This document shows positions 1 to 64,000 of a stretch of 64,000 nucleotides of DNA, piece by piece. Below the pieces are notes generated by a model. The model was not told where the DNA came from. It saw only the letters and a list, made by a program, of their open reading frames with translations, and ran no database searches. Made by a program: the position numbers and the translations under genes. This DNA comes from Alphaproteobacteria bacterium. GTDB lineage: Bacteria > Pseudomonadota > Alphaproteobacteria > UBA8366. Within the stretch, counting starts at the first letter, position 1, and each line of letters starts with the position of its first letter. Where the stretch lies: the NCBI GenBank assembly GCA_028281325.1, contig JANQKC010000024.1, positions 1 to 64,000 of the forward strand, in the 5' to 3' direction.

Positions 1-394
1 TGCATTGAAAGGCATCATGAGTGTGGAGGACGCTAAACGCGCCGTGGATATAGGATGTACAGGCATAATGGTATCCAATCACGGAGGACGGCAGCTCGAT
101 GGATCACGGGTCCCATTCGATCAACTCGCTGAGATCTGCGATGCCGTTGGTGACAAGATCGACGTTGTCTGCGAGGGCGGAATTCAGCGCGGAACTCACG
201 TTCTCAAGGCCCTGTCGGTTGGAGCCAAAGCTGTTTCGGGAGGCCGGCTTTACCTCTATGCCCTGGCCGCCGCCGGCCAGAAAGGTGTGGAAAAGGCGCT
301 CGACAACTTCAGGACTGAGATTGAGCGCGACATGAAGCTGATGGGCGTTGCTCGCCTGGATCAGTTGTCGAGAGAAAATCTTCGCACCCACTGA
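1..394 (+). CDS. FMN-dependent alpha-hydroxy-acid oxidase/dehydrogenase (LldD/glycolate oxidase family), C-terminal part
   Basis: The first complete codon is at base 2 and the stop at 392-394; the N-terminal two thirds lie outside the window. About 130 residues of the TIM-barrel end are visible. The hallmark SNHGGRQLDG carries the catalytic His and substrate-binding Arg, and a GGIQRGTHVLKAL stretch matches the FMN-phosphate region. Members oxidise L-lactate, glycolate or similar 2-hydroxy acids at the inner face of the membrane or in the cytosol. Two departures are visible: the usual RGTD is RGTH, and the usual IGRP after it is GGRL, so the substrate or activity may differ. Substrate cannot be assigned from this fragment. 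Confidence 0.85.
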   Translation, partial: ALKGIMSVEDAKRAVDIGCTGIMVSNHGGRQLDGSRVPFDQLAEICDAVGDKIDVVCEGGIQRGTHVLKALSVGAKAVSGGRLYLYALAAAGQKGVEKALDNFRTEIERDMKLMGVARLDQLSRENLRTH

Positions 395-498
395 CCTCGT
401 CTACTTCATAGCCCTGAACGGACAAGAAGCCTGAGCTTGGCCTACGGCAGCCTCTGGCCGAAGGCAGCCGTTGAAGCCATCTTTTGATTAGCTCGGCT

Positions 499-560
499 CT
501 TTATGCCCCTGCTTGGAAAAGGCCCCGCTGCTGACGACGGTTGCGGGCTCCCGCAACCAA
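499..560 (+). repeat. Dispersed ~62-bp repeat, copy A
   Basis: Related to copies at 7224-7285 and 7962-8024, all in the same orientation. The shared core runs from AAAAGGCC through CGACGGTTGCG to CGCAACCAA. In this copy the end forms a perfect inverted repeat, GGTTGCGGG-CT-CCCGCAACC. It differs from copy B at 6 of 44 core positions. It lies just left of the FecI/FecR/receptor/PepSY block. Confidence 0.75.
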
Positions 561-897
561 TTTCAGCTAAGAATATCCAACTAGATTAAATGCTAACCAA
601 GGCAGACAAGGGGCCGCCTTTTGCGTCTGACCAAAAATCAATGACTTAGCCGCCAGGTTCAAATCACCCCGCCAACCTGCAGCACGGCGAGGTAATGCGT
701 CTCTGCCGGAATACCGCGGTGTTTCGTTGTGACGAATGGTGAGTTTTGGGACTGATCCGATTGCTCTGTTTCGGCCATTGGCGAGATCTTCTCAGACTGC
801 AATGAGCTTTGACCGAAGCTATCGATTGTACGCCTGGTTCAGTTCATTCTTGGCGAAAGGCGTGTTGCGCCGTTGCGCGACGATGATGCATAGTATA

Positions 898-912
898 TGA
901 GAACGATTCTCA
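898..912. promoter_or_regulatory. Fur-box-like palindrome upstream of the sigma/anti-sigma genes
   Basis: TGAGAACGATTCTCA is a 6-bp inverted repeat with a 3-base centre. It matches the Fur 7-1-7 consensus (TGATAATNATTATCA) at 12 of 14 positions. It lies 114 bases upstream of the leader ORF and about 206 bases upstream of the sigma factor start, where iron-dependent repression of a FecI-type gene is expected. Confidence 0.65.
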
Positions 913-1026
913 ATTAGATCCGTTTGCTCCTGCGACGCCTAGCACTTACCGCCCCGTGATCGTATCGGCATCGGTCGGAGGGAAGACTTGAAACGGTGCC
1001 AGGATAGAACCGCGCGAGGTAGTTTC

Positions 1027-1122
1027 ATGACGCAGAAGGCGATCCCGGGTCACGATACTGATGGTGTTGTCGGCAACGATGCCATGGTCCTTACGGCCAT
1101 TCTGAAAGTCTCGTCGCTTTGA
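1027..1122 (+). CDS. Possible 31-residue leader ORF overlapping the sigma factor start
   Basis: ATG at 1027 is preceded by GAGG at 1016-1019 (7-base spacing), a better ribosome site than any seen before the sigma factor's own TTG. It encodes 31 residues starting MTQKAIPGHD. Its TGA (1120-1122) overlaps the TTG at 1119-1121 as TTGA, the geometry of translational coupling. It resembles no protein I know. It could be a leader peptide that feeds ribosomes into the sigma gene, or a remnant of an older N-terminus. Confidence 0.35.
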   Translation: MTQKAIPGHDTDGVVGNDAMVLTAILKVSSL

Positions 1123-1703
1123 GGGATCCGACTGCCAAACCCGGCTTCGGCGTCATCCGGTCGCCTTGCCAAGCTGCTTCCTTTCTGGAAGCGCCGGCAC
1201 GGCCCGGCGGCTTAGAAGAGCTTTATAAGCAGTATTGGCGCACTCTGTGTCGCTATCTGGGCGCCACCTTCGGCCCGGGGCCACCGGAGCCCGAGGACGT
1301 CGCGCAGCTTGCCTTTGCGCGTTTCGCAGCCCACGAGAATCAGGCCAAGATCAAGGATCCTAAGTCCTTTCTCTGGTTCACGGCCCGCAATATCGTTCTC
1401 TCGGAAAAGCGGTCGATGGCTGTTCGCCGGCGGCGCTCCGAAGATGTGGGGGAAATTTATTCCGCGCTGGGGGGTGACGTTTTCACGCCCGAACGCGTCT
1501 TAATAGCAAAAGAGCAGATTGCCGCCGTCAGCGTGATTGTCGACGCTATGCCTGCCAAGCGCCGCCGGGTCCTGATGCTGAATGTTATCGAGGGGTACAG
1601 CTTTGCAGAGATCGCCCGGCAGATGGGGCTATCGCCGACGGCGGTGAAGAAGCATTATGCCCGCGCGATGATCGATCTCGATCCCGTGCTGGCGGACGAG
1701 TGA
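1119..1703 (+). CDS. ECF sigma factor, FecI-like
   Basis: 194 residues from a TTG start; the conserved part begins near LEELYKQYW (about residue 30). Sigma-2 lies at roughly residues 30-100 (PEDVAQLAFARF, then a WFTARNIVLSEKR segment) and sigma-4 at about 130-185, with an HTH containing GYSFAEIARQMGLSPTAVKKH. FecI-type factors direct RNA polymerase to ferric-siderophore receptor genes after a surface signal passes through FecR. The FecR gene starts 10 bases downstream and a STN-bearing receptor follows, the standard order. The TTG start is weak and may depend on coupling to the leader ORF. Confidence 0.9.
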   Translation: MRDPTAKPGFGVIRSPCQAASFLEAPARPGGLEELYKQYWRTLCRYLGATFGPGPPEPEDVAQLAFARFAAHENQAKIKDPKSFLWFTARNIVLSEKRSMAVRRRRSEDVGEIYSALGGDVFTPERVLIAKEQIAAVSVIVDAMPAKRRRVLMLNVIEGYSFAEIARQMGLSPTAVKKHYARAMIDLDPVLADE

Positions 1704-1713
1704 GAACCACCGA

Positions 1714-2757
1714 TTGAGACGTTCAGCCGTGGGGCTCGAAAGAAAATCCATCGACCCGATCCGCGTTGCTGCCTACGAGTGGCACAGCCAGTTCGTGGCC
1801 GGCGACATGAGCCCTGCGGAGCAACAGCGCTTCGAGAGCTGGCTTGCCGCCGATCCCCGGCACCGCGCGGCCTACGAGCGCGCGGCCCGTCTGAGGCGAG
1901 AGATGCAAGCGCTGGACAAGGCGGACTTGCCCCCGGCCGGCTTCCGCCCTCTGTCGCGCGAGCGCTTTGTCGCCTGGTGCCGCGTCGCCTGGTGCCGCGT
2001 CGCCTGGTGCCGCGTCGGCTGGGCGCATTGGTCTCCGCGGGCTGTCGGCGGTTCGTTGGCGTTCGCGACTGCGGTCTTTGTCCTTCTTCAGGTTGTCCCC
2101 TTCGGCTTCTTCGATCCCACTGCCGAGCATTTCGAAACCGCTGTCGCCGAGATCCGGGACGTCACCCTGGCTGACGGCAGCGTGGTGACACTCGGCGCCA
2201 AAAGCCGATTTTCGGTCGCCATGGACGGGAAGGCGCGCAGACTCGAGCTCTACGCCGGCGAGGCCTTCTTCGACGTGGCAAGCGACCCGAACCGGCCGTT
2301 CATCGTCAGCGCCAAAGAGGTCGAGGTCGCGGTCCTCGGCACGGCGTTCGACCTTAAGCTGGCGGGAGAGGGGCTTCGCGTAGCTGTTGCCGAGGGCGTT
2401 GTCGAAGTTGGGCACGCATCGGCCATGCGGCTGCGGGCGGGTCAGCAGATCTCCGTCACCCATGACAGCGAATTCGGCAAGGTCACCTCCGTCGATCCAG
2501 TCAAGCTCGGCGTTTGGCGGCGCAATCGGCTGGTCTATGTCGGCGCTTCTCTGTCGGAGGTGGTTGCCGACGCCAACCGCTACCATGACGGCTGGATTTT
2601 CCTGCGCGATCAACGGGCTGCCGACATCAGGATTACCGGCGGCTTCGATCCTCGGGACATCGACGCTATGTTTGCGACGCTCGCAGACGCCTTCCCCATC
2701 GTCGTCTGGCGACCTCTTGATGCCGTCACCATAATCGGCAGTGATGCGCCCGACTGA
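1714..2757 (+). CDS. FecR-family anti-sigma/transducer protein
   Basis: 347 residues from a TTG (a GTG at 1729 is an alternative). The N-terminal cytoplasmic FecR_N/DUF4880 region has AAYEWHSQFVAGDMSP and WLAADPRHRAAYERA (about residues 18-60). One membrane span lies near residues 112-133. The periplasmic FecR domain follows (VTLADGSVVTLGAKSRF, AGEAFFDVA, VLGTAFDL) and then a C-terminal DUF4974-like segment ending near WRPL. It should hold the neighbouring sigma factor inactive until the loaded receptor signals. Oddity: residues 86-100, just before the membrane span, are three perfect VAWCR repeats encoded by a 15-bp tandem repeat. Confidence 0.92.
   Translation: MRRSAVGLERKSIDPIRVAAYEWHSQFVAGDMSPAEQQRFESWLAADPRHRAAYERAARLRREMQALDKADLPPAGFRPLSRERFVAWCRVAWCRVAWCRVGWAHWSPRAVGGSLAFATAVFVLLQVVPFGFFDPTAEHFETAVAEIRDVTLADGSVVTLGAKSRFSVAMDGKARRLELYAGEAFFDVASDPNRPFIVSAKEVEVAVLGTAFDLKLAGEGLRVAVAEGVVEVGHASAMRLRAGQQISVTHDSEFGKVTSVDPVKLGVWRRNRLVYVGASLSEVVADANRYHDGWIFLRDQRAADIRITGGFDPRDIDAMFATLADAFPIVVWRPLDAVTIIGSDAPD
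1969..2013 (+). repeat. 15-bp tandem repeat, three copies, inside the FecR-like gene
   Basis: The unit GTCGCCTGGTGCCGC occurs three times without change at 1969-1983, 1984-1998 and 1999-2013, followed by a degenerate fourth start. Each unit adds VAWCR in frame. Exact identity suggests a recent slippage event, and the copy number may vary between strains without breaking the frame. Confidence 0.9.
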
Positions 2758-2838
2758 AAGTACATCGCCCCAAGCCGACCACGCGAGTTTGGCTGCCCAG
2801 GGTGACGATTCGTCCCTCGAAAGCGTCTTTTAGCTAGT

Positions 2839-2862
2839 AGCGAATGCTTCGCATTCGCTTTT
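2839..2862 (+). terminator. Hairpin with short T tract between FecR-like and receptor genes
   Basis: AGCGAATGC-TTC-GCATTCGCT is a perfect 9-bp stem with a 3-base loop (2839-2859), followed by TTT. It lies 81 bases after the fecR stop and touches the first possible start codon of the receptor. It fits an intrinsic terminator or attenuator of the sigma/anti-sigma transcript, with the receptor made from its own ECF promoter. Confidence 0.55.
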
Positions 2863-5326
2863 GAAAAAGGTGCTAGTCAAAGTGCTTATCGACATCGTTC
2901 ATGTGTGGCCGCTGCGCGGCCTCGCCCTAGTCGGCCTCGTCTTGCTGTGTCTTATGGGTGCGGCGGCGCCGGGCTATTCGCAGGATCGGCCGCCCGTTGC
3001 GGTCGATATTCCGGCGCAACCGCTTGGCCAGTCTATTGCTGACCTTACTGAGCAGGCCAGTGTAACGATTGTTGCTCCGGACCAGCTTGTCGCGGACAAG
3101 TCCGCGCCGGCAGTCTCGGGAAGGCTGACCCCGGAGGAAGCGCTTCGCCGTCTCCTAGCCGGCAGCGGTCTCTCAGCGCGTGCGGGGGCGGGCGGGGCGA
3201 TTATCGTGACGGTGGCACCATCGAACCCACCAGACGGCGGGCCAATCCGGCTTGACCCGATCACCGTTGAGGCCGTGTTGGAAGGCACGATCACCGATAG
3301 TTATGCGGCACCCGACAACTTCGCTTCCACTCGCACCGACACCCTGGCCATCGATACGCCGCAATCGACCCAAGCGATCACGCGGCAGGCATTGGAAGAT
3401 GCGGATGCGACAAACGTCGCCGACGCCTATGACTATCTGGCCGGGATCACCAGGGAGAACAACTTTGGCGGGATAACTGGCGATCAGTATTTGGCGCGTG
3501 GCTTCAGGACGGACAATATCTTGATCAACGGGAACCGTAGTGGCGCGCCGACAACGCTCGATACGGCGAACGTGGAGCGGGTCGAGGCCATCCGCGGGCC
3601 GACCGCGACGCTCTTCGGCCGAGCCGATCCCGGCGGTCTGGTCAATGTCGTCACCAAGCAGCCGCTTGCTGAGCCGTTCTATGAAGTGGATTTGCAGGGT
3701 GGTGCCGGGTTCTTCGACGAGGGCGCCCGTTACCGGGATGTGCGAGCCACGGTCGATACGGGCGGGCCGATCGACGAGGAGGGCCGCATCCGCTATCGCC
3801 TTAATGCGGCCGCCGAGTACGAGCGGAGCTTCCGCAAGGACATTGACGATAAGCTGTTCTTCGTCTCACCCGTTGTCGATTTCGAGATTGACCAAAAGAC
3901 CATCGCCAATGTCGAGCTGGTTTACCAGTACCGAGATTTCGTCTTCGACCGCGGTGTTCCCTTCATCGACGGCGAGCCGGGGTTGCCGGTCGATTGGTAC
4001 ATCGGCGAGGAACAGGCCCCTAGTATTAATGCCAACTATGTCTCCGGCACTTTTCGGGTCGACCGGGAGTTGACCGATGCCCTGAGTGCGCGGCTTGGCT
4101 TTTACACCAGCTACAACGATGTTGATGGCGAAGGAATCGAAATTCGCAGGGTTCTGACCAATGCCATGGCAACAGCCGCGCGCAATGACTATGACACCTC
4201 GGATCTCGTCATCACGCTACAGCCGGAACTGGTCGCCGCGTTTGAAACCGGGTCGTTCGGTCATACGGCGCTGTTCGGTATCGATGCATCGTACCGAAGA
4301 AACAAATTTAGAATCATGGGCAGTCAGGCTGGTGCGCCGTTCGACCTCTTGGGCACGGAATTCCCAGTGGATGCACCTGAGATCGATCTGTCGCAGCCGG
4401 GGACTTTCTCAGCCTTCAACGACCTGACCGCATGGGAGTTGGGAATCTATGTCCAGGATCAAATCGACCTGAGCGACCAGTGGAAGCTGCTCGCCGGCGT
4501 GCGCTGGGATGCCGTCTGGCTCGACGCCAAGGCGGAGTCCACGTTTACGTCTTTCTTTAACACTGAGAGCGAGGGAGAGTTCAGGGATAACACATTCTTG
4601 CCACGCATAGGTCTGGTCTACCAGCCGATCCGAGAGATCGGTCTTTATAGTTCCTATTCAGAGACCTACCGTCCGCCGACCGTGGTTGCGGAAATCGACT
4701 CGGAGCGTGCCAACCTCGACCCCGAGGAAGGGCGCAGCTTGGAAGTTGGAATAAAGCTCGATGCCTTTGACGGTCGGCTCACGGGAACACTGGCGGCGTT
4801 TCGGGCCGATAAGGAGAATGTGATCCAGGCGGATCCGGACAACCCTGGCTTCAGAATCAATATCGGCAGTGTCCGCAGCCAGGGCGTCGAACTCGATCTT
4901 GCCGGTGAGGTCTTCGAGAACTTCGATTTAGGCATCAGCTATGCCTTTACCGATGCTCAGGTTGACAGCGACGACAATCCCAATTTGCCGAAAGGCACCA
5001 GGCTGTTCAATGTCCCGCGCCATGCTGCATCCCTGCAGGCGGCCTATCGATTCACGGAAGGGATGTTACAAGGACTCAGGCTGTTCGGTGGTATCGTCTA
5101 CGAGGGCGAGAAAAAAACCAATACGTCGGCGACAATCCGCACCAAGCTCCCAGACTACATACGTTTCGACCTGGGCGCCTCCTACAAGCTGACGGAGAAC
5201 GTTCAGGCACGCCTGTTCATTCAGAACCTGACTAACGAAGAGTATTACACTTCCGCCAATGGCGAGAATCGGGTCGTGCCTGGCCAGCCCCTCAACGCGA
5301 CGCTCGGCGTCAGGGTGCGTTTCTGA
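2861..5326 (+). CDS. TonB-dependent siderophore receptor with STN signalling domain (FecA/FpvA type)
   Basis: 821 residues. The signal peptide has a Lys-rich n-region and a hydrophobic core, ending near GAAAPGYSQ (about residue 40). The STN domain at about 45-118 (VDIPAQPLGQSI, GRLTPEEALRRLL) contacts FecR across the periplasm. A TonB-box-like LDPITVEA lies at about 131-138. The plug (about 150-270) contains TPQSTQAITRQALED and ANVERVEAIRGPTATLFG-type motifs, and a 22-strand barrel ends in the expected terminal Phe (GVRVRF). It imports a ferric siderophore. The start is uncertain: TTG 2861 gives a classical MKK n-region but lacks a ribosome site, whereas GTG 2882 has AAAAGG 11 bases upstream. 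The siderophore cannot be told from sequence. Confidence 0.93.
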   Translation: MKKVLVKVLIDIVHVWPLRGLALVGLVLLCLMGAAAPGYSQDRPPVAVDIPAQPLGQSIADLTEQASVTIVAPDQLVADKSAPAVSGRLTPEEALRRLLAGSGLSARAGAGGAIIVTVAPSNPPDGGPIRLDPITVEAVLEGTITDSYAAPDNFASTRTDTLAIDTPQSTQAITRQALEDADATNVADAYDYLAGITRENNFGGITGDQYLARGFRTDNILINGNRSGAPTTLDTANVERVEAIRGPTATLFGRADPGGLVNVVTKQPLAEPFYEVDLQGGAGFFDEGARYRDVRATVDTGGPIDEEGRIRYRLNAAAEYERSFRKDIDDKLFFVSPVVDFEIDQKTIANVELVYQYRDFVFDRGVPFIDGEPGLPVDWYIGEEQAPSINANYVSGTFRVDRELTDALSARLGFYTSYNDVDGEGIEIRRVLTNAMATAARNDYDTSDLVITLQPELVAAFETGSFGHTALFGIDASYRRNKFRIMGSQAGAPFDLLGTEFPVDAPEIDLSQPGTFSAFNDLTAWELGIYVQDQIDLSDQWKLLAGVRWDAVWLDAKAESTFTSFFNTESEGEFRDNTFLPRIGLVYQPIREIGLYSSYSETYRPPTVVAEIDSERANLDPEEGRSLEVGIKLDAFDGRLTGTLAAFRADKENVIQADPDNPGFRINIGSVRSQGVELDLAGEVFENFDLGISYAFTDAQVDSDDNPNLPKGTRLFNVPRHAASLQAAYRFTEGMLQGLRLFGGIVYEGEKKTNTSATIRTKLPDYIRFDLGASYKLTENVQARLFIQNLTNEEYYTSANGENRVVPGQPLNATLGVRVRF

Positions 5327-5443
5327 ACTCTTGGTGGGGACAGGTCAAGGCGCGGCTGTTGGTCGCACTATTGCACCGAATTTGCCCATTGATTGGCTGC
5401 GCGTTGTGATGCCTGCGCGAGGACTGTGGAAAGGATGTCGATA

Positions 5444-5458
5444 CGAGAATGACTCGCA
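5444..5458. promoter_or_regulatory. Second Fur-box-like site, upstream of the PepSY gene
   Basis: CGAGAATGACTCGCA matches the TGAGAATNATTCTCA form of the Fur box at 11 of 14 informative positions. It lies 37 bases upstream of the PepSY ATG and overlaps the expected promoter. This suggests that the reductase-like gene has its own iron-repressed promoter and is not only read through from the receptor. Confidence 0.5.
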
Positions 5459-5495
5459 TTAGCATAGACTTGGCAAGGACTGTGAGGGAGCCGCG

Positions 5496-7181
5496 ATGAC
5501 CGTTGAGCCCGTGGGTGGCATGGCGCCGGTTGCGCGCGCAAAGCGCAAGCGCACGGCGTCGAACATCGCCTTTCTGGTGCACTCGGCGACGGGGCTTTGG
5601 CTGACAGTGTTTCTGGCGGTGGTCATGGTGTCGGGCACCATCACCGTGCTCTTCGCCGAGATCGACTGGCTGATCTACCCGGAGATGCGCGTCGCGCCGG
5701 CGGAAAGCAGAGTCAATCCCGGCGCGCTCTACGACAGCGTGCTCGCCGCTTATCCAGATGTCGGGGTGAGCAACCTGAGCACCGCCGCCCTGCGCGAACG
5801 CACCGCCGCTTCGGCCCTGATTACGTTGCCCGGCGGCGGCTTCCGCGCGGTCTGGGTCGATCCCTACAACGGCGCGGTCATCGGCGACACGCCCTTCATA
5901 ACCGTCGGGCGCTTCATCAATTTCCTCCACACAAACCTCTTCCTGCCCGCCATCGGCCGCTATGTGGTGAACGTCTTCGGCGTCCTCATGCTGATCTCCA
6001 TCGTTACCGGGCTGATCACCTACAAGAAGTTCTGGCGTGGCTTCCTGCGCCGCCCGCGCTTTGATCGGGGGGGGCGCACTTGGCTGGGCGATCTGCACCG
6101 GCTGACCGCCCTCTGGTCGGTCTGGTTCCTACTGATCATCGGCCTGACCGGCACCTGGTGGTTCTATCAGAATCCCCTGGTCGAGCCGGGCGGCGCCCCG
6201 GATCTGGTGGAGGCGCGCCCGGACCCGCCGAGCCTCTCCACCGCCGAACTCGACGCCCTCGGCCCCGAAACCCCGGCCCCGCGCACGGCCGCCGAGATTG
6301 TCGCCGTGGTGCAGGCCGCCTACCCCGACATGACGGTCACCCTGCTGATCCCGCCGGCCAACGCCGCCCAGCCCTTCACCCTGCGCGGCGACCGCGGCGA
6401 GGTGCTGGTCAACGGCGGCGCCAACACAGTCTATGTGAACCCCTACACGGCCGAGATCATGGGCGCGCGCCTGTCAGAGGACTGGACGGCCATGCAGCGC
6501 GTCGACGCCGCCATGCACCCGCTGCACTACGGCTCGTGGGCCAAGCACGGCGCGGCCGACCTCGCCGTCAAGCTGGTCTGGTTCCTGGGCGGGGCGGGGG
6601 CGAGCTTCCTCGCCATCTCCGGACTGATCATCTACCTGAAGCGCACAAGGCGGGCCACTGCGGAGCTGCTGGTCGGCAGCCGGCTGGCGGCCGGTCTCAA
6701 GCGCCTCTGGCACTGGGTCAAGCCCTGGGGCGGGCCCATGGGAGCGCTGAAGTATGTCAACGTCCTCGGGCTTGCCGGCATCCTCTCCGGCGCCGTGCTG
6801 GTGCTGACGCTGGGCGCCGAGGGCGTCGGCGACAAGGGCACACGCTTTGCGGCCCAGGCGGCCGGGCCGTTCGAGGTCGGTGTGGTGGCCATCGCCGGTT
6901 TCTTGGAGGCCGACCTGCCGGCCATCCGCCCGGGCGCGGACACCAACGTCTTTCCCGAGATCGCCGGGGGCCGCTTCCGCGACGCGCGCTTCATCCGGGT
7001 CGGGCTGTCGGACGCCGCCGGCGCGGAGATCGACCGCGCGGACGTCGAGGGGCCGGAGGGCATCGCCCACGGCCATGTCCATCTGCCCGAGGCGCTGGAG
7101 GGCGCCCGCCTGTGGATCGAGATCGAAGGCTGGGACGGCACAAAACACCGCGCAGAATGGCCGCTTCTGGGAGCCCAGTGA
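5496..7181 (+). CDS. PepSY-associated membrane protein (PiuB-like, putative ferric-siderophore reductase)
   Basis: 561 residues with ATG preceded by GAGGGAG. Membrane segments are visible near residues 25-55, 150-175, 200-225, 350-385 and 420-440. PepSY-type loops (VWVDPYNGAVIGDTP and VYVNPYTAEIMG) lie between them. A conserved HPLHYG precedes a membrane span. Such proteins usually accompany TonB receptors and are thought to reduce or release iron from siderophores at the inner membrane. The C-terminal ~110 residues after the last span are an extracytoplasmic tail. Position after the receptor and the Fur-like box support an iron role. Confidence 0.88.
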   Translation: MTVEPVGGMAPVARAKRKRTASNIAFLVHSATGLWLTVFLAVVMVSGTITVLFAEIDWLIYPEMRVAPAESRVNPGALYDSVLAAYPDVGVSNLSTAALRERTAASALITLPGGGFRAVWVDPYNGAVIGDTPFITVGRFINFLHTNLFLPAIGRYVVNVFGVLMLISIVTGLITYKKFWRGFLRRPRFDRGGRTWLGDLHRLTALWSVWFLLIIGLTGTWWFYQNPLVEPGGAPDLVEARPDPPSLSTAELDALGPETPAPRTAAEIVAVVQAAYPDMTVTLLIPPANAAQPFTLRGDRGEVLVNGGANTVYVNPYTAEIMGARLSEDWTAMQRVDAAMHPLHYGSWAKHGAADLAVKLVWFLGGAGASFLAISGLIIYLKRTRRATAELLVGSRLAAGLKRLWHWVKPWGGPMGALKYVNVLGLAGILSGAVLVLTLGAEGVGDKGTRFAAQAAGPFEVGVVAIAGFLEADLPAIRPGADTNVFPEIAGGRFRDARFIRVGLSDAAGAEIDRADVEGPEGIAHGHVHLPEALEGARLWIEIEGWDGTKHRAEWPLLGAQ

Positions 7182-7223
7182 CGGAAACATCACCTTAGGT
7201 ACGACCCATGGAACAGCATGGCC

Positions 7224-7285
7224 CTTCATGCCACTGCTTGTAAAAGGCCATGCTGCTGTCGACGGTTGCGCTCCCCCGCAACCAA
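7224..7285 (+). repeat. Dispersed ~62-bp repeat, copy B
   Basis: Same orientation as copies A and C. The core differs from copy C at 3 of 44 positions. The GGTTGCG and CGCAACC arms are kept with a 6-base loop. It lies 42 bases after the PepSY stop, so copies A and B bracket the whole iron block. Confidence 0.75.
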
Positions 7286-7366
7286 CGGCGCCCAGACTGG
7301 CCAACGTCCGGTGCGACCAATTGGCTCGGTTAGGCCCAAGGCGGTCATTCGACTGTGGACAGTGGA

Positions 7367-7861
7367 ATGACAGCTATGCGGGACGAGGCTGACATTGAAA
7401 ATGGCGCAAGTTATCATCAGTGCGGTACCGGTTCTGTGGAGGCTGCCTTGGAGATCAGGAAAGCGGTTACGCCAGATGAAATCGCCCGCGCAGTCACAAT
7501 AGATGAAGCTCTCCGTGGTTCGAATGACCGAGCGGACTACATCACGTCAGTGGCTGAAAACGGCGGCTTGAGCGTGGCCGCGTTGCGTGGCGACGTCCAA
7601 GCCTTCTGCTGCCTTGATCACGGTTACTTCTTTGGGAAGTCCTTCATTTCTCTGCTCATCGTCTCTCCCGATGCAAGAAGACTTGGCTTGGGGGCGGGCT
7701 TGCTTGCGCATAACTCAAGCGCATACCCGGAAGTCTGGACGTCCACCAACCAATCAAACTCGGCGATGCGCAAGCTGCTCGACAAGGCGGGATGGCGATA
7801 CTGCGGTGAACTAAGCGGCCTTGACGAAGGCGATCCTGAGCGATTCTACAGGACTGCTTGA
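7367..7861 (+). CDS. GNAT-family N-acetyltransferase
   Basis: 164 residues from ATG 7367; GTG 7355 and ATG 7376 are also possible, and the conserved fold only starts near LEIRKAVTPDEI. An N-terminal strand-helix is followed by LSVAALRGDVQAFCCLDHG and a central strand FISLLIVSPDARRLGLGAGLL, which is the acetyl-CoA pyrophosphate loop. The end (MRKLLDKAGWRYCGEL) is typical of GNAT enzymes. It transfers an acetyl group to an unknown small molecule or protein. It sits alone between repeat copies B and C and has lower GC than the PepSY gene, consistent with an acquired cassette. Confidence 0.85.
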   Translation: MTAMRDEADIENGASYHQCGTGSVEAALEIRKAVTPDEIARAVTIDEALRGSNDRADYITSVAENGGLSVAALRGDVQAFCCLDHGYFFGKSFISLLIVSPDARRLGLGAGLLAHNSSAYPEVWTSTNQSNSAMRKLLDKAGWRYCGELSGLDEGDPERFYRTA

Positions 7862-8183
7862 AAGGCGCTTCAGGCTGTTGCCGGTCATGGCGGGGTCCGC
7901 TACCAACCGCCGCTTCTGACCGAACCGTCACACGCAGGCGCTCTCACAGGTTGGATTGGCGCTTCACGCAGCTGCTTTGGAAAAGGCCATGCCGCCGTCG
8001 ACGGTTGCGCTCCCCCGCAATCAAGAAACCTCATTTAGATCGACTATCTGAAGGGGATTTGCCGTCGGGGGTGAGTGCGCCATCTATGTCGGCCGTCGGC
8101 GCCGACAGCGCATATGGGGTCGACAAAACCCTTTGGTCCGACACGTGAGGATGCAGGCGGATAAACTGGTTTTCGGGCATTCA
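7862..8183. other. Intergenic region with repeat copy C
   Basis: No gene is supported here. It contains repeat copy C and separates the acetyltransferase from the convergent transpeptidase gene. It marks the right border of the accessory-looking left end. Confidence 0.5.
7962..8024 (+). repeat. Dispersed ~62-bp repeat, copy C
   Basis: Third same-strand copy, with one extra base in the outer part and 3 core differences from copy B. Its last arm is CGCAATC, which weakens the stem. The spacing pattern A-iron block-B-acetyltransferase-C recalls a cassette array. Confidence 0.7.
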
Positions 8184-9173
8184 TTATCTCAAAATTCTGA
8201 CCGGTATGCCGCGGCGCTCGCGCAGCGCCCGGCATGCCGCATCCCAATCGAGGCGGTCTTCCAAGGCGCCGGCCTTGGCGCGAATCATGGGTTTCGCATT
8301 CCGGCACGCCGTGTCGTCATCGGGGCGTGATACGATGCCCTGCGATTCGACGGTGTCCAACTCGTCCACCGTCGGGTGCGCCTGGAGATAAAGAATGCCG
8401 TCGGACCATCCGAGCTTTGTCGGCTGGTCGATGATAGTGACCTGGGTGCCAAGCGGGATCGCCGCGAACAGCCTTTCGATGTCTTCCGGATAGAGCCTGA
8501 TGCAGCCGTGCGTCACGCGACGTCCGATGCCGTCCGGTTTGTTGGTGCCGTGGATCAGAAAGCCGCGCCAGCCCAAATCCAAAGCATACTCCCCGAGCGG
8601 ATTGGATGGTCCGGCGGGGACGTGATCCGGCAGGTCGGGCCGCTCCGCGCGAACGGATGGCGGCGGAGTCCAGGTCGGTTGCGTCCGTTTGCGAGTGACT
8701 GTCGTCGTGCCGCGCGGAATAGGGCAGCCGGCTTTTGGCGTTCCCAGCGGGAAGGTCAGCACGGTCGACGGTGCATGCCGGAAAAAGTACAGCCGTTGTT
8801 CGGGCAGGTTTATCACGATCCCGACCCGTTCGACGTCGGGAAGTATATGCGCTGTCGGCAATGCGAGCCGGGTTCCGGCCGCCGGGAGCCACACATCGGT
8901 CGTCGGGTTGGCGGCGCGAAGTTCGACGAATCCCAGGCCAAACCGGCGGGCGATATCGAGCAGCGTATCCTGCTCCTCGATTATGTATTCGCCCGCGAGG
9001 CCGATGATCTCACCCCGGACCGCCAGGTCCGCCGCCGAGCCGCGGTTCTGCGGGGTGGCGCATCCGAGCGAAAGGGCAATTGCCAGCGCCGCCCGATACG
9101 CCCGCCGTCGCCAGTCGGCGACACCTCGCGCATCCGGCAAAACGGTCTTCAACTTGTCCCATCGCCCGCGCAT
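8184..9173 (-). CDS. L,D-transpeptidase with LysM-like domain (YkuD/ErfK family)
   Basis: 329 residues. A hydrophobic segment at about 27-38 ends in LSLGC, a signal peptide with an imperfect lipobox. A LysM-like peptidoglycan-binding repeat lies at about 61-107 (GEYIIEEQDTLLDIARRFG). The YkuD domain at about 116-250 has the catalytic signature HGT at 208-210 and THGCIRL with Cys224. These periplasmic enzymes form 3-3 cross-links or attach Lpp-type lipoproteins to peptidoglycan. The divergent neighbour encodes an Lpp/OprI-like lipoprotein, so lipoprotein anchoring is the favoured role. Two FNR-like boxes lie between them. Confidence 0.93.
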   Translation of the reverse strand: MRGRWDKLKTVLPDARGVADWRRRAYRAALAIALSLGCATPQNRGSAADLAVRGEIIGLAGEYIIEEQDTLLDIARRFGLGFVELRAANPTTDVWLPAAGTRLALPTAHILPDVERVGIVINLPEQRLYFFRHAPSTVLTFPLGTPKAGCPIPRGTTTVTRKRTQPTWTPPPSVRAERPDLPDHVPAGPSNPLGEYALDLGWRGFLIHGTNKPDGIGRRVTHGCIRLYPEDIERLFAAIPLGTQVTIIDQPTKLGWSDGILYLQAHPTVDELDTVESQGIVSRPDDDTACRNAKPMIRAKAGALEDRLDWDAACRALRERRGIPVRILR

Positions 9174-9208
9174 CGGCGCATGATAACCGCCCGGTAATCC
9201 GGATAAGG

Positions 9209-9222
9209 TTGACGCAAATCAA
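9209..9222. promoter_or_regulatory. FNR/FixK-type box (transpeptidase side)
   Basis: TTGACGCAAATCAA fits TTGAY-N4-RTCAA perfectly. It lies 36-49 bases upstream of the transpeptidase ATG in the divergent region shared with the Lpp-like gene. Confidence 0.65.
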
Positions 9223-9280
9223 AGCGGGAACCGGTCGATGGAATGCCTCGATCACGCGCGGCCGGTCGCAGAAAAAAGTA

Positions 9281-9294
9281 TTGATTGAAGTCAA
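9281..9294. promoter_or_regulatory. FNR/FixK-type box (lipoprotein side)
   Basis: TTGATTGAAGTCAA fits TTGAY-N4-RTCAA perfectly. Its centre is 78 bases upstream of the Lpp-like ATG; a class II site would put the transcript start near 9329. Confidence 0.65.
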
Positions 9295-9365
9295 CGTCGC
9301 CGACTCCGGTTACCGCTAGGTTTCAAGCTCACGTTGATCTTATCGAACAGAGCCGGAGGAGAACG

Positions 9366-9632
9366 ATGCGACCGACCATGCAGCGACTTTTCGCCGTTTC
9401 CGCAATCCTGGCGCCGTTGGCGCTCGGCGGCTGCGCGTCCCAAAGTGAAGTCGATCAACTGCGCAGCGACCTAAGCAAGGCGCAGGCCGCGGCGGCGGCG
9501 GCGCAGGCGGAAGCGCGCGCCGCGAAGGAGGAAGCGAAGGCCGCGAACGCGCGCGCCGAAGCGGCGACCAAGGCCGCGGCCGATGTGAGCCGGAAGGCTG
9601 ATCGGATGTACGACCGGTCCCTTCGAAAATAA
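9366..9632 (+). CDS. Lpp/OprI-like alanine-zipper murein lipoprotein
   Basis: 88 residues. ATG 9366 has GGAGGAG just upstream; the longer upstream reading is not needed. The signal peptide ends in the lipobox LGGC (Cys at about residue 22). The mature part is a coiled coil rich in Ala heptads (DLSKAQAAAAAAQ, EEAKAANARAEAATKAA) and ends in RMYDRSLRK. The C-terminal Lys is the residue that Lpp and OprI link to peptidoglycan. It should tie the outer membrane to the wall. It is divergent from a YkuD transpeptidase, the enzyme class that makes this link. Confidence 0.88.
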   Translation: MRPTMQRLFAVSAILAPLALGGCASQSEVDQLRSDLSKAQAAAAAAQAEARAAKEEAKAANARAEAATKAAADVSRKADRMYDRSLRK

Positions 9633-9662
9633 GCGTCCGTTCCGCCAACGCCACAAGGCCGA

Positions 9663-11252
9663 CTAACGCTTCAACGCGCGGTGCAGTCGGCGCAGGAGGG
9701 TTCGGCGCTTCTTGTCGTCGCCGGCCTTTCGAAGGCTTTCCTGAACATCGATCATGAACTGCGCGTAGTCGTTATGCCAGTCCGTGTCCTCGATGGGGCG
9801 CGTCGATAGGCGATGCGGGCCGGGGCGTTTCCGCGAGCCGCCGTCGCCCATCAGGTTCACCACGTCGTCCAATTGCGGCAAGTGAATGCGCCGGCGCGAG
9901 AGGTTTTTCCCAACCAGAATATCCCGAAGCGCCGCCCGGCTTTCGTCCTCGCCATGGGTCAGGAAAAGGCCGCGCCGCAGCGGCAGCCGCCGCATGATCC
10001 AGTCCACGAGTTCGGCTTGATCCGCGTGTCCGGAATAAACGTCGATGTCCCGGATTCGGGCTTTGACCGCGATTTCCTCGCCATGGATGCGGACGCTCTT
10101 CTTCCCTTCCCGGAGAAGGCGGCCCATCGTGCCCGGCGCTTGGTACCCGGTCAGCAGAACCGTCGAGTCGTTCCGCCAAAGGTTTCGTTTCAGGTGATGG
10201 CGAATGCGCCCGGCGTCGCACATGCCGCTGGCCGCCATGATGATGGTCCCGCCGTTGAACCGCGCGATCGCCTTGCTCTCGTCCACCGATGCCGTGAAGC
10301 GGATATTGCGACGCTGAAACGGGTTGCTGTCGGCGGGCACGTCTTCGAGGTCGGCCAAATGCGCCGCAAAGACATTCGTTGCCTGAATCGCCAAGGGCGA
10401 ATCGAGGAAGATCGGCACTTCCGGGATCGTGCCGTTATTCGTCAATTCCGAGAGATCCAGCAACAGTTCCTGCGTGCGCTCTATCGCGAAGGAGGGGATC
10501 AGCATGGTGCCGCCGCGCTGAAGCGCGTCGTTGACTTCCTTGGCCAGAATGGCCCGCCGCCGTTCCGGATCGGCATGGGTTCGGCGGCGGTTCCCATATG
10601 TCGATTCGCAAAAGACATAGTCGAAATTTTCGTTGGCGTCGGGATCGGGAAGAAACAGTTTGTGCTCCGGTCCGATGTCGCCGGAAAAAAGAAGACGAAG
10701 AATGCGCTGCTTCCGCTGTCCGGTCGCGATTTCCAATTCGATCGACGCCGACCCCAGCAGATGCCCGGCGTTCCAGAACCGCGCGCGGACCCCGTCGCCG
10801 ACATCCTCCCACCGATCGTATTCGACGCTTCGAAACCGTGTGAGGGCGGCCGCGGCGTCGTCCCGTGTGTAGATCGGGGTGACCGTCGGCCGGCCGCGCT
10901 GCCTGTTGCGGCGGTTAAGACGCTCGACCTCGGTTTCCTGGATATAGCCGCTGTCGGGCAGCATATATGTCAGAAGGTCGTGCGTGCCGGCCGTCGCGTA
11001 GATCGGACCGTCGAATCCGGCTTTCACGAGTTTCGGGACGAGACCGGCATGATCGATATGCGCATGCGTCAGGAGCACGAAATCGATCTGGTCGGCGTTG
11101 AACGGAAAGCTTCCGTAGTTGAGTTCCCGTACGGTCTTCGATCCTTGGAACAGACCGCAGTCGACAAGGAACTGGCCTCCGGGATGCGTGATCCAATAGC
11201 AAGATCCGGTAACGGTTCCCGCCGCGCCGCAAAACCCAAGATCGACGCTCAT
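9663..11252 (-). CDS. Beta-CASP metallo-beta-lactamase-fold RNA nuclease (YSH1/CPSF-like)
   Basis: 529 residues from ATG 11252, which overlaps the upstream PRPP synthetase stop as ATGA; a longer in-frame extension runs through that gene and is rejected. The metal motif is THAHIDHAG (His63, His65, Asp67, His68). The beta-CASP insert contains MLIPSFAIERTQELL and AASGMCDAGRIRHHL, and the RMMBL end has VYSGHADQAELVDW. Such enzymes cut or trim RNA. Its place in one transcript with nucleotide-salvage enzymes suggests a link to RNA turnover and nucleotide recycling, which is inference. Confidence 0.9.
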   Translation of the reverse strand: MSVDLGFCGAAGTVTGSCYWITHPGGQFLVDCGLFQGSKTVRELNYGSFPFNADQIDFVLLTHAHIDHAGLVPKLVKAGFDGPIYATAGTHDLLTYMLPDSGYIQETEVERLNRRNRQRGRPTVTPIYTRDDAAAALTRFRSVEYDRWEDVGDGVRARFWNAGHLLGSASIELEIATGQRKQRILRLLFSGDIGPEHKLFLPDPDANENFDYVFCESTYGNRRRTHADPERRRAILAKEVNDALQRGGTMLIPSFAIERTQELLLDLSELTNNGTIPEVPIFLDSPLAIQATNVFAAHLADLEDVPADSNPFQRRNIRFTASVDESKAIARFNGGTIIMAASGMCDAGRIRHHLKRNLWRNDSTVLLTGYQAPGTMGRLLREGKKSVRIHGEEIAVKARIRDIDVYSGHADQAELVDWIMRRLPLRRGLFLTHGEDESRAALRDILVGKNLSRRRIHLPQLDDVVNLMGDGGSRKRPGPHRLSTRPIEDTDWHNDYAQFMIDVQESLRKAGDDKKRRTLLRRLHRALKR

Positions 11253-12148
11253 GGCAGGAACTCGCCGGCCGCGGTCGAGAGAAGCGATGCAAGGCTGATG
11301 GCGTTCGTCGAATGCGGGACTGAATCGGTCGACCGAATACGAGCGATCCCGGCCTCTCGGAGCGCGGCATCCACTTGCCGGTCGGTGAGGTTGTGAACCA
11401 CCAGCGCTTCGATCGTTTCGGCGCCCGCCGCCGTCAGTTGTTTCGCGCATTCGATGAGCGTCGATCCGGTCGATACCATATCGTCGATCAGGATGACCGG
11501 ACGTCCGCTCGCGCGCTCGACACCGGGAATCTCCACCCGTACGTCCGTATCGCCGTGGCGCTTCTTGCCGCCCAGCAAAACCTCAAGACCGAGCGGCGCG
11601 GCAACCGCATCGACCCATTGTTCGGACTCGGCGTCGGGGCCGACCAGCACCGTGTCGGTCGAAACGCCGTCGTCGCGAAGCCGGTCGGCGAGAAGGGGCG
11701 TGGCCGACAGCGTTGCCGTCCGGGCGGTCGGGAACACCGCGGCGAGGTCGGGCGTCCGGTGCAGGTGCGGGTCGACCGTGACGATGCCGTCGAACAGGCC
11801 GTCGAGGAAGCGTCCGACGACGCGTTGGCTGACCGCTTCCCCCGGATGGAAGGCCGTATCCTGGCGCATATAGCAAAGGTAAGGCGCGACCAGAATCAAT
11901 CGGGCCGGGTTGGTTTCCCGAAGGACCGACGCGGCCAGCATGAGTTCCACCAACTTGTCGTTCGGATGGTCCAGCGACCGGTAGAGGATCGCCGTTTCCG
12001 CCATGGCGTCGATCCGCACAAGGCTCTCGCCGTCGGGGAACCGATGGACGGCGACGTCTTCGGCCGGTGCGCTCAATTCGTCCGCCAGCCGTTTGGCCGC
12101 GTCTTGCGATTCCTCGAATCCGTATACGGCGATGGGCGTTTTGGTCAT
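11249..12148 (-). CDS. prs: Ribose-phosphate pyrophosphokinase (PRPP synthetase)
   Basis: 299 residues from ATG 12148, which overlaps the upstream phosphorylase stop by ATGA. It makes PRPP from ribose 5-phosphate and ATP. Visible are the N-terminal HRFPDGES loop, [11 protein letters not shown] near the ATP site, and the PRPP-binding signature [14 protein letters not shown]. It is shorter than the housekeeping enzyme (about 310-315 residues) and embedded between a phosphorylase and a nuclease, so it is probably a second, condition-specific copy. PRPP would feed the nicotinate phosphoribosyltransferase encoded 13 kb away in the same island. Confidence 0.9.
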
Positions 12149-13686
12149 CGGCTGGGCCCGGTGTAGTTCGTCTCGGATGGGCCATTGACCGTATAGCCGC
12201 TGTCCTCCCCGGCCAGGTCCGTCGCGAACCCGAAATCGGCCGGGACGCAAGCGTGAATGCGATAGAGCGGCTCGCCCTTGCGGATGGGGTCGCCGACTTT
12301 CTTGAAGAGGTCGATGCCGGCGCCCTTGTCCAATGGCGCGCCGGCCAATCGGGCGATACGGGCGATTTGATGGCAGTCAATCGCGGCGACCGTCCCGTCC
12401 TCGGGCGAGACGACCTCTTGGACGAGATCGCCGAGCGTGTGGCGCGCCGTGTTGCGCCCCTGCGCATCGATGATCCTTTCCATGGCGTCGAAGGCCTGGC
12501 CCGAATCCAGAAGCTCCCTGGCCCGGGCATGGCCGGCGCCGCCCCGAAGTTCCGGATCGAAGTCGAGCATTCGGCCCGCAAGCAGAAGCGCGCGTTCGCG
12601 CAAGTCGGGCGGCGCGCCCGGCTCGTTACGCAAGACCGCCATCACGTCGCGCACTTCCAATACTGGCCCGACGCCGCGACCGATCGGCTGTGACCCGTCG
12701 GTCAGGATCACGTCGAGCACCAGCCCGACGCTGTCGCCGATATACTCGAACATCTTGCGCAGCCGAACGGCGTCGATATGGCTGCGAACCTTCGCGGACG
12801 GGCCGACCGGGATGTCGACGACCAAATGCGTCGACCCGGCCGCGAGTTTCTTGGAAAGGATCGAGGCGACCATCTGTTCCGGCGTATCGATCCGCAACGG
12901 CCGTTCGACGGAGATCAAGATGTCGTCCGCCGGCGATAGGTTCACGTGACCGCCCCAAACCAAACATCCCTTTTCGCGTTCGACCACCGACCGCATGTCG
13001 TGCATCGGCAGATCGACGTTGGCCAGAACCTCCATGGTGTCGGCGGTCCCCGCGGGAGAGGTGATGGCCCGTGAGGACGTCTTCGGTATGGGCAGGCCGT
13101 GCGCCGCGATAATCGGCACGAGGATCATCGAGGTGCGGTTACCGGGAATGCCGCCGATGCAGTGTTTGTCGATGATGACCGGCGCGTCCCATTCCAATTT
13201 GTTGCCGACCTTGGCCATGGAGTGCGTGAGATTCAGCATCTCGCCGGTCGTCATGAAACTCGCCGATGAAATCAGATAGGCCGCGATCTCCATCGGCGAA
13301 TATCGGTGGCTGGCGATATCGGTGATGATGGCGTCGATCTCTTCGGCCGACAGGGTGTGGCCGTTGATCTTGGACCGGATGGCTTCGAGGCTGCGCGGCG
13401 GCGTCGCTTGGGCGATGCGGACAGGGCTGCCCTCGGGAAGCCCCAGCCGCCGGAAGGCTTGCTCGCCGAGGCCGAGTTCGTCCGGGCCGATCAGCGTCGG
13501 GTCCACCACGATCACCAGATTCGCCAGAATCTGCCGGCTGTCCCCGGTGACTTCGATCTTCTTCAGGGCCTGGAAGTCTTCCGCGCGATAGGCGACGCAT
13601 TCGCGGGACAGCAAGGCAACGTTCTCAGGATAGGTATCGATGCCGAAACGGCGCAATTTAAGCAATCGGGCGTCCTCCCTCGCCAA
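12145..13686 (-). CDS. Thymidine/AMP phosphorylase family protein
   Basis: 513 residues, the size of the long archaeal-type AMP phosphorylases (about 500) rather than classical DeoA (about 440). An N-terminal extension of ~90 residues precedes the phosphorylase core ([58 protein letters not shown]). The archaeal enzymes convert a nucleoside monophosphate and phosphate into base and ribose 1,5-bisphosphate. No RuBisCO or R15P isomerase is present in the window, so the fate of the sugar is open. It is translationally coupled to prs and then the beta-CASP nuclease. Confidence 0.85.
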
Positions 13687-13781
13687 GCATGGTCATTGCG
13701 GATGAGCGGATCAAGCCGTGGATCGCCCGCGGAGTCGGCGCATCGCATGCGATACGGCCGGCATTCCTGCAAGAATCGGGT

Positions 13782-16199
13782 TCATTCGGCGGACGTCAGC
13801 TTCTTTTCGAGATCGACGATTCGCATCGTTGTCTTCAGCACGCTGTCCGGCGTTAGACTGATCGAATCGATGCCCTGCTTGACCAGGAACTCGGCGACCT
13901 CGGGATAGTCGGAGGGCGCTTGGCCGCAGATACCGGAATGACGACGGTTTCGCTTCGCGCCGTCGACCGCAAGGCGAAACATTTCGAGCACACCGGGATC
14001 GCGTTCATCGAAATTGAAGGCAACCGTCGCGGAATCGCGGTCGACGCCGAGATGGAGCTGGGTCAGGTCGTTCGACCCTATGGAAAACCCGTCGAAGAGC
14101 GCGGCGAACTCATCGATCTGAATGACGTTGTTCGGGATTTCGCACATGACATAGACTTCCAGATCGTGCTCGCCGCGCACGAGCCCATGCTTCGCCATCT
14201 CGTCGAGCACGGCTTTGCCTTCCGCCACGCGGCGGCAAAAGGGAATCATGAGTTTTACATTGACGAGGCCCATCTCCTCCCGAACCCGTTTCATCGCGCG
14301 GCACTCCAACGCGAACCCTTCGGCGTAGGCCGGGTGGGCGTACCGGGCGGCGCCCCTGAATCCGATCATCGGGTTGGCTTCGTCGGGCTCGAAGGACCGC
14401 CCACCGATCAAATGAGCGTACTCGTTTGTCTTGAAATCGGACAGGCGCACGATCACCGGTTTCGGCCAGAAAGCGGCGGCAATGGTGCCGACACCTTCGG
14501 ATAGCCGCTCGATGAAAAAATCCTCGGGCGATGCGTACCGGTGGGTCAGGGACGCGATCTCGGCGCGCGCCGCCGGATCCTCGACCCGGTCCAAATGGAC
14601 CAACGCCATGGGATGGACCTTGATGTACTCGCCGATGATGAACTCCATGCGTGCGAGTCCGACACCGTCATTCGGAACGAAGCTAGTCTTGAAGGCGATC
14701 TCCGGATTTCCGAGATTGATCATGATCTTGGTACGCGGCCGTTCGAGGTTCGACAGATCGGTCTCGTCGACTTCATGCCGAAGGGTCCCGGCGTAGACGC
14801 GCCCGGTTTCGCCCTCGGCGCAGGAGACGGTGATCGGGTCGCCGTTGACCAGGCGTTCCGTCGCGTCGGTCGTTCCCACGACGGCGGGAATCCCCAACTC
14901 GCGCGCGACGATGGCCGCATGACAGGTCCGGCCGCCGCGGTTGGTCACGACGGCGGCGGCCGTCTTCATGACGGGCTCCCAGTCGGGCGCGGTTGTGTCC
15001 GATACGAGAATCGAACCGGGCGTGAAACCGCTGAGTTCATCGGCATCCCGAATGAGCTGCACGGCGCCGCTCGCGATCGTGTCGCCGACGGCCCGCCCAC
15101 TCGCCTTGACCTCGCCTTTTTCGACAAGGCGATAACGGCGCAGTGTCGTTGAAGCGGCGCGCGAGGCGACGGTTTCGGGCCGCGCCTGCAGGATATAGAG
15201 TTCTCCGTCTATCCCGTCTTTCGCCCACTCGATATCCATCGGCATCGAACGCCCGGCCTTTTGAGAATAGTGCCGTTCGATCCGGATCGCGTATTCCGCG
15301 AGCCGCAGCGCTTCTTGATCGGAGACGCTGAAGCGGTCGCGCTCCTCCTTCGATGTCGGGATATTCCGCACCGGCTCTCGCGTTCGGCCGGTGGCGTAGA
15401 TCATTTTCAGTTTTTTTGTGCCGAGGGTGCGGCGCAGGACCGCGCGATGGCCGAGGTCGAATGTGGGCTTGTGTACGACAAGCTCATCCGGATCGACGAT
15501 CCCCTGAACGATGTTCTCGCCGAGACCATAGGACGCCGTGATCAAGACGATATCCCGGAAGCCGGTCTCCGTGTCGAGCGTGAAGGTCACGCCGCTGGTT
15601 CCGATGTCGGACCGAACCATTTTCATCACACCCACGGACAGGGCGACTTTCAGATGGTCGAAGTCCCGGTCATGGCGGTAATGGATGGCGCGATCGGTAA
15701 AGAGACTGGCAAGACACCGCCGTACCGAGTCCAACAACATCGTCTCGCCCCGAACGTTGAGGTATGTATCCTGCTGCCCGGCGAAGCTCGCGGTCGGCAG
15801 GTCTTCCGCGGTGGCGGAACTGCGGACGGCGACGCTCAGGTCTGCGCCGTACTGGTCAACCAGCCGGCCGTAAGCCGATCGGATCTGACGGCTCAGGTCC
15901 TCCGGCAGTCCGGCGCCGTATATGAGATCGCGGGCTTTCTGGCCACGCCGCGCAAGGTCGGCAACATCGTCGGGGCGCAGATCGTCCAGTATGTCCCGCA
16001 ACGCCGCCCGCCCGCCGGCCCGGTCCAACACGTCCCAATAGGCTTCCGCCGTTGTCGCGAAACCGTTCGGGATGGGAATGCCCTGCGGCGATAACTCCCG
16101 GTGCATCTCGCCCAGCGACGCATTTTTCCCGCCGACGAGGGCAATATCGTCCAGGGACAGTTCGTCGAAAAATCGGATGTAGCGCGGCGGGGATGACAC
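13782..16199 (-). CDS. ppsA: Phosphoenolpyruvate synthase
   Basis: 805 residues from GTG 16199. It interconverts pyruvate + ATP and PEP + AMP + phosphate. The N-terminal ATP-binding domain begins LVGGKNASLGEM and includes VRSSATAEDLPTASFAGQQ. The swivelling domain has NRGGRTCHAAIVAREL with the phosphorylated His427. The C-terminal PEP-binding barrel has SNDLTQLHLGVDRDS and the acid/base Cys in GICGQAPSD (about 758). It yields AMP, a possible substrate of the phosphorylase 95 bases downstream on the same strand. An FNR-type box lies 65-78 bases upstream of the start. Confidence 0.95.
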   Translation of the reverse strand: MSSPPRYIRFFDELSLDDIALVGGKNASLGEMHRELSPQGIPIPNGFATTAEAYWDVLDRAGGRAALRDILDDLRPDDVADLARRGQKARDLIYGAGLPEDLSRQIRSAYGRLVDQYGADLSVAVRSSATAEDLPTASFAGQQDTYLNVRGETMLLDSVRRCLASLFTDRAIHYRHDRDFDHLKVALSVGVMKMVRSDIGTSGVTFTLDTETGFRDIVLITASYGLGENIVQGIVDPDELVVHKPTFDLGHRAVLRRTLGTKKLKMIYATGRTREPVRNIPTSKEERDRFSVSDQEALRLAEYAIRIERHYSQKAGRSMPMDIEWAKDGIDGELYILQARPETVASRAASTTLRRYRLVEKGEVKASGRAVGDTIASGAVQLIRDADELSGFTPGSILVSDTTAPDWEPVMKTAAAVVTNRGGRTCHAAIVARELGIPAVVGTTDATERLVNGDPITVSCAEGETGRVYAGTLRHEVDETDLSNLERPRTKIMINLGNPEIAFKTSFVPNDGVGLARMEFIIGEYIKVHPMALVHLDRVEDPAARAEIASLTHRYASPEDFFIERLSEGVGTIAAAFWPKPVIVRLSDFKTNEYAHLIGGRSFEPDEANPMIGFRGAARYAHPAYAEGFALECRAMKRVREEMGLVNVKLMIPFCRRVAEGKAVLDEMAKHGLVRGEHDLEVYVMCEIPNNVIQIDEFAALFDGFSIGSNDLTQLHLGVDRDSATVAFNFDERDPGVLEMFRLAVDGAKRNRRHSGICGQAPSDYPEVAEFLVKQGIDSISLTPDSVLKTTMRIVDLEKKLTSAE

Positions 16200-16263
16200 G
16201 GTATGGATGTCCTTCGTGTTGTGAAATGGCGCGGCATTGTCGGCGTATCATCCGCCCGTCGAC

Positions 16264-16277
16264 TTGACGCAGATCAA
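16264..16277. promoter_or_regulatory. FNR/FixK-type box (ppsA side)
   Basis: TTGACGCAGATCAA fits TTGAY-N4-RTCAA. Its centre is 71 bases upstream of the ppsA GTG; class II spacing predicts a transcript start near 16229 with about 30 bases of leader. Confidence 0.65.
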
Positions 16278-16330
16278 CACAGCGCCGCCGCCGCCCGGTT
16301 ACGGCGCGCAGGGCCTTGGAGGAAAGGCGC

Positions 16331-16344
16331 TTGATGTGCGTCAA
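16331..16344. promoter_or_regulatory. FNR/FixK-type box (hibernation factor side)
   Basis: TTGATGTGCGTCAA fits TTGAY-N4-RTCAA. Its centre is 70 bases upstream of ATG 16408, almost the mirror of the ppsA box. A -10-like TAGAGT lies at 16367-16372. Confidence 0.65.
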
Positions 16345-16407
16345 CCTCTGAACGTTTCCCGTTGGGTAGAGTCGGGCTCATAAGCGGAATTGTCGGGAGA
16401 GATCGCT

Positions 16408-16980
16408 ATGTCGACGCCGATCAAGATTACCTTTCGCAATGTCGACCCGTCTCCTTCGGTAGAGGCGGACATTCGGAAACATGCCGAGAGTTTAGAGAAA
16501 TTCGACGCGCGTTTGCACTGGTGCAATGTCGCCGTCGAGGTTACCGACAAACACAAGCATCATGGCCGTCTCTACAGTATTGCGGTGAATATGGGCCTGC
16601 CGGGAAAGACACTGCACGTGACCCATGCAGGTCCGAAAAATGCGGCGCACAGCGACATCTATGTGGCCATCCGGGATGCCTTCAAGGCGGCCGCTCGCCA
16701 AATAGAGGATTATGCCCGTGTTCGACGGCAAGACGTAAAGACGCATGAAACGCCGAACCACGGGCGCGTCGCGAAGCTCTTCCCCGCAGACGGGTACGGC
16801 TTCATCGAAACCGCGTCGGGAGAAGAGGTCTATTTTCACCGCAACAGCGTGGTTAACGAACTCTTCGGCAAGCTGAAAGAGGGCGACGAGGTAAGGGTCG
16901 AGTTCGCGGTGAACGAAAGCGAGAAGGGGCCGCAGGCTACAACCGTCAAACCGATCGGCAAGCATCACCTCGTCGGATAA
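16408..16980 (+). CDS. HPF/RaiA-type ribosome hibernation factor fused to a cold-shock domain
   Basis: 190 residues; ATG 16408 has GGGAGAG 7 bases upstream, so the TTG at 16390 is rejected. Residues 1-105 form an HPF/RaiA (sigma-54 modulation) domain (ITFRNVDPSPSVEADIRKH at the start, DIYVAIRDAFKAAARQIEDY at the end). Residues 118-185 form a cold-shock OB fold with RNP motifs DGYGFI and EVYFH. The first part should bind the 30S decoding region and silence ribosomes; the second should bind RNA. It takes the place of the HPF C-terminal dimerisation domain. A primase-polymerase gene follows 7 bases later. Confidence 0.93.
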   Translation: MSTPIKITFRNVDPSPSVEADIRKHAESLEKFDARLHWCNVAVEVTDKHKHHGRLYSIAVNMGLPGKTLHVTHAGPKNAAHSDIYVAIRDAFKAAARQIEDYARVRRQDVKTHETPNHGRVAKLFPADGYGFIETASGEEVYFHRNSVVNELFGKLKEGDEVRVEFAVNESEKGPQATTVKPIGKHHLVG

Positions 16981-16987
16981 TCGTCCC

Positions 16988-17770
16988 ATGGGCCCAAACG
17001 GCATCAAGAGGGCGGCGGAACGGTATGTGGCGCGCGGATGGTCCGTTGCGCTGATCCGGCCTCGCGACAAGCGGCCGTTGGCGCCGTGGCGGGAGTACCA
17101 ACGGCGGCAGGCCGGCAAGACGGAAATTTCCCGTTGGTTCGAGCAGTGCCCCGACGCGAATATCGGCATCGTCACTGGACAGATCTCGAATCTCGTCGTG
17201 ATCGATATCGATCCACGGCACGGCGGCGGCGAGAGCCTGCATCGCCTTGAAAAACGCAATGGGCCTTTACCGCGCACCTTGACCGTCCAGACCGGAGGGG
17301 GCGGCCGCCATCTGTATTTCGCGGCGCCCGCCGATCCGATGCCTCTTCGCAGCCGCGTGGCGATGGTCGAAGGGATCGACATCCGGGCGGAGGGAGGACT
17401 TGTCGTTGCCCCGCCATCCATTCATCCGTCGGGGCGGGCGTATGTTTGGGCCCATGGCGAGGAGGCGCCGCAAGATCCGGCGGCGCTCCCGCGGTGGATG
17501 GTTTCGCTGATCCGCCGACGATCCGACCATCCCGGTCGCGGCATGCGCCATTGGCGGCGTTTGGCGGCCGATGGTGTCGGCGAAGGCGAACGCAATGCGA
17601 CGATTGCCTCGTTTGCCGGGCACCTCAATTGGTGCGGCGTCGATCCGGACGTGATCCAGGAGTTGATGTTGTGTTGGAACCGTGTCCGCGCCCGCCCGCC
17701 CTTGGACGATGCGGAAGTCGTTCGAACGGTCGAGAGCATTCGACGGACCAGCACGCGCAAACATCCTTAA
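16988..17770 (+). CDS. Prim-Pol (AEP superfamily primase-polymerase) with PriCT-like end, no helicase
   Basis: 260 residues, starting 7 bases after the hibernation factor, so almost certainly co-transcribed. Residues 10-165 are a bifunctional DNA primase/polymerase domain: metal-binding DID at 73-75 (VVIDIDPRHGGG), nucleotide-binding GGGGRH with His108, and the third acidic residue in EGIDIRAEGG (Asp131). Residues 190-252 resemble PriCT-1 (GEGERNATIASFAGHL, DDAEVVRTVESI). Such domains usually sit in plasmid or phage replication proteins with a helicase. Here there is none, nor any other phage gene. It may re-prime or fill DNA during stress. Confidence 0.88.
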   Translation: MGPNGIKRAAERYVARGWSVALIRPRDKRPLAPWREYQRRQAGKTEISRWFEQCPDANIGIVTGQISNLVVIDIDPRHGGGESLHRLEKRNGPLPRTLTVQTGGGGRHLYFAAPADPMPLRSRVAMVEGIDIRAEGGLVVAPPSIHPSGRAYVWAHGEEAPQDPAALPRWMVSLIRRRSDHPGRGMRHWRRLAADGVGEGERNATIASFAGHLNWCGVDPDVIQELMLCWNRVRARPPLDDAEVVRTVESIRRTSTRKHP

Positions 17771-17884
17771 TCCGATGGAGAGGTATGGAATCCAGTTCTG
17801 ATCATGCCGATCGTCGACGCCGCGTATGTCGACGAGAGCGGCTTAATGTCCGAATTGGTTTCGAGGACCGGGCGAAGGGCTCGT

Positions 17885-17992
17885 TTAAAGGGCGCAAGCC
17901 CGGCTCGTAAACAGCAAAATCGCGATCGCGATCAACACCGCGACGATCACGGTCAACAGGATGCTTGTGTAAAAGTGCAGTTTTCGGCTCAT
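17885..17992 (-). CDS. Possible 35-residue single-span membrane protein
   Basis: ATG at 17992, stop TAA at 17887-17885. The product starts MSRKLHFYTS, has one strongly hydrophobic stretch of about 18 residues (LTVIVAVLIAIAILLF) and ends TSRACAL. Basic residues before the span fit an N-in orientation. The ribosome site (AGAAG) is modest. It lies between the primase-polymerase and a small unknown gene. Hydrophobic composition argues that it is real; conservation is untested. Confidence 0.4.
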   Translation of the reverse strand: MSRKLHFYTSILLTVIVAVLIAIAILLFTSRACAL

Positions 17993-18045
17993 TGTCTTCT
18001 ATGCGACCCAAGGTTCATGATATCGGCGTCCGGCGGCGCGGCGCA

Positions 18046-18327
18046 TCATGGAAGTTGTTCCTCTTCGCCGTAGTCTTTTCGGGTAATCAGAATCTCGTAG
18101 ACACGCGCCGTCGCGCCGGTTAACGGTTGCTCCGATTCGTCGACAACGTCGTTTTCGGCCTCGGCCCACAAGACGGTAGCCTCCAACTCCTGGGCCGTCG
18201 GTGCCATCGCTTGAATGGCGGCAATCTTCGAGTCCTGAAGGTCGCCGACAATGCGCACGATGTCGTCATGCAACAACGGGCGGTCTTTTTCAGGTTGCCG
18301 TGTTTGGTGAGGCGTTCGCTCATTCAT
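18046..18327 (-). CDS. Uncharacterised 93-residue protein
   Basis: Not recognised. ATG 18327 (MNERTPHQTR) is chosen because an FNR-type box at 18383-18396 would sit inside the longer 18396 version. The sequence is acidic and helical (LLHDDIVRIVGDLQDSKIAA, ATVLWAEAENDVVDES) with no membrane span or signal. The box 56 bases upstream places it in the same regulon as its neighbours. Confidence 0.6.
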   Translation of the reverse strand: MNERTPHQTRQPEKDRPLLHDDIVRIVGDLQDSKIAAIQAMAPTAQELEATVLWAEAENDVVDESEQPLTGATARVYEILITRKDYGEEEQLP

Positions 18328-18382
18328 GACGGTTCGTCCCGAATGTAGTTCGTGAATTTGCCTGCCGACGGCAACCGGTGCA

Positions 18383-18396
18383 TTGATCCGTATCAT
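18383..18396. promoter_or_regulatory. FNR/FixK-type box upstream of the 93-residue protein
   Basis: TTGATCCGTATCAT matches TTGAY-N4-RTCAA at 9 of 10 positions. Its centre is 62 bases upstream of ATG 18327. Confidence 0.55.
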
Positions 18397-18425
18397 TGAT
18401 CTTCGCGGGCGCGGTCAGCGGGCTG

Positions 18426-18704
18426 TTAGGGGTGATCGCGTCTAGGGGTCGACGCCGATCTTGTTGATGACGTCATCGACGCCGAAGACGCACCATGCAT
18501 CCCGTTCGGCCATTCAATGATGCCGTCGAACCCGGCAACTGCGGCGACATGTTCGAGCGCCTTTCTTTTGGCGGCTATGGTCGGGACCTCGCCTTCTAGC
18601 ACGACGGCGCCGTCTTCCAGCCGGCGTTCGATGTGATGAATCCGTGACCCGATCAGCGGCTCGCTCGCGAGCGCTGCTGCAACCTCGTCCAGAATTCGCG
18701 TCAT
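18426..18704 (-). CDS. BON-domain-type small protein, apparently frameshifted near its end
   Basis: 92 residues from ATG 18704. The N-terminal part looks like a BON fold: helix MTRILDEVAAALASEP, strand HIERRLEDGAVVLEGEVP, then TIAAKRKALEHVAAVAGFDGII. After that this frame degenerates into a Ser/Thr-rich tail. In the -1 frame the DNA from about 18513 encodes AWCVFGVDDVINKIGVDP and a stop at 18444-18442, which is what a BON domain should contain. I therefore suspect a frameshift (mutation or sequence error) near 18510-18520. BON proteins bind membranes or carry stress functions at the envelope. An FNR-type box lies upstream. Confidence 0.55.
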   Translation of the reverse strand: MTRILDEVAAALASEPLIGSRIHHIERRLEDGAVVLEGEVPTIAAKRKALEHVAAVAGFDGIIEWPNGMHGASSASMTSSTRSASTPRRDHP

Positions 18705-18765
18705 CGCCTGACCCCACTTCGTGGCCGATTGAAGTCGATCATCGACAGTGTTGAGGCTGCGCGCC

Positions 18766-18779
18766 TTGATTGAGGTCAA
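18766..18779. promoter_or_regulatory. FNR/FixK-type box upstream of the BON gene
   Basis: TTGATTGAGGTCAA fits TTGAY-N4-RTCAA perfectly. Its centre is 69 bases upstream of the BON ATG, giving a predicted leader of about 27 bases. Confidence 0.65.
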
Positions 18780-18889
18780 CCGCGATGTGTCGGTGACGGC
18801 GGCCGATGCGACCGAGCCACCTTCTGCGCGTTGCAGACCGGCGGCATTCCGCGATAGCCGCATGCAGTCGGCGCGCTGCGATCTCCTGT

Positions 18890-20359
18890 CTATCCGGGCG
18901 GCAGAACCCATTTCCCGAGGGTCAAGACGGCGATTGCGACGATCACGATGCCGATCAGGTCAAGGATCAAACCGGCGCGGAGCATGTGACGGATTTCGAC
19001 CTTGTCACTTCCGAAGACGATCGCGTTGGGCGGCGTGGCCACCGGCAACATGAACCCCAGCGTGGCGAACAACGCAACGGGCAGCGCAAAGAGCGATACC
19101 GGTTCGCCGATGGTGAGCGCCGCCGCCCCGGCGACCGGCAGGAAGACGGCCGCCATCGCCGTGTTGCTCGCCAACTCTCCGACAAAGACCATGAGGAGTC
19201 CGATCGCGAGCAGCAGCAGAAACAAGGGCAACACGTAGAAACCGCTTAGTTGAGCGCCGATCCAGTCGGCCAAACCCGTGTCGCCCATCGCACCCGCCAG
19301 GGCCAAACCGCCGCCGAACAGGATCAACACGTCCCACCGGATGGCGGCGGCCTCGCGCCAGGTGAGCAAAAAACGGCCGTGCCGCAGGTCGACCGGCAAC
19401 ACGAAAAGCAGGAGTGCCCCGATGACCGCAATCCCGGCGTCGGATAGGTGAAGCCACGGCATCGCCGAGGTGATCAGCGGCCGTGTAATCCAGAGGACCG
19501 CGACGCTCAGCATGACGCCGGCGATATAGCGCTCGCCCTTCGAGATGGGTGGAAGGTCCGCAAGCCGCTCGCCGATTCGCGCCGTTGACTGCTCCGACTC
19601 CGCCCCGCCGACCGGGAACATCAGCCGGGACAGGACAAACCAGGCCAGCGGCAACATGACCAGGACCAAGGGAACGCCGATCGTCATCCAGCGGATGAAA
19701 CTGACTTCGATCCCATGGGCCTCGGACATGAAGGCGACAAAAAGGGCGTTGGGCGGTGTTCCGATAATTGTCCCCATGCCGCCGATCGTCGCCGCATACG
19801 CAATGCCCAGCAACAAGGCCGGCGCGATCGCGGCGGCGCTTTCTTTCCGGTGTTCCGAATAGGCTGCCACTATGGAGAGACCGATCGGCAGCATGACCAT
19901 CGCCGTCGCCGTGTTGCTGACCCACATGCTGAGGAACGCCGTAACCCCCATGATCCCGGCGATCACGCGGCGCGGACTGGACCCTGCATGCCGCAAGACG
20001 TTGAGCGCCAAACGCTTGTCCAATCCCCAAACGTGCATGGCGCGGGCCAGGAGAAACCCGCCGAGGAAAAGGAATATCAAGGGATGCGCGTAGGACGGCG
20101 TGGTATCTTCGATGCTGCGGATGCCGAATATCGGAAACAGGAACACCGGCAGCATCGCCGTCACGGCCAGCGGCAACGCTTCCGTCATCCACCAGATTGC
20201 CATCCAGAGCGCCACCGCCGCGGTCCACCACCCCTGCGGCGGCAGACCGTCGGGCGTCGGGCTCACCCCGATGGCGACGGCGGTCAGTGGACCGGCAATC
20301 AATCCGATCAAGCGATGGCGGGGAAATTCAGAACCTTGACGGTTATCCAATTGAACCAT
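18890..20359 (-). CDS. DASS/SLC13 family sodium-coupled dicarboxylate/sulfate transporter
   Basis: 489 residues with about 12 membrane spans. The first conserved feature is WWMTEALPLAVTAMLP. The first SNT substrate motif is VSNTATAMVMLP and the second is ELASNTAMAAVFLP, both diagnostic for the DASS family, with PPNA motifs after each (GTPPNALF, ATPPNAIVFG). It should import succinate, malate or a similar anion with sodium. It lies downstream of an unknown protein on the same strand and could feed the PEP synthase node under low oxygen, though the substrate is inferred from family only. Confidence 0.92.
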   Translation of the reverse strand: MVQLDNRQGSEFPRHRLIGLIAGPLTAVAIGVSPTPDGLPPQGWWTAAVALWMAIWWMTEALPLAVTAMLPVFLFPIFGIRSIEDTTPSYAHPLIFLFLGGFLLARAMHVWGLDKRLALNVLRHAGSSPRRVIAGIMGVTAFLSMWVSNTATAMVMLPIGLSIVAAYSEHRKESAAAIAPALLLGIAYAATIGGMGTIIGTPPNALFVAFMSEAHGIEVSFIRWMTIGVPLVLVMLPLAWFVLSRLMFPVGGAESEQSTARIGERLADLPPISKGERYIAGVMLSVAVLWITRPLITSAMPWLHLSDAGIAVIGALLLFVLPVDLRHGRFLLTWREAAAIRWDVLILFGGGLALAGAMGDTGLADWIGAQLSGFYVLPLFLLLLAIGLLMVFVGELASNTAMAAVFLPVAGAAALTIGEPVSLFALPVALFATLGFMLPVATPPNAIVFGSDKVEIRHMLRAGLILDLIGIVIVAIAVLTLGKWVLPPG

Positions 20360-20492
20360 TCCTCGTCGTTAAGAAAGGACGCTGTCCATGATCGCCGTCT
20401 CCAAATGGTTTTGCCCACGATGTCGTCCCGGCACGGGAGCCGCGCGGATGCCGGGCGCGGGTCGCCGGCACCCGCGGTTTCCTCAGGCGGCG

Positions 20493-21056
20493 CTAAGGCG
20501 TTGGGGGAATGCTCACCGCCGCCGGCCGTTCCGTCAGCGTGGCGTTACTGTCCAACCACGCCTCCGCTTTGGACCGGATGTCCGCGATCTCTTTCGCGAT
20601 CAGCGCCAGGTTCAGTTCATCTTCCAGCAGGGTGAGCACATCGACGGTCGGATCGTAATGCCGCAGGAAAAGGCTCAGGTCGTCTTCGAAGGCGTCCCGG
20701 TCGCCGATGTTGGAGTCGAGAACCCTTGTTCCTTCGCCATATAGCGTGAGGCCCGTCGCCAACCGTGCGTCGTACCCTTCCAGCATGCCGCGAATGGCCT
20801 CGTCCTCGATCTGGTATGTGCGCGGGACCTTTAGCAGGTCGGCGATCGTCCGGTCGGCCGCGTGCGCTGCCAACGCTTGCGACCGAAGCAGCCGCGCCGC
20901 CATCGCACAGTTTCCCAGCATGGCATGCGCATAGAAAAACGTTTCGACCGCATCCTGCCCGCCGGTCTTCTCGATCTTGCCGTAGGCGAATTCAGCGAAC
21001 CGGCAGAATGTAGCAAGCTCCCGAACGCCGAGTTCCAGTATGAGTGCGTCGCGCAT
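20493..21056 (-). CDS. Uncharacterised 187-residue protein
   Basis: Not recognised. It is a soluble, largely helical protein (LGVRELATFCRFAEFAYGKIEK, FEDDLSLFLRHYDPTVDVL) without signal or spans. It precedes the DASS transporter on the same strand (133-base gap) and is divergent from carbamate kinase. A degenerate FNR-like site lies between the two. Confidence 0.65.
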   Translation of the reverse strand: MRDALILELGVRELATFCRFAEFAYGKIEKTGGQDAVETFFYAHAMLGNCAMAARLLRSQALAAHAADRTIADLLKVPRTYQIEDEAIRGMLEGYDARLATGLTLYGEGTRVLDSNIGDRDAFEDDLSLFLRHYDPTVDVLTLLEDELNLALIAKEIADIRSKAEAWLDSNATLTERPAAVSIPPTP

Positions 21057-21156
21057 TCAAATCCCCTTCTCCCGCTTCTCGGTTCCCAGGTCCAACAGAG
21101 AAACCGGATCGTCGCCGATCCGTCTTTCATCACGCCGTACCGATGGCGGTCAGGCC

Positions 21157-21170
21157 ATGACCTGTATCAA
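21157..21170. promoter_or_regulatory. Degenerate FNR/FixK-like site before carbamate kinase
   Basis: ATGACCTGTATCAA matches TTGAY-N4-RTCAA at 9 of 10 positions, the first T being A. It lies in the divergent region between the 187-residue protein and carbamate kinase. Confidence 0.35.
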
Positions 21171-21290
21171 TGCTCGGTCCGCTTCAAACGGATGACCTAC
21201 AAGACCTGTCGGAGTCTTTATGGCCAGCCATGTCAAGGAGTGCTGGCCGGACGCCATTGGCGTCGTATGACAAGCCATGGAGGCAGTGGA

Positions 21291-22226
21291 ATGGATCAGG
21301 GCAACGCGTCGCAAACAGTCGTCGCCGCTCTCGGCGGCAACGCGCTGCTCAAAAGGGATGAAACGCCGAGCGCGGAAAACCAGCGTCGCAATGCTCAGAC
21401 GGCAGCGGCGGTTTTGTCCAGATTGAGCGGCGGGCGGCGGTTGGCGGTCACCCACGGTAACGGACCGCAAGTCGGCCTTCTCGCGCTCCAAAGCCCGGGC
21501 GATCCGCTCGACATTCTCGACGCCGAATCGGAAGGGCAGATCGGTTATCTTATCGAACAGGAATTGCGAAGCGCCCTCGGTTCAAGCCGTCCGTGCGTGA
21601 CGCTGCTGACGCAGGTGGCGGTCGATGCCGCGGACCCTGCCTTCGGCAGTCCCACGAAACCGATTGGGCCGTTTTACGACAAGGGCGCATCGGAGGATTT
21701 GGCGCGGTCGCGCGGCTGGACATTCGTCCGGGTCGGCGACCAGTATCGACGCTGCGTCGCCTCTCCCAAACCCAAGCGGATATTGCCGATGGACGTTGTC
21801 CGGATGCTCGTCGAGCAAGGCGTCGTCACGGTCTGCGCCGGTGGCGGCGGCATCCCGGTCGTCGCATCGGCGAACGGCCGGCTCCGCGGCGTCGAGGCGG
21901 TTATCGACAAGGACCTCTCCAGCGCCTTGCTCGCGAAGGAATTGGGAGCCGCGGTGTTGCTGATTCTCACCGATGTAGATGGCGTGTATGTCCGTTGGGG
22001 CCAGCCGGACGCGCGGCTGATCCGACGTGTTTCGCCGGAGGCGATGCGCCGGTTTTCCTTCGCGGCGGGATCGATGGGCCCGAAGGTGGACGCCGCCTGC
22101 GATTTCGTTGCGGCAACGGGCGGTGTCGCGGCGATCGGCGCCATGGCGGATGCGCCGGCGATCCTCGCGGGTCAGGCGGGCACGCGCATCACGGCGGATG
22201 CGACCGGTATCGACTATCGGGATTAG
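21291..22226 (+). CDS. arcC: Carbamate kinase
   Basis: 311 residues from ATG 21291, with GGAGG at 21279-21283; longer in-frame readings to 20862 are rejected. Motifs: VVAALGGNALL, AVTHGNGPQVGLLALQ, TQVAVDAADPAF, PTKPIGPFY, AGGGGIPV and the ATP-site LTDVDGVYV. It makes ATP from carbamoyl phosphate and ADP, releasing ammonia and CO2. No arginine deiminase or ornithine carbamoyltransferase is nearby, so the carbamoyl phosphate source is elsewhere. Its 3' end overlaps the convergent next gene by 38 bases. Confidence 0.95.
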   Translation: MDQGNASQTVVAALGGNALLKRDETPSAENQRRNAQTAAAVLSRLSGGRRLAVTHGNGPQVGLLALQSPGDPLDILDAESEGQIGYLIEQELRSALGSSRPCVTLLTQVAVDAADPAFGSPTKPIGPFYDKGASEDLARSRGWTFVRVGDQYRRCVASPKPKRILPMDVVRMLVEQGVVTVCAGGGGIPVVASANGRLRGVEAVIDKDLSSALLAKELGAAVLLILTDVDGVYVRWGQPDARLIRRVSPEAMRRFSFAAGSMGPKVDAACDFVAATGGVAAIGAMADAPAILAGQAGTRITADATGIDYRD

Positions 22227-23565
22227 ACCAGGCCACGGCCTGCAGGAATTCCACGACCCGGCCTTCGAGACCCGGCGAATCGACCTCGGCGAAGGAATAG
22301 CGCGCGCGAACGACCGGTACGGAAAGATCGATCAGCGCGGACAGGTCGCAAGGCGTGCCGGACACCACGACATCCGGCGCGACCGTCTCGATCGTCTTGC
22401 GTAAGGATTCGACCTCTGAGGATCCATAGCCGACCGCCGGCAGCACGGCCCCGATATGGGGATAGGTGCGGTACACGTCGGCGATCTCGCCGACCGCCGC
22501 TTCCCGCGGATCGATGATCTCGGCCGCGCCGGCTTCGGTCGCCGCGACATATCCGGCGCCGTATGGCATGCCGCCATGGGTGATGGTCGGGCCGTCGTCC
22601 ACCACCAGGGCGCGGCGGTTCATGACAAGGCTGGGATCGTCGAGGGTGACCGGCGACGCGCCGCGGATAACGATTGCGTTTTTGTTGATTAGGCGGATCC
22701 GGTCGATAGTCTGCCGAACGGTCTCGTCGGGAACCGATTGGCTCTTCGCGACAAGCGCCACATCGGCTATCCGCAACACGGTCTCGCCCGGATGATGCGT
22801 TGCTTCCTGGCCCGGACGCAAGGGATCGACGAGTGCGATATGCAGGTCCGGCGCAAAGAAGGGAAAGTCGTTGTTCCCGCCGTCCCAAAGAATGACATCC
22901 GCCTCCTTTTCCGCTTGGGTCAGAATCTCGCGATAGTCGACGCCGGCAAACACGACGTTGCCGACGGCCAGATGCGGCTCGTATTCCTCGCGTTCTTCGA
23001 TGGTGCAGTCGGCGGCATCGAGATCCCGGCTTTCGGCGAAACGCTGGGCGGTCTGGCGTTCGAGATCTCCATACGGCATGGGGTGTCGGACCACGGCGAC
23101 GGCAAAACCGTGGTCCTTCAGTAGCCGGGAAAGCCATCGCGTTACTTGCGACTTTCCGCATCCGGTCCGCACGGCCGAGACGGCGATCACGGGTTTCTTC
23201 GGCCGCAGCATTGTTCGCGTCGGCCCGAGAAAGGAAAAGTCGGCGCCCGTCGCAAGGGCCGCCGAGGCGCGGTGCATGACGTCCTCATGTCTGAGGTCGC
23301 TATACGCGAAAACCACATCGGTCACGTCGTGTTCGCGGCAAAGCGCGGCAAGATCCTCTTCCGGGACGATCGGGATGCCCGAAGGATACCGTGGTCCGGC
23401 GAGCGCCGGCGGATAGCGGCGGCTTGCAATATTGGGAATCTGGGTCGCCGTGAAGGCGACGACCGTATCGTTGGGGCTGTCCCGGTAGACCATATTGAAA
23501 TTATGAAAATCACGACCGGCCGCACCCATGATGATGATTCGATTCGGCTGTCCGTCTCGCGGCAT
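22189..23565 (-). CDS. Cyclic 2,3-diphosphoglycerate synthetase-like P-loop protein
   Basis: 458 residues from ATG 23565, preceded by AGGAGAGG. The N-terminal 130 residues form a Rossmann-like domain (RIIIMGAAGRDFHNFN, VAFTATQIPNI). A P-loop follows in TGCGKSQVTRW, then DVILWDGGNNDFPFF in the Walker B region. Archaeal homologues cyclise 2,3-diphosphoglycerate, a thermo-osmolyte and energy reserve; bacterial members are uncharacterised to my knowledge and often lie beside carbamate kinase or Usp genes. Here it is convergent with carbamate kinase. The annotation is by family resemblance only; the product is not established. Confidence 0.8.
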   Translation of the reverse strand: MPRDGQPNRIIIMGAAGRDFHNFNMVYRDSPNDTVVAFTATQIPNIASRRYPPALAGPRYPSGIPIVPEEDLAALCREHDVTDVVFAYSDLRHEDVMHRASAALATGADFSFLGPTRTMLRPKKPVIAVSAVRTGCGKSQVTRWLSRLLKDHGFAVAVVRHPMPYGDLERQTAQRFAESRDLDAADCTIEEREEYEPHLAVGNVVFAGVDYREILTQAEKEADVILWDGGNNDFPFFAPDLHIALVDPLRPGQEATHHPGETVLRIADVALVAKSQSVPDETVRQTIDRIRLINKNAIVIRGASPVTLDDPSLVMNRRALVVDDGPTITHGGMPYGAGYVAATEAGAAEIIDPREAAVGEIADVYRTYPHIGAVLPAVGYGSSEVESLRKTIETVAPDVVVSGTPCDLSALIDLSVPVVRARYSFAEVDSPGLEGRVVEFLQAVAWSNPDSRYRSHPP

Positions 23566-23686
23566 TGGTCGCCTCTCCTTGGTTTCGTCAACGCTGTTCG
23601 TGTCCCCTGCGCATGAAGGCGCAACCGCCTGCGAACGTTCTAGCTGTACCCCAATAACGGTATCGCTGAAAAAGAGTCGGCGCTGG

Positions 23687-23700
23687 CTGAGATAAATCAA
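23687..23700. promoter_or_regulatory. Degenerate FNR/FixK-like site before the Usp gene
   Basis: CTGAGATAAATCAA matches TTGAY-N4-RTCAA at 8 of 10 positions. Its centre is 64 bases upstream of ATG 23758, the same spacing as the perfect boxes, which is the main reason to list it. Confidence 0.35.
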
Positions 23701-23757
23701 TTCGCCTATCCGCAACGTATGTATCGTGCAGGGGAAAACTTCGTTGGGATTCGATCA

Positions 23758-24207
23758 ATGCCACCGAGAAATATTCTCGTACCCGTCGACGGATCGATCC
23801 GAGCCATTGACGCGGTATCCTATGCCGATGACCTGGCGGATAAGTGCGGGGCGACGATCAGTCTTCTGTATGTTCTGCAAACGGACGAGCCATACATTCT
23901 CCCCGAACACCTGGAGAAACTCATTCAGGAAACGGGCGCCGCAAAGTCGGAAGCGGACCGCATCCTGGCGGCGGCAATGGATCGAGTAGCGCTCTGTGAC
24001 GGTGCCCGTGTTTCCATGGAGACCCGGGAAGGAGACCCGGCCGGTGAAATTCTTAAGTTCTGTCGGGAAAAGGGCATTGATCTGATCGTCATGGGCGATC
24101 GCGGCATGGGCGATCTTCAAGGTCTGTTGCTTGGGAGCGTATCGCATAAAGTGGCGCAGGCGGCGGAATGCCCATGCCTCTTGTATCGGGGCGGTACGGC
24201 GGCTTAA
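23758..24207 (+). CDS. Universal stress protein, UspA family
   Basis: 149 residues; ATG 23758 (MPPRNILVPVDGS) with GGGA at -9 is preferred to ATG 23719. The Usp fold shows ILVPVDGSIRAIDAV at the start and the nucleotide-binding loop VMGDRGMGDLQGLLLGSVS near the end, the G-x2-G-x9-GS pattern of ATP-binding members. It probably senses adenylate state in stress or anaerobiosis. It begins a run of NAD-salvage genes on the plus strand. Confidence 0.92.
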   Translation: MPPRNILVPVDGSIRAIDAVSYADDLADKCGATISLLYVLQTDEPYILPEHLEKLIQETGAAKSEADRILAAAMDRVALCDGARVSMETREGDPAGEILKFCREKGIDLIVMGDRGMGDLQGLLLGSVSHKVAQAAECPCLLYRGGTAA

Positions 24208-24344
24208 TTGGCAACGCAGATGAAAGCCGTGCGGTCGGGGCGCGCCGATTCGCCGGGGCCTCGGTTTAACCTAACAGATGCCGCGCCGTGGCTTTCTCCG
24301 TGATCGGCGGAACGGTTGCGACGGCAGAGACAACTGAATACTGA

Positions 24345-24986
24345 ATGATGTCGAAGTTCAGACCCGGCGACGAGGCGTTGCTCTTGGTCGTCGATATACA
24401 GAATGATTTTTGTCCCGGCGGGGCGCTTGCCGTGCCGGATGGGGATGCGGTGGTGCCGGTGGTAAACCGGCTTGCCGCCGCCTTTCCTCATGTGGCGATG
24501 ACGCAGGATTGGCATCCGATCGATCATCGCTCGTTTGCCGTCAATCATCCCGGTAAGAAGCCGTATGAAACGGTGGCCCTGTCCTACGGCGAACAGGTGT
24601 TGTGGCCGGTGCATTGCGTTCAGGGGAGCGACGGCGCCGCCTTCCACGCGAAGCTGGATCTGCCGCGGGTCGAATTCATCCTGCGCAAGGGGTGCCGGCG
24701 CGATATCGATTCCTATTCCGCGTTCTTCGAAAACGACCGCCGAACGCCGACCGGGCTTGCCGGCTACCTTCGCGAGCGTAGCATGACGCGGATATTTCTG
24801 TGCGGGCTCGCCACCGATTTCTGCGTCAACTTCACGGCGCTCGATGCGCGCGCCGCCGGCTTCGAGGTGGTCTTGATCGATGCCGCTTGCCGGGCGATCG
24901 ACCTGAACGGATCGCTGCAAGCAGCCCACAAGGCGATGGCGGAAGCCGGCGTCGTCGTTGCGGACATGTCCGATTTTGGGCTTTAG
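24345..24986 (+). CDS. pncA: Nicotinamidase
   Basis: 213 residues. Hydrolyses nicotinamide to nicotinate and ammonia. The isochorismatase-fold triad is visible as Asp17 (VVDIQNDFCPGG), Lys115 (ILRKGCRRD) and Cys160 (LATDFCVNF). The metal site is TQDWHPIDH (Asp55, His57, His61). The product feeds the next gene, 12 bases downstream, giving a complete nicotinamide-to-NaMN salvage step in one transcript. Confidence 0.95.
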   Translation: MMSKFRPGDEALLLVVDIQNDFCPGGALAVPDGDAVVPVVNRLAAAFPHVAMTQDWHPIDHRSFAVNHPGKKPYETVALSYGEQVLWPVHCVQGSDGAAFHAKLDLPRVEFILRKGCRRDIDSYSAFFENDRRTPTGLAGYLRERSMTRIFLCGLATDFCVNFTALDARAAGFEVVLIDAACRAIDLNGSLQAAHKAMAEAGVVVADMSDFGL

Positions 24987-24998
24987 AACGTATCACCC

Positions 24999-26375
24999 AT
25001 GTCACCGACCGACCCGCCAAACATCGACCCCGATCTCCGCGACATCTACGCCGCCGGCGCGGGCCGGAGCGCGCTGCTGACCGATCTGTATCAGCTCGCC
25101 ATGATGGAAGCCTACCTTGAGGCCGGCATGACGGAGGGCGCGGTGTTTGAATTCTTCGTTCGACGTCTTCCCAAGGGCCGCAACTTCCTGATTGCCGCCG
25201 GCCTGGAGCAGGCGGTGGACTTTCTTCAACAACTTCGTTTCACGGAACCCGAGCTGCGCTGGCTCCGCGACCATGGCGGCTTTGGCAAGCCGTTGGTGCG
25301 GTACCTCGAAGGTCTGCGCTTCGAGGGCGACGTCAACGCCATGCCCGAGGGAACCGCCTTCTTCGCCGACGAGCCGATCCTCCAGGTCGTCGCGCCCTTG
25401 CCGGTCGCGCAATTGGTCGAGACGCGGCTCATCAACCTCCTACAGTTCCAGACCATGGTGGCGAGCAAGGCGGCGCGGATGGTGCTCGCCGCGCCGGGGA
25501 AGATGCTCTTGGATTTCGGGTTGCGGCGCGCCCATTCGGCGGAGGCCGGGCTTCTCGCGGCGCGGGCCGGCTATATTGCCGGGTTTACCGGAACCGCGAC
25601 CGTGCCGGCGGCGGCGCTTTACGGCATCCCGATTTTCGGCACGATGGCGCATTCCTTCATCCAAGCCCATGAGGACGAAAACCAAGCCTTCGTGGATTTC
25701 GCCCGTGCGCGGCCGCAAGGCGTGGTGTTACTGCTCGACACCTACGACACGGAAGCCGCCGCGCGGTCGCTCGTCGACTTGGCGCCGGGTTTGATGGCCG
25801 AGGGGATAGAGTTGGCCGGTGTTCGCCTCGATAGCGGGAACCTCGCCGATCATGCCTTCAAGGTCCGGCGAATCCTGGACGGGGGCGGCCTTCGGGCGGT
25901 GCGTATTTTTGCCAGCGGCGGTTTGGACGAATTCCAATTGCAGCGGTTCGCAACGCAGAACGCGCCGATCGACGGGTTCGGGATCGGGACTCAGCTGACA
26001 ACCTCGGGCGACGCGCCGTCGCTGGATTGCGCGTACAAACTCGAGGAGTACGCGGGCAAACCGAAACGGAAACGGTCGGAAGGAAAGGCGACATGGCCGG
26101 GGCGAAAACAAATCTTCCGGCGGCTGGGGCCGGATGGTCGGCTGGCTGGCGACGTGTTGGCGTTGGCGGACGAAGACGCCGACGGCGAAAGACTACTGCA
26201 ACCGGTCCTGCGCGGCGGCGCGTTGGTGACTCCGTTGCCCTCCTGTGCGGAGGCGCGGGCAAACGCCGCCGGAAATCTAGCGGCGCTTCCGGGACGATTG
26301 CGGGCACTGGAACCCGCCGCCGGCGTCGAGGTGACGGTGTCCGACCGGATCAAGGCCCTGGCTGCGCAAATCTGA
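24999..26375 (+). CDS. pncB: Nicotinate phosphoribosyltransferase
   Basis: 458 residues. Forms nicotinate mononucleotide from nicotinate, PRPP and ATP (Preiss-Handler route). Motifs: LTDLYQLAMMEAYLEAG at the N-terminus, FGLRRAHSAEAGLLAARAG, GTMAHSFIQAHEDE with the phosphorylatable His region, LLDTYDTEA, GVRLDSGNLADHA and the phosphate loop IDGFGIGTQLTTSGDAP. It consumes PRPP, the product of the prs gene in the same island. Confidence 0.95.
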   Translation: MSPTDPPNIDPDLRDIYAAGAGRSALLTDLYQLAMMEAYLEAGMTEGAVFEFFVRRLPKGRNFLIAAGLEQAVDFLQQLRFTEPELRWLRDHGGFGKPLVRYLEGLRFEGDVNAMPEGTAFFADEPILQVVAPLPVAQLVETRLINLLQFQTMVASKAARMVLAAPGKMLLDFGLRRAHSAEAGLLAARAGYIAGFTGTATVPAAALYGIPIFGTMAHSFIQAHEDENQAFVDFARARPQGVVLLLDTYDTEAAARSLVDLAPGLMAEGIELAGVRLDSGNLADHAFKVRRILDGGGLRAVRIFASGGLDEFQLQRFATQNAPIDGFGIGTQLTTSGDAPSLDCAYKLEEYAGKPKRKRSEGKATWPGRKQIFRRLGPDGRLAGDVLALADEDADGERLLQPVLRGGALVTPLPSCAEARANAAGNLAALPGRLRALEPAAGVEVTVSDRIKALAAQI

Positions 26376-26554
26376 ACCGTCGACGGAAAGCAATCGCCGG
26401 TGACCGGTGAAGTGCCGCCGCCCCGCTTGTCGGCATCCCGGTCTATGACCGATTGCCGTGTTTGCAAAACGGCATGCCGTTGCGGGCCCGTCGGCAAGAC
26501 GGGTTACTTCTCGCCGTGCAGTTTCGCGCGAGTGGCGTCGATGCGATCGCTGGA

Positions 26555-26641
26555 TCACAAAGTTGGCTTGGACTCGTCCCAGGAAGACGGGATCGCTTTT
26601 TCGAACGACACCCCGTGCTGTTCGATGCCGGTAAAGGTCAT
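26555..26641 (-). CDS. Possible 28-residue ORF coupled to the CBS gene
   Basis: ATG 26641 overlaps the CBS-domain gene stop as ATGA. The product begins MTFTGIEQHGVSF and ends at a TGA at 26557-26555. The same frame continues 16 more sense codons to a TAA. It may be a small coupled protein or the start of a decayed gene. Only the overlap geometry supports it. Confidence 0.25.
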   Translation of the reverse strand: MTFTGIEQHGVSFEKAIPSSWDESKPTL

Positions 26642-27081
26642 CGGATGAGTTGTTCAAGGCGTTCCTCCCATTCGAGCATGGCTTTCTCCTCGGGAAAGAA
26701 ACTCTTCCGCGAGACAATCCCCATCAGTTTACCGTTGCTGGTCCCGTCATCCGTCACCGGAAGGTGGCGAAACCCGCCATCCTGCATTTTCTGCAACGCA
26801 AGATACGGTTTGTCGGTCGCCGCCGCGCATTGCGGATTCTTGGTCATCACGCGAGACAACGGCGTCTTGTCAGGATCGAGATGGCCGCCAACCACCCGAC
26901 GGGCGACGTCGCGTACCGTAAAAATCCCACAGAGTTCTCCCTGCGTGTTCACGACCAAGACAGAACTCACACGATTGCTATCCATTAAGATGGCTGCATC
27001 GCGGGCGGTGTCGGACATATTCAACGTGATCAATGCCTGGTCCGAAACCACGTCCGGAATAAGGTTCCTTCTCGTTTTCAT
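26638..27081 (-). CDS. Tandem CBS-domain protein
   Basis: 147 residues from ATG 27081, preceded by GGAGGG; the longer reading from 27138 is rejected. Two CBS repeats: MSDTARDAAILMDSNRVSS with GIFTVRDVARRV, and RVMTKNPQCAAATDKPYLA with LMGIVSRKSFF. CBS pairs bind AMP, ATP or NAD and act as energy sensors. Standing alone in a gene cluster for AMP, PRPP and NAD salvage, it is a plausible adenylate sensor for the island. Confidence 0.9.
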   Translation of the reverse strand: MKTRRNLIPDVVSDQALITLNMSDTARDAAILMDSNRVSSVLVVNTQGELCGIFTVRDVARRVVGGHLDPDKTPLSRVMTKNPQCAAATDKPYLALQKMQDGGFRHLPVTDDGTSNGKLMGIVSRKSFFPEEKAMLEWEERLEQLIR

Positions 27082-27150
27082 ATTGCCCTCCACAACATAT
27101 GGTCTTGATACCACCATGAGGTGAATGGAGTGTAGCACCGGGACGTGATG

Positions 27151-27164
27151 TCGATCAGAGTCAC
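27151..27164. promoter_or_regulatory. Degenerate FNR/FixK-like site before the CBS gene
   Basis: TCGATCAGAGTCAC matches TTGAY-N4-RTCAA at 8 of 10 positions. Its centre is 76 bases upstream of ATG 27081, similar to the stronger boxes in the island. Confidence 0.3.
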
Positions 27165-27890
27165 ATCCTGGTGCGAGTCCTCGGGTTTTGTTTGAGGCCG
27201 GCCAATCCGTTTACAAGATTTGTGAGAACAGATTGTCCCTCGCTTAAGCAACGTTCGTGCGGCTTTCGGCGCTGCATTGCGTGCGGGTCCTCGATTGCCT
27301 CCATTCCACGGTTTCATTTCCCGACTCCGCGCTTATCGCGCTGCCCTAGCACCTCGCCATCCTGCATCGCTGCCTCGACCAGGGCGCAACGCCGAACCCG
27401 CTCAGGAAACTCGAAAGCTGTTTGGTGGACATTTGCGCCGAGCACGCCCCCACCGACCGTGGCCGATCATGAAAGGGAGCTAAGGGCAAACGGCCCCGAC
27501 CCCGTTGGGAGCGGACGAACGGGACACTCTCCAACGATCTTATCGATTACCAAGACCCGGCCGGCAAAACTATGACCTGGATCAAGACGGAAGACGCCGC
27601 CCTGATTCGATGCGTCCCACGGTTTTCGGAGAACGATGGCTTGCCCTTCTTGTTCGATCAAACATCGGTGATGGAGCGAGCAGGTCCGAATCGCCGCGCA
27701 ATCGACATGCTTCCAGGCCCGCCGCTGGCGGATCCAAGATCGGCCTTTTGATCCGCCAGCGTGACTTTGCAGACGGGTGGCATGGCCGTTCTGATAAAGG
27801 TCAATGCCGAACGGTCGGTTCTTTCTTACCGTCTCGCTCGTTCGCCAACCAGATCGCCAGTGAAAATCCCGCCGAACGAGGGGCGCGAAT
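27165..27890. other. Long region without a recognisable gene
   Basis: Several frames stay open for 60-165 codons, but none shows a known motif, good ribosome site or protein-like composition. One short plus-strand reading (from ATG 27571, MTWIKTEDAALIRC) might be a gene remnant. I see no terminal repeats or transposase motifs. It may be the decayed right edge of the stress island. Confidence 0.4.
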
Positions 27891-28361
27891 ATGACCAAGG
27901 ACCAGAAAAACGCCGAACCCGCGATAAGGATCGTCGATCCCGATGCGCCGCCAGACGTTCGCAAAGTCAGAAGTTGGATCGGCCCATCCGCATACGACTA
28001 TTGGTGCCGTCTTAGGGACATGATTGACGACCTGTATCCGGGTGTTTTCGCTCCGGAATGGCTCAATGGCGGCAGGAAACACGGTTGGTCATTGCGATAC
28101 AAAAAGAGCCGGTCCTTCTGTACCTTCATACCGGAGCGGAACGCCTTCAAACTCCAAGTCACCTTCGGCGCCAAGGAACGCGCGAAGGTGGACGGTCTGC
28201 GGGACCAGATTTCGCCCGCGACTTTGGAGGCATACGATAATGCGACGACCTACCATGATGGCAAATGGCTGCTTCTTGTGATCGACGATGGTGCCGTCTT
28301 GCACGACGTCAGGATACTTCTAAGCGTCAAGCGAAGACCCAAACAGATTTCAGCCACGTGA
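27891..28361 (+). CDS. DUF3788-like protein
   Basis: 156 residues. The pattern of Trp-rich blocks matches the DUF3788 family: a central WCRLRDMIDDLYPG, then GWSLRYKKSRSFCTFIPERNAF, then a helix and KWLLLVIDDGAVLHDV near the end. Family members are small cytosolic proteins of unknown function. It is not visibly part of an operon; the next gene is on the other strand. Confidence 0.65.
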   Translation: MTKDQKNAEPAIRIVDPDAPPDVRKVRSWIGPSAYDYWCRLRDMIDDLYPGVFAPEWLNGGRKHGWSLRYKKSRSFCTFIPERNAFKLQVTFGAKERAKVDGLRDQISPATLEAYDNATTYHDGKWLLLVIDDGAVLHDVRILLSVKRRPKQISAT

Positions 28362-28393
28362 TCGTGGGAGACGCGGCTCCCGCCGGAGCCCAC

Positions 28394-29698
28394 CTAGCGC
28401 GTAGGGTCAGCCTCGGGCCGTACAAGAATCTTCTCTATGCGCCGCCCATCCATGGCGACCACCTCGAACCGAGCATTCTGGTACAGGAAACTCTCGCCAA
28501 CGGTCGGCAATTGGTCGAATTGCTGCAGGGCGAAGCCTGCGACGGTGTCGAAGCCGCCACGTTCTCGAAGGCCTCGTAAGCCGATGCGGTCCTCGAATTC
28601 GTCGATCGGCAATGTCCCGTCGACGAGCCAGGATCCGTCATCGCGTTGAATGATGAGCAGCTTGGCGGCTTCTCCCCGTTCCGGTAGTTCACCTGCGATC
28701 GACTCCAGAAGGTCGGTCACCGTTACCACGCCTTCGGTCACGCCGTATTCGTCGACGACGACAGCCATGTTCGCGCCTTCGAGACGAAATCGTTCGATGA
28801 GCTTCAGGACGGAGATGCGGTCGAGAACGACCAGCGGCGGCACCATCAGGGACTGCAGGTCGATGGGGTCGTTCTTCAGGGCCAGCGGCAATAGATCCTT
28901 GGTGTGCGCCACGCCAACCGCGCGGTCGACCGAACCGTCGCAAACGAGCAGGCGAGAGAAGTGGGACGTCTCGGCTACGCGCTTCAGTGTTTCGGGGTCG
29001 GCCTGCGCCTCGACCCAGACGACCTCCGACCGCGGTGTCATAATGGCCCTGACCGGCCGATCGGCGAGACGGAGCACGCCATCGATCATCTCGCGCTCCT
29101 GGGGTGCGAAGATTCCCGAGAGAGCGCCTTCGGCGACCAGCGATTTCACCTCATCCTCGATCGCACTCTCTCTACGCGCCGTGGAGAGCTTCATGACGCG
29201 AAGGACCACATCGGTCGAGACCTTGAGGAGCCACACGGCGGGCGCGGCCAAATGCGACAACAGCTTCATCCGTCGGGCGACGAGCGAAGCGACACGTTCG
29301 GGGTTTGCGAGCGCGATGCGCTTCGGCACCAGTTCGCCAACGATCAGGGTAAGGTAGGTGATCACGACCACCGTCAGGCCGATTGCGATGGTGTCGCCGT
29401 GTGGCGCGACGTCGGGGAAGGTTTCAAGCCAATCGCCCAGCTTATCGGCGATCGTCGCCCCGCTGAACGCGCCGGCGAGGATTCCGACCAGCGTGATGCC
29501 GATCTGCACCGTCGACAGAAACCGGGTCGGGTCTTCGATGAGGAGGAGCGCCGTGCGCGCGCCTTTGTTTCCGAGGCCAGCCATCTGCTCAAGCCGGCTT
29601 TTCCGGCAGGACACCAGCGCGAGTTCCGACATCGCCAGCGCGCCGTTCATGAGTATGAGCAGCAGCACGAAGAATATCTCAAGATACAGCATGGTCAC
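28394..29698 (-). CDS. CNNM/CorC-type (HlyC/CorC family) membrane protein
   Basis: 434 residues. The N-terminal DUF21/CNNM domain has about four spans (LEIFFVLLLILMNGALAMSE, the family start; GELVPKRIALANPERVA). Two CBS domains follow (MTPRSEVVWVEAQ, then MVPPLVVLDRISVL with VDEYGVTEGVVTVTDLLESI), and a CorC_HlyC transporter-associated domain ends the protein. The family is linked to magnesium and other divalent-cation efflux at the inner membrane, and was once called hemolysin. Length and order of domains are complete. Confidence 0.93.
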   Translation of the reverse strand: MTMLYLEIFFVLLLILMNGALAMSELALVSCRKSRLEQMAGLGNKGARTALLLIEDPTRFLSTVQIGITLVGILAGAFSGATIADKLGDWLETFPDVAPHGDTIAIGLTVVVITYLTLIVGELVPKRIALANPERVASLVARRMKLLSHLAAPAVWLLKVSTDVVLRVMKLSTARRESAIEDEVKSLVAEGALSGIFAPQEREMIDGVLRLADRPVRAIMTPRSEVVWVEAQADPETLKRVAETSHFSRLLVCDGSVDRAVGVAHTKDLLPLALKNDPIDLQSLMVPPLVVLDRISVLKLIERFRLEGANMAVVVDEYGVTEGVVTVTDLLESIAGELPERGEAAKLLIIQRDDGSWLVDGTLPIDEFEDRIGLRGLRERGGFDTVAGFALQQFDQLPTVGESFLYQNARFEVVAMDGRRIEKILVRPEADPTR

Positions 29699-29785
29699 TC
29701 AACCTGATGAAACACGAGAGGGCCCCAGCAGACGCCAGACTCCTCGCCCACGGCAGGCGTCCGACACCGTTTCACCGCAAGCGCG

Positions 29786-31204
29786 TCATTTTGCTGCGGG
29801 AGCCAAGACGAAGATACCGAACGCTAACCATCCGAGCATCAGGCTTCCGGTTACTGCGAGCATGGCCGGCGCCCCAAACTGCGCGATGAGGGGCAGCGCG
29901 CTTGCCGTGAAGAGGCCGCCGCCGACGATGGGTTCGAACAACAATTGCTTGTAACCGAAGTTCTCGAGCCCTCCGGAACGATTGCCTGGATCGGTCATCC
30001 GGAAGAGCAGCATACCGGTCACGGTCATTCCCATGGACTGGCCGAAGTTGGGGATGCCGTTCTCGAACCAATATCTTGGAATGAGGCGGGGGGCGAGGAC
30101 AAGGAAGCCGAGGATATTCCACGCGATCCCGGCAACAGCAAGGATCATGAAGGGCAGAATATTGTCGCCGATCACCGTGAGGGACAAGGTCGCAAGCGCC
30201 GCCACGATGATGACATCGAGCGCCGTGCCGGCGATCCGATTGATGAGATGACGGTCGACAACATGGCGGCCCCAACGTCGGGATACCGCGATTTGCACGA
30301 CTACGCCGCCAAGCATGGCGAAGGGGAATACCGGAACATGTTCTATCAGTTCGACACCCCAGAGGCGCCCCCATGTGGCGGTTTCCAGGGCAAGCAGACC
30401 TTGCAGAATAAGCCAGCCAACGAAGATAGCGATGCCAATCAGGCCGAGGTGGAATGAAAGAGGGTCGATCGGGTGGTCTTCCTTCGGCTGATGACTGTCT
30501 GGAGACCGGTTTTCCATCAGCGCCGCCATTTCCTCCGGAACCGCTTCGGCGTCGAGCGGTGTTGCCCGGGCGTGGAGCCGGTTGGTCCGGGCCGCCCAAT
30601 TGATCAGAATCGTACCCGTGACGATGGCGGATACGAGGCCGACGGTTGCGAGCCCCAGGGCCAGATCGGCGCCTTCCGAAAAGCCCATTTCCTCAAAGAC
30701 CGGGATCAGTCCCGCCGCCGTGCCGTGACCGCCTTCGAACCCGATTTCGATAAGCGCGGCAGCCATCGGATCCATGTCGAAGAACGGCCCTAGGATGAAG
30801 ATCGCGAGCAAAAAGCCGATCACATATTGGCCCCAGGCGACGGTCTGACCATACGCGACGACAGGGGCGGCCCGCCGCCAGATGGCGCGAATGCCGGGTA
30901 TCAGCTTTCCGAGAAACAGCGAGGCGAAGACGACGTTGATGAGAATTCCGGGCAATGCATGCCACGTCTCCCTGATTTGTGCGGGGATTATCCCTTGGGT
31001 GAAGGGAGCATCGGGACCGAACGTCATGCCTAACATCGCACCGAGCACGTCGGGACCGACGAAAAGAGCCGCAAGGCCCGCGATGATGGAGCCGGGGAGA
31101 AACAGATACGACAGCAAGGTCGAGGTGCGCCGTACATAGTGGGCAGCGACCAGCAACACCCATATCAGGGCCAACCCGAGAAAGATCCATTCTATGTCAA
31201 CCAT
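29786..31204 (-). CDS. Sodium/glutamate symporter-like (GltS family) transporter
   Basis: 472 residues, about 12 spans. GltS-type hairpins are visible: an EIGFEGGHGTAAGLIPVF motif in the first half and FGQSMGMTVTGMLLFRM in the second, each with the Gly-rich turns of the ESS family. A long cytoplasmic loop (about 225-260) separates the halves. It should import an amino acid or organic acid with sodium. It is longer than typical GltS (about 400) and is a different subgroup from the second GltS-like gene at 60734. Confidence 0.85.
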   Translation of the reverse strand: MVDIEWIFLGLALIWVLLVAAHYVRRTSTLLSYLFLPGSIIAGLAALFVGPDVLGAMLGMTFGPDAPFTQGIIPAQIRETWHALPGILINVVFASLFLGKLIPGIRAIWRRAAPVVAYGQTVAWGQYVIGFLLAIFILGPFFDMDPMAAALIEIGFEGGHGTAAGLIPVFEEMGFSEGADLALGLATVGLVSAIVTGTILINWAARTNRLHARATPLDAEAVPEEMAALMENRSPDSHQPKEDHPIDPLSFHLGLIGIAIFVGWLILQGLLALETATWGRLWGVELIEHVPVFPFAMLGGVVVQIAVSRRWGRHVVDRHLINRIAGTALDVIIVAALATLSLTVIGDNILPFMILAVAGIAWNILGFLVLAPRLIPRYWFENGIPNFGQSMGMTVTGMLLFRMTDPGNRSGGLENFGYKQLLFEPIVGGGLFTASALPLIAQFGAPAMLAVTGSLMLGWLAFGIFVLAPAAK

Positions 31205-31396
31205 CTATTCCCGGCCTGGTAACGGCTCGGCCCGAGCCGCCGATTGTGCGTCGGATTTTACGGCGGATTCCTGCTGGTTCATCAGAGCCGCTTCGATTTC
31301 TCCGCTCTCCAAATCCCAAGTCGATTCGCGAAGAGGACCGTTTAGCACCGCGCTAACGGAAATACACGGCCAAACGGGTCTTGGAGCGTCCGCCGG
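31205..31396. other. Promoter region of the GltS-like gene
   Basis: An 81-codon minus-strand frame ends one base before the GltS-like start but has no recognisable features, so it is not called as a gene. This stretch probably carries the transporter promoter. Confidence 0.3.
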
Positions 31397-31546
31397 ATGC
31401 GCATGGAGCCGCGGACGGCCATGCCGACGTACAAGGATTATGCGCGACATAAGCGGCCTCTCGGCCGCGAGGTCTTCGTGTCCTGGCTCAAGACCTTGGC
31501 CATACGCAATCCGGATCTCTCAGGCTCCTTTGAACGCGGGCGCTAA
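31397..31546 (+). CDS. Possible 49-residue small basic protein
   Basis: ATG 31397 (or 31403, 31421) to TAA at 31544-31546. The C-terminal part reads RPLGREVFVSWLKTLAIRNP, which looks protein-like and basic. It overlaps the end of the convergent EEP-family gene by 4 bases. No strong ribosome site. Function unknown. Confidence 0.3.
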   Translation: MRMEPRTAMPTYKDYARHKRPLGREVFVSWLKTLAIRNPDLSGSFERGR

Positions 31547-32460
31547 AGCCTGACGTTCATAACCACAGGGCAATGATCCGACGCTTTCGGGGCGTTTTGC
31601 CCGACGCCTCGAAAGCGCCGCCCGGTGTATCGATGGGCCCGTCTCGGCAAGCCTTGACGCAGGATGCCGGGAAGTCCTGGGCTGGCGGTGGCAAGGGATC
31701 GAGAGAGAAGAATGTAGTCTAGCTGCCGGTACTCGCCTTTTCGTGCCCAATAGTGTGTCCAGCGTTCGCTCTCGGGCAATCGTGAGATTACGTCTTCGGT
31801 TTGATTCCAGTTGACGAGCCTCGATAGCGAGGTCCCAGGTTCCATGTAGTCGTTGAAGTCGCCGAGAACCACCCAAGGATGAGCGCCGGTGTCAGGCGTG
31901 CCAAATCGGCTTTCGATTATGGAGCGGGTGGCCGCGACCTGATCCATTCGACGTTGTCGCGTTTGCGCGCGGCCTCCGATCATCGATTTGTAGTGCTGCA
32001 CGAACAGCGTCAGGGTTTTGTCGCCGACGGCAACGTCGACTTCGAGGCAGTCCCTGGAAAAAATATAGGATCGGCTCCTTGCCGTCCGCCTGACGTGCTG
32101 ATGGGTTCGAATACGCGTGATCGGCAACTTGCTTAGGACGGCGACGTCGATAAGCCGCGGATCGTTTCCGTCGACCAATGCGATGTAAGGATACGTGCGG
32201 CTCCCGCGATGGATGTGGTGGCTTCGAAACCGTTTAAGCGTGTCTAAGCTTTCGACCTCTTGAAGGCAGACGACGTCCGCGTCCGTCTCTTCGATCGCGT
32301 TCCCGGTGATGCGTTTTGCATCGTCGTCATTCAGGTCGAAACGTCGTTTGTCCGGAAGCCAACCGTCCCTGATGGCCGTGCGAGGATCGACGTTGCTGCG
32401 AAACTTGTACCGAGCGAATAGGTTTTCACAGTTGAATGTGGCGATTCTAGCCGTAACCAT
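31543..32460 (-). CDS. Endonuclease/exonuclease/phosphatase (EEP) superfamily protein
   Basis: 305 residues. All EEP signatures are present: TFNCENLFA at the N-terminus (metal Asn), CLQEVES (metal Glu), a DVAVLSKLPI strand, VQHYKSM (catalytic His region), VLGDFNDY (Asp/Asn pair), LDYILLSR and SDHCPVVMN with the terminal Asp-His. The fold acts on nucleic acids or phosphoester lipids. No signal peptide is seen, so a cytosolic nuclease is favoured. Substrate is unknown. Confidence 0.88.
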   Translation of the reverse strand: MVTARIATFNCENLFARYKFRSNVDPRTAIRDGWLPDKRRFDLNDDDAKRITGNAIEETDADVVCLQEVESLDTLKRFRSHHIHRGSRTYPYIALVDGNDPRLIDVAVLSKLPITRIRTHQHVRRTARSRSYIFSRDCLEVDVAVGDKTLTLFVQHYKSMIGGRAQTRQRRMDQVAATRSIIESRFGTPDTGAHPWVVLGDFNDYMEPGTSLSRLVNWNQTEDVISRLPESERWTHYWARKGEYRQLDYILLSRSLATASPGLPGILRQGLPRRAHRYTGRRFRGVGQNAPKASDHCPVVMNVRL

Positions 32461-32816
32461 TTTTCCCGCCTTTCGTGTGTTTGGCGTTCTTAATGCTAGT
32501 TCAGCCTATCAGAAAATTACCAAAGCGGGTATAAATTACAAATTAGAACACTATTAAAGTGCATTTTTCAGCTCGACACGCCATCCCGTGCGGATCGCCG
32601 CGCATCGCCATCTTCGCCCCTCAACACGCAAGGAACTCTCCCAAGTTACCGCAGGACTCTGGGGCGGATCTGCCGTTCTCCAAGAACACCTGATCCTTTC
32701 CGGGGATTAACCCGGTATCGCGGCGAAGGGCCTCCGGCGCGTAGCCTTTAGAGATGTAGACAGGAGTTGTGTAATATTGCGATGTTCTCTACGCCGGCGC
32801 GGAAATCAGACCAACA
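32461..32816. other. AT-richer intergenic region between divergent genes
   Basis: The part at 32505-32570 is strikingly AT-rich for this genome and probably holds promoters for the EEP gene and perhaps others. No gene is supported. Confidence 0.4.
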
Positions 32817-33503
32817 ATGAATAAAATATTGCCTTCGATAGCGACGATCGGGCGCACGCCCATATGGCTCTACGTCATCGGAATCCTGCCGGCGGTTTCG
32901 GTCGTGATCATTTCCGGCGTTCAGCCCTGGATTCCGGTCGACCAGCTGTTCCGGGATACCCTGTCCGCCGCGAGCCACGTCACCGATGGCAGATTTCCGC
33001 CCTATCTCGGGCTGGTGTCCAATTTCGGAATACTCTTATGGAGCGGCGCGACGGGGGTCTGCTTTATCGGCGGGCTGATCGTGCTGCGAAATGAGGGGTT
33101 GAGCCAGGCCGCGATGTTTCTGTTTTTCGCGGCCTTCCTATCCGGAGCGCTAACGGTCGACGACTTCTTTCTCGCTCATGAACGGATCTACCCCCGGCTG
33201 TTCGGCATTGGCGAGAAGTCTGTGTTTGCCGGCTACGGCATCCTCACGGCGGCCTATCTGTTCTTCTTCCGCAACGTGATTTGGGCGGTGGGGCCGCACT
33301 TGCTCCTTCTCAGCCTCGCCTGTTTCTTGGTCAGCGTGTTGGTGGATGTGGTCATGCCGTCCGGCGGAAAGCTGCACCGGCTGCTTGAAGACGGGTCCAA
33401 ACTCTTAGGCATCACATTGTGGAAGACGTTTCACATGTGGGCCGTTTGGCTGCTGACGCTTAAAGAACGCCCGCACCCGTCGAAAGACGTGCATGACGGA
33501 TAA
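32817..33503 (+). CDS. Uncharacterised polytopic membrane protein
   Basis: 228 residues. About six membrane spans are visible (IWLYVIGILPAVSVVIISG; LVSNFGILLWSGATGVCFIGG; MFLFFAAFLSGAL; SVFAGYGILTAAYLFFF; LLLLSLACFLVSVLVDVV; WKTFHMWAVWLLTL). Conserved-looking polar residues cluster in or beside spans (VDDFFLAHERIYP and HRLLEDGSK), which could form a metal or catalytic site. I do not recognise the family. Confidence 0.75.
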   Translation: MNKILPSIATIGRTPIWLYVIGILPAVSVVIISGVQPWIPVDQLFRDTLSAASHVTDGRFPPYLGLVSNFGILLWSGATGVCFIGGLIVLRNEGLSQAAMFLFFAAFLSGALTVDDFFLAHERIYPRLFGIGEKSVFAGYGILTAAYLFFFRNVIWAVGPHLLLLSLACFLVSVLVDVVMPSGGKLHRLLEDGSKLLGITLWKTFHMWAVWLLTLKERPHPSKDVHDG

Positions 33504-33526
33504 GGGCGTTGTCGGCGTAGACCCGG

Positions 33527-34915
33527 CTATTTCGCCGCTTTGAGTTCTTCAAGCAGGGCGACGACTTCTTGTGACGCCTTCTCCATCTCGACGAATTCGG
33601 CCAAGGCGCCGACCCGGTCGCCCTTGGCGAACAGCTCGGCGGCCTTCTTTCCATGGTTGTGAACGGCGGCATGGGGCGTTTCGATTCTGCCGAAGGCGGG
33701 ATGCGCGGTGACCGTTTCATCCTGGACGTCGTAGTACCACTTGCCCAACCGGCAATCGTGATGACTGGCCAACTCGGAACTCTTGAGTTCGGCCGCGCCG
33801 ACCAGCATGGCCGCCAGTTTCTTCTTCCAGAGGAAATGGTCGGACATTGCGTAGTCGATCACCGCGTTGGGAATCTCCATCGCCTGGAACTCGCCGAGCA
33901 TCGTGTCGATCAGTTTCGAGGAGTGATCGACCGCCGCAACGGCCTTGTCCGCATTGGCCGCCGAACGGTCGGTCTTTTCACGGATCACATTTACGCTGCG
34001 CGCCACTTCCTGGACCACCGACGACTGTTCGGTGACGCTCGACGCCGTCGCCGACATCTGGGTGGTGACGTTGCGGACCGCGTCGACGATGCCCTTAATC
34101 TGTTCGCCGGTCGCGTTGATCTCGTTGCGCTGCGTGTCGACGGTGCTGGCGGTTTCGGTCATGGCCGACGACATGTGACCCATTTCATCGCCGATGTTGC
34201 CGATCTTGTGGCGGATGTCTTCGGTCGCCTTGGCGGTCTGGTTGGCCAGCAGCTTGACCTCGCCGGCGACCACGGCAAATCCCTTGCCCAGCTCGCCGGC
34301 GCGGGCCGCTTCGATCGTCGCGTTCAGCGCCAGAAGATTGGTTTGCTTGGCGATCTCGTCGATGCTCTCAAGGACGGTCGCGATATCCTGGAACGCGGTG
34401 GACAGGCGCTCCATGCGCTCGCCGGCAGTGGAGACGGTGCGCGAGATCATGTCGATGCCTTCGATCGCGCGATTGACGGAGGATAGCCCGGCGTCGACCG
34501 AGTTCTCGGTCGCCTGAGCGTCATTGGCAACGGTGTTGCTGGCCTCGGAAATCTCGTTGACGGTTGCGTCGAGTTGCTCCATCGCCGCGGCGATGGTCTG
34601 TGTGTTTTCGGCGACGTCCCGGACGTCGCCGGTGACAAATGACACCGCCGCGGTCGTTTCGCTCGCCTGCATCGAGAACGCGACGGTGCGCTCCAGGTCG
34701 CGACGTCGCTGTTCGTCGAGGGCCTTCGACAGACTGTGGATCGCGTCCGTCAACGGCCCTTGTGTCCTGGGCGTTTGCGTGTAGTCGCCTTCGGCCATTG
34801 CGGTCAGGCAGGCGATGATCTCTTGATCTTGAGAACCGTCCACGGGGGCGTCACGGACGCCTGTGTCCGCAACCTCCTGAGGCCGGTCCATTCGCTTCTT
34901 GCGAGCTGCAAACAC
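33527..34915 (-). CDS. Soluble methyl-accepting chemoreceptor with C-terminal CZB zinc-binding domain
   Basis: 462 residues from GTG 34915, which has GAGGGAG at the right distance; ATG 34969 is less likely. There is no membrane span. The signalling hairpin has the receptor tip [20 protein letters not shown] and [15 protein letters not shown]. The C-terminal CZB domain has its His/Cys set: [22 protein letters not shown] and [11 protein letters not shown] receptors sense zinc affected by hypochlorite or redox change and signal through CheA. No che genes are nearby, so it must work with a remote cluster. Confidence 0.9.
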
Positions 34916-35180
34916 CCACTGAACTCCCTCTTTTCGGCGGCGACCGCGAACGCCAGCGTCGTGCGCCATGGTCGAAATATGCTTCGTCGACGCAGTGTTA
35001 AACGGTCGTCCCGATCGGGCAGGACCAGGAAACGGCGCAACCTGTGCCTCGGCAAATCACGAGAAGATTGTATGATCTAATTATTAATCTAATATTAGTG
35101 GTCGTCTTCCGCTGCCGACGTCGGTCACCCTTGATCTAAGCATGGGCCATTCGACCCAGCCGGCCTCTTGCTTCGGCGGG

Positions 35181-35951
35181 TCAGCCGCGCTGCCCGGCAA
35201 TCGCATACCCGCCATCGACCAGCATCGCCTGCCCGGTAATGTTCGACGCCCGGTCGGACAGCAGGAAGGCGGCAAGCTGGGCTGTCTCCCGGGGTGTCCC
35301 CATGCGTCCAATTGGGTGCGCCGCGGCGAAGGTTTCGAGCACGTCGGCGTGGTTCTGGAAAGCATCACGGGTCATCTTCGTGTCGATTCCGCCCGGGTTG
35401 ATGTTGTTGATCCGGATGCCATGCGTCGCCAGCTCCAAGGCGGCCGCTCGCAGGAAACCGTCCATGCCCGCCTTGCTGGCGGAATAGACCGCCGAGCCCG
35501 GCAGTGCGCCGACGGCTAGCCAAGAAGACGTGTTAACGATGGCGCCGCCGCCATTCCGCGCCATATGCCGGGCTTGGGTCTGCACCGCCATCCACACTGC
35601 CTTGAGGTTGGTGTCTATGGTGTGATCCCAGTCCGCTTCCGACTGTTCGAGAATCGGTGCGAAATTACCGATGGTCCCGGCGTTGTTGAACGCGAAATCG
35701 AACCCGCCGAAAGCCGCCGCGGTCTCTTCGACAATGCGGGCGTGATCCGCCGCCACCGTCACGTCGGCCGGAATGGCGACCGCCTCGCCGCCGCGATCGC
35801 GGATCGTCTTAACCAACTCGTTTAGCTTGTCCGTTCGGCGGGCGACGACCGATACTTTGGCGCCGTCCTCGGCGAACAGCTTCGCTGCGGCTTCTCCGAT
35901 GCCCGAGCTCGCGCCGATGACGGCGCCGGTTTTTCCACTCAACAATCCCAT
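35181..35951 (-). CDS. SDR-family NAD(P)-dependent oxidoreductase
   Basis: 256 residues. Classical short-chain dehydrogenase: cofactor motif GASSGIGEAA, NNAG at 89-92, Ser142/143 in NTSSW, and YxxxK as Tyr156 and Lys160. The end (NITGQAMLVDGGYAIAGQ) is typical. It reduces or oxidises an alcohol/ketone of unknown identity. A divergent LysR gene with a T-N11-A operator lies upstream, so it is probably the LysR target. Confidence 0.92.
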   Translation of the reverse strand: MGLLSGKTGAVIGASSGIGEAAAKLFAEDGAKVSVVARRTDKLNELVKTIRDRGGEAVAIPADVTVAADHARIVEETAAAFGGFDFAFNNAGTIGNFAPILEQSEADWDHTIDTNLKAVWMAVQTQARHMARNGGGAIVNTSSWLAVGALPGSAVYSASKAGMDGFLRAAALELATHGIRINNINPGGIDTKMTRDAFQNHADVLETFAAAHPIGRMGTPRETAQLAAFLLSDRASNITGQAMLVDGGYAIAGQRG

Positions 35952-36038
35952 CTTTCTCTCCTTTCAAAAGGCGTTGTGATCGGTCGAAGAGATGGGTGGC
36001 CGTGCGCCAAACTATAATTGTCCCGCGAAGCCCTACTC

Positions 36039-36057
36039 AGTTGCGTGCCGTGCAACT
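36039..36057. promoter_or_regulatory. LysR operator between SDR and LysR genes
   Basis: AGTTGC-GTGCCGT-GCAACT is a perfect 6-bp inverted repeat containing the LysR T-N11-A core. It lies 12 bases before the LysR ATG in the divergent region, where autorepression and activation of the SDR gene are expected. Confidence 0.65.
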
Positions 36058-36068
36058 ATCTCTGTCCC

Positions 36069-37013
36069 ATGTCCACCAAGATGCTGGCCCGGATAGACAA
36101 CGACCGCATCGCCCTGATGCGGGCCTTTGTGGAGAGCGCCCGGCGCTTGAACTTCGCCTCCGCGGCGCGGGAGCTTGGGTTGACGCCCTCGGCGCTTGGT
36201 CGGCGCATCCAGCGTCTGGAGGATCGCCTTGGCGTCGCGTTGTTCGTGCGAAGCACCCGGCGCGTCACCCTGACCGACGCCGGCATGCTCTATTGGCGAC
36301 AGTGCGAGGAAATCCTCTCCGCCATCGCCGAGGCGGACGCCAGCGCCAGTTCCCATGGGGAGCGGCCGACCGGCCTATTGCGCATCTCGGCCCCGGCAAG
36401 CTTTGGCCGCCTGCACCTCTCCGGCATCTTGCCGCGCTTCCTTCTGGAAAATCCCGACCTCCGCGTTGATCTGACCTACACCGACCAAATCGTCAATGTG
36501 ATCGAAACCCGCGTCGATGTCGCGATACGGATCGGCAAGCTTGAGGATTCCGGACTGATGGCGCGCCGGTTGGCGCCGAACCGCAGACGCTTGGTGGCCG
36601 CGCCGGCTTACCTCGCATCGGCCCCTGCGTTAAATGCCCCGCAAAACCTGCAAGCGCATCGGACGTTGCATTTCTCGCATCTGCGCGGCGGCGAGACGTG
36701 GACCCTTCAGCGAGACAAGGAAGTGGTGCGCGTCCCGATTGCGCCGGTGCTGCGCTCCAACGACGCGCTGGCGCTCTGCGATGCGGCGCTTGCCGGAGAG
36801 GGGATCGCGCTGCTGGCGGATTTCATCAGCGGAGCCGGGTTGAACGACGGGCGCCTCGTTTCGGTTCTGGATGACTGGCGGATCCCGGAGACTGGAATCT
36901 ACGTTGTCTATCCAGCCTCCGAGTATGTCCCGAGCAAGATCCGGACGTTCATCGATTTCCTGTTGGCAAACCTTTCGAATGGGTTTGCCCAACCCGATCA
37001 ATTCAGCCGGTAA
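36069..37013 (+). CDS. LysR-family transcriptional regulator (SDR-linked)
   Basis: 314 residues from ATG 36069. N-terminal winged HTH: FVESARRLNFASAARELGLT, PSALGRRIQRLEDRLGVALF, STRRVTLTDAG. The effector-binding domain (about 95-300) begins GLLRISAPASFGRLHLSGILP. It resembles the CrgA/DmlR-like subgroup. Divergent from the SDR gene with a clear operator between them. Its 3' end overlaps the convergent propeller gene by 16 bases. Confidence 0.93.
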   Translation: MSTKMLARIDNDRIALMRAFVESARRLNFASAARELGLTPSALGRRIQRLEDRLGVALFVRSTRRVTLTDAGMLYWRQCEEILSAIAEADASASSHGERPTGLLRISAPASFGRLHLSGILPRFLLENPDLRVDLTYTDQIVNVIETRVDVAIRIGKLEDSGLMARRLAPNRRRLVAAPAYLASAPALNAPQNLQAHRTLHFSHLRGGETWTLQRDKEVVRVPIAPVLRSNDALALCDAALAGEGIALLADFISGAGLNDGRLVSVLDDWRIPETGIYVVYPASEYVPSKIRTFIDFLLANLSNGFAQPDQFSR

Positions 37014-38065
37014 CGCCGCACATAGAAAGTTGCCGGCGGGGCGTCCGAGCGTCGCCGCTCCGTGAAACGATGGCCGAGACCCGACTCGGTCACGTAGACG
37101 AGCGAGGGGTCGGCCGCGTCGATCTGCAGATTGACCGGTATATCAAGGTCCTCGACCAGTGTTTCCACGGGGCGCGGCCCGTCGGCCAAAGGATCGACGA
37201 TTCGAGTCAGCTTTCCGTTCCCGCTTGCCACGCCGCCCTCGACCAGCAACAGGTCGCCGTTGCGGTCGACGACGAAGCCGTCCGGATTTTCGAGCGGCCG
37301 CTGGAGTTCGAGACGGCGTACTTGTGGGCCGCCGTCTGCGATCTTCCCGACGGCAAAGACGGCGCCCGAGCCATAAATCCCGACCAGAAGAGTGCTCCCG
37401 TCCGCTGCAACGGCGATTCCCGCCGCGCCGATACCGTCGACCCCCTCGCCATCCGATGAAAGGCGATGGTCCGCGACGAGCACGGATAAACGGTTGGCGC
37501 CGGGTGGAAGCGTCAGGATGCGCGGCACGCTTGTATCGGTGAGAAAAAGAGTGCCGTCTGCGCCGAACGCCATGTCGTTGCCGAAGCCGGCGTCCGGTAT
37601 CATAAGCACCAGATCGACGGCGCCTGTGTCAACGTCGCGAGCGAAGATACGATGCGCGCGCCGCTGGATGCTGCCGTCCGGCTGTTGTGTCCCGAGAAAG
37701 TCCGGCGATGTGCCCCACAAACGACCCGTTTCCTGGTTGAAGCGCAGGGACGTGCCGGCGAATACGGAGGGATCATCGACATCGAAGCGTCCGGTGCTGT
37801 TGCTATCGATTGTGACGATCTGCCCGCTGACCACCGACCCCACGAGCAGCGTCCCATCCGGTGCCTGGGTGATACCGTTCGGATAGAGGAAGCCGGAAGG
37901 CAGTGGGATGGGGTCGAGAATGTCGAGCCGTGACGCATCGGACGTTGACGTCACGCCGAGCGCCAGGGCCAAGGCCACCGCGAGACTAGGGATCGTTCGG
38001 CGCACCGCTCCTTGTCCCGCGGCATACCAGGTCACCCACCTTCGAAAAACGCGATTTGTCTTCAT
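36998..38065 (-). CDS. Secreted SMP-30/NHL-type beta-propeller protein
   Basis: 355 residues from ATG 38065; the upstream ATG at 38077 is part of the GGAGGAG ribosome site. A twin-Arg-containing n-region and hydrophobic core (LAVALALALGVTS) end near TSDAS, a likely signal peptide. The rest is a six-bladed propeller with YPNGITQAPDGTLLVGS, FGNDMAFGADGTLFLTD and NPDGFVVDRNGDLLLVE repeats, as in gluconolactonase/SMP-30 or streptogramin-lyase relatives. It should act in the periplasm on a lactone or act as a binding protein; the substrate is not evident. Confidence 0.8.
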   Translation of the reverse strand: MKTNRVFRRWVTWYAAGQGAVRRTIPSLAVALALALGVTSTSDASRLDILDPIPLPSGFLYPNGITQAPDGTLLVGSVVSGQIVTIDSNSTGRFDVDDPSVFAGTSLRFNQETGRLWGTSPDFLGTQQPDGSIQRRAHRIFARDVDTGAVDLVLMIPDAGFGNDMAFGADGTLFLTDTSVPRILTLPPGANRLSVLVADHRLSSDGEGVDGIGAAGIAVAADGSTLLVGIYGSGAVFAVGKIADGGPQVRRLELQRPLENPDGFVVDRNGDLLLVEGGVASGNGKLTRIVDPLADGPRPVETLVEDLDIPVNLQIDAADPSLVYVTESGLGHRFTERRRSDAPPATFYVRRYRLN

Positions 38066-38649
38066 ATTCTCCTCCATTGGCTCTCGATGCGCCTGCGATC
38101 AAGCGACGAATTTGTCTGCGCGGCCAAGCCGCACCCCGTTCGTTGGAGGTGGTGTCAGACCTCTGGTCTTTAATTGGGGTCGGACCGAATGGAGAATTGC
38201 TTGCGACGCAACAATGGATAGCAACATAGAGGGCGAGCGCTGATCGCGGGGCTGCGACACACCGGCCAGCGCCGGTTGCAATCCAAATCAGCCATCCTTC
38301 AGAATCTCTTCTTTCTCCCATGGGCGCGCGTCTTGCTCCGCCGGCAACAACATCGTTCGATCGGGCCAACTGAATCGGGCCGGTGGCTGGTGAGGCAGGG
38401 GCTTCTCTTGGCATCCGGTGACCGCAGTCGGCTTCATGTCGGGATCGGCGCGGGCGGCCAACGTTATGGCCATCAACGAACCGGCCACTCACACGGTTCG
38501 GCGATCGCGGGGATGTCGCGTGTCTGACGACACGATAGCCGAGGCCGTTTGACTTGACGGTCGGTGCCGGCCGATCATGTTGGAATCCTGGAGGCCAATC
38601 CCCGGCCATCCCGATCTCTCACAATTTAGCGGACTTAGAAGCATCGCCC
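38066..38649. other. Intergenic region without a confident gene
   Basis: A 66-codon minus-strand frame (38288-38488) begins with a short signal-like stretch (MAGSLMAITLAARA) and ends in a charged tail, but it lacks a ribosome site. It might be a small exported protein. Nothing else is seen. Confidence 0.3.
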
Positions 38650-39660
38650 ATGCCGCACGATCCAGAAATCCACCATGTCCTTGGCGAACATCTTCGTGAC
38701 CCCAGCAGCAGTTTCAGTATCGGATCTTTCGGCGCTATCGCCGAGTTTCATCGCGATGCCGCTGAACCTTTGATCTTGGATGACGCGGAGCGGCTGACGA
38801 TCGCGACGGCGCGCGGGGCGTTGAGAATAGACCTGGTCGAGGACGTCAAGCCGTGTGCGTATGAAACGTTGAGCGGGCGCCCCGGACGTTGGCAGCATGG
38901 GGTGGTGTTCTGCCTTCCCGAGGCGTTGGGGGCGTCGCACAACCGCTCGACGGTAACCGAACTGGGCCCTGACCGGAACGCCATACGACCTGAGGATCGC
39001 GATGCCGTCTTGTTCGATATGGGGCTAAGCGCCCGGAACGTGGATTTCTGCGTCCGGACAAAAGACGCAGGCTTGCTCGCCCTGTTACGCCAAGTGACCG
39101 GGCGTTCCATCTTGGCGCCGGGAAGCGCTGCGATGGCCGCGATCGTCGAGGCTAGTCCGCATCGGATTGCGATCTCACGTCTTGGCCGGGCGGAAGTCTA
39201 CCAAGCCATCGGCAAGGTCAAGACGCCGGATGGGCCGCATACGCACGTTTTGCCGAAACTCCTCAGGAGCGGCCGAACCCATGCCGCGACAATTCCGGTG
39301 CCGCGCGACTTTCTGCCCTGTCTCAGCCTTTACCCCGCGAATCCGTTGTACGACGGGAAGGGCCGTGAACGGCGTTTCGACGAAAAAAGCTTCGAGGCTT
39401 TCCAGGCCATCTTGGATCGTTGGGGCGCGCCGGCATACTGCGCCGAGAGGGCGCGCGCGCTTGGCGCGCTGCGGAAAGGCGAGGACCCGGAGGCATATGA
39501 TCCTTCGTCCACGCGCCTTGGCAGGACGGCTCTGCGCGTCGCCCTAAGACAGGCGCGCCAACAGGACGGTGACACTCCCTCTCTATCTAACTGGTCTCGG
39601 TATTTCGACGCTTCGAAAAACCGAAGAAAGCTGAGGCCCGTTACCACAGCCGCGGAATGA
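38650..39660 (+). CDS. Uncharacterised 336-residue protein
   Basis: ATG 38650 (MPHDPEIHH); an upstream in-frame extension is rejected for lack of a ribosome site. Soluble, no signal. Segments such as GSFGAIAEFHRD, HTHVLPKLLRSGRTHAATIP and CLSLYPANPLYDGKGRERRF suggest a conserved alpha/beta protein seen in other alphaproteobacteria, but I assign no function. It overlaps the convergent methyltransferase gene by 20 bases. Confidence 0.7.
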   Translation: MPHDPEIHHVLGEHLRDPSSSFSIGSFGAIAEFHRDAAEPLILDDAERLTIATARGALRIDLVEDVKPCAYETLSGRPGRWQHGVVFCLPEALGASHNRSTVTELGPDRNAIRPEDRDAVLFDMGLSARNVDFCVRTKDAGLLALLRQVTGRSILAPGSAAMAAIVEASPHRIAISRLGRAEVYQAIGKVKTPDGPHTHVLPKLLRSGRTHAATIPVPRDFLPCLSLYPANPLYDGKGRERRFDEKSFEAFQAILDRWGAPAYCAERARALGALRKGEDPEAYDPSSTRLGRTALRVALRQARQQDGDTPSLSNWSRYFDASKNRRKLRPVTTAAE

Positions 39661-40372
39661 GCCGGTATCGTACCGCGCGGCTGTAGGCGGCGTAGCCGTC
39701 GAGTTCTTGCAGCAGCATCCGGTCTTCAAGGTGGGTGCGGGCAATCATCAACGCCGCGGCGGCGGCGGCCGGTATCAGCGCCCAAAACGAGCCGAGCATC
39801 AGCGCCAAGGCCGGGGCCTGCACCATGGCGGCAAGATATCCGGGGTGTCGAATCCAGCGGTAGGGGCCGCTCGAACACACGCGGTGGCCGCGCTCCATCC
39901 GAACCCGTGCGACGGCGTCGAAATGCGCGTTCGAGATCATGGCCCAACCGATCAAACCCGTGCCGGCAATCATGCCGGCAAGTCCCAAGAGCCGCAGGCC
40001 GATCGGGAATGCGCCGGTCCAGCCGTAACGGATGTCCAGGCCCGCCACGCAAAGCAAGGCCAGAAAGTAGCTGACCGCCCACAGGCCACCGACGATCTTG
40101 TCCCAGGTCTTCATGCCGTGCGCGTCGGCGCGTTCGGCGATGGTGACCGGGCTTCGGCGCAGCAAGATGGCCATATTGAGCATGACGCCCGCCAACTGCA
40201 CCGTCAGGAACAGCCACGCCCATACCCAACCGAAGTTGCCGGACGCGCCGAACAGAACCGCTCCCTGGACCAGGAACAACGCGGTGATCTGAACCAAGCG
40301 CCGACGGATACCCGCCGAAACTTCGGCGCTTTCCGTGCGGTGCTGGTCGTCGTCGGGCGCCGTTGAGGACAT
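39641..40372 (-). CDS. Isoprenylcysteine carboxyl methyltransferase-like membrane protein
   Basis: 243 residues from ATG 40372. Five or so spans; the ICMT signature GPYRWIRHPGYLAAM is followed by ARTHLEDRMLLQELDGYAAY, which together form the S-adenosylmethionine site in this membrane methyltransferase family. Bacterial members methylate lipids or small substrates (or are PEMT/NnrU-like) rather than prenylated proteins. Substrate unknown. Confidence 0.85.
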   Translation of the reverse strand: MSSTAPDDDQHRTESAEVSAGIRRRLVQITALFLVQGAVLFGASGNFGWVWAWLFLTVQLAGVMLNMAILLRRSPVTIAERADAHGMKTWDKIVGGLWAVSYFLALLCVAGLDIRYGWTGAFPIGLRLLGLAGMIAGTGLIGWAMISNAHFDAVARVRMERGHRVCSSGPYRWIRHPGYLAAMVQAPALALMLGSFWALIPAAAAAALMIARTHLEDRMLLQELDGYAAYSRAVRYRLIPRLW

Positions 40373-40680
40373 GATCGGCGTTGCCGACAATTGGATATGT
40401 TGACGGCGATGTTGTCCCGTCTCCCGAAGGTTTTGGCGTTGATTCACCTCAACGTGGCGGGCCGAGCCTGCTGCTTCAGGCGTTGGCCAGCTTGTTCTGG
40501 CTGTGCGGTCGAAGAGGATTGCCCTCCTTCGCGCCCGTTCCAGGTCAGACCGCTTTTCCGTGTGTGTCGTTCGCCGGAATTCCCGGCCGCATCGGGAGCC
40601 TTCATATTCGCCAACCGGCTTCTATATGTCTTGGCTTAAACGGACCACCGCAAACCACAGCAACGACCGGAGGGTTCTCA
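40373..40680. other. Upstream region of the CNB/flavoprotein gene
   Basis: This region has no supported gene. It contains one FNR-like box (40439-40452) and probably the promoters of both flanking genes. Confidence 0.4.
40439..40452. promoter_or_regulatory. FNR/FixK-like box upstream of the CNB/flavoprotein gene
   Basis: TTGATTCACCTCAA matches TTGAY-N4-RTCAA at 9 of 10 positions. It is about 230 bases upstream of the start, further than other boxes, so the call is tentative. Confidence 0.35.
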
Positions 40681-42387
40681 ATGTCAACGCGCGTCCCCGA
40701 GGCTGCCCAATCCGCGGTCGATCCGTTGGATGCCACCGATCCTTATGCTCGTGAAGAGCAGACCTTTCCGCGTCTGAACGCAGACCAGGTCGACCGGCTT
40801 TCCGGCTACGGAAAGATCGAAGACTTCGAAAAGGGCGCCGTTCTGTTTTCGCGCGGTGACCGGGGCGCCGATTTCTTCCTCATCTTGAAGGGCAGTATCG
40901 AAATCTACGAGGAGGATGAAAACGGACCCGCGAACGTCATCACGGTTCATCGGCAAAACCAATTCACCGGCGAACTCGACCTGTTCAACGACCGGAAAAT
41001 CCTGGTCGGCGGGCGCACCGGCGAGGCGAGCCGATTGGTGCGGCTTTCCCGAGCGGACTTCAATCGCATGTCGAGCACGGAGCAGGATATCGGCGAGATC
41101 GTCATGCGGGCGTTCATCCTGCGCCGGTCCGCCTTCCTGCTGCATAATCAGGCGGGCGTAACGCTTATCGATGAGGGCGCCACCGTCGACCTGTTGCGCA
41201 TACAGCGTTTCCTGACTCGGAACGGCTATCCCGTCCGGGTCCTGAACCGGGACGGCGAGGCGCGGCGTAAGCTCATCGAACAATGCGATATCGATATGGA
41301 TCACCTGCCCGCCGTGGTCGCGCCGGATAACGCAGTCTTTCAGAATCCGTCCACCGCCGATGTCGCGGACATTCTCGGTCTCACCGAGGATATCGACGAA
41401 GATCATGTCTATGACCTTGCCGTTGTCGGCGCCGGACCGTCGGGCCTTTCGGCCGCGGTCTATGCGGCGTCGGAGAATCTCGACACGATCGTTATCGAAG
41501 CGGAGGCGCCGGGCGGGCAGGCGGGAACCAGTTCGAAGATCGAAAACTACCTCGGATTCCCGACCGGCATTTCCGGTCGGGCGCTCGCCGGCCGGGCCTG
41601 GATCCAAGGGCAGAAATTCGGCGCGCAGTTCGCGATCGCCCGCGCCGCCGAGGGGATTCGTAAAGACCGCGGCATATTCGAAATCGCAATCGAGTGCGGC
41701 GGTCGCGTGCGCGCCCGCGCGGTGGTGCTGGCCTGCGGCGCGACCTACCGGAAACTTCCGGTGGAGAACTACGAGCGGTATGAGGGTCAGGGTATTCATT
41801 ACGCGGCCACCGCGATCGAGGCGCAACTCTGTGTCAACGAAGAAATCGCCGTTGTCGGTGGCGGGAATTCCGCCGGACAGGCCGCGGTCTTTCTGTCGGG
41901 ACATGCCAAGCATGTCCACGTGCTGGTCCGCAGCGACGGCCTTGCCGCCAGCATGTCGGATTATCTGGTCCGGCGGATCGATCAATCGTCGAGGATCACG
42001 TTGCACACCAAAACCGCGATCGAGGCGTTGCAGGGGGAGCGGCTGCTCGATCGGGTAGTCTGGAAACACAGGGATAGCGGCGATACCTCGACACGCGACA
42101 TCCATAACGTGTTCGTCATGATCGGGGCGGTCCCGAATACGAAGTGGCTCGGCGATTGCGTCGCACTCGACGAACGCGGGTTTGTTTTGACGGGTGAGGC
42201 GGCGGAAAAAGGGAAGGCCGCATCGCCCTTCGCAACATCGACGGATGGGATATTCGCGGTTGGGGATGTCCGGTCGGGCTCGGTAAAACGGGTCGCGTCC
42301 GGTGTCGGCGAAGGCTCCGTCTGCATCAGCTCGGTGCATGAATACTTGGCGGATCGGAACGAACGCGCGGTAGGGAACGTCGGCTAG
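40681..42387 (+). CDS. Cyclic-nucleotide-binding domain fused to a thioredoxin-reductase-like flavoprotein lacking CxxC
   Basis: 568 residues; ATG follows a GGAGG site. Residues 33-150 form a CAP/CNB fold (FEKGAVLFSRGDRGADFFLIL, NQFTGELDLF). Residues 155-215 look like a degenerate thioredoxin/glutaredoxin fold. Residues 243-560 form a TrxR-like module: FAD motif VVGAGPSGLSAA, NADPH motif VVGGGNSAGQAA, and the C-terminal FAVGDVR. Where TrxR carries its redox CxxC (after GIHY, about 374-378) the sequence is AAT, so disulfide reduction by the usual route is not possible. It may instead be an NAD(P)H oxidase or sensor gated by a nucleotide. Confidence 0.92.
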   Translation: MSTRVPEAAQSAVDPLDATDPYAREEQTFPRLNADQVDRLSGYGKIEDFEKGAVLFSRGDRGADFFLILKGSIEIYEEDENGPANVITVHRQNQFTGELDLFNDRKILVGGRTGEASRLVRLSRADFNRMSSTEQDIGEIVMRAFILRRSAFLLHNQAGVTLIDEGATVDLLRIQRFLTRNGYPVRVLNRDGEARRKLIEQCDIDMDHLPAVVAPDNAVFQNPSTADVADILGLTEDIDEDHVYDLAVVGAGPSGLSAAVYAASENLDTIVIEAEAPGGQAGTSSKIENYLGFPTGISGRALAGRAWIQGQKFGAQFAIARAAEGIRKDRGIFEIAIECGGRVRARAVVLACGATYRKLPVENYERYEGQGIHYAATAIEAQLCVNEEIAVVGGGNSAGQAAVFLSGHAKHVHVLVRSDGLAASMSDYLVRRIDQSSRITLHTKTAIEALQGERLLDRVVWKHRDSGDTSTRDIHNVFVMIGAVPNTKWLGDCVALDERGFVLTGEAAEKGKAASPFATSTDGIFAVGDVRSGSVKRVASGVGEGSVCISSVHEYLADRNERAVGNVG

Positions 42388-42421
42388 ATTCCGTTCGGCA
42401 GAGCGAGGAGTTCCGTCGGGT

Positions 42422-43345
42422 TCAGTCCAGCGCCGCGGACGCTGCGACACTCGACTTCATGCGATCGATCAAGTAGTCGATGAACACCGTTACCTTGGTG
42501 GGCACGAAATCGCCGCGGGCGTGCACGGCGTAGGTGGCCGCGTTGTAGCCCGCCGGGTGAACCGGCAGGGCGGGAAGGCAATGCACGAGAGCGCCGCGTT
42601 GAATATCGCCGCTCAAAAGCCAGCGTGGCAGCACCACGAGGCCGAGCCCCTCTCTCGCCGCCGCCAGCAGGGCTTCACCGCTGTTCGAAACCAAGGGACC
42701 GCTGACCGGAACTTCGATCGTGCCGTCCGGCGTTTCGAACAACCACAAGGCCGGTTCATACCCCTGTCGGTAGCAGAGGCAGTCATGGGCGGCCAGGGAT
42801 TGCGGGTCTGACGGCATTCCCTTGCGGTTCAGATAAGCCGGGCTGGCGCAGAGCAGCCGCTCGCTCGACGCCAACTCGTGGGCGATGAAGGACTTTTGGC
42901 TCGGCATGCCGAGGCGAATCACCAAATCCGCTTCTTCGTTAGGGGTGATGTCCAGGACTTCGGTCAGGGTCAGCGCGACGTCGAGCCGGGGATACGTGGT
43001 GCGAAAACGCGGCAGCGCCGGCAGGATATGCGTGAGCGCGAAAGATCGGCGGGCCGTCACACGCAATTGACCGACGGGTTCGTCCTGCAAGGCGCCGGCT
43101 TCCTGCAATGCTTTGTCCAGGTCGCCGAGCAGCCCGCCGATCCGTTGAAACAGATGCTGGCCGGCCTCCGTCACCGCGACTTGCCGCGTGGATCGGTTAA
43201 GCAGCCGGACGCCGAGTGTCGCCTCCAGATCTTGGATCGCCTTGGACGACGCGGTCGACGACATGCCCATGGTCTGCCCGGCGCCGGATATCGTGCCGAC
43301 GTCGATGATGCGGGTGAACAGTTTGAGTGCGGTCAACTGATCCAT
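42422..43345 (-). CDS. LysR-family transcriptional regulator (dioxygenase-linked)
   Basis: 307 residues from ATG 43345 with a GGGGG ribosome site. HTH: FTRIIDVGTISGAGQTMGMS, ASSKAIQDLEATLGVRLLNR, STRQVAVTEAG. Effector domain starts VGQLRVTARRSFALTHILPA. It is divergent from two tandem TauD/TfdA dioxygenase genes and separated from them by a repeated TTCCCG-type operator, so it probably controls them. Confidence 0.92.
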   Translation of the reverse strand: MDQLTALKLFTRIIDVGTISGAGQTMGMSSTASSKAIQDLEATLGVRLLNRSTRQVAVTEAGQHLFQRIGGLLGDLDKALQEAGALQDEPVGQLRVTARRSFALTHILPALPRFRTTYPRLDVALTLTEVLDITPNEEADLVIRLGMPSQKSFIAHELASSERLLCASPAYLNRKGMPSDPQSLAAHDCLCYRQGYEPALWLFETPDGTIEVPVSGPLVSNSGEALLAAAREGLGLVVLPRWLLSGDIQRGALVHCLPALPVHPAGYNAATYAVHARGDFVPTKVTVFIDYLIDRMKSSVAASAALD

Positions 43346-43372
43346 CTGTGCCCCCTTATCTTGGGTCAATTT

Positions 43373-43422
43373 TTCCCGGAATTCGGGAAGGTATTTCCCA
43401 AACTATCACTCTATTCCCGAAT
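43373..43422. promoter_or_regulatory. Operator cluster for the dioxygenase-linked LysR
   Basis: ATTCGGGAA (43381-43389) and TTCCCGAAT (43414-43422) are a perfect 9-bp inverted repeat. TTCCCGGAAT (43373-43382) and TTTCCC (43394-43399) add further half-sites. The first and last elements are 41 bases apart, about four helical turns. The cluster lies 28 bases upstream of the LysR start. Confidence 0.6.
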
Positions 43423-43486
43423 ACCGGAAAAGGACATGCTTATAGGGCATCGCCAATGCATCCGACCGCTAAAGCGAGGAAAGCCC

Positions 43487-44389
43487 ATGACCATGGATAT
43501 CAACCCTCTCCACCCGATCTTCGCCGGCGGCGTCGACGGGATCGATCTTCGCCACCCCCTGACGCCAACGCAGGTCGGCGCGCTCGAAAACGCCATGGAC
43601 CGCTTTGCCGTCCTCGTGTTCCGCGGCCAAGCCATCGACGACGACCAGCAGCTCGCCTTCAGCCGGAATTTCGGCGCGTTGGAGCAAGCGATCGGCAGCA
43701 GCGTCACCACGGTCGAGAACCGGCGCCTCGGCATGGAATTCGCCGACGTGTCCAATCTCGGCAAGGACAACCGCATCATGGCGCCCGACAACCGCCAGCG
43801 CATGTTCAACCTGGGCAACCGGCTTTGGCATTCGGACAGTTCCTTCCGGCCGGTGCCGTCGAAATACTCGATCCTGTCGGGCCGGATCGTCGCCCCGTCG
43901 GGCGGCAATACCGAGTTCGCAGATATGCGTGCCGCATACGCGGCCTTGGACGACGCGACGAAGGCGAAGATCGAAGACCTCGTATGCGAACACTCGTTGA
44001 TGCACTCCCGCGCGCAGATCGGGTTCGACACCTACACGGACGAGGAGCGCGAGAGTTTCCGGCCGGTGCTGCAGCCGCTGGTCCGGACCCATCCCGTGAC
44101 GGGCCGCAAGTCCCTCTATCTTGCCTCGCATGCCGGGACGATCGTGGGATGGCCCGTGCCCGAAGCGAAGGCGTTTCTGCGCGACCTCATCGAACATGCG
44201 ACGCAGCGGGAGTTCGTCTACGCCCATGAATGGCAGGCGAACGATCTCGTCATGTGGGACAACCGGACCACCATGCATCGGGTCCGGTCCTTCGATGCGC
44301 ATACCGTCGTACGCGACATGCGCCGGACCACGGTGGCGGGCGACGGTGTGTTGGTTGCGCAGCCCGAGCTTCAGGCGGCGGTCGGCTAG
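43487..44389 (+). CDS. TauD/TfdA-family 2-oxoglutarate/Fe(II) dioxygenase, first copy
   Basis: 300 residues from ATG 43487. The iron triad is visible as His115 and Asp117 (LWHSDSSF) and a distal His in NRTTMHRV; the 2-oxoglutarate Arg lies in MRRTTVAGD. The N-terminal region LENAMDRFAVLVFRGQ is typical of the family. It hydroxylates a small acid, such as a sulfonate, phenoxyacetate or phosphonate, with CO2 and succinate as co-products. First gene of the LysR-linked block; the second dioxygenase follows after 103 bases. Confidence 0.92.
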   Translation: MTMDINPLHPIFAGGVDGIDLRHPLTPTQVGALENAMDRFAVLVFRGQAIDDDQQLAFSRNFGALEQAIGSSVTTVENRRLGMEFADVSNLGKDNRIMAPDNRQRMFNLGNRLWHSDSSFRPVPSKYSILSGRIVAPSGGNTEFADMRAAYAALDDATKAKIEDLVCEHSLMHSRAQIGFDTYTDEERESFRPVLQPLVRTHPVTGRKSLYLASHAGTIVGWPVPEAKAFLRDLIEHATQREFVYAHEWQANDLVMWDNRTTMHRVRSFDAHTVVRDMRRTTVAGDGVLVAQPELQAAVG

Positions 44390-44492
44390 GGCGCGCGGTC
44401 GCCGGTAGGTTTTGTCCAACCCCGGGTTCGTGTCCTAAGATTTGTAGGCGGACGGAAGATTTGTTCGGACCGGCTACACAGGAGACTCATTG

Positions 44493-45350
44493 ATGGAAGT
44501 CGTCCCTCTGGCGCATGCGCTTGGTGTCGAGATACAGGGAATCGATATCGCGGGGTCGGTTTCCGACGCCGATGTCGCCGCGATCAAGGAGGTGTGGGGT
44601 CGGGCGCATGTCATCGTCTTTCGGGGCGTCGACTGGACCCCGGATCAGCATATCGCCTTTTCCCGGCGCTTCCGCGACCTCGACGACCATGCGGCGACGC
44701 CGCATGACACGCTCGACGGCTATCCGGAATTGCTCGAAATCACGAACATTCCGAAGAACGGCCAGCCGTCGCAAACGCGCAATACCGGCCGCAACTGGCA
44801 TTCCGATTACTCCTACACGAACCGCCCCGCCGCCGCCTCGATGCTCTATTGCGTGACCAAGCCGCCCGTCGGTGGCGACACGATGTTCTGCAACATGGTG
44901 CGGGCCTATGACGACCTGTCGGACAAGATGAAGGGGATCGTCGCCGACTTGCAGTCCGTCTTCGATTTCAGCCTCGTCTCCGGTGTCGGGAAACGCGATC
45001 CTGCGAAGATCAAGGAACTGCTCGAAATCAACCCGCCGATCGCGCATCCCTGCGTGCGGGAACATGACGAGAGCGGCGTCAAGGCGCTCTACGTGAGCGA
45101 ACGCGCCTCGCATTTCGACGGCATGACGCGGGAAGAAAGCGCGCCGCTCATCCGTTATCTTTGCGCGCACGCCACCCGGCCCGAGAATGTCTACCGGCAT
45201 CAATGGCGCGTCGGCGATCTCGTCTGCTGGGACAACCGCACGACGATGCACCTGGCCCTGGGCGATTTCGACGAGAGCCAGCCGCGCCGCATGCTGCGCA
45301 CGACCTTGCGCGGCGAACCCTCCGGCTATGTCGTGCCGCCGGCGGCTTAG
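44493..45350 (+). CDS. TauD/TfdA-family 2-oxoglutarate/Fe(II) dioxygenase, second copy
   Basis: 285 residues from ATG 44493 with AGGAG upstream. Iron ligands: His103 and Asp105 (NWHSDYSYTN) and the His of NRTTMHLAL; the co-substrate Arg is in RRMLRTTLRGE. It is only moderately similar to the first copy, so the two probably act on different substrates or steps. It ends 3 bases before the end of the convergent hydrolase gene. Confidence 0.92.
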   Translation: MEVVPLAHALGVEIQGIDIAGSVSDADVAAIKEVWGRAHVIVFRGVDWTPDQHIAFSRRFRDLDDHAATPHDTLDGYPELLEITNIPKNGQPSQTRNTGRNWHSDYSYTNRPAAASMLYCVTKPPVGGDTMFCNMVRAYDDLSDKMKGIVADLQSVFDFSLVSGVGKRDPAKIKELLEINPPIAHPCVREHDESGVKALYVSERASHFDGMTREESAPLIRYLCAHATRPENVYRHQWRVGDLVCWDNRTTMHLALGDFDESQPRRMLRTTLRGEPSGYVVPPAA

Positions 45351-45353
45351 GCA

Positions 45354-47189
45354 CTACCCTGGGATAATCGGCAATTCGACGCAGGAGGCCCGCGCCGCGT
45401 CATGGTAGAGCGCCTGGCGGGCGACCGCCGTACACCGGTTCAACCCGAGCGGCTCGCCGGTGTTCGGGTTGACGTCGTAATGCGGGAAGTTGCTGCTGGA
45501 GACGTCCACCCGGATCCGGTGGCCCGGTGCGAAGAAATTGCTGGTTGCCTGCATTTGGAGTTGGATGCGGTAGACCTCGCCCGGCTCCATGAACACCGGC
45601 GCGTCGAAGCCTTCGCGGTACCGCATCCGTAGGATCGAATCGCCCAAGTTCAGCGCGTATCCGTTGGGATAGTCTTCGTTCGGCGGGTATTCGTCGATCA
45701 GCTTGACCGTGAAGTCCGTGTCGACGGCGGATGAACTGACCCACAGGTGACAGGTGACCACGCCGGTCACTTCCACGCCGGCGTCCAGCGGCGGCGTGCG
45801 GAAGACGATGACGTCGGGCCGTGCGGCCAGCGGCAGTTTTGGGCTGTCGTCGCCGGACATCGTGCCGCTGTTCTGGTCGAAACCCCCGCCTTCCAGGAAG
45901 CCCGTGGTGCCGTAGTTGGTGAAATTGCCACCGACCGTCGGGACCGGGTTCGCCGGGTCGAAATCGTATCGCACCGGGGCCGCGTCCGTCGCCGGGCGGT
46001 CCGGCGACAACGCGCCGTCCGGGTGGAAATACAGGGTCGTTTCCTTCGCCCGCGCCAAGGGCCATTCCTGCTCGTCCCGCCAACGGCCGCCATGCATCAA
46101 CCGCCCCGCCGCGTCGCGCCGGCCGCTGCCGCCGCCCATGACGAAGATTTTCACCGGGGCCTCTTCGTCCAACCCGGTGTCGAGGCCTTTCAGGTGCTGG
46201 TCGGCCCATCGCAGCCGCAACCCGTTGTTGTCCTCCAGCGCGGCCTCGGCGCCGAACTCCACGTCGCCGGCCCAGGACTGGGTGAACATGTCGCCGCCGT
46301 GCAGCCAGGTCCCGATCACCAGTTTCTTCGGCGTCCGGTGGCGTTTCTTCAACTCGGCGTATTTCCACAGCGTCGCCGTGATGTGATGCCCGTACCAGGA
46401 GGTTTCGAGCAACAGGGGAATGTCCGGGTACTCGTCGATGAACTCTTCGATGCACAGGTCGGGCGTTTTCCAATAGTCCCCGTAGTCGCTGCGCGTAAGC
46501 ATGTCGAAGAACCATTGCTCGTAATCCGGCGTGAGGCGCAGCGGCGAACTCCCTTGGCGCAACGGCTGATGGATCAGCCATTTGGGGAGCGACGCCCACA
46601 TCTCCGCGAGTTGCGCCTTGAGTCGCGGGTCGGCGTTGGCTTGTTTGCCGTTGAGCGCCATGAACACGACGTATTGAAAGGCGATCGCGTATTCGCACGC
46701 GCCGCCGTGGCGCATGGTCTGGCGGAAATAGTTGTACGGCCCGTCGAACAAGACCTGGGTGGCGAGCTTCGGCGGGTTCCGGACCGCCAGGGCCTGCTGC
46801 GTGGCGGTGGTGTAGGAAATTCCCAGGGTGCCGATCCTGTCGCCGCACCAGGGCTGCTCCGCCAGCCACTGCATGGTGGCCAGGCCATCGTCCGCCTCGT
46901 TGCGCAGGAACTCGAAATCCCCATCGGACGACCACCGCCCCCGCACATCTTGGATGACGTAGACGTAGCCGCGCTGGGCGAAATACCGCCCGGCGATGGA
47001 ATAGGACATCCGGTCCTTGTTGTAGGGCGACCGCTCCAGCAAGACCGGCCATGCGCCGTCGACCGCTTCGCCCTTCAGCGCCGGTCGATACATGTCCAGA
47101 TACAGCAGGGCGCCGTCGTCCATGGCGACGCCGATATCGCGTTCGACAGTGCTGTCGTATTGCCGGTACGACCCTTCAAATGCTTTCAT
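45354..47189 (-). CDS. CocE/NonD-family alpha/beta hydrolase
   Basis: 611 residues, the family's usual length. Residues 1-330 form the hydrolase: VLLERSPYNKD, VYVIQDVRGRWSSDG, and a nucleophile elbow IGTLGISYTTATQQ with Ser in GISY. A conserved W-x-HGG (GTWLHGGDM) lies in the position of the catalytic His region. The C-terminal jelly-roll (about 400-600) has VTGVVTCHLWVSSSAVDTDF and HRIRVDVSSSNFP. Members hydrolyse esters or N-terminal amides (cocaine esterase, X-Pro dipeptidyl peptidase, glutaryl-7-ACA acylase). No signal peptide is seen. Confidence 0.9.
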   Translation of the reverse strand: MKAFEGSYRQYDSTVERDIGVAMDDGALLYLDMYRPALKGEAVDGAWPVLLERSPYNKDRMSYSIAGRYFAQRGYVYVIQDVRGRWSSDGDFEFLRNEADDGLATMQWLAEQPWCGDRIGTLGISYTTATQQALAVRNPPKLATQVLFDGPYNYFRQTMRHGGACEYAIAFQYVVFMALNGKQANADPRLKAQLAEMWASLPKWLIHQPLRQGSSPLRLTPDYEQWFFDMLTRSDYGDYWKTPDLCIEEFIDEYPDIPLLLETSWYGHHITATLWKYAELKKRHRTPKKLVIGTWLHGGDMFTQSWAGDVEFGAEAALEDNNGLRLRWADQHLKGLDTGLDEEAPVKIFVMGGGSGRRDAAGRLMHGGRWRDEQEWPLARAKETTLYFHPDGALSPDRPATDAAPVRYDFDPANPVPTVGGNFTNYGTTGFLEGGGFDQNSGTMSGDDSPKLPLAARPDVIVFRTPPLDAGVEVTGVVTCHLWVSSSAVDTDFTVKLIDEYPPNEDYPNGYALNLGDSILRMRYREGFDAPVFMEPGEVYRIQLQMQATSNFFAPGHRIRVDVSSSNFPHYDVNPNTGEPLGLNRCTAVARQALYHDAARASCVELPIIPG

Positions 47190-47348
47190 GCTCCGGTGCT
47201 CGGTGATTTGTTCAACAACACCGCCATTGGGGAATGGCGTTACGGAAACGCAGTTTCGTAGAATTCGATTAGATATCTCGAAATTGCGGTGGGAGCGATG
47301 GTCAATGTGCCCGCGGTAATAAAGGTGGCGTCGTTGCCCAGGGTCGTT

Positions 47349-48518
47349 CTATGCGCGATTCGGTCGAATCCCGAACATCAGATGGTCGCCGGCATGGGTT
47401 CCCCGTTCATGCAAAAATTTGCCGAGTGCGAGTTGCTCTGGTTCCCAACGTTCGAGGGCCAAATCGACATCGTCGGGTATCTCTTCCAGCGCGTCGGCGA
47501 GGGCAAGGGCATTGGCGGCCGCCTTTGACGTGCTTGCTGCGGTGTGGGGCCGTGGGATGAAGGCCGCGTCGCCGACCAAGAGCACGCGGCCCTTGACCAT
47601 GCGATCGACCGTCAGATCGCGGATTGCCTGGGCAAAGGGTTCCTTCGTTGCGGTCACGATGTCGCGAAAGGGTGGCGGCAGGAGTTGCGCGGCGTCGTCT
47701 TTCAAGTGCTGCCGCCATCTTGAGGCTAGCGTCCCCTCCGGCAAGGAGAAACCCCGGCTCCTGCCGTTCGTATCGGTCATGATGCTCCGGAGTTGATCTT
47801 CGTCGGCGATGCGATACCAGACCCAGTTATAGAGCCGATGGCCCTCGCGCGTGTCGTTGTTTTCCCCGGGAACGAGATAGCCAAGGATGTGCGATCCCCG
47901 GTTGTTGGCGAACGCGAAGTCGCCATGCAGGCCGGCGCGGGCAACCGGCGGCATTTCGTTTTCCGGCACCAGCCCGCGCCAGGCGAGATAGCCGGCATAG
48001 GTCGGTTTGTCGTCCGGCCACAGCAATTGTCGCACGGTGGAACCATTGCCATCCGCGCCGACCAGCAAGTCGCCGGATTCTTCCGAACCGTCTTCGAAGC
48101 GGGCGGTCACGCGCCGATTGGCGTCATCCTGTTGCACATCGACCAGGGTCTTGTTTCCATGGTAATGCGCTTCTCCGAAGGCCTGCTTCATGGTTGTGTA
48201 GATCAACGACCATGACGTTTGAGTCTGTGGGACGAATTGCTTGCTTTGGACCGTACCGTCCGGACGGAAAACCGTGCGGTCGCGCGACTTGATGCCAAGA
48301 TCGATATGGACCGTGTCGATTCCCGCCTGCCGAAAGACTTTCACGACGTCGGGTTGAAGGACGATGCCGCCGCCGCGGCTGTCCAGGTCGTGGCCCGAAC
48401 GCTCGTAGATATCCACGTCCCATCCCGCCTTTCTCAGCATATTGGCGGCGAACAATCCGCCGAGTGATCCGCCGATAACCAGCGCTCGATTTTTCTCTGT
48501 CTGACTCGCCGATTCCAT
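47349..48518 (-). CDS. FAD-dependent aromatic monooxygenase (dihydroxypyridine/salicylate hydroxylase type)
   Basis: 389 residues. FAD motifs: VIGGSLGGLFAANMLRKAG (GxGxxG variant), SGDLLVGADGNGSTVR (the DG motif) and VLLVGDAAFIPRPHTAASTS (GD motif). The LDSRGGGIVLQ segment resembles 2,6-dihydroxypyridine 3-monooxygenase. It inserts oxygen into an electron-rich ring using NAD(P)H. Divergent from a LysR gene with a T-N11-A operator in the 109-base gap. The exact ring substrate is a guess. Confidence 0.88.
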   Translation of the reverse strand: MESASQTEKNRALVIGGSLGGLFAANMLRKAGWDVDIYERSGHDLDSRGGGIVLQPDVVKVFRQAGIDTVHIDLGIKSRDRTVFRPDGTVQSKQFVPQTQTSWSLIYTTMKQAFGEAHYHGNKTLVDVQQDDANRRVTARFEDGSEESGDLLVGADGNGSTVRQLLWPDDKPTYAGYLAWRGLVPENEMPPVARAGLHGDFAFANNRGSHILGYLVPGENNDTREGHRLYNWVWYRIADEDQLRSIMTDTNGRSRGFSLPEGTLASRWRQHLKDDAAQLLPPPFRDIVTATKEPFAQAIRDLTVDRMVKGRVLLVGDAAFIPRPHTAASTSKAAANALALADALEEIPDDVDLALERWEPEQLALGKFLHERGTHAGDHLMFGIRPNRA

Positions 48519-48603
48519 AACCTGCCTCTTGTTGGACGTTCGCTGGCCTGGAGAATAGGTGTTGCGCGTTTATGCATTAATAAGGGTAAAATCGAATTTA
48601 GTA

Positions 48604-48618
48604 TTGCAATTTATGCAA
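48604..48618. promoter_or_regulatory. LysR operator between monooxygenase and LysR genes
   Basis: TTGCA-ATTTA-TGCAA is a perfect 5-bp inverted repeat of the LysR T-N11-A form. It overlaps the leader of the LysR gene (start GTG 48628). A related TTTATGCATTAA lies at 48569-48580. Confidence 0.6.
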
Positions 48619-48627
48619 AGGTAATTC

Positions 48628-49542
48628 GTGGATTTCTTCGCGGCTCTCAAATCATTTGTGATGGTTGTCGAATACGGTGGATTCGCCAAGGCGGCGCGGC
48701 GGATCGGCTTGGCGACATCGTCGGTGACACGGCAAGTCAACGCGCTGGAAGGGGATCTTGGCACCCAATTACTCAATCGATCGACCCGCAGTGTGACATT
48801 GACCGATGCCGGCGAGCGCTACTATGAGCAGGCGTCGCGCATACTTGGAGATCTGGACGAAGCAAATCGCAACATAAGCGGGGCCGACAGCCTGCCGCGT
48901 GGTCTTTTGCGGGTAAGCCTCCCGGTGGCGTTTGGCCGTCTTCATGTCGCACCGGCGATCTCGGCGTTTCTGGCGGCCTGCCCGGCCATCGAACTCGATC
49001 TGCTGATGACCGACACTGTCGTGAACCTGGTAGAAGAGCGCATCGATATAGCGATCCGTATTGGCAGGCTCGAATCCTCCAGTCTCATTGCACGCAAGAT
49101 TGCGCCTGATCTCAGGGTCGTTTGTGCGAGCGCGGATTACCTCGAAAAGTATGGTGAGCCCCACACGCCCGGAGACCTTGCCCGACACGCCTGCCTCAGC
49201 TTCTCTTATGGCACGGGAAAATGGCACTGGCGGTTTGTGGGGCCTTCGGGGGAGGAAGAAGTGGCGGTAGGCGGGGCTCTTCGCGCGAACAACTCGGAGA
49301 TGTTACGTGAGGCGGCAATCGGCGGGTCGGGCATCATCCTAATGCCGACTTGGCTCGTTGGCCAAGATCTGCATGAAGGGCGGTTGCGCGCCATATTGAC
49401 CGATTGGGACGCAAGGCCCGGTGAATCGGCTATCCACGCGGTCTATTTGCCCAATCGGCGGGGTTCCCGGAAGGTGCAGGCATTCATCGACTTCCTAAAA
49501 CTGCGATTCGGGTCGCCACCTTATTGGGATCGGATTGGGTGA
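48628..49542 (+). CDS. LysR-family transcriptional regulator (monooxygenase/decarboxylase-linked)
   Basis: 304 residues from GTG 48628. HTH: FVMVVEYGGFAKAARRIGLA, SSVTRQVNALEGDLGTQLLN, STRSVTLTDAGERYY. Effector domain starts GLLRVSLPVAFGRLHVAPAI. It is flanked by the FAD monooxygenase (divergent) and the ThDP decarboxylase subunits (78 bases downstream, same strand), and could control both. Confidence 0.93.
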   Translation: MDFFAALKSFVMVVEYGGFAKAARRIGLATSSVTRQVNALEGDLGTQLLNRSTRSVTLTDAGERYYEQASRILGDLDEANRNISGADSLPRGLLRVSLPVAFGRLHVAPAISAFLAACPAIELDLLMTDTVVNLVEERIDIAIRIGRLESSSLIARKIAPDLRVVCASADYLEKYGEPHTPGDLARHACLSFSYGTGKWHWRFVGPSGEEEVAVGGALRANNSEMLREAAIGGSGIILMPTWLVGQDLHEGRLRAILTDWDARPGESAIHAVYLPNRRGSRKVQAFIDFLKLRFGSPPYWDRIG

Positions 49543-49620
49543 AAATTGGATTCGCCCCGCCGACTTGCACAGACAGCGGTCATCAACTACCGTCCCGCCG
49601 TCCACAGAGGAGACCCATCC

Positions 49621-50145
49621 ATGGCCGACGATCACCCCCACGCCGAATGGTCCGGCGTGATGTTCGACTTGATGCGCGATGCCGGCGTCAAACTCTTCGC
49701 CCATGTGCCCGATGCCGGCAACGACCGGCTTATCGCGCTGGCGGAAGAACATAACGATACCCGCACCGTTTTGCTGACCACCGAAGAAGAAGGCGTGGGA
49801 ATCTGCGCCGGCGCCGATCTCGTCGGCGAACGGGCCGTGCTGTGCATGCAGTCCAGCGGCCTCGGCAACTGCCCGAACTATCTTTCCCTCGCCAAAGGCG
49901 CGCACTTTCCCTTGCTGATGATGATCAGCATGCGCGGCGACTACGGCGAACAGAACCCCTGGCAATACCCCATGGCGGGGGCGGTGGAATCACTGCTGGA
50001 ATCCATGGGCGTGTTGATCTTCAAGGTCGAGAGCCGGGACGACCTGGAGAAGGCGATAACCGCGGCGATCAGCGCGTCGGGAAAAGGCGCGCAGTCGGCC
50101 GCGATCGTGTTGAGTCAAAAATTCTTGGGCGCGAAGGGATTCTGA
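49621..50145 (+). CDS. ThDP-dependent 2-oxo-acid decarboxylase, alpha subunit (sulfopyruvate/phosphonopyruvate decarboxylase type)
   Basis: 174 residues from ATG 49621 with AGGAG before it. This is the pyrimidine (Pyr) domain only: FDLMRDAGVKLFAHVPDAGN, then TTEEEGVGICAGADLVGERA with the Glu that activates ThDP, then MQSSGLGNCPNYLSLAKGAHFPLLMMISMRG. It resembles ComD of sulfopyruvate decarboxylase. The diphosphate-binding half is encoded by the next gene, so the two must form a heteromer. Confidence 0.9.
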   Translation: MADDHPHAEWSGVMFDLMRDAGVKLFAHVPDAGNDRLIALAEEHNDTRTVLLTTEEEGVGICAGADLVGERAVLCMQSSGLGNCPNYLSLAKGAHFPLLMMISMRGDYGEQNPWQYPMAGAVESLLESMGVLIFKVESRDDLEKAITAAISASGKGAQSAAIVLSQKFLGAKGF

Positions 50146-50147
50146 TC

Positions 50148-50741
50148 ATGGCGACATCACCGACTGCCAACATCGACCGGCGCGAATTGCTGCCGCTGCT
50201 GTTTCCGGACCAAGCGGACTGGCTCTTCGTGAGCGGTCTCGCCGGCGCGTCCAAGGACGCGGCCGCGCTGACGAAGGACGGCGCGAATATCTACACCATG
50301 GCTGGCGCGATGGGCGCCGCCGTCTCGATCGGGCTCGGCATGGCGCTTTCGGCGCCGGATCGCAAGATCGCCGCGATCAACGGCGACGGCGAGATGCTGA
50401 TGGGGATCGGGTCGCTGATCACGGTCGCGTCCGAAGCGCCGCAAAACCTTACGATCGTCTGCCTGGACAACTCCATGCATGGGGAGACCGGCGGTCAAAA
50501 GGGGCATACCGCGGCGACCGCGAACCTGGAAGCCATCGCCCGCGGGGCCGGCATAACGTCCGCCATGACGATTTCGGAACCGGATCAGATCGCCGACGCG
50601 GCGAAATTCATCGCTGAGGCGCCCGGCCCGCGCTTCTTGCTGGCCCGCATCCTGCCGACCGCGCCAAGCGCCTTCAAACGCGACCTGGACATGGCGGCCT
50701 GCCGCGTGCGGTTCAAACAGGGGCTGGCCGCCGGCGGATAA
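50148..50741 (+). CDS. ThDP-dependent 2-oxo-acid decarboxylase, beta subunit
   Basis: 197 residues, starting 2 bases after the alpha stop. The ThDP-diphosphate motif is NGDGEMLMGIGSLITVA ending in VCLDNSMHGETGGQ (the GDG-x24-N type). It resembles ComE of sulfopyruvate decarboxylase or the C-terminal half of phosphonopyruvate decarboxylase. Together with the alpha subunit it should decarboxylate a 3-substituted pyruvate to an aldehyde. With TauD-like dioxygenases nearby, sulfonate or phosphonate breakdown is a reasonable guess. Confidence 0.9.
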   Translation: MATSPTANIDRRELLPLLFPDQADWLFVSGLAGASKDAAALTKDGANIYTMAGAMGAAVSIGLGMALSAPDRKIAAINGDGEMLMGIGSLITVASEAPQNLTIVCLDNSMHGETGGQKGHTAATANLEAIARGAGITSAMTISEPDQIADAAKFIAEAPGPRFLLARILPTAPSAFKRDLDMAACRVRFKQGLAAGG

Positions 50742-50891
50742 GATAGCCGGATTTCGGTCACGACAATTTCGGTGCCTGTCGGCGCGGCTCGGCCGGAAGA
50801 AAGCGGCCATATCGCCGGTGAAAATTTACCGGGTGGAACGAAACCTAGGGTCGCTTGTCGGCAAATTCCGCCGGTTTCCGGCGCGCTTGTC

Positions 50892-50906
50892 TGGCATGCA
50901 TCCTGC
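50892..50906 (+). promoter_or_regulatory. Sigma-54-type promoter (-24/-12)
   Basis: TGGCATGCATCCTGC has GG and GC separated by exactly 10 bases, as in TGGCACG-N4-TTGC. A transcript start about 12 bases later would precede the start of the 381-residue unknown protein by roughly 25-30 bases. Confidence 0.5.
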
Positions 50907-50911
50907 GTGGC

Positions 50912-50936
50912 CCGGTGCAGCCGACACCTGCACCGG
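50912..50936 (+). promoter_or_regulatory. Leader hairpin overlapping the ribosome-binding site
   Basis: CCGGTGCAG and CTGCACCGG form a perfect 9-bp stem with a 7-base loop. The last two stem bases (50935-50936) are the first two of the GGAG ribosome site (50935-50938), so the structure may limit translation. It lies just inside the predicted sigma-54 transcript start. Confidence 0.5.
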
Positions 50937-50944
50937 AGCTTGCC

Positions 50945-52090
50945 TTGCCTATCGCGATCGGATCGTATCTGAATTCACTGTTAAGCCCTTCGCAGGACCC
51001 GAACAGCGCGACGCCTAGCCGACCGAGTCTGGCGCAAACCCTCAACGAGGATGAGCGCGCTTCCTCGCGGAACGCGCTGTCGACGACCGTTACCTTGTCC
51101 GACGCGGCCAAGGCGTATGTCGCCCGCACGGAAGCGGCTGCCGACGTTCCGCTGGCGTTGATCGCGGCGGACGCGCGGACGTGGTTCGACCAACAGTATC
51201 GGGACTTCAAGATTTCATCGGCCATGCTGGACGGCCAAGTCGCCGTGGACCTGACCGGCCAAACCCGCGCGATGCTGTCCGCCGTGGCGTCGAACGCGCA
51301 GGGGTTCTTCACGACCGACGAGCGCACGGCGGCGGGCATCGCGTTACAGTCGCGGTTCGACGACGCCATGGCGCCGCATGCGGTGATCGCGCGGCATAGC
51401 AGCGACTATGCCAGCCTCTACCAGGCGGCGTCGGATTATCTGGATCAAGCCGGGGCGGACGAACGCGCGACGGAGATTTGGCAGGATCAAAAACAAGCGG
51501 TGGTCCGGGGGCTCGTTGCGGCAAAGGCGACGCCCGGCGAAGCGCCGGATACCGGGGATCGGAACGATCCGGTGCGCGCGTTGTTGAACGCGGCATCCGC
51601 CGACGAGTCGTCCGATCCCGATGCCAGCACGGACTCGGTGGCCGCTAAGGCGCGCGCCTTGGTGGATGATCAGATTGAGGCCGCCCGCGACGACGGGGCC
51701 GACCTGTCGTTTCGTCCGTCGCGGAGGGCGGGGCCGCAGGTGGATTTCTCGGACTTCGATAACCGGATGTTGGCCGTCATCGTGCTCGACCCGAAGGCTG
51801 AGTTTTCCGGGGCGGAGGTTCGTGCGGCCAAGGCCGAACTCGATCAGCGCACCCGCTTGAGCTTGCTCAGCGCCGTCACGTCGGGGGCTGATTCGGCCGG
51901 CGGCAACCTCAACCTGTTACAGACCTACGCGCGCATGAGCGACGAGGAAAAATCGGTCCTCGGCGTGACCGACGAAGTCACGAGCCAGTTGGTCCAAAAC
52001 TACCGCAAGATCATCTCGATCCAGAACGCCATGGGCGGCGGCGCGAACGCGGGCACCGGAGCGGTTCCGAGTATTTCCGCCTATCTGTAA
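50945..52090 (+). CDS. Uncharacterised 381-residue protein of the SYLNSLLS type
   Basis: TTG 50945 has GGAG 6 bases upstream and yields MPIAIGSYLNSLLS; the longer reading from 50855 runs through the promoter and is rejected. The protein is soluble, Ala/Asp-rich and helical, with VTLSDAAKAYVART, SAVASNAQGFFTTDERTA, VDFSDFDNRMLAVI and SDEEKSVLGVTDEVTSQLVQ, ending PSISAYL. I recall similar proteins in alphaproteobacteria but none with a known role. The sigma-54-type promoter hints at motility, nitrogen or surface functions. No signal peptide. Confidence 0.75.
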   Translation: MPIAIGSYLNSLLSPSQDPNSATPSRPSLAQTLNEDERASSRNALSTTVTLSDAAKAYVARTEAAADVPLALIAADARTWFDQQYRDFKISSAMLDGQVAVDLTGQTRAMLSAVASNAQGFFTTDERTAAGIALQSRFDDAMAPHAVIARHSSDYASLYQAASDYLDQAGADERATEIWQDQKQAVVRGLVAAKATPGEAPDTGDRNDPVRALLNAASADESSDPDASTDSVAAKARALVDDQIEAARDDGADLSFRPSRRAGPQVDFSDFDNRMLAVIVLDPKAEFSGAEVRAAKAELDQRTRLSLLSAVTSGADSAGGNLNLLQTYARMSDEEKSVLGVTDEVTSQLVQNYRKIISIQNAMGGGANAGTGAVPSISAYL

Positions 52091-52386
52091 CGCCGCCGAG
52101 GCGCAGGCATGCGGTCGCGCGGCCTTGTCATCGCCTCTGTCCGTCCGCCACCTTTTCCGCGTATCTCCGAAGAAACCTGCGCCTCGACTTTCGTCGGGGA
52201 GCGGGCGCTATGCACTGACGAGTTGCGGGAAGGGTCGAGGGTTACGGCACCCACCAGAAATTGCTAGATAGCGCAATTATTAAAATTATAGCTTGCAAAT
52301 TTGAGGGAAGCTGAGCACGATGGGGTGCAATCTTTGATCGTAAAAAAGGAAAATGAAACAAACATAAAATAGAAAAGGGGAGAATC
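52091..52386. other. AT-rich intergenic region
   Basis: The second half (52255-52385) is much richer in A and T than its surroundings and probably holds the promoter of the next lipoprotein gene. No gene is seen. Confidence 0.4.
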
Positions 52387-53325
52387 ATGCGGAAAAGACT
52401 GCTCACCTTGGCCGTTGTTTGCACGACTGTCGGTGCCTGCGCGTCCGAATTGCGGCCCATCAATAATGTCAGCTTCACGACCGGCGCCACTCCTTGCGTC
52501 ATGACGCCAAGTCTCGAAAAATCGATATGTCAGGCGCATGGAAAGTCCGAAGAGCTTATGGATGCGTCCTTCAAGTTGCGCAACGATCCGGCGCTTTTCG
52601 ATGCGCCGTTGCTGGCGCTCGCCAGCGCGGCGGCGGGCCTTTTGCTGTTTGATGCGAACGTCAATGCGTTGAAGGGTGTCGGGCTGGCCGCCGCGTCACT
52701 TACGGCTGGCAGGGCCTATGCGAGTCCAAGCGAAATTCGTGACGCATTGAGAAGCGGCTCAACGGGATATGCCTGCCTGGCGGACGCGGGCCAGTTGGTG
52801 AAAGATGAAAGCGCTAAGGTCACTGGACTGGACGCAACACGTAAATCGCTGGAAGGTAAATTGGTCACCTTGGCCTCACTGATGCGAGACACGCGCAATT
52901 TCACCGGTGGCGACCTCACCCGCGCGCGCGGCGCGGTCGCCAAAGCAAGGAGCGCCATTACGCTCTACAAGAGACAGGCGTCGGCGTTGCGGTTCGCCAA
53001 CAACACGCTCCGCGACAAAGCGAGAAAATTGAGCAAAGACCTGTTGAAGAAGATCGAAAGGCAGCCGATCGATTTTGCCGCCATTTACCAGCAGATCGCC
53101 CAAAGCGCCGCGAACACGGCGGCGTTCCAGGTCAGCAAGACCCAAGCGCAACCTGTGGCGCCGGCCGCGTCGGCTGAGCTAAAGGAAAAGAAACGCCCGC
53201 GCGGTGATAAGGTTGTTGCTGATGTTGAAACCGCGACGCGCCGTCTCCTTGACGTTCCGGATATCGAAACGGCAGTGGCGAAGTTCGACACATGTGTGGC
53301 GAACAGTACCAGCGGCACAAGTTGA
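52387..53325 (+). CDS. Uncharacterised lipoprotein
   Basis: 312 residues from ATG 52387, preceded by GGGGAGAA. Signal peptide MRKRLLTLAVVCTTVGAC ends in a lipobox (VGAC, Cys18). The mature protein is helical, with a Gly/Ala-rich hydrophobic stretch near residues 70-105 and a long Lys/Arg-rich coiled segment in the second half (ARGAVAKARSAITLYKRQAS, NTLRDKARKLSKDLLKKIER). No family is recognised. Lower GC and the AT-rich leader suggest recent acquisition. Confidence 0.7.
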   Translation: MRKRLLTLAVVCTTVGACASELRPINNVSFTTGATPCVMTPSLEKSICQAHGKSEELMDASFKLRNDPALFDAPLLALASAAAGLLLFDANVNALKGVGLAAASLTAGRAYASPSEIRDALRSGSTGYACLADAGQLVKDESAKVTGLDATRKSLEGKLVTLASLMRDTRNFTGGDLTRARGAVAKARSAITLYKRQASALRFANNTLRDKARKLSKDLLKKIERQPIDFAAIYQQIAQSAANTAAFQVSKTQAQPVAPAASAELKEKKRPRGDKVVADVETATRRLLDVPDIETAVAKFDTCVANSTSGTS

Positions 53326-53408
53326 TGGCGACGGGCGCCGGTACGCCGATGCGCCCTTTGGCGAGAGATTGAAATTCTGTTGTTCCGGGTTGCTGCTTGA
53401 TCGCCGGG

Positions 53409-54461
53409 TTAGCCGCGCTCGGCGGCCCGCCACCCCAGCGTTTCCCCCGCGTGGAACGGCACGACCGCAAGATCGCCTTGCGTTACGATTTCCGGCACGG
53501 TCTGGGACTCCCGGTGCAGCGTGATCGTGCCCTCGTTCAGCGGCAGGCCATAGAAGCGCGGGCCGAATTCGGACGCGAACGCCTCCAGCCGGTCGAGCGC
53601 GCCTTCCTCGTCGAAGGTAAGCGTATAACTCTCCAACGCCACCGGCGCGCTGAAGATGCCGGCGCAGCCGCAGGCGCTTTCCTTGTCGTGCTTCAGGTGC
53701 GGCGCGGAATCGGTGCCGAGGAAGAATTTCGGGTTGCCCGAGATCGCGGCTTGGCGCAGCGCCGTACGATGGCGGCGGCGTTTCGCGACCGGCAGGCAAT
53801 AGGCATGCGGCCGCAACCCGCCTTCGAACAGGGCGTTGCGGTCGATGCGCAGGTGATGCGCCGTGATCGTCGCGGCCAGGGTCGGTCCGGCGTCTTGGAC
53901 GAATTGCACCGAATCCGCCGTCGTGATGTGCTCCAGAACCACCTTAAGCGCCGGGAAGTCGCGCAAGACCGGCGTCAACACGGTCTCCAGAAAGACGGCT
54001 TCGCGGTCGAAGATATCGATGTCGGGCGAGACCACTTCGCCATGCACCAGCAGCGGCATGCCGATTTTCTCCATCCGTTCCAGGACACGATAAATTCGCG
54101 CTACGTCGGTCACGCCGGACGCGGAGTTCGTGGTCGCCCCCGCGGGGTAGAGTTTGCAGGCGGTGAAGACGTCCTTCTCGAACCCGGTTTCGATCTCGTC
54201 GGGATCGATCTCGTCGGTCAGATAGGCGGTCATCAGCGGCGTGAACCGCCGGCCTTGCGGCAGCGCCGCGAGGATACGGTCACGGTAGGCTTCCGCGGCG
54301 GCGACGGTCGTCACCGGCGGTAGGAGGTTCGGCATCACGATGGCGCGGGCGAACTGGCGCGCCGTGATGTCGGCGGCAAGCGCCAGCATGGCGTCATCGC
54401 GAAGATGCAGATGCCAGTCGTCCGGTTCCCGGATGGTCAGCGCGGCGGGGTTGGCCGTCAT
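53409..54461 (-). CDS. pyrC: Dihydroorotase
   Basis: 350 residues from ATG 54461 with AGAAGGAG upstream; the longer reading from 54554 is rejected. It closes carbamoyl-aspartate to dihydroorotate in pyrimidine synthesis. Zinc site: DDWHLHLRDD at the N-terminus, the carbamylated Lys in TACKLYPAGATTNS, His in LLVHGEV and LEHITTADSVQFV, and Asp in GTDSAPH. Size and motifs match the class II (PyrC) enzyme of E. coli type. Confidence 0.96.
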   Translation of the reverse strand: MTANPAALTIREPDDWHLHLRDDAMLALAADITARQFARAIVMPNLLPPVTTVAAAEAYRDRILAALPQGRRFTPLMTAYLTDEIDPDEIETGFEKDVFTACKLYPAGATTNSASGVTDVARIYRVLERMEKIGMPLLVHGEVVSPDIDIFDREAVFLETVLTPVLRDFPALKVVLEHITTADSVQFVQDAGPTLAATITAHHLRIDRNALFEGGLRPHAYCLPVAKRRRHRTALRQAAISGNPKFFLGTDSAPHLKHDKESACGCAGIFSAPVALESYTLTFDEEGALDRLEAFASEFGPRFYGLPLNEGTITLHRESQTVPEIVTQGDLAVVPFHAGETLGWRAAERG

Positions 54462-54679
54462 GGGCAGGCTCCTTCTGGGCCACACCGAAGAGGTTGTGGT
54501 TTGGGTGTTTTTGCACGTGGCTGAGACAATGCGATCCGAACGGTCTTTTCGCATATTTTGGGGCGCGGACGAAAGGGCCTGTAACGCTTCCGTAGTGCGG
54601 CGTCCGCGCCGTTAATCCCATTTTAAGCGCTATCCGTCCAAGATCGTGTTTGAAGGGGTTTGTCAGAAAGTCGTTGGAA

Positions 54680-54949
54680 ATGCTTGCAATTCGACAACGC
54701 TTGGTCGAACGGCGCGAAAACGCGCGGTACTTGATCGCCAAGGATGCAAAAATTCTATTCGATGATCGGCGTAACGAGATGTCATGCACGATCGTCGAGA
54801 TGTCCAAGTCGGGCGCGCGGCTGCATCCCGCCCATTCCAAGACGCTGCCCGACGTCTTTGTCCTCGTGATCGCCCCCGGCGAAGAGGTCAACTGCGAGGT
54901 CGTCCATCGCGCCGACCTGGAAATCGGCGTTCGTTTCGTTTCCCCCTGA
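54680..54949 (+). CDS. PilZ-domain protein
   Basis: 89 residues from ATG 54680 (TTG 54650 and 54674 are alternatives). Single PilZ domain: RRENARYLIAKDA (the RxxxR c-di-GMP motif is present as RRENAR), then CTIVEMSKSGARL in place of the D/NxSxxG motif, and a C-terminal CEVVHRADLEIGVRFV. It probably binds c-di-GMP and tunes motility or surface traits; the second motif (EMSKSG) lacks the usual Asp/Asn, so affinity is uncertain. Confidence 0.8.
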   Translation: MLAIRQRLVERRENARYLIAKDAKILFDDRRNEMSCTIVEMSKSGARLHPAHSKTLPDVFVLVIAPGEEVNCEVVHRADLEIGVRFVSP

Positions 54950-55076
54950 TCCCTTGCCGCCTTTAAACAAGGTGCGCTTCCGCAAAAGACCGAACCGTTT
55001 TGCCGTGCGGCGCGGTGCCCCGGTATAAGGTTTGTCTGCACTTTGCAGATCCTTTGACGGTGAACGGGAATCGACG

Positions 55077-56027
55077 ATGACGGGCTCCGACAAACCTTAC
55101 GACGTGATCGTGGTCGGCGGCGGTCTTGCCGGGCTGACCGCGGCGCGCGAGTCGGCGGCACACGGCCTCTCCGTGGCGTCGCTCGACGAGGGCGGGCATA
55201 TGGGCGGATTGGTGATGAACGTTGGTCGGGTCGAAGACTATTCGCCGGCGAGCGACGCGTCGGGCATGGACCTGGCGGTGGCGGAACTGGAAGCATTGGT
55301 CGAACACGGCGTCGAGATCGTGCCGGACGCGGCGCTGCGCCTGGAAATCGATGGGACCATCAGGACGGTGAAGACCGACAGCGGCACGCATCGGGCCAAA
55401 TCCGTGATCCTGGCGTCGGGCGCGCGGTTGAAGCCGCTCGGCGTGCCGGGCGAGGAGCGGCTGTTCGGGCGCGGCGTCTCGCAATGCGCCGGCTGCGACG
55501 CCGGGTTTTTCGTCGACCAGGATGTGGTCGTGGTCGGCGGCGGCGATTCGGCCCTTCAGGAAGCGTTGCATCTAACGGGCTATGTGCGTGGGGTCACGCT
55601 GATCACCCATGGCGACGCGTTGCGGGCGAAGCAAGATTTCGTAAGCCGGGCGGATGACGATCCCAAGATTACGGTCCGCTATCAAACGGCGGTGGCCGAA
55701 ATCCTCGGCCAGGATGAGGTCTCGGGCGTTCGCATCACGCCGACTGGCGGCGGTCCTGCGGAAGACCTCGCGTGTGCCGGTGTCTTTGTCTTCGTCGGGC
55801 TCGAGCCGAACCTGGACTATCTGCCGGCCGAGATCGAACGGAATGCCGCCGGCCGTGTGGTGACCGGCCCGGACTTTCAGACGAGTGTATCCGGCGTCTA
55901 TGCCGTCGGCGCTGTCCGCGCCGGCGATTCCGGTCAACTGGCCGGGGCGGTCGACGATGCGGCCGCCGTCGCCGCGCGCATCGCGGGTAAATCGAACGAA
56001 AGACGGATCAGTCGCCGAAACCTCTGA
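55077..56027 (+). CDS. Thioredoxin-reductase-like FAD/NAD(P) oxidoreductase with CxxC
   Basis: 316 residues from ATG 55077. FAD motif IVVGGGLAGLTAARESA, redox pair CAGCDAGFF (Cys at about 139 and 142), NADPH motif VVVGGGDSALQEAL, and a C-terminal VYAVGAVRAGD. It matches the length and order of low-Mr thioredoxin reductase and keeps the disulfide absent from the CNB fusion at 40681. Its gene ends head-on with the selenoprotein operon, overlapping the last gene by 20 bases. It could supply electrons to that system. Confidence 0.9.
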   Translation: MTGSDKPYDVIVVGGGLAGLTAARESAAHGLSVASLDEGGHMGGLVMNVGRVEDYSPASDASGMDLAVAELEALVEHGVEIVPDAALRLEIDGTIRTVKTDSGTHRAKSVILASGARLKPLGVPGEERLFGRGVSQCAGCDAGFFVDQDVVVVGGGDSALQEALHLTGYVRGVTLITHGDALRAKQDFVSRADDDPKITVRYQTAVAEILGQDEVSGVRITPTGGGPAEDLACAGVFVFVGLEPNLDYLPAEIERNAAGRVVTGPDFQTSVSGVYAVGAVRAGDSGQLAGAVDDAAAVAARIAGKSNERRISRRNL

Positions 56028-57027
56028 TGCGCCGCGTGGCCGTCTCGGTCCCGCCCGACCACAGCGGCAGATAGGTCATCTTCACGCCGACCCCGCCGGT
56101 AACGATGGGATGAATGTCTTTGGGCGTCCGCGCCAGCGGGCGGACGTCCGGTTCGTTGTCGGTGTCGAAGGGATAGGGATGGCGTCCCTCGAACACGTAT
56201 CGCTGTACCCGGTCCAGATCCCATCCGCTATCCGAAAGCACATCGGCCATTTCCGGCGGCAGCAGGAAGACCTGTTCGCCGCGTTCCGGCCGCTCCGCCG
56301 ATCCGGTGGCGTCGAGTGCGGCGTTCATCGCGGCGGCGATCGGTTGCAGCACCCGTTCGGGCGTGCCCCACGGTTTGGCGGGCAGCATTTCCGCCGTGCC
56401 GGAGACGCCCAAGACCGTGACGCAGCTTTCATCCGCGCCGAAACCGCGGCGGACCGGCAGCGGCGGGAAAACATCGTGCGTCCCCTCGGCGAAGCAGAAG
56501 GTGTATTTCCCCGGTTGCCCCATCGTCGCCATGTCGCCGACACCGGGTTTCGCTCCGCCGACATTCCGCAGGGTCAGACTGACCGCCCGGCCGATGCAGG
56601 CGTTGGCGCGGTTGCCCGGTCCCAGGATGTTGCCGCCCGCATTCAGGCCCAGGTCGCCCACGATCGGGCCGTGGACGCAGACGGCGACCGCCGGCGTCCC
56701 GGTCGTGCTCAACACGCCGAGTAGATTGAACTTTTCGTCCATCGCCGCTTCCACCGCTGTCAGCACGACCGGGAGTTCCGCCGGGCGGCAACCCGCGAGC
56801 ACGCAGTTATAGGCGACGGCTTCCAGGGTGAGGTCGCCCATCAACGGCATGACGTGGCCGAAGGAATGCCGGGTCGGCCCGCGACCGTCGACCATGGCGC
56901 CGAACCGGTCCAGCGTCGGCGGCACCAGCGGCAGCCCGTCTCCGAGGCCCAACGCTTCCAGCTTTGCCTGCGTTTCCTCCCACGGATCGGAGTCGGCGAA
57001 GAGCGGCATGTCCTCCGACGAGGTCAT
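56008..57027 (-). CDS. Uncharacterised protein, partner 2 of the selenoprotein operon
   Basis: 339 residues. It is a clear paralogue of the next gene upstream (57037-58077): shared blocks are W-x-E/D near residue 16, GLGDGLPLVPPT versus GWSDGFPLMVPT, NCVLAGCRPAELPVV versus NAVMAGCKPGYFPVV, and NACIGRAVSLTLRNVGGAKPG versus NATIGRALQLTLLNVGGAKPG. Soluble, no signal. No function is known to me. Nine bases separate it from its paralogue, so the two are probably made in equal amounts and may form a heteromer. Confidence 0.8.
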   Translation of the reverse strand: MTSSEDMPLFADSDPWEETQAKLEALGLGDGLPLVPPTLDRFGAMVDGRGPTRHSFGHVMPLMGDLTLEAVAYNCVLAGCRPAELPVVLTAVEAAMDEKFNLLGVLSTTGTPAVAVCVHGPIVGDLGLNAGGNILGPGNRANACIGRAVSLTLRNVGGAKPGVGDMATMGQPGKYTFCFAEGTHDVFPPLPVRRGFGADESCVTVLGVSGTAEMLPAKPWGTPERVLQPIAAAMNAALDATGSAERPERGEQVFLLPPEMADVLSDSGWDLDRVQRYVFEGRHPYPFDTDNEPDVRPLARTPKDIHPIVTGGVGVKMTYLPLWSGGTETATRRIRGFGD

Positions 57028-57036
57028 TCTGGATGC

Positions 57037-58077
57037 TCAGCCTTGCTTGATCCGGACGGAACAGGCGTCGTTGTGACCGAAGGTCGGGATATAGGCGGAA
57101 TGCTTGCCCGGCCCGCCGGCGACCAGGATCTGGATATCCTCCGGCCCGCGCGAGAGATAATAGTGGTCGTTCACCAGCTCGGTCGTCCTCTCCTTGTAGA
57201 ACTCCCGCTGCTCGTCCGAGACGCGGGAGACGTGAAGTTTGGAGTCTTCGTACAGTTGTTGCTGGATATCGGGAATGGTCCATCCGTCCCGGTGGATCGT
57301 CTGCGCATGCTCCGGGCCGAGCACGATGGTGTAGGGCGCGTCGCCGGAGATCACGTTCGCGCCGACCTGCGAGATCGTCCCCGCGATCGTCTTCAACAGG
57401 CCCTTGGCCGTGGTGCTGGCGTGATCGTTGATGTTATGCGGCGGTTCGCTCGGCAGCAGCGTCACGACACTCTCGTCGGCGTCGAAGCCGCGGCGCACGT
57501 GGAACGGCTCCCATGGGCTTTCTTCCTCGTTCTCGCCGAAACAGAAGCTGTACTTCGCGGGTGAGCCGTGCGTCGCCCGGTCCATCGCGCCCGGCTTCGC
57601 GCCGCCCACGTTGAGCAGGGTGAGCTGCAGCGCCCGGCCGATGGTGGCGTTCGCCTTGGCGCCTTGGCCGAAGCAGTTGCTGCCGCAGTTGATGCCCAGC
57701 GCGTTGCGGATCGGACCGTTCACGATGATACCCTGGGCGCAGGGATGCGTGGTGGCGAGTGTGCCATGCAGGTTGTAGTCGGGGTTCAGCACCGCGCGCA
57801 CCGCGCCGACCACAACCGGAAAATACCCCGGCTTGCATCCGGCCATCACCGCATTCGCCGCGATGCTCTGCAGCGTGGGCGCGACCCGGCGCGGCGACAT
57901 CGGCGGGAAGGGTTCGTTGTCGCCGCGGCAGGCCTCGATCATGCGCTCGACCTTTTCCTCGGTCGGCACCATCAGGGGAAAGCCGTCGCTCCACCCCTGC
58001 TCGGCGGCGTAATCGTTCCACTGGTCGAGGTCGAGTTCACCGACCTCGATTACCTCGCTCTCGGTAAGGTCCGTCAT
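57037..58077 (-). CDS. Uncharacterised protein, partner 1 of the selenoprotein operon
   Basis: 346 residues. Paralogue of the following gene with the same motif order. Distinct features are Cys-rich GINCGSNCFGQGAKANA and TLATTHPCAQG in the middle, and HYYLSRGPEDIQILVAGGPG near the end. It starts 21 bases after the selenoprotein stop (58099). Conserved Cys and Gly motifs could form a substrate or metal site. Function unknown; association with a U-G-S-C protein is the main clue. Confidence 0.8.
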   Translation of the reverse strand: MTDLTESEVIEVGELDLDQWNDYAAEQGWSDGFPLMVPTEEKVERMIEACRGDNEPFPPMSPRRVAPTLQSIAANAVMAGCKPGYFPVVVGAVRAVLNPDYNLHGTLATTHPCAQGIIVNGPIRNALGINCGSNCFGQGAKANATIGRALQLTLLNVGGAKPGAMDRATHGSPAKYSFCFGENEEESPWEPFHVRRGFDADESVVTLLPSEPPHNINDHASTTAKGLLKTIAGTISQVGANVISGDAPYTIVLGPEHAQTIHRDGWTIPDIQQQLYEDSKLHVSRVSDEQREFYKERTTELVNDHYYLSRGPEDIQILVAGGPGKHSAYIPTFGHNDACSVRIKQG

Positions 58078-58098
58078 ATGTTTCCTTCCAGTTGGTCG

Positions 58099-58626
58099 TC
58101 AGACGTCGACCGCGCTCTTCAATTCGGCCGAGGCGACGTCGATGCGATCGACCAATTCTTCCGCGTTCAACCCGCCGACCGGGTGTTTGACGATCAGCAG
58201 CTTGGGGTCCGCCTTGCGGGCCTTGGCCTGGGCGCGCACCAACGGCAGGAAGGTTTCGGTGACGACGATATACGTTTCGACGCCGCGTTTTTCGAGTTCG
58301 ATACTGTCATGGAAACTCCACGACGAGCACGACCCTCAATCGGCTAAGGCGAGGATGGCGCCCTTGTAGTTCTCGGCCACCTCGGCGTAGAGCGCGTCCG
58401 GCGCCGGTTTCGCCGCGCTGTCCTTGAAGAAATAGTCGATATTGTCGGTCGCGCGATGGGCGCTCATCTTGTCGCGCACGCCTTCGAGTAATTCGCGGGC
58501 ATTCGGCTTCGAGTTCGAGATGATGGCAATGGCGTCCCGGCTCCAGTCGGTCGATCCCGCATCGGCCGCATCGCTCCGGTTCTCACTGCCCTCCTCAAGG
58601 CCGAAAGAGGGATTGACGATCCGCAT
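58099..58626 (-). CDS. UGSC-motif selenoprotein, read through an in-frame TGA (Sec97)
   Basis: Read with TGA 58338-58336 as selenocysteine, the gene codes for 175 residues from ATG 58626 to TGA 58101-58099. Before the TGA the sequence is GAILALAD; after it comes G-S-C-S-S-W, giving Sec97-Gly-Ser-Cys100, the motif that names the UGSC family. The downstream 78 codons stay open and protein-like (SFHDSIELEKRGVETYIVV, then PKLLIVKHPVGGLNAEELVD) and have no start codon or ribosome site of their own. A stem-loop follows the TGA. Layout recalls glycine-reductase selenoprotein ends (U-G-T-C). Sec/Cys pair suggests a selenenylsulfide redox centre. No sel genes lie in the window. Confidence 0.85.
58306..58324 (-). 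promoter_or_regulatory. Candidate bacterial SECIS stem-loop
   Basis: On the transcript, GUCGUGG-AGUUU-CCAUGAC forms a 7-bp stem (one G-U pair) with a 5-base loop. The stem starts 12 bases after the UGA, and the loop lies 19-23 bases after it, inside the range known for bacterial SelB-binding elements. The loop contains G-U, as in several known elements. Confidence 0.6.
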
Positions 58627-58835
58627 CTTTTCCTCCTGAAAGGGTGTTCAGCTCATAGACTGCCGGTCAATATACCGCAGTCCGGGCTCGCTCCCAACCG
58701 GCCGGTATACGGTGGCGGTCGATCCGCTTCTTGATTTGGCGTGTATAAACGGTACCTAATCCCTTACTATTCGTCGCAACGACCATAGGCGGGGGATCGA
58801 CCGGTCCCGCCGCCCTACAACGAGGAGAGACGCGT

Positions 58836-60044
58836 ATGTCTGGACCGCTTCGCGGCTATCGCGTGGTGGACGTCACGGGTGTGATCGCCGGCCCCTTCGC
58901 CACCATGATTCTGGCCGACCAGGGCGCCGACGTCATCAAGGTGGAGGCGCCGCACCGCCCGGACCACACGCGCCATGCCGGTCCGGGCGAACCGGGCTTG
59001 CGCGCGTCCTTCCTGAACAACAACCGGAACAAGCGGTCGGTCGCGATCGACGTGAAAAGCGACGCGGGGCGCGAGGCGTTGTTGAATTTGGTCGCGACGG
59101 CGGACGTCTTCATCCAGAATTTCCGGCCGGGCGTCGTCGAACGGCTTGGCATCGGCGAGCCCGAGCTGCGCAAGGTCCGGCCCGACCTCATCTATGTTTC
59201 GATGAGCGGGTGGGGCGAGAACGGTCCCTTCGCCCACAAGCCGGTCTACGACCCGATCATCCAGGCGTTGTCGGGCCTCGCCACGGTCCAGGCGGGGTCG
59301 GACAAGGAACGTCCCCGGCTGATCCGCACCATCCTGCCGGACAAACTGACCGGCGTGACGGCGGCGCAGGCGGTGACGGCCGCGCTCGCGGGCCGGGCCA
59401 AGACCGGCGAGGGCCAGCATGTGAAGGTCTCGATGCTCGATTCGATCATCGCCTTCCTGTGGGCGTCCGACATGGCGGGGCAGACCTTCGTCGGGCAGGA
59501 GGTCAGCGAACAGAAGGCGGCGACCTTCATCGATCTGATCTACGAGACGAAGACCGATTACATCAGCGTCTCGACCATGACCGATCCGCAATGGACGGCC
59601 TTCTGCAAGGTCGCGGACCGCGAACATCTGCTGACAGACGAACGCTTCCTGACCCCGTCGCTGCGGGACGAGAATGCGGACGAGCGGTTGAACCTGATCC
59701 AGGAAGCGCTCTTGGAACGGCCGGCGGCCGAGTGGTTGAAGCTGCTTGACGATGCGGGCGTGCCTTGCGCCCCGGTGCTGACGCGCCGTGAGATGATCGA
59801 TCATCCGCAGGTCGAGGCCAGCGGTATCGTCATCGAATACGACCATGCACAGGCCGGGCGGTTGCGGCAGGCGCGTCCCGCCGCCCGCTTCGAGAGCACG
59901 CCGACGGAAATCCGCGACGGCGCGCCGTTGCTGGGTGCGCACACCTATGAAGTGCTGGCCGAAGTCGGTTACAGCGAGGCGGAGATCGACGCGATGGTCG
60001 ACGCCAACGTCCTGCACGCGGTGCGTCCCGAAGCAGCGGAGTGA
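58836..60044 (+). CDS. Class III (CaiB/BaiF family) CoA-transferase, first copy
   Basis: 402 residues; ATG follows GAGGAGAG. Moves CoA between carboxylic acids through an enzyme-bound anhydride. Motifs: GYRVVDVTGVIAGPFATM, LADQGADVIKVEAP, NNNRNKRSVAIDVKS, YVSMSGWGENGPFA, and the catalytic Asp within ILPDKLTGVTAA. The C-terminal VPCAPVLTRREMIDHPQV is typical. It starts a plus-strand operon with a GST and a GltS transporter and is divergent from the selenoprotein operon, so both may serve one pathway. Confidence 0.93.
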   Translation: MSGPLRGYRVVDVTGVIAGPFATMILADQGADVIKVEAPHRPDHTRHAGPGEPGLRASFLNNNRNKRSVAIDVKSDAGREALLNLVATADVFIQNFRPGVVERLGIGEPELRKVRPDLIYVSMSGWGENGPFAHKPVYDPIIQALSGLATVQAGSDKERPRLIRTILPDKLTGVTAAQAVTAALAGRAKTGEGQHVKVSMLDSIIAFLWASDMAGQTFVGQEVSEQKAATFIDLIYETKTDYISVSTMTDPQWTAFCKVADREHLLTDERFLTPSLRDENADERLNLIQEALLERPAAEWLKLLDDAGVPCAPVLTRREMIDHPQVEASGIVIEYDHAQAGRLRQARPAARFESTPTEIRDGAPLLGAHTYEVLAEVGYSEAEIDAMVDANVLHAVRPEAAE

Positions 60045-60051
60045 TCATTGA

Positions 60052-60672
60052 ATGACCTATCGTCTCTATAACCGCGTCGGATCCGGTGGGTTCGTCACCG
60101 AAGCCGCTCTCGCGCTGGCGGAAGCGCCGTATGAACTGGAAGAGTTGGAGTCCAAGCCCGGCACGCCGCTGCCGGATAGTTTCCGGGCGACCAACCCGTG
60201 GCGGCAGGTGCCGACGCTCATCCTGCCCGACGGATCGACGCTGACCGAAACGGCGGCGACCCTGATCCATATCGCGGCCTGCTTCCCGGACAAGGGGTTG
60301 GCGCCGCCGCCGGGTACACCGGAACACGCCGCCTTCCTGCGCTGGATGGTGTTCACCAACGTCAATGTCTACGAGGCCGTTCTGCGCCGGTCCTATCCGG
60401 CCCGCTATACGACGGACGCCGGCAACCTCGAAGCGGTGCAGGAAGCGGCGATCGCGCGGATGGGCGACGCCTTGGCCGTGCTAGAAAACGCGATCGATCC
60501 CGGTCCGTTCCTGCTGGGAGAGTCGATGAGCGTGGCCGACATCTACGTCGCGATGCTGTTCATCTGGTTCCGGGGCGAGATCGATGCGCCGCGTCTGACC
60601 GCGATGGCGGAGCGCGTGCGGCAGCATCCCTTGGTCGGGCCGATTTGGCGGCGTCATTTCGGCGACCGTTGA
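60052..60672 (+). CDS. Glutathione S-transferase family protein
   Basis: 206 residues, starting 7 bases after the CoA-transferase stop. N-terminal thioredoxin fold: LYNRVGSGGFVTEAALALAE, NPWRQVPTLIL with the cis-Pro, TETAATLIHIA. C-terminal helical domain: LENAIDPGPFLLGESMSVAD with the conserved Asp of the N-capping box. It conjugates or isomerises a substrate with glutathione. Ser/Gly at the N-terminal active site (GSGG) fits a Ser-type or beta-like GST. Confidence 0.9.
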   Translation: MTYRLYNRVGSGGFVTEAALALAEAPYELEELESKPGTPLPDSFRATNPWRQVPTLILPDGSTLTETAATLIHIAACFPDKGLAPPPGTPEHAAFLRWMVFTNVNVYEAVLRRSYPARYTTDAGNLEAVQEAAIARMGDALAVLENAIDPGPFLLGESMSVADIYVAMLFIWFRGEIDAPRLTAMAERVRQHPLVGPIWRRHFGDR

Positions 60673-60733
60673 GGTTTTGCCGTCCGGGAGCGACTGTCCG
60701 TCGGATTAAACCCGTGCGGGGGATGATGCGATC

Positions 60734-61942
60734 GTGACCGGCAATCTTTTGGTGGTGCCCGACTTCCTAGCCTATACCATCGGAATCGTCGTGTATTTCA
60801 CCGGTATGCGCCTGAACGAGTGGGTGCCCGTCCTCCGCACGTACAATATTCCCGAGCCGGTGACCGGCGGCATTCTGGCCGCGTTTGGGGCGCTCGCGGT
60901 GTTCGCCGTCTTGGGCGTGGAACTGCAATATGAGCTGGATACCCGCGACCGGCTGCTGGTCTATTTTTTCACCGCCATCGGCCTGAATGCCCGTCTTGCC
61001 GACCTGCTGGCCGGCGGCAAACCGCTGCTGATCCTCCTCGTGCTGACGCTCGGCTACATCGTGTTTCAGAACCTTGTCGGCGTGCTCACGGCGCAAGCGA
61101 TCGGTCAGCCGAACGCGATCGGCGTGTTGGCCGGGTCCGCGTCCTTGATCGGTGGCCACGGCACCGCCATCGCCTGGGCGCCGGAAATCGCGGCGAACCA
61201 CGGGGTCCCGAACGCGTTGGAAGTCGGCGTCGCCGCCGCGACGCTCGGCTTGGTGCTGGCCTGTTTGCTCGGCGGCCCGATCGCGAAACTGCTGCTCGCC
61301 CGCTACGATATCGAAGACAGTCAGCCGGACGGTGATCTGGTCGGCATACCGCATGAACGCGAGGACACCGAGCGAATCAACCATGTCAGCATCATGGCGG
61401 TGATCCTGGTGCTGCATATCGCGATCATCATCGGGTATCTGGCGAACGAGCTGTTGGGGAATGCCGGGCTGCGTCTGCCGTTGTTCGTCCCCTGCCTGTT
61501 CGTCGCGATCATTCTGTCGAATACCGTTCCCTATCTGCTGCCTAAAATGCACTGGCCCGCCCGGACCCGCGCCTTGGCGGTCGTATCCGACTTTTCCCTC
61601 GGGTTGTTCATCGCGTTGTCGTTGATGGGAATGCAGCTTTGGGCGATTGCCGATCTGGCGGGGCCATTGCTGATCATCTTAGGGCTGCAGGTGGCCGCCG
61701 CCGTGGTCTTTATCCTGTTCGTGTTCTTTCCCCTGATGGGAAAGGACTATCTGGCCACCGTCCTCAGCGCGGGTTTCGCGGGGTTTGCCCTCGGCGCGAC
61801 GCCGACCGCGGTCGCCAACATGACCGCCGTGACCAAGTCGCACGGTCCCGCGCCGACCGCGTTCATCATCCTGCCGCTCGTCGGCGCATTCTTCGTCGAT
61901 ATCACCAACGCCTTCGTCATTCAGTTTTTCCTGGCCCTCTAA
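60734..61942 (+). CDS. gltS: Sodium/glutamate symporter (GltS family)
   Basis: 402 residues from GTG 60734, the normal GltS size. About ten spans plus two re-entrant loops: FTGMRLNEWVPVLRTYNIPEPVTGG at the start, then SASLIGGHGTAIAWAP, and GFALGATPTAVANMTAVTKS followed by ILPLVGAFFVDITNAFVIQF. These two Gly/Ser-rich motifs are the GltS hallmarks. It should import glutamate or a related acid with sodium. Third gene of the CoA-transferase operon; the substrate may be the pathway's carboxylic acid rather than glutamate. Confidence 0.92.
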   Translation: MTGNLLVVPDFLAYTIGIVVYFTGMRLNEWVPVLRTYNIPEPVTGGILAAFGALAVFAVLGVELQYELDTRDRLLVYFFTAIGLNARLADLLAGGKPLLILLVLTLGYIVFQNLVGVLTAQAIGQPNAIGVLAGSASLIGGHGTAIAWAPEIAANHGVPNALEVGVAAATLGLVLACLLGGPIAKLLLARYDIEDSQPDGDLVGIPHEREDTERINHVSIMAVILVLHIAIIIGYLANELLGNAGLRLPLFVPCLFVAIILSNTVPYLLPKMHWPARTRALAVVSDFSLGLFIALSLMGMQLWAIADLAGPLLIILGLQVAAAVVFILFVFFPLMGKDYLATVLSAGFAGFALGATPTAVANMTAVTKSHGPAPTAFIILPLVGAFFVDITNAFVIQFFLAL

Positions 61943-62736
61943 CCGGGGACACGCGTGCCGGGGGCGGGCGGATTTTCCGGCGGGCCGGCGAAGCATTGCG
62001 CGATGTTCATCCAACGCGCGGCGGGCGCGCCGGTTACGGTCAGGTCCGTATCCTGGATGTTGCGGACCTGCGTCACGACCTGGCAAAACGCCACGGCGTC
62101 GCCTTCGACGAGGTTCTCCGTCGACGGGTCGTTCCATTCCCAGATCGCGCCCGACGGGGCGGTCAGCCGCACATGCGGCGCGGGACCGGGCCGTTCTTCG
62201 TCTCGGTTCGAGAAGGTCCAGCCGTAGGTCTTGACGCCCAATACGGCGATGTTCTTGATCCGATCGGTATTGGCGCGGTCGATGCCCTTCAGGTCGTAGA
62301 TTTCCTGGCCATGCGCCCAGGTCTCCATCTGCCGCGCCGTGGTGAACATGCGTACGCCCATGTCGGGGCCGGCCCAGCGCAGCCGGTCCTTGGGGTCGCG
62401 CGTTTCCAGCATATCGCAGAGGTCCTTCAGCGTGTCGCGCCACGCGGCCAGCAGTTGGCGGCCTGTTAGGTCGCCGAACCGCTGGCGGGCTTCCTCGACG
62501 CGGGTCAGGCCGGCGTCGCGCCGCGCCAGGATGCCGCTGCGCAGGCGGGTGTATTCCTCCGGGTCGCGGGCCGAGGCGGCGGCGAGTAGGTCGGAGTCGT
62601 GGAGATGCTGGATCACGTCGTTGACCGTCCAGGCCTTGAACGTGGTCGGCCGATCCCAATCGGCATCGTCGAGACTGTCGAGCAAAGTATAGAGAGCGTC
62701 GCCTTCTTCGCGCAGATCCACCGCCTGCTGTAGCAT
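61939..62736 (-). CDS. DinB/maleylpyruvate-isomerase-like metal-binding protein (TIGR03084 type)
   Basis: 265 residues from ATG 62736; ATG 62778 is a longer alternative. The N-terminal DinB four-helix bundle carries WTVNDVIQHLHDSDLLAA with the first metal His, and QMETWAHGQEIYDLKG with two further His/Glu ligands. A C-terminal SCP2-like domain has WNDPSTENLVEGDAVAFCQ and LTVTGAPAARWMNIAQCF. The family resembles mycothiol-dependent maleylpyruvate isomerase, but many members lie near CoA-transferases with unknown role. It overlaps the gltS end by 4 bases. Confidence 0.85.
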   Translation of the reverse strand: MLQQAVDLREEGDALYTLLDSLDDADWDRPTTFKAWTVNDVIQHLHDSDLLAAASARDPEEYTRLRSGILARRDAGLTRVEEARQRFGDLTGRQLLAAWRDTLKDLCDMLETRDPKDRLRWAGPDMGVRMFTTARQMETWAHGQEIYDLKGIDRANTDRIKNIAVLGVKTYGWTFSNRDEERPGPAPHVRLTAPSGAIWEWNDPSTENLVEGDAVAFCQVVTQVRNIQDTDLTVTGAPAARWMNIAQCFAGPPENPPAPGTRVPG

Positions 62737-62915
62737 GAAGATTGTCCTTTGCGTCGTATCGGCCGCGTGCTGCGGCAAGCAGGCCTGACTGTAGCGGTCC
62801 GCTTGCCGCGCGTCGAATACCTAGATTGCCTAGTTTCCGGCCTGGACCGCTGAGGCACATATGCGGTCTTATACCGACCCTAGGGTGAGCCCCGCCAATT
62901 GGAGAAGAACAAGAA

Positions 62916-64000
62916 ATGAGTTTCGAGAAACCGTATGAAGGCCTTCGTGTCGTCGACCTGAGCCAAGGGGTTGCCGGACCCTATTGCGCCATGCTGCTGG
63001 GCCGGCACGGCGCCGACGTGGTCAAGGTGGAGCCGTTGGACGGCGATTGGGCGCGGCTTCTGGCGCCGGTCTACGGCGACAACACGGCCTTCTCGGTCGG
63101 CGCCAATATCGGCAAGCGCAGCGTCGCGGTGAACCTCAAGAGCGATGCGGGCAAGGACATCGTCGAGCGCATGATCCCGGAGGCCGACGTGTTCCTGGAA
63201 GGGTTCCGGCCCGGCGTCATCGACCGGTTGGGCTTCGCCTACGATCGTTTGGCGGAGATCAACCCGGGCCTGCTGTATGTGTCGATTTCCGGCTTTGGGC
63301 AGGAAGGGCCGCTGCGCGAGAAGCCGGCGATGGACCCGGTGCTGCAGGCCTTTACCGGCTTTATGTCGGAGAACATGGGGCAGGACGGCGTTCCGCACCG
63401 CACCCCGACGATCATCAACGACATGTCGACCGCGCTCTACACGCAGCAGGCGCTGGCGGCCGCGCTCTATGCCCGGCGCGACAGCGGGCGCGGGCGAAAG
63501 ATCGAGATCAGCCTGATGCAGGCGGCGGCCAACCTGCAGACGATCCGGCTGATGAGCGGGTATCGCGACGGTCCCTACAAGACGGGCATGGTGCCGAACG
63601 GAACCTATGTGACGCGCGACGGCTGGATCCAACTCGTGATCATCCGCGACCACGAGTTTCAGAAACTCTGCGTAGCGCTCGAGCTTGACGAGTTGGGCGC
63701 CGATCCGCGCCTGGCGACCGGCCCCGGCCGGTTGGAGCATCGGGAGCATGTCAACTCCGCCGTGAGCGATCGGCTCAAGACCAAGCCGTCGGCGCATTGG
63801 CGCGCCGTGCTGACGGAAGCGGGTCTGCAGAACGAGGTGGTGCAAACTTACGAGCAATTCGTCCACCACCCGCATGTAGAGGAAACCGGCTTGATTTCCT
63901 GGCTCGAACAGCCGGGCTCGGAGACGCCGTGGCCCGTGCCCAACATTCCGGGCCTGCCGCGCCTCGACCCGGAGACCATGGAAACCGTCGCACCGCGCAT
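62916..64000 (+). CDS. Class III (CaiB/BaiF family) CoA-transferase, second copy, cut by the window end
   Basis: At least 361 residues from ATG 62916 (AGAAG site) with no stop before base 64000. Motifs: GLRVVDLSQGVAGPYCAMLL, RHGADVVKVEPLDGDW, KRSVAVNLKSDAG, GFRPGVIDRLGF, YVSISGFGQEGPL, and the catalytic Asp in TIINDMSTALYTQQ. It is only distantly similar to the first copy (58836). Two different CoA-transferases so close to each other suggest that more than one acid is activated in the pathway. Confidence 0.92.
   Translation, partial: MSFEKPYEGLRVVDLSQGVAGPYCAMLLGRHGADVVKVEPLDGDWARLLAPVYGDNTAFSVGANIGKRSVAVNLKSDAGKDIVERMIPEADVFLEGFRPGVIDRLGFAYDRLAEINPGLLYVSISGFGQEGPLREKPAMDPVLQAFTGFMSENMGQDGVPHRTPTIINDMSTALYTQQALAAALYARRDSGRGRKIEISLMQAAANLQTIRLMSGYRDGPYKTGMVPNGTYVTRDGWIQLVIIRDHEFQKLCVALELDELGADPRLATGPGRLEHREHVNSAVSDRLKTKPSAHWRAVLTEAGLQNEVVQTYEQFVHHPHVEETGLISWLEQPGSETPWPVPNIPGLPRLDPETMETVAPR

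Follow-up and report, generated by a model that had tools for sequence, protein, structure and literature searches.

In the 64-kb stretch of DNA analysed here (the window), a gene for the ribosome hibernation factor HPFcold is followed after seven bases by a gene for a stand-alone primase-polymerase (Prim-Pol). The two are predicted to form an FNR-activated operon of an oxygen-limitation survival island, in which the Prim-Pol would fill gaps or re-prime with ribonucleotides; we give this reading a probability of about 0.5. Sequence evidence supports the operon layout, the intact Prim-Pol and the recurrence of its clade near genes for HPFcold, RNA repair and chaperones. The biochemical role, gap filling or re-priming with ribonucleotides, is probable by analogy with other primase-polymerases.

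The HPFcold and Prim-Pol genes

16408..16980, + strand: HPFcold, ribosome hibernation factor with S30AE and C-terminal cold-shock domains, 190 aa (PF02482, PF00313, phmmer)
16988..17770, + strand: stand-alone Prim-Pol + PriCT-1 protein, 260 aa (PF09250, 1.6e-44; PF08708, 3.7e-9)
17204..17212, + strand: codons of AEP motif I DxD (D73, D75), invariant in 65/65 rows
17309..17311, + strand: codon of AEP motif II histidine H108 (sxH), invariant in 65/65 rows
17378..17380, + strand: codon of AEP motif III aspartate D131 (hD), invariant in 65/65 rows
17567..17746, + strand: PriCT-1 helical domain (Pfam match, residues 194-253)

The original prediction of an HPF/cold-shock fusion with a Prim-Pol seven bases on is confirmed by Pfam, phmmer and the coordinates, as the HPFcold stop codon occupies 16978-16980 and the Prim-Pol ATG begins at 16988. 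Both domains of the hibernation factor lie over their Pfam cut-offs (Ribosomal_S30AE, PF02482, 2.6e-13; CSD, PF00313, 8.3e-13), and its best solved relative is Coxiella HPFcold chain 9t0z_9 (phmmer, 2e-36 over residues 1-177). The structure of HPFcold from Coxiella burnetii (CBU_0020, PDB 9T0Z) was described in 2026; the protein occupies the decoding region of the 30S subunit while its cold-shock domain wraps the anti-Shine-Dalgarno end of the 16S rRNA (PMC13392368). The window protein shares the two-domain architecture and aligns with it end to end. The window gene differs in sitting 3' of an FNR-type box and in being followed by a Prim-Pol gene.

HPFcold and Prim-Pol are both known families. 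The original observation named no earlier description of their pairing, and in the open-access literature we found neither a paper pairing a primase-polymerase with ribosome hibernation nor one placing the stand-alone Prim-Pol clade in an FNR setting.

The AEP motifs hhhDhD, sxH and hD are all present in the window Prim-Pol, and K28, D73, D75, H108, D131 and H146 are invariant in all 65 rows of the clade alignment. The metal and nucleotide motifs are therefore intact, as predicted, and active-site loss is ruled out for this protein and the other rows of that alignment. In 12 clade pairs dN/dS was 0.16-0.31 (Nei-Gojobori), well below 1; judged by these substitution rates, the clade is under purifying selection. 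A Pfam scan placed PF09250 and PF08708 alone over the cut-off, with no helicase, HTH or winged-helix fusion, in agreement with the predicted absence of a helicase, and the protein had no match among the PADLOC defence systems. Ten clade sequences were used to build an AlphaFold2 model (pLDDT 84.7); it has the AEP fold, its top structural match being the pRN1 ORF904 primase-polymerase (1rni; Z 14.1 over 173 residues). Residues 185-256 of the model resemble PriX (4wyh, Z 7.2), a score within the range of common arrangements.

With the plasmid and phage Prim-Pol/PriCT-1 AEPs (pRN1 ORF904; the PrimPol-PV1 supergroup, PMC5862659), the window protein thus shares fold, motifs and PriCT-1 domain, but it differs in its length of 260 aa, its lack of helicase, HTH and WH domains, its placement in a separate, virus-free clade and its location in a survival island. 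In mycobacteria, Prim-PolC closes short gaps with ribonucleotides as dNTPs drop in stationary phase (PMC5663958). Like the window protein, Prim-PolC and the LigD polymerase domain have the AEP fold, and they are stand-alone or repair polymerases that use rNTPs for gap filling in cells that are not growing (PMC5663958); their structural similarity to the window model is, however, distant (Z 6-7, a level that common arrangements also reach), and the window genome has no Ku. A further bacterial Prim-Pol, Ppol of Thermus thermophilus, affects genome integrity when lost (PMC9751324). Unlike the window gene, Ppol is carried by an ICE (ICETh2), and the abstract states no link to oxygen regulation or hibernation for it (PMC9751324).

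Predicted FNR control and the surrounding island

16331..16344, + strand: FNR/FixK-type box TTGATGTGCGTCAA for HPFcold-Prim-Pol (pattern scan)
16367..16372, + strand: -10-like hexamer TAGAGT, 22 bases past the box, whose centre is at -41.5 of the inferred start (sequence, spacing peak)
16264..16277, - strand: FNR/FixK-type box TTGATCTGCGTCAA for the divergent PEP-synthase operon (pattern scan)
16236..16241, - strand: -10-like hexamer GACAAT, 22 bases past the box (sequence, spacing profile)
13782..16199, - strand: phosphoenolpyruvate synthase, first gene of the divergent operon (NCBIfam NF005057, 1138 bits)
12145..13686, - strand: thymidine/AMP-phosphorylase family protein (NCBIfam NF003338, 4.4e-204)
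11249..12250, - strand: ribose-phosphate diphosphokinase (PRPP synthase; NCBIfam NF005537, above cut-off)
9663..11450, - strand: beta-CASP metallo-beta-lactamase ribonuclease-like protein (Pfam Beta-Casp, 2.4e-37; RMMBL, 1.6e-11)

The window holds six TTGAYNNNNRTCAA sites where 0.2 would be expected, and every one lies at 9.2-18.8 kb. The boxes at 16264 and 16331 share the intergenic region between the PEP-synthase and HPFcold genes, each directed toward the -10-like hexamer of its own gene with a spacer of 22 and each with one mismatch to the strict TTGAT-N4-ATCAA consensus. When 156 box directions were pooled, taken from the window and from related loci, 17 good -10 hexamers fell at spacer 22, a sharp peak above the 0-5 counted at other spacings; this matches the class II arrangement with which FNR is known to work. 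The 5.1-Mb window genome contains 45 boxes against 3 for a reversed control pattern, and it encodes an FNR-like CRP/FNR protein with the N-terminal Cys cluster CAACTVRDLSIC, the recognition helix motif ESVSR and confirmed CRP family domains. Box number, class II spacing and the regulator together support the FNR control originally proposed, and FNR-type control of HPFcold-Prim-Pol is put forward as a prediction. A simple scan of 16150-18100 for sigma-70 promoters and for terminators gave nothing of use, with no promoters and three terminator-like sites (2.0 expected), and an Rfam search of 9-24 kb returned no RNA elements.

Further FNR-type boxes lie elsewhere in this part of the window. Two are found at 9209-9294, flanked by a YkuD (L,D-transpeptidase) gene on one side and a small lipoprotein-like ORF on the other, and an exact one at 12367-12380 falls within the thymidine/AMP-phosphorylase gene and precedes the minus-strand PRPP-synthase gene. 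Two more, at 18383-18396 (one mismatch) and 18766-18779 (exact), are near a small gene of unknown function (18046-18396) and a BON-domain gene (18426-18911).

The divergent operon (9663-16199, minus strand) looks like one that salvages RNA and nucleotides when oxygen is limiting. Further along the window are genes for carbamate kinase, nicotinate phosphoribosyltransferase, a CBS-domain protein and, recognised by eye, a universal-stress-like protein. The region as a whole has the look of an island for survival and nucleotide salvage at low oxygen. The Prim-Pol had been noted to come without phage genes, and none was recognised when the gene products of the window were read by eye. The proteins encoded at 22189-23715 and 20493-21056, both on the minus strand, have no Pfam or NCBIfam match; in L099 and L112 a relative of the former sits next to a carbamate kinase gene, just as the former does in the window.

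The island may have moved horizontally, since its phosphorylase is 81% identical to that of a genome from a different family of the order (G028:C272, L200), against 45-48% to most others, and the same-genus genome G001 has no such phosphorylase. Neither Ku (PF02735) nor RtcB is present in the window genome, which is 98.9% complete. Neither NHEJ nor RtcB is therefore a required partner there: an NHEJ (LigD/Ku) partner for the Prim-Pol is ruled out by the absence of Ku, which leaves no LigD-style partner evident, and RtcB is ruled out as its gene is missing.

Distribution of the pair and its neighbours

The claimed pairing holds at the level of genomes and gene clusters but not as a strict gene pair. 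Among ten genomes of the same family, none has a Prim-Pol of the clade and none a full HPFcold; one (G007) has only a distant 660-aa Prim-Pol homologue. In two genomes of the same order (G030, G016), Prim-Pol lies beside a radical-SAM (AmrS-like) gene and HPFcold is on another contig. Strict conservation of the operon is therefore rejected, as the examined close relatives that bear both genes have them apart.

In a 385-genome sample of the class, by comparison, HPFcold is carried by 8/8 genomes with a full clade member (at least 48% identity) and by 37/377 others (Fisher p 1.9e-8, uncorrected for relatedness, three of the eight clade genomes being from one family). Both genes are also present, far apart, in one genome of a phylum sample (G585). 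Most genomes with HPFcold, however, have no Prim-Pol, which counts against a shared survival regulon.

An alignment-based scan of 84,980 species genomes yielded 80 Prim-Pol loci, about 60 of the stand-alone type. Genes were called in these loci by a GC-by-codon-position score, as longest-ORF calls took antisense frames in GC-rich DNA. A two-domain HPFcold lies within 10 kb of Prim-Pol in 15 of the ~60 loci (L069 included; the match in L122 is weak), and by our estimate, for a genome with one or two copies, a random 20-kb stretch would hold HPFcold in ~0.5-1% of cases. Direct adjacency is confined to the window, L069 (Prim-Pol then HPFcold, same strand, 68 bases) and L091 of the Burkholderiales (divergent, with an FNR box between), which again counts against the survival-regulon reading. 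Mapped on the tree, the neighbour label requires at least 11 changes, of which well-supported branches force at least 6; as the label changes repeatedly, the association is not one inherited block.

Genes for RNA repair recur near Prim-Pol, with RtcB in eight loci, archease in seven and RtcA in four, all identities being confirmed by Pfam. In Elioraea tepidiphila (L126, 8016-10756), archease, RtcB and Prim-Pol are arranged like an operon, the successive gaps measuring ~12 and ~8 bases. In L087 and L089 archease, RtcB and HPFcold are 5' of Prim-Pol on the same strand. RtcA (RNA 3'-phosphate cyclase) is directly 3' of Prim-Pol, 46 bases away in L086, L111 and L114 and 232 bases away in L104. Other recurring neighbours are phosphoribosyltransferase, Hsp20, GroEL, DUF3775 and nicotinate phosphoribosyltransferase. 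The DUF3775 protein, of unknown function, is repeatedly found beside Prim-Pol and HPFcold (L069, L085, L087, L089, L106, L124, L125).

FNR boxes number 51 in 295 kb of loci with HPFcold (0.3 expected) and 18 in 701 kb of loci without it (1.4 expected). Prim-Pol has a box no more than ~125 bases from its ORF start in L088, L091, L110, L113 and L117, and in L117 the box overlaps the start of the long ORF; in L088, L110, L113 and L117 the box is directly 5' of Prim-Pol with HPFcold not nearby.

Many clade members have other contexts, such as AmrS radical SAM or RuvX-GatCAB genes, and these too count against the survival-regulon reading. In the Geminicoccaceae and HR40 (L072, L073, L074), Prim-Pol neighbours RuvX, and L073 and L074 also have GatB close by; the RuvX-GatCAB neighbourhood is a housekeeping context. 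Prim-Pol adjoins an AmrS-like radical-SAM gene in L033, L034 and L070.

Origin and proposed role of the Prim-Pol clade

The stand-alone Prim-Pols form one side of a branch with SH-aLRT 95 (a quick method, without bootstrap). The outgroup of that tree comprised 13 IMG/VR sequences and 21 other rows (plasmid, mobile-type and other bacterial Prim-Pols), and long-branch phage rows were left out of it; in an earlier tree that contained them, they fell outside the clade. Most clade members come from Proteobacteria; Desulfobacterales, Myxococcota and Rokuibacteriota are represented, by assignment, with a single MAG row each. The 13 IMG/VR relatives lie in ORFs of 481-919 residues, against 260 for the window protein. 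A prophage origin in relatives would have spoken against the DNA-maintenance role in dormant cells that was originally suggested, but no virus sequence lies inside the clade in trees including the IMG/VR and phage rows, and a Prim-Pol from a prophage-like locus (G667) groups with plasmid sequences outside it. A prophage source for the window gene is accordingly judged unlikely. Two tyrosine-integrase probes matched no clade locus. IS elements are near some clade loci (L070, L079), and the clade Prim-Pol of Rhizobium daejeonense is plasmid-borne.

According to Kazlauskas and co-workers, PriCT domains are exclusive to mobile-element AEPs, and PriCT-bearing AEPs occur nearly exclusively in mobile elements (PMC5862659), a description that counts against the survival-regulon reading. 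The window Prim-Pol may have been captured from a mobile element and still be active, travelling with horizontally exchanged survival islands but having no specific link to hibernation. Besides the mobile character of the wider family, the lack of HPFcold and Prim-Pol in same-genus and most same-family genomes, the 81% phosphorylase match to another family, the differing gene contexts of clade members and the Rhizobium plasmid are all in keeping with such a history. It is nevertheless rather unlikely given the invariant catalytic residues with dN/dS well below 1, the FNR boxes directly 5' of Prim-Pol where HPFcold is not nearby, the housekeeping context in Geminicoccaceae and the co-occurrence with HPFcold even in genomes where the two genes are far apart.

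Eukaryotic PrimPol lets replication resume beyond lesions or stalled forks, and the window enzyme may likewise serve re-priming instead of gap filling, restarting replication on exit from anoxia with PriCT-1 used for primer initiation. The PriCT-1 domain, proposed for primer synthesis (PMC5862659), is retained in the window protein, L126 and the aligned clade, and the closest structure is that of the pRN1 primase-polymerase. However, no helicase or SSB partner was recognised in the neighbourhood, and FNR control predicts expression in anoxia and not at re-aeration, so that re-priming alone is unlikely. The adjoining RNA-repair genes of relatives, in operon-like order with archease and RtcB in E. 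tepidiphila and 46 bases from RtcA in three loci, raise the further idea that Prim-Pol acts with RtcA and RtcB-archease on RNA-ended or RNA-containing substrates. This is very improbable, as the window genome has no RtcB and the AEPs closest in structure are primase-polymerases of DNA. We rank gap filling or re-priming in cells that do not grow first, a mobile-element primase carried along with the island second and action on RNA-containing ends last.

Under the preferred reading of an FNR-activated survival operon, falling oxygen would lead FNR to switch on HPFcold and Prim-Pol. HPFcold, like its Coxiella homologue, would park 70S ribosomes and shield the anti-Shine-Dalgarno end of the 16S rRNA, while Prim-Pol would fill short DNA gaps or re-prime stalled forks, leaving ribonucleotide-containing patches while dNTPs are low, and the chromosome would be intact once growth resumes. 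The two proteins would share a regulatory programme and not a complex. Chains can be begun or lengthened from NTPs by other, distant AEPs, and rNTP use by the window enzyme is assumed on that basis. The recurrence of its relatives in survival gene clusters suggests a putative role for clade Prim-Pols in looking after DNA in non-growing cells. More tentatively, and with greater doubt, the clade may be a cellular, non-mobile proteobacterial Prim-Pol/PriCT-1 branch dedicated to oxygen-limitation dormancy, where it would work together with ribosome hibernation and the repair of RNA ends (RtcA, RtcB-archease) so that DNA and RNA stay repairable with ribonucleotides in the absence of Ku/LigD.

Bacterial archaeo-eukaryotic-type primases bearing PriCT have so far been treated as replication genes of mobile elements. 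If the reading is true, a chromosomal, oxygen-controlled clade tied to hibernation and RNA repair would give PriCT-bearing primases a cellular role. HPFcold, structurally known so far from Coxiella, would gain a link with free-living Proteobacteria and their predicted FNR regulon, and how non-growing bacteria mend DNA with scarce dNTPs and no Ku would become testable.
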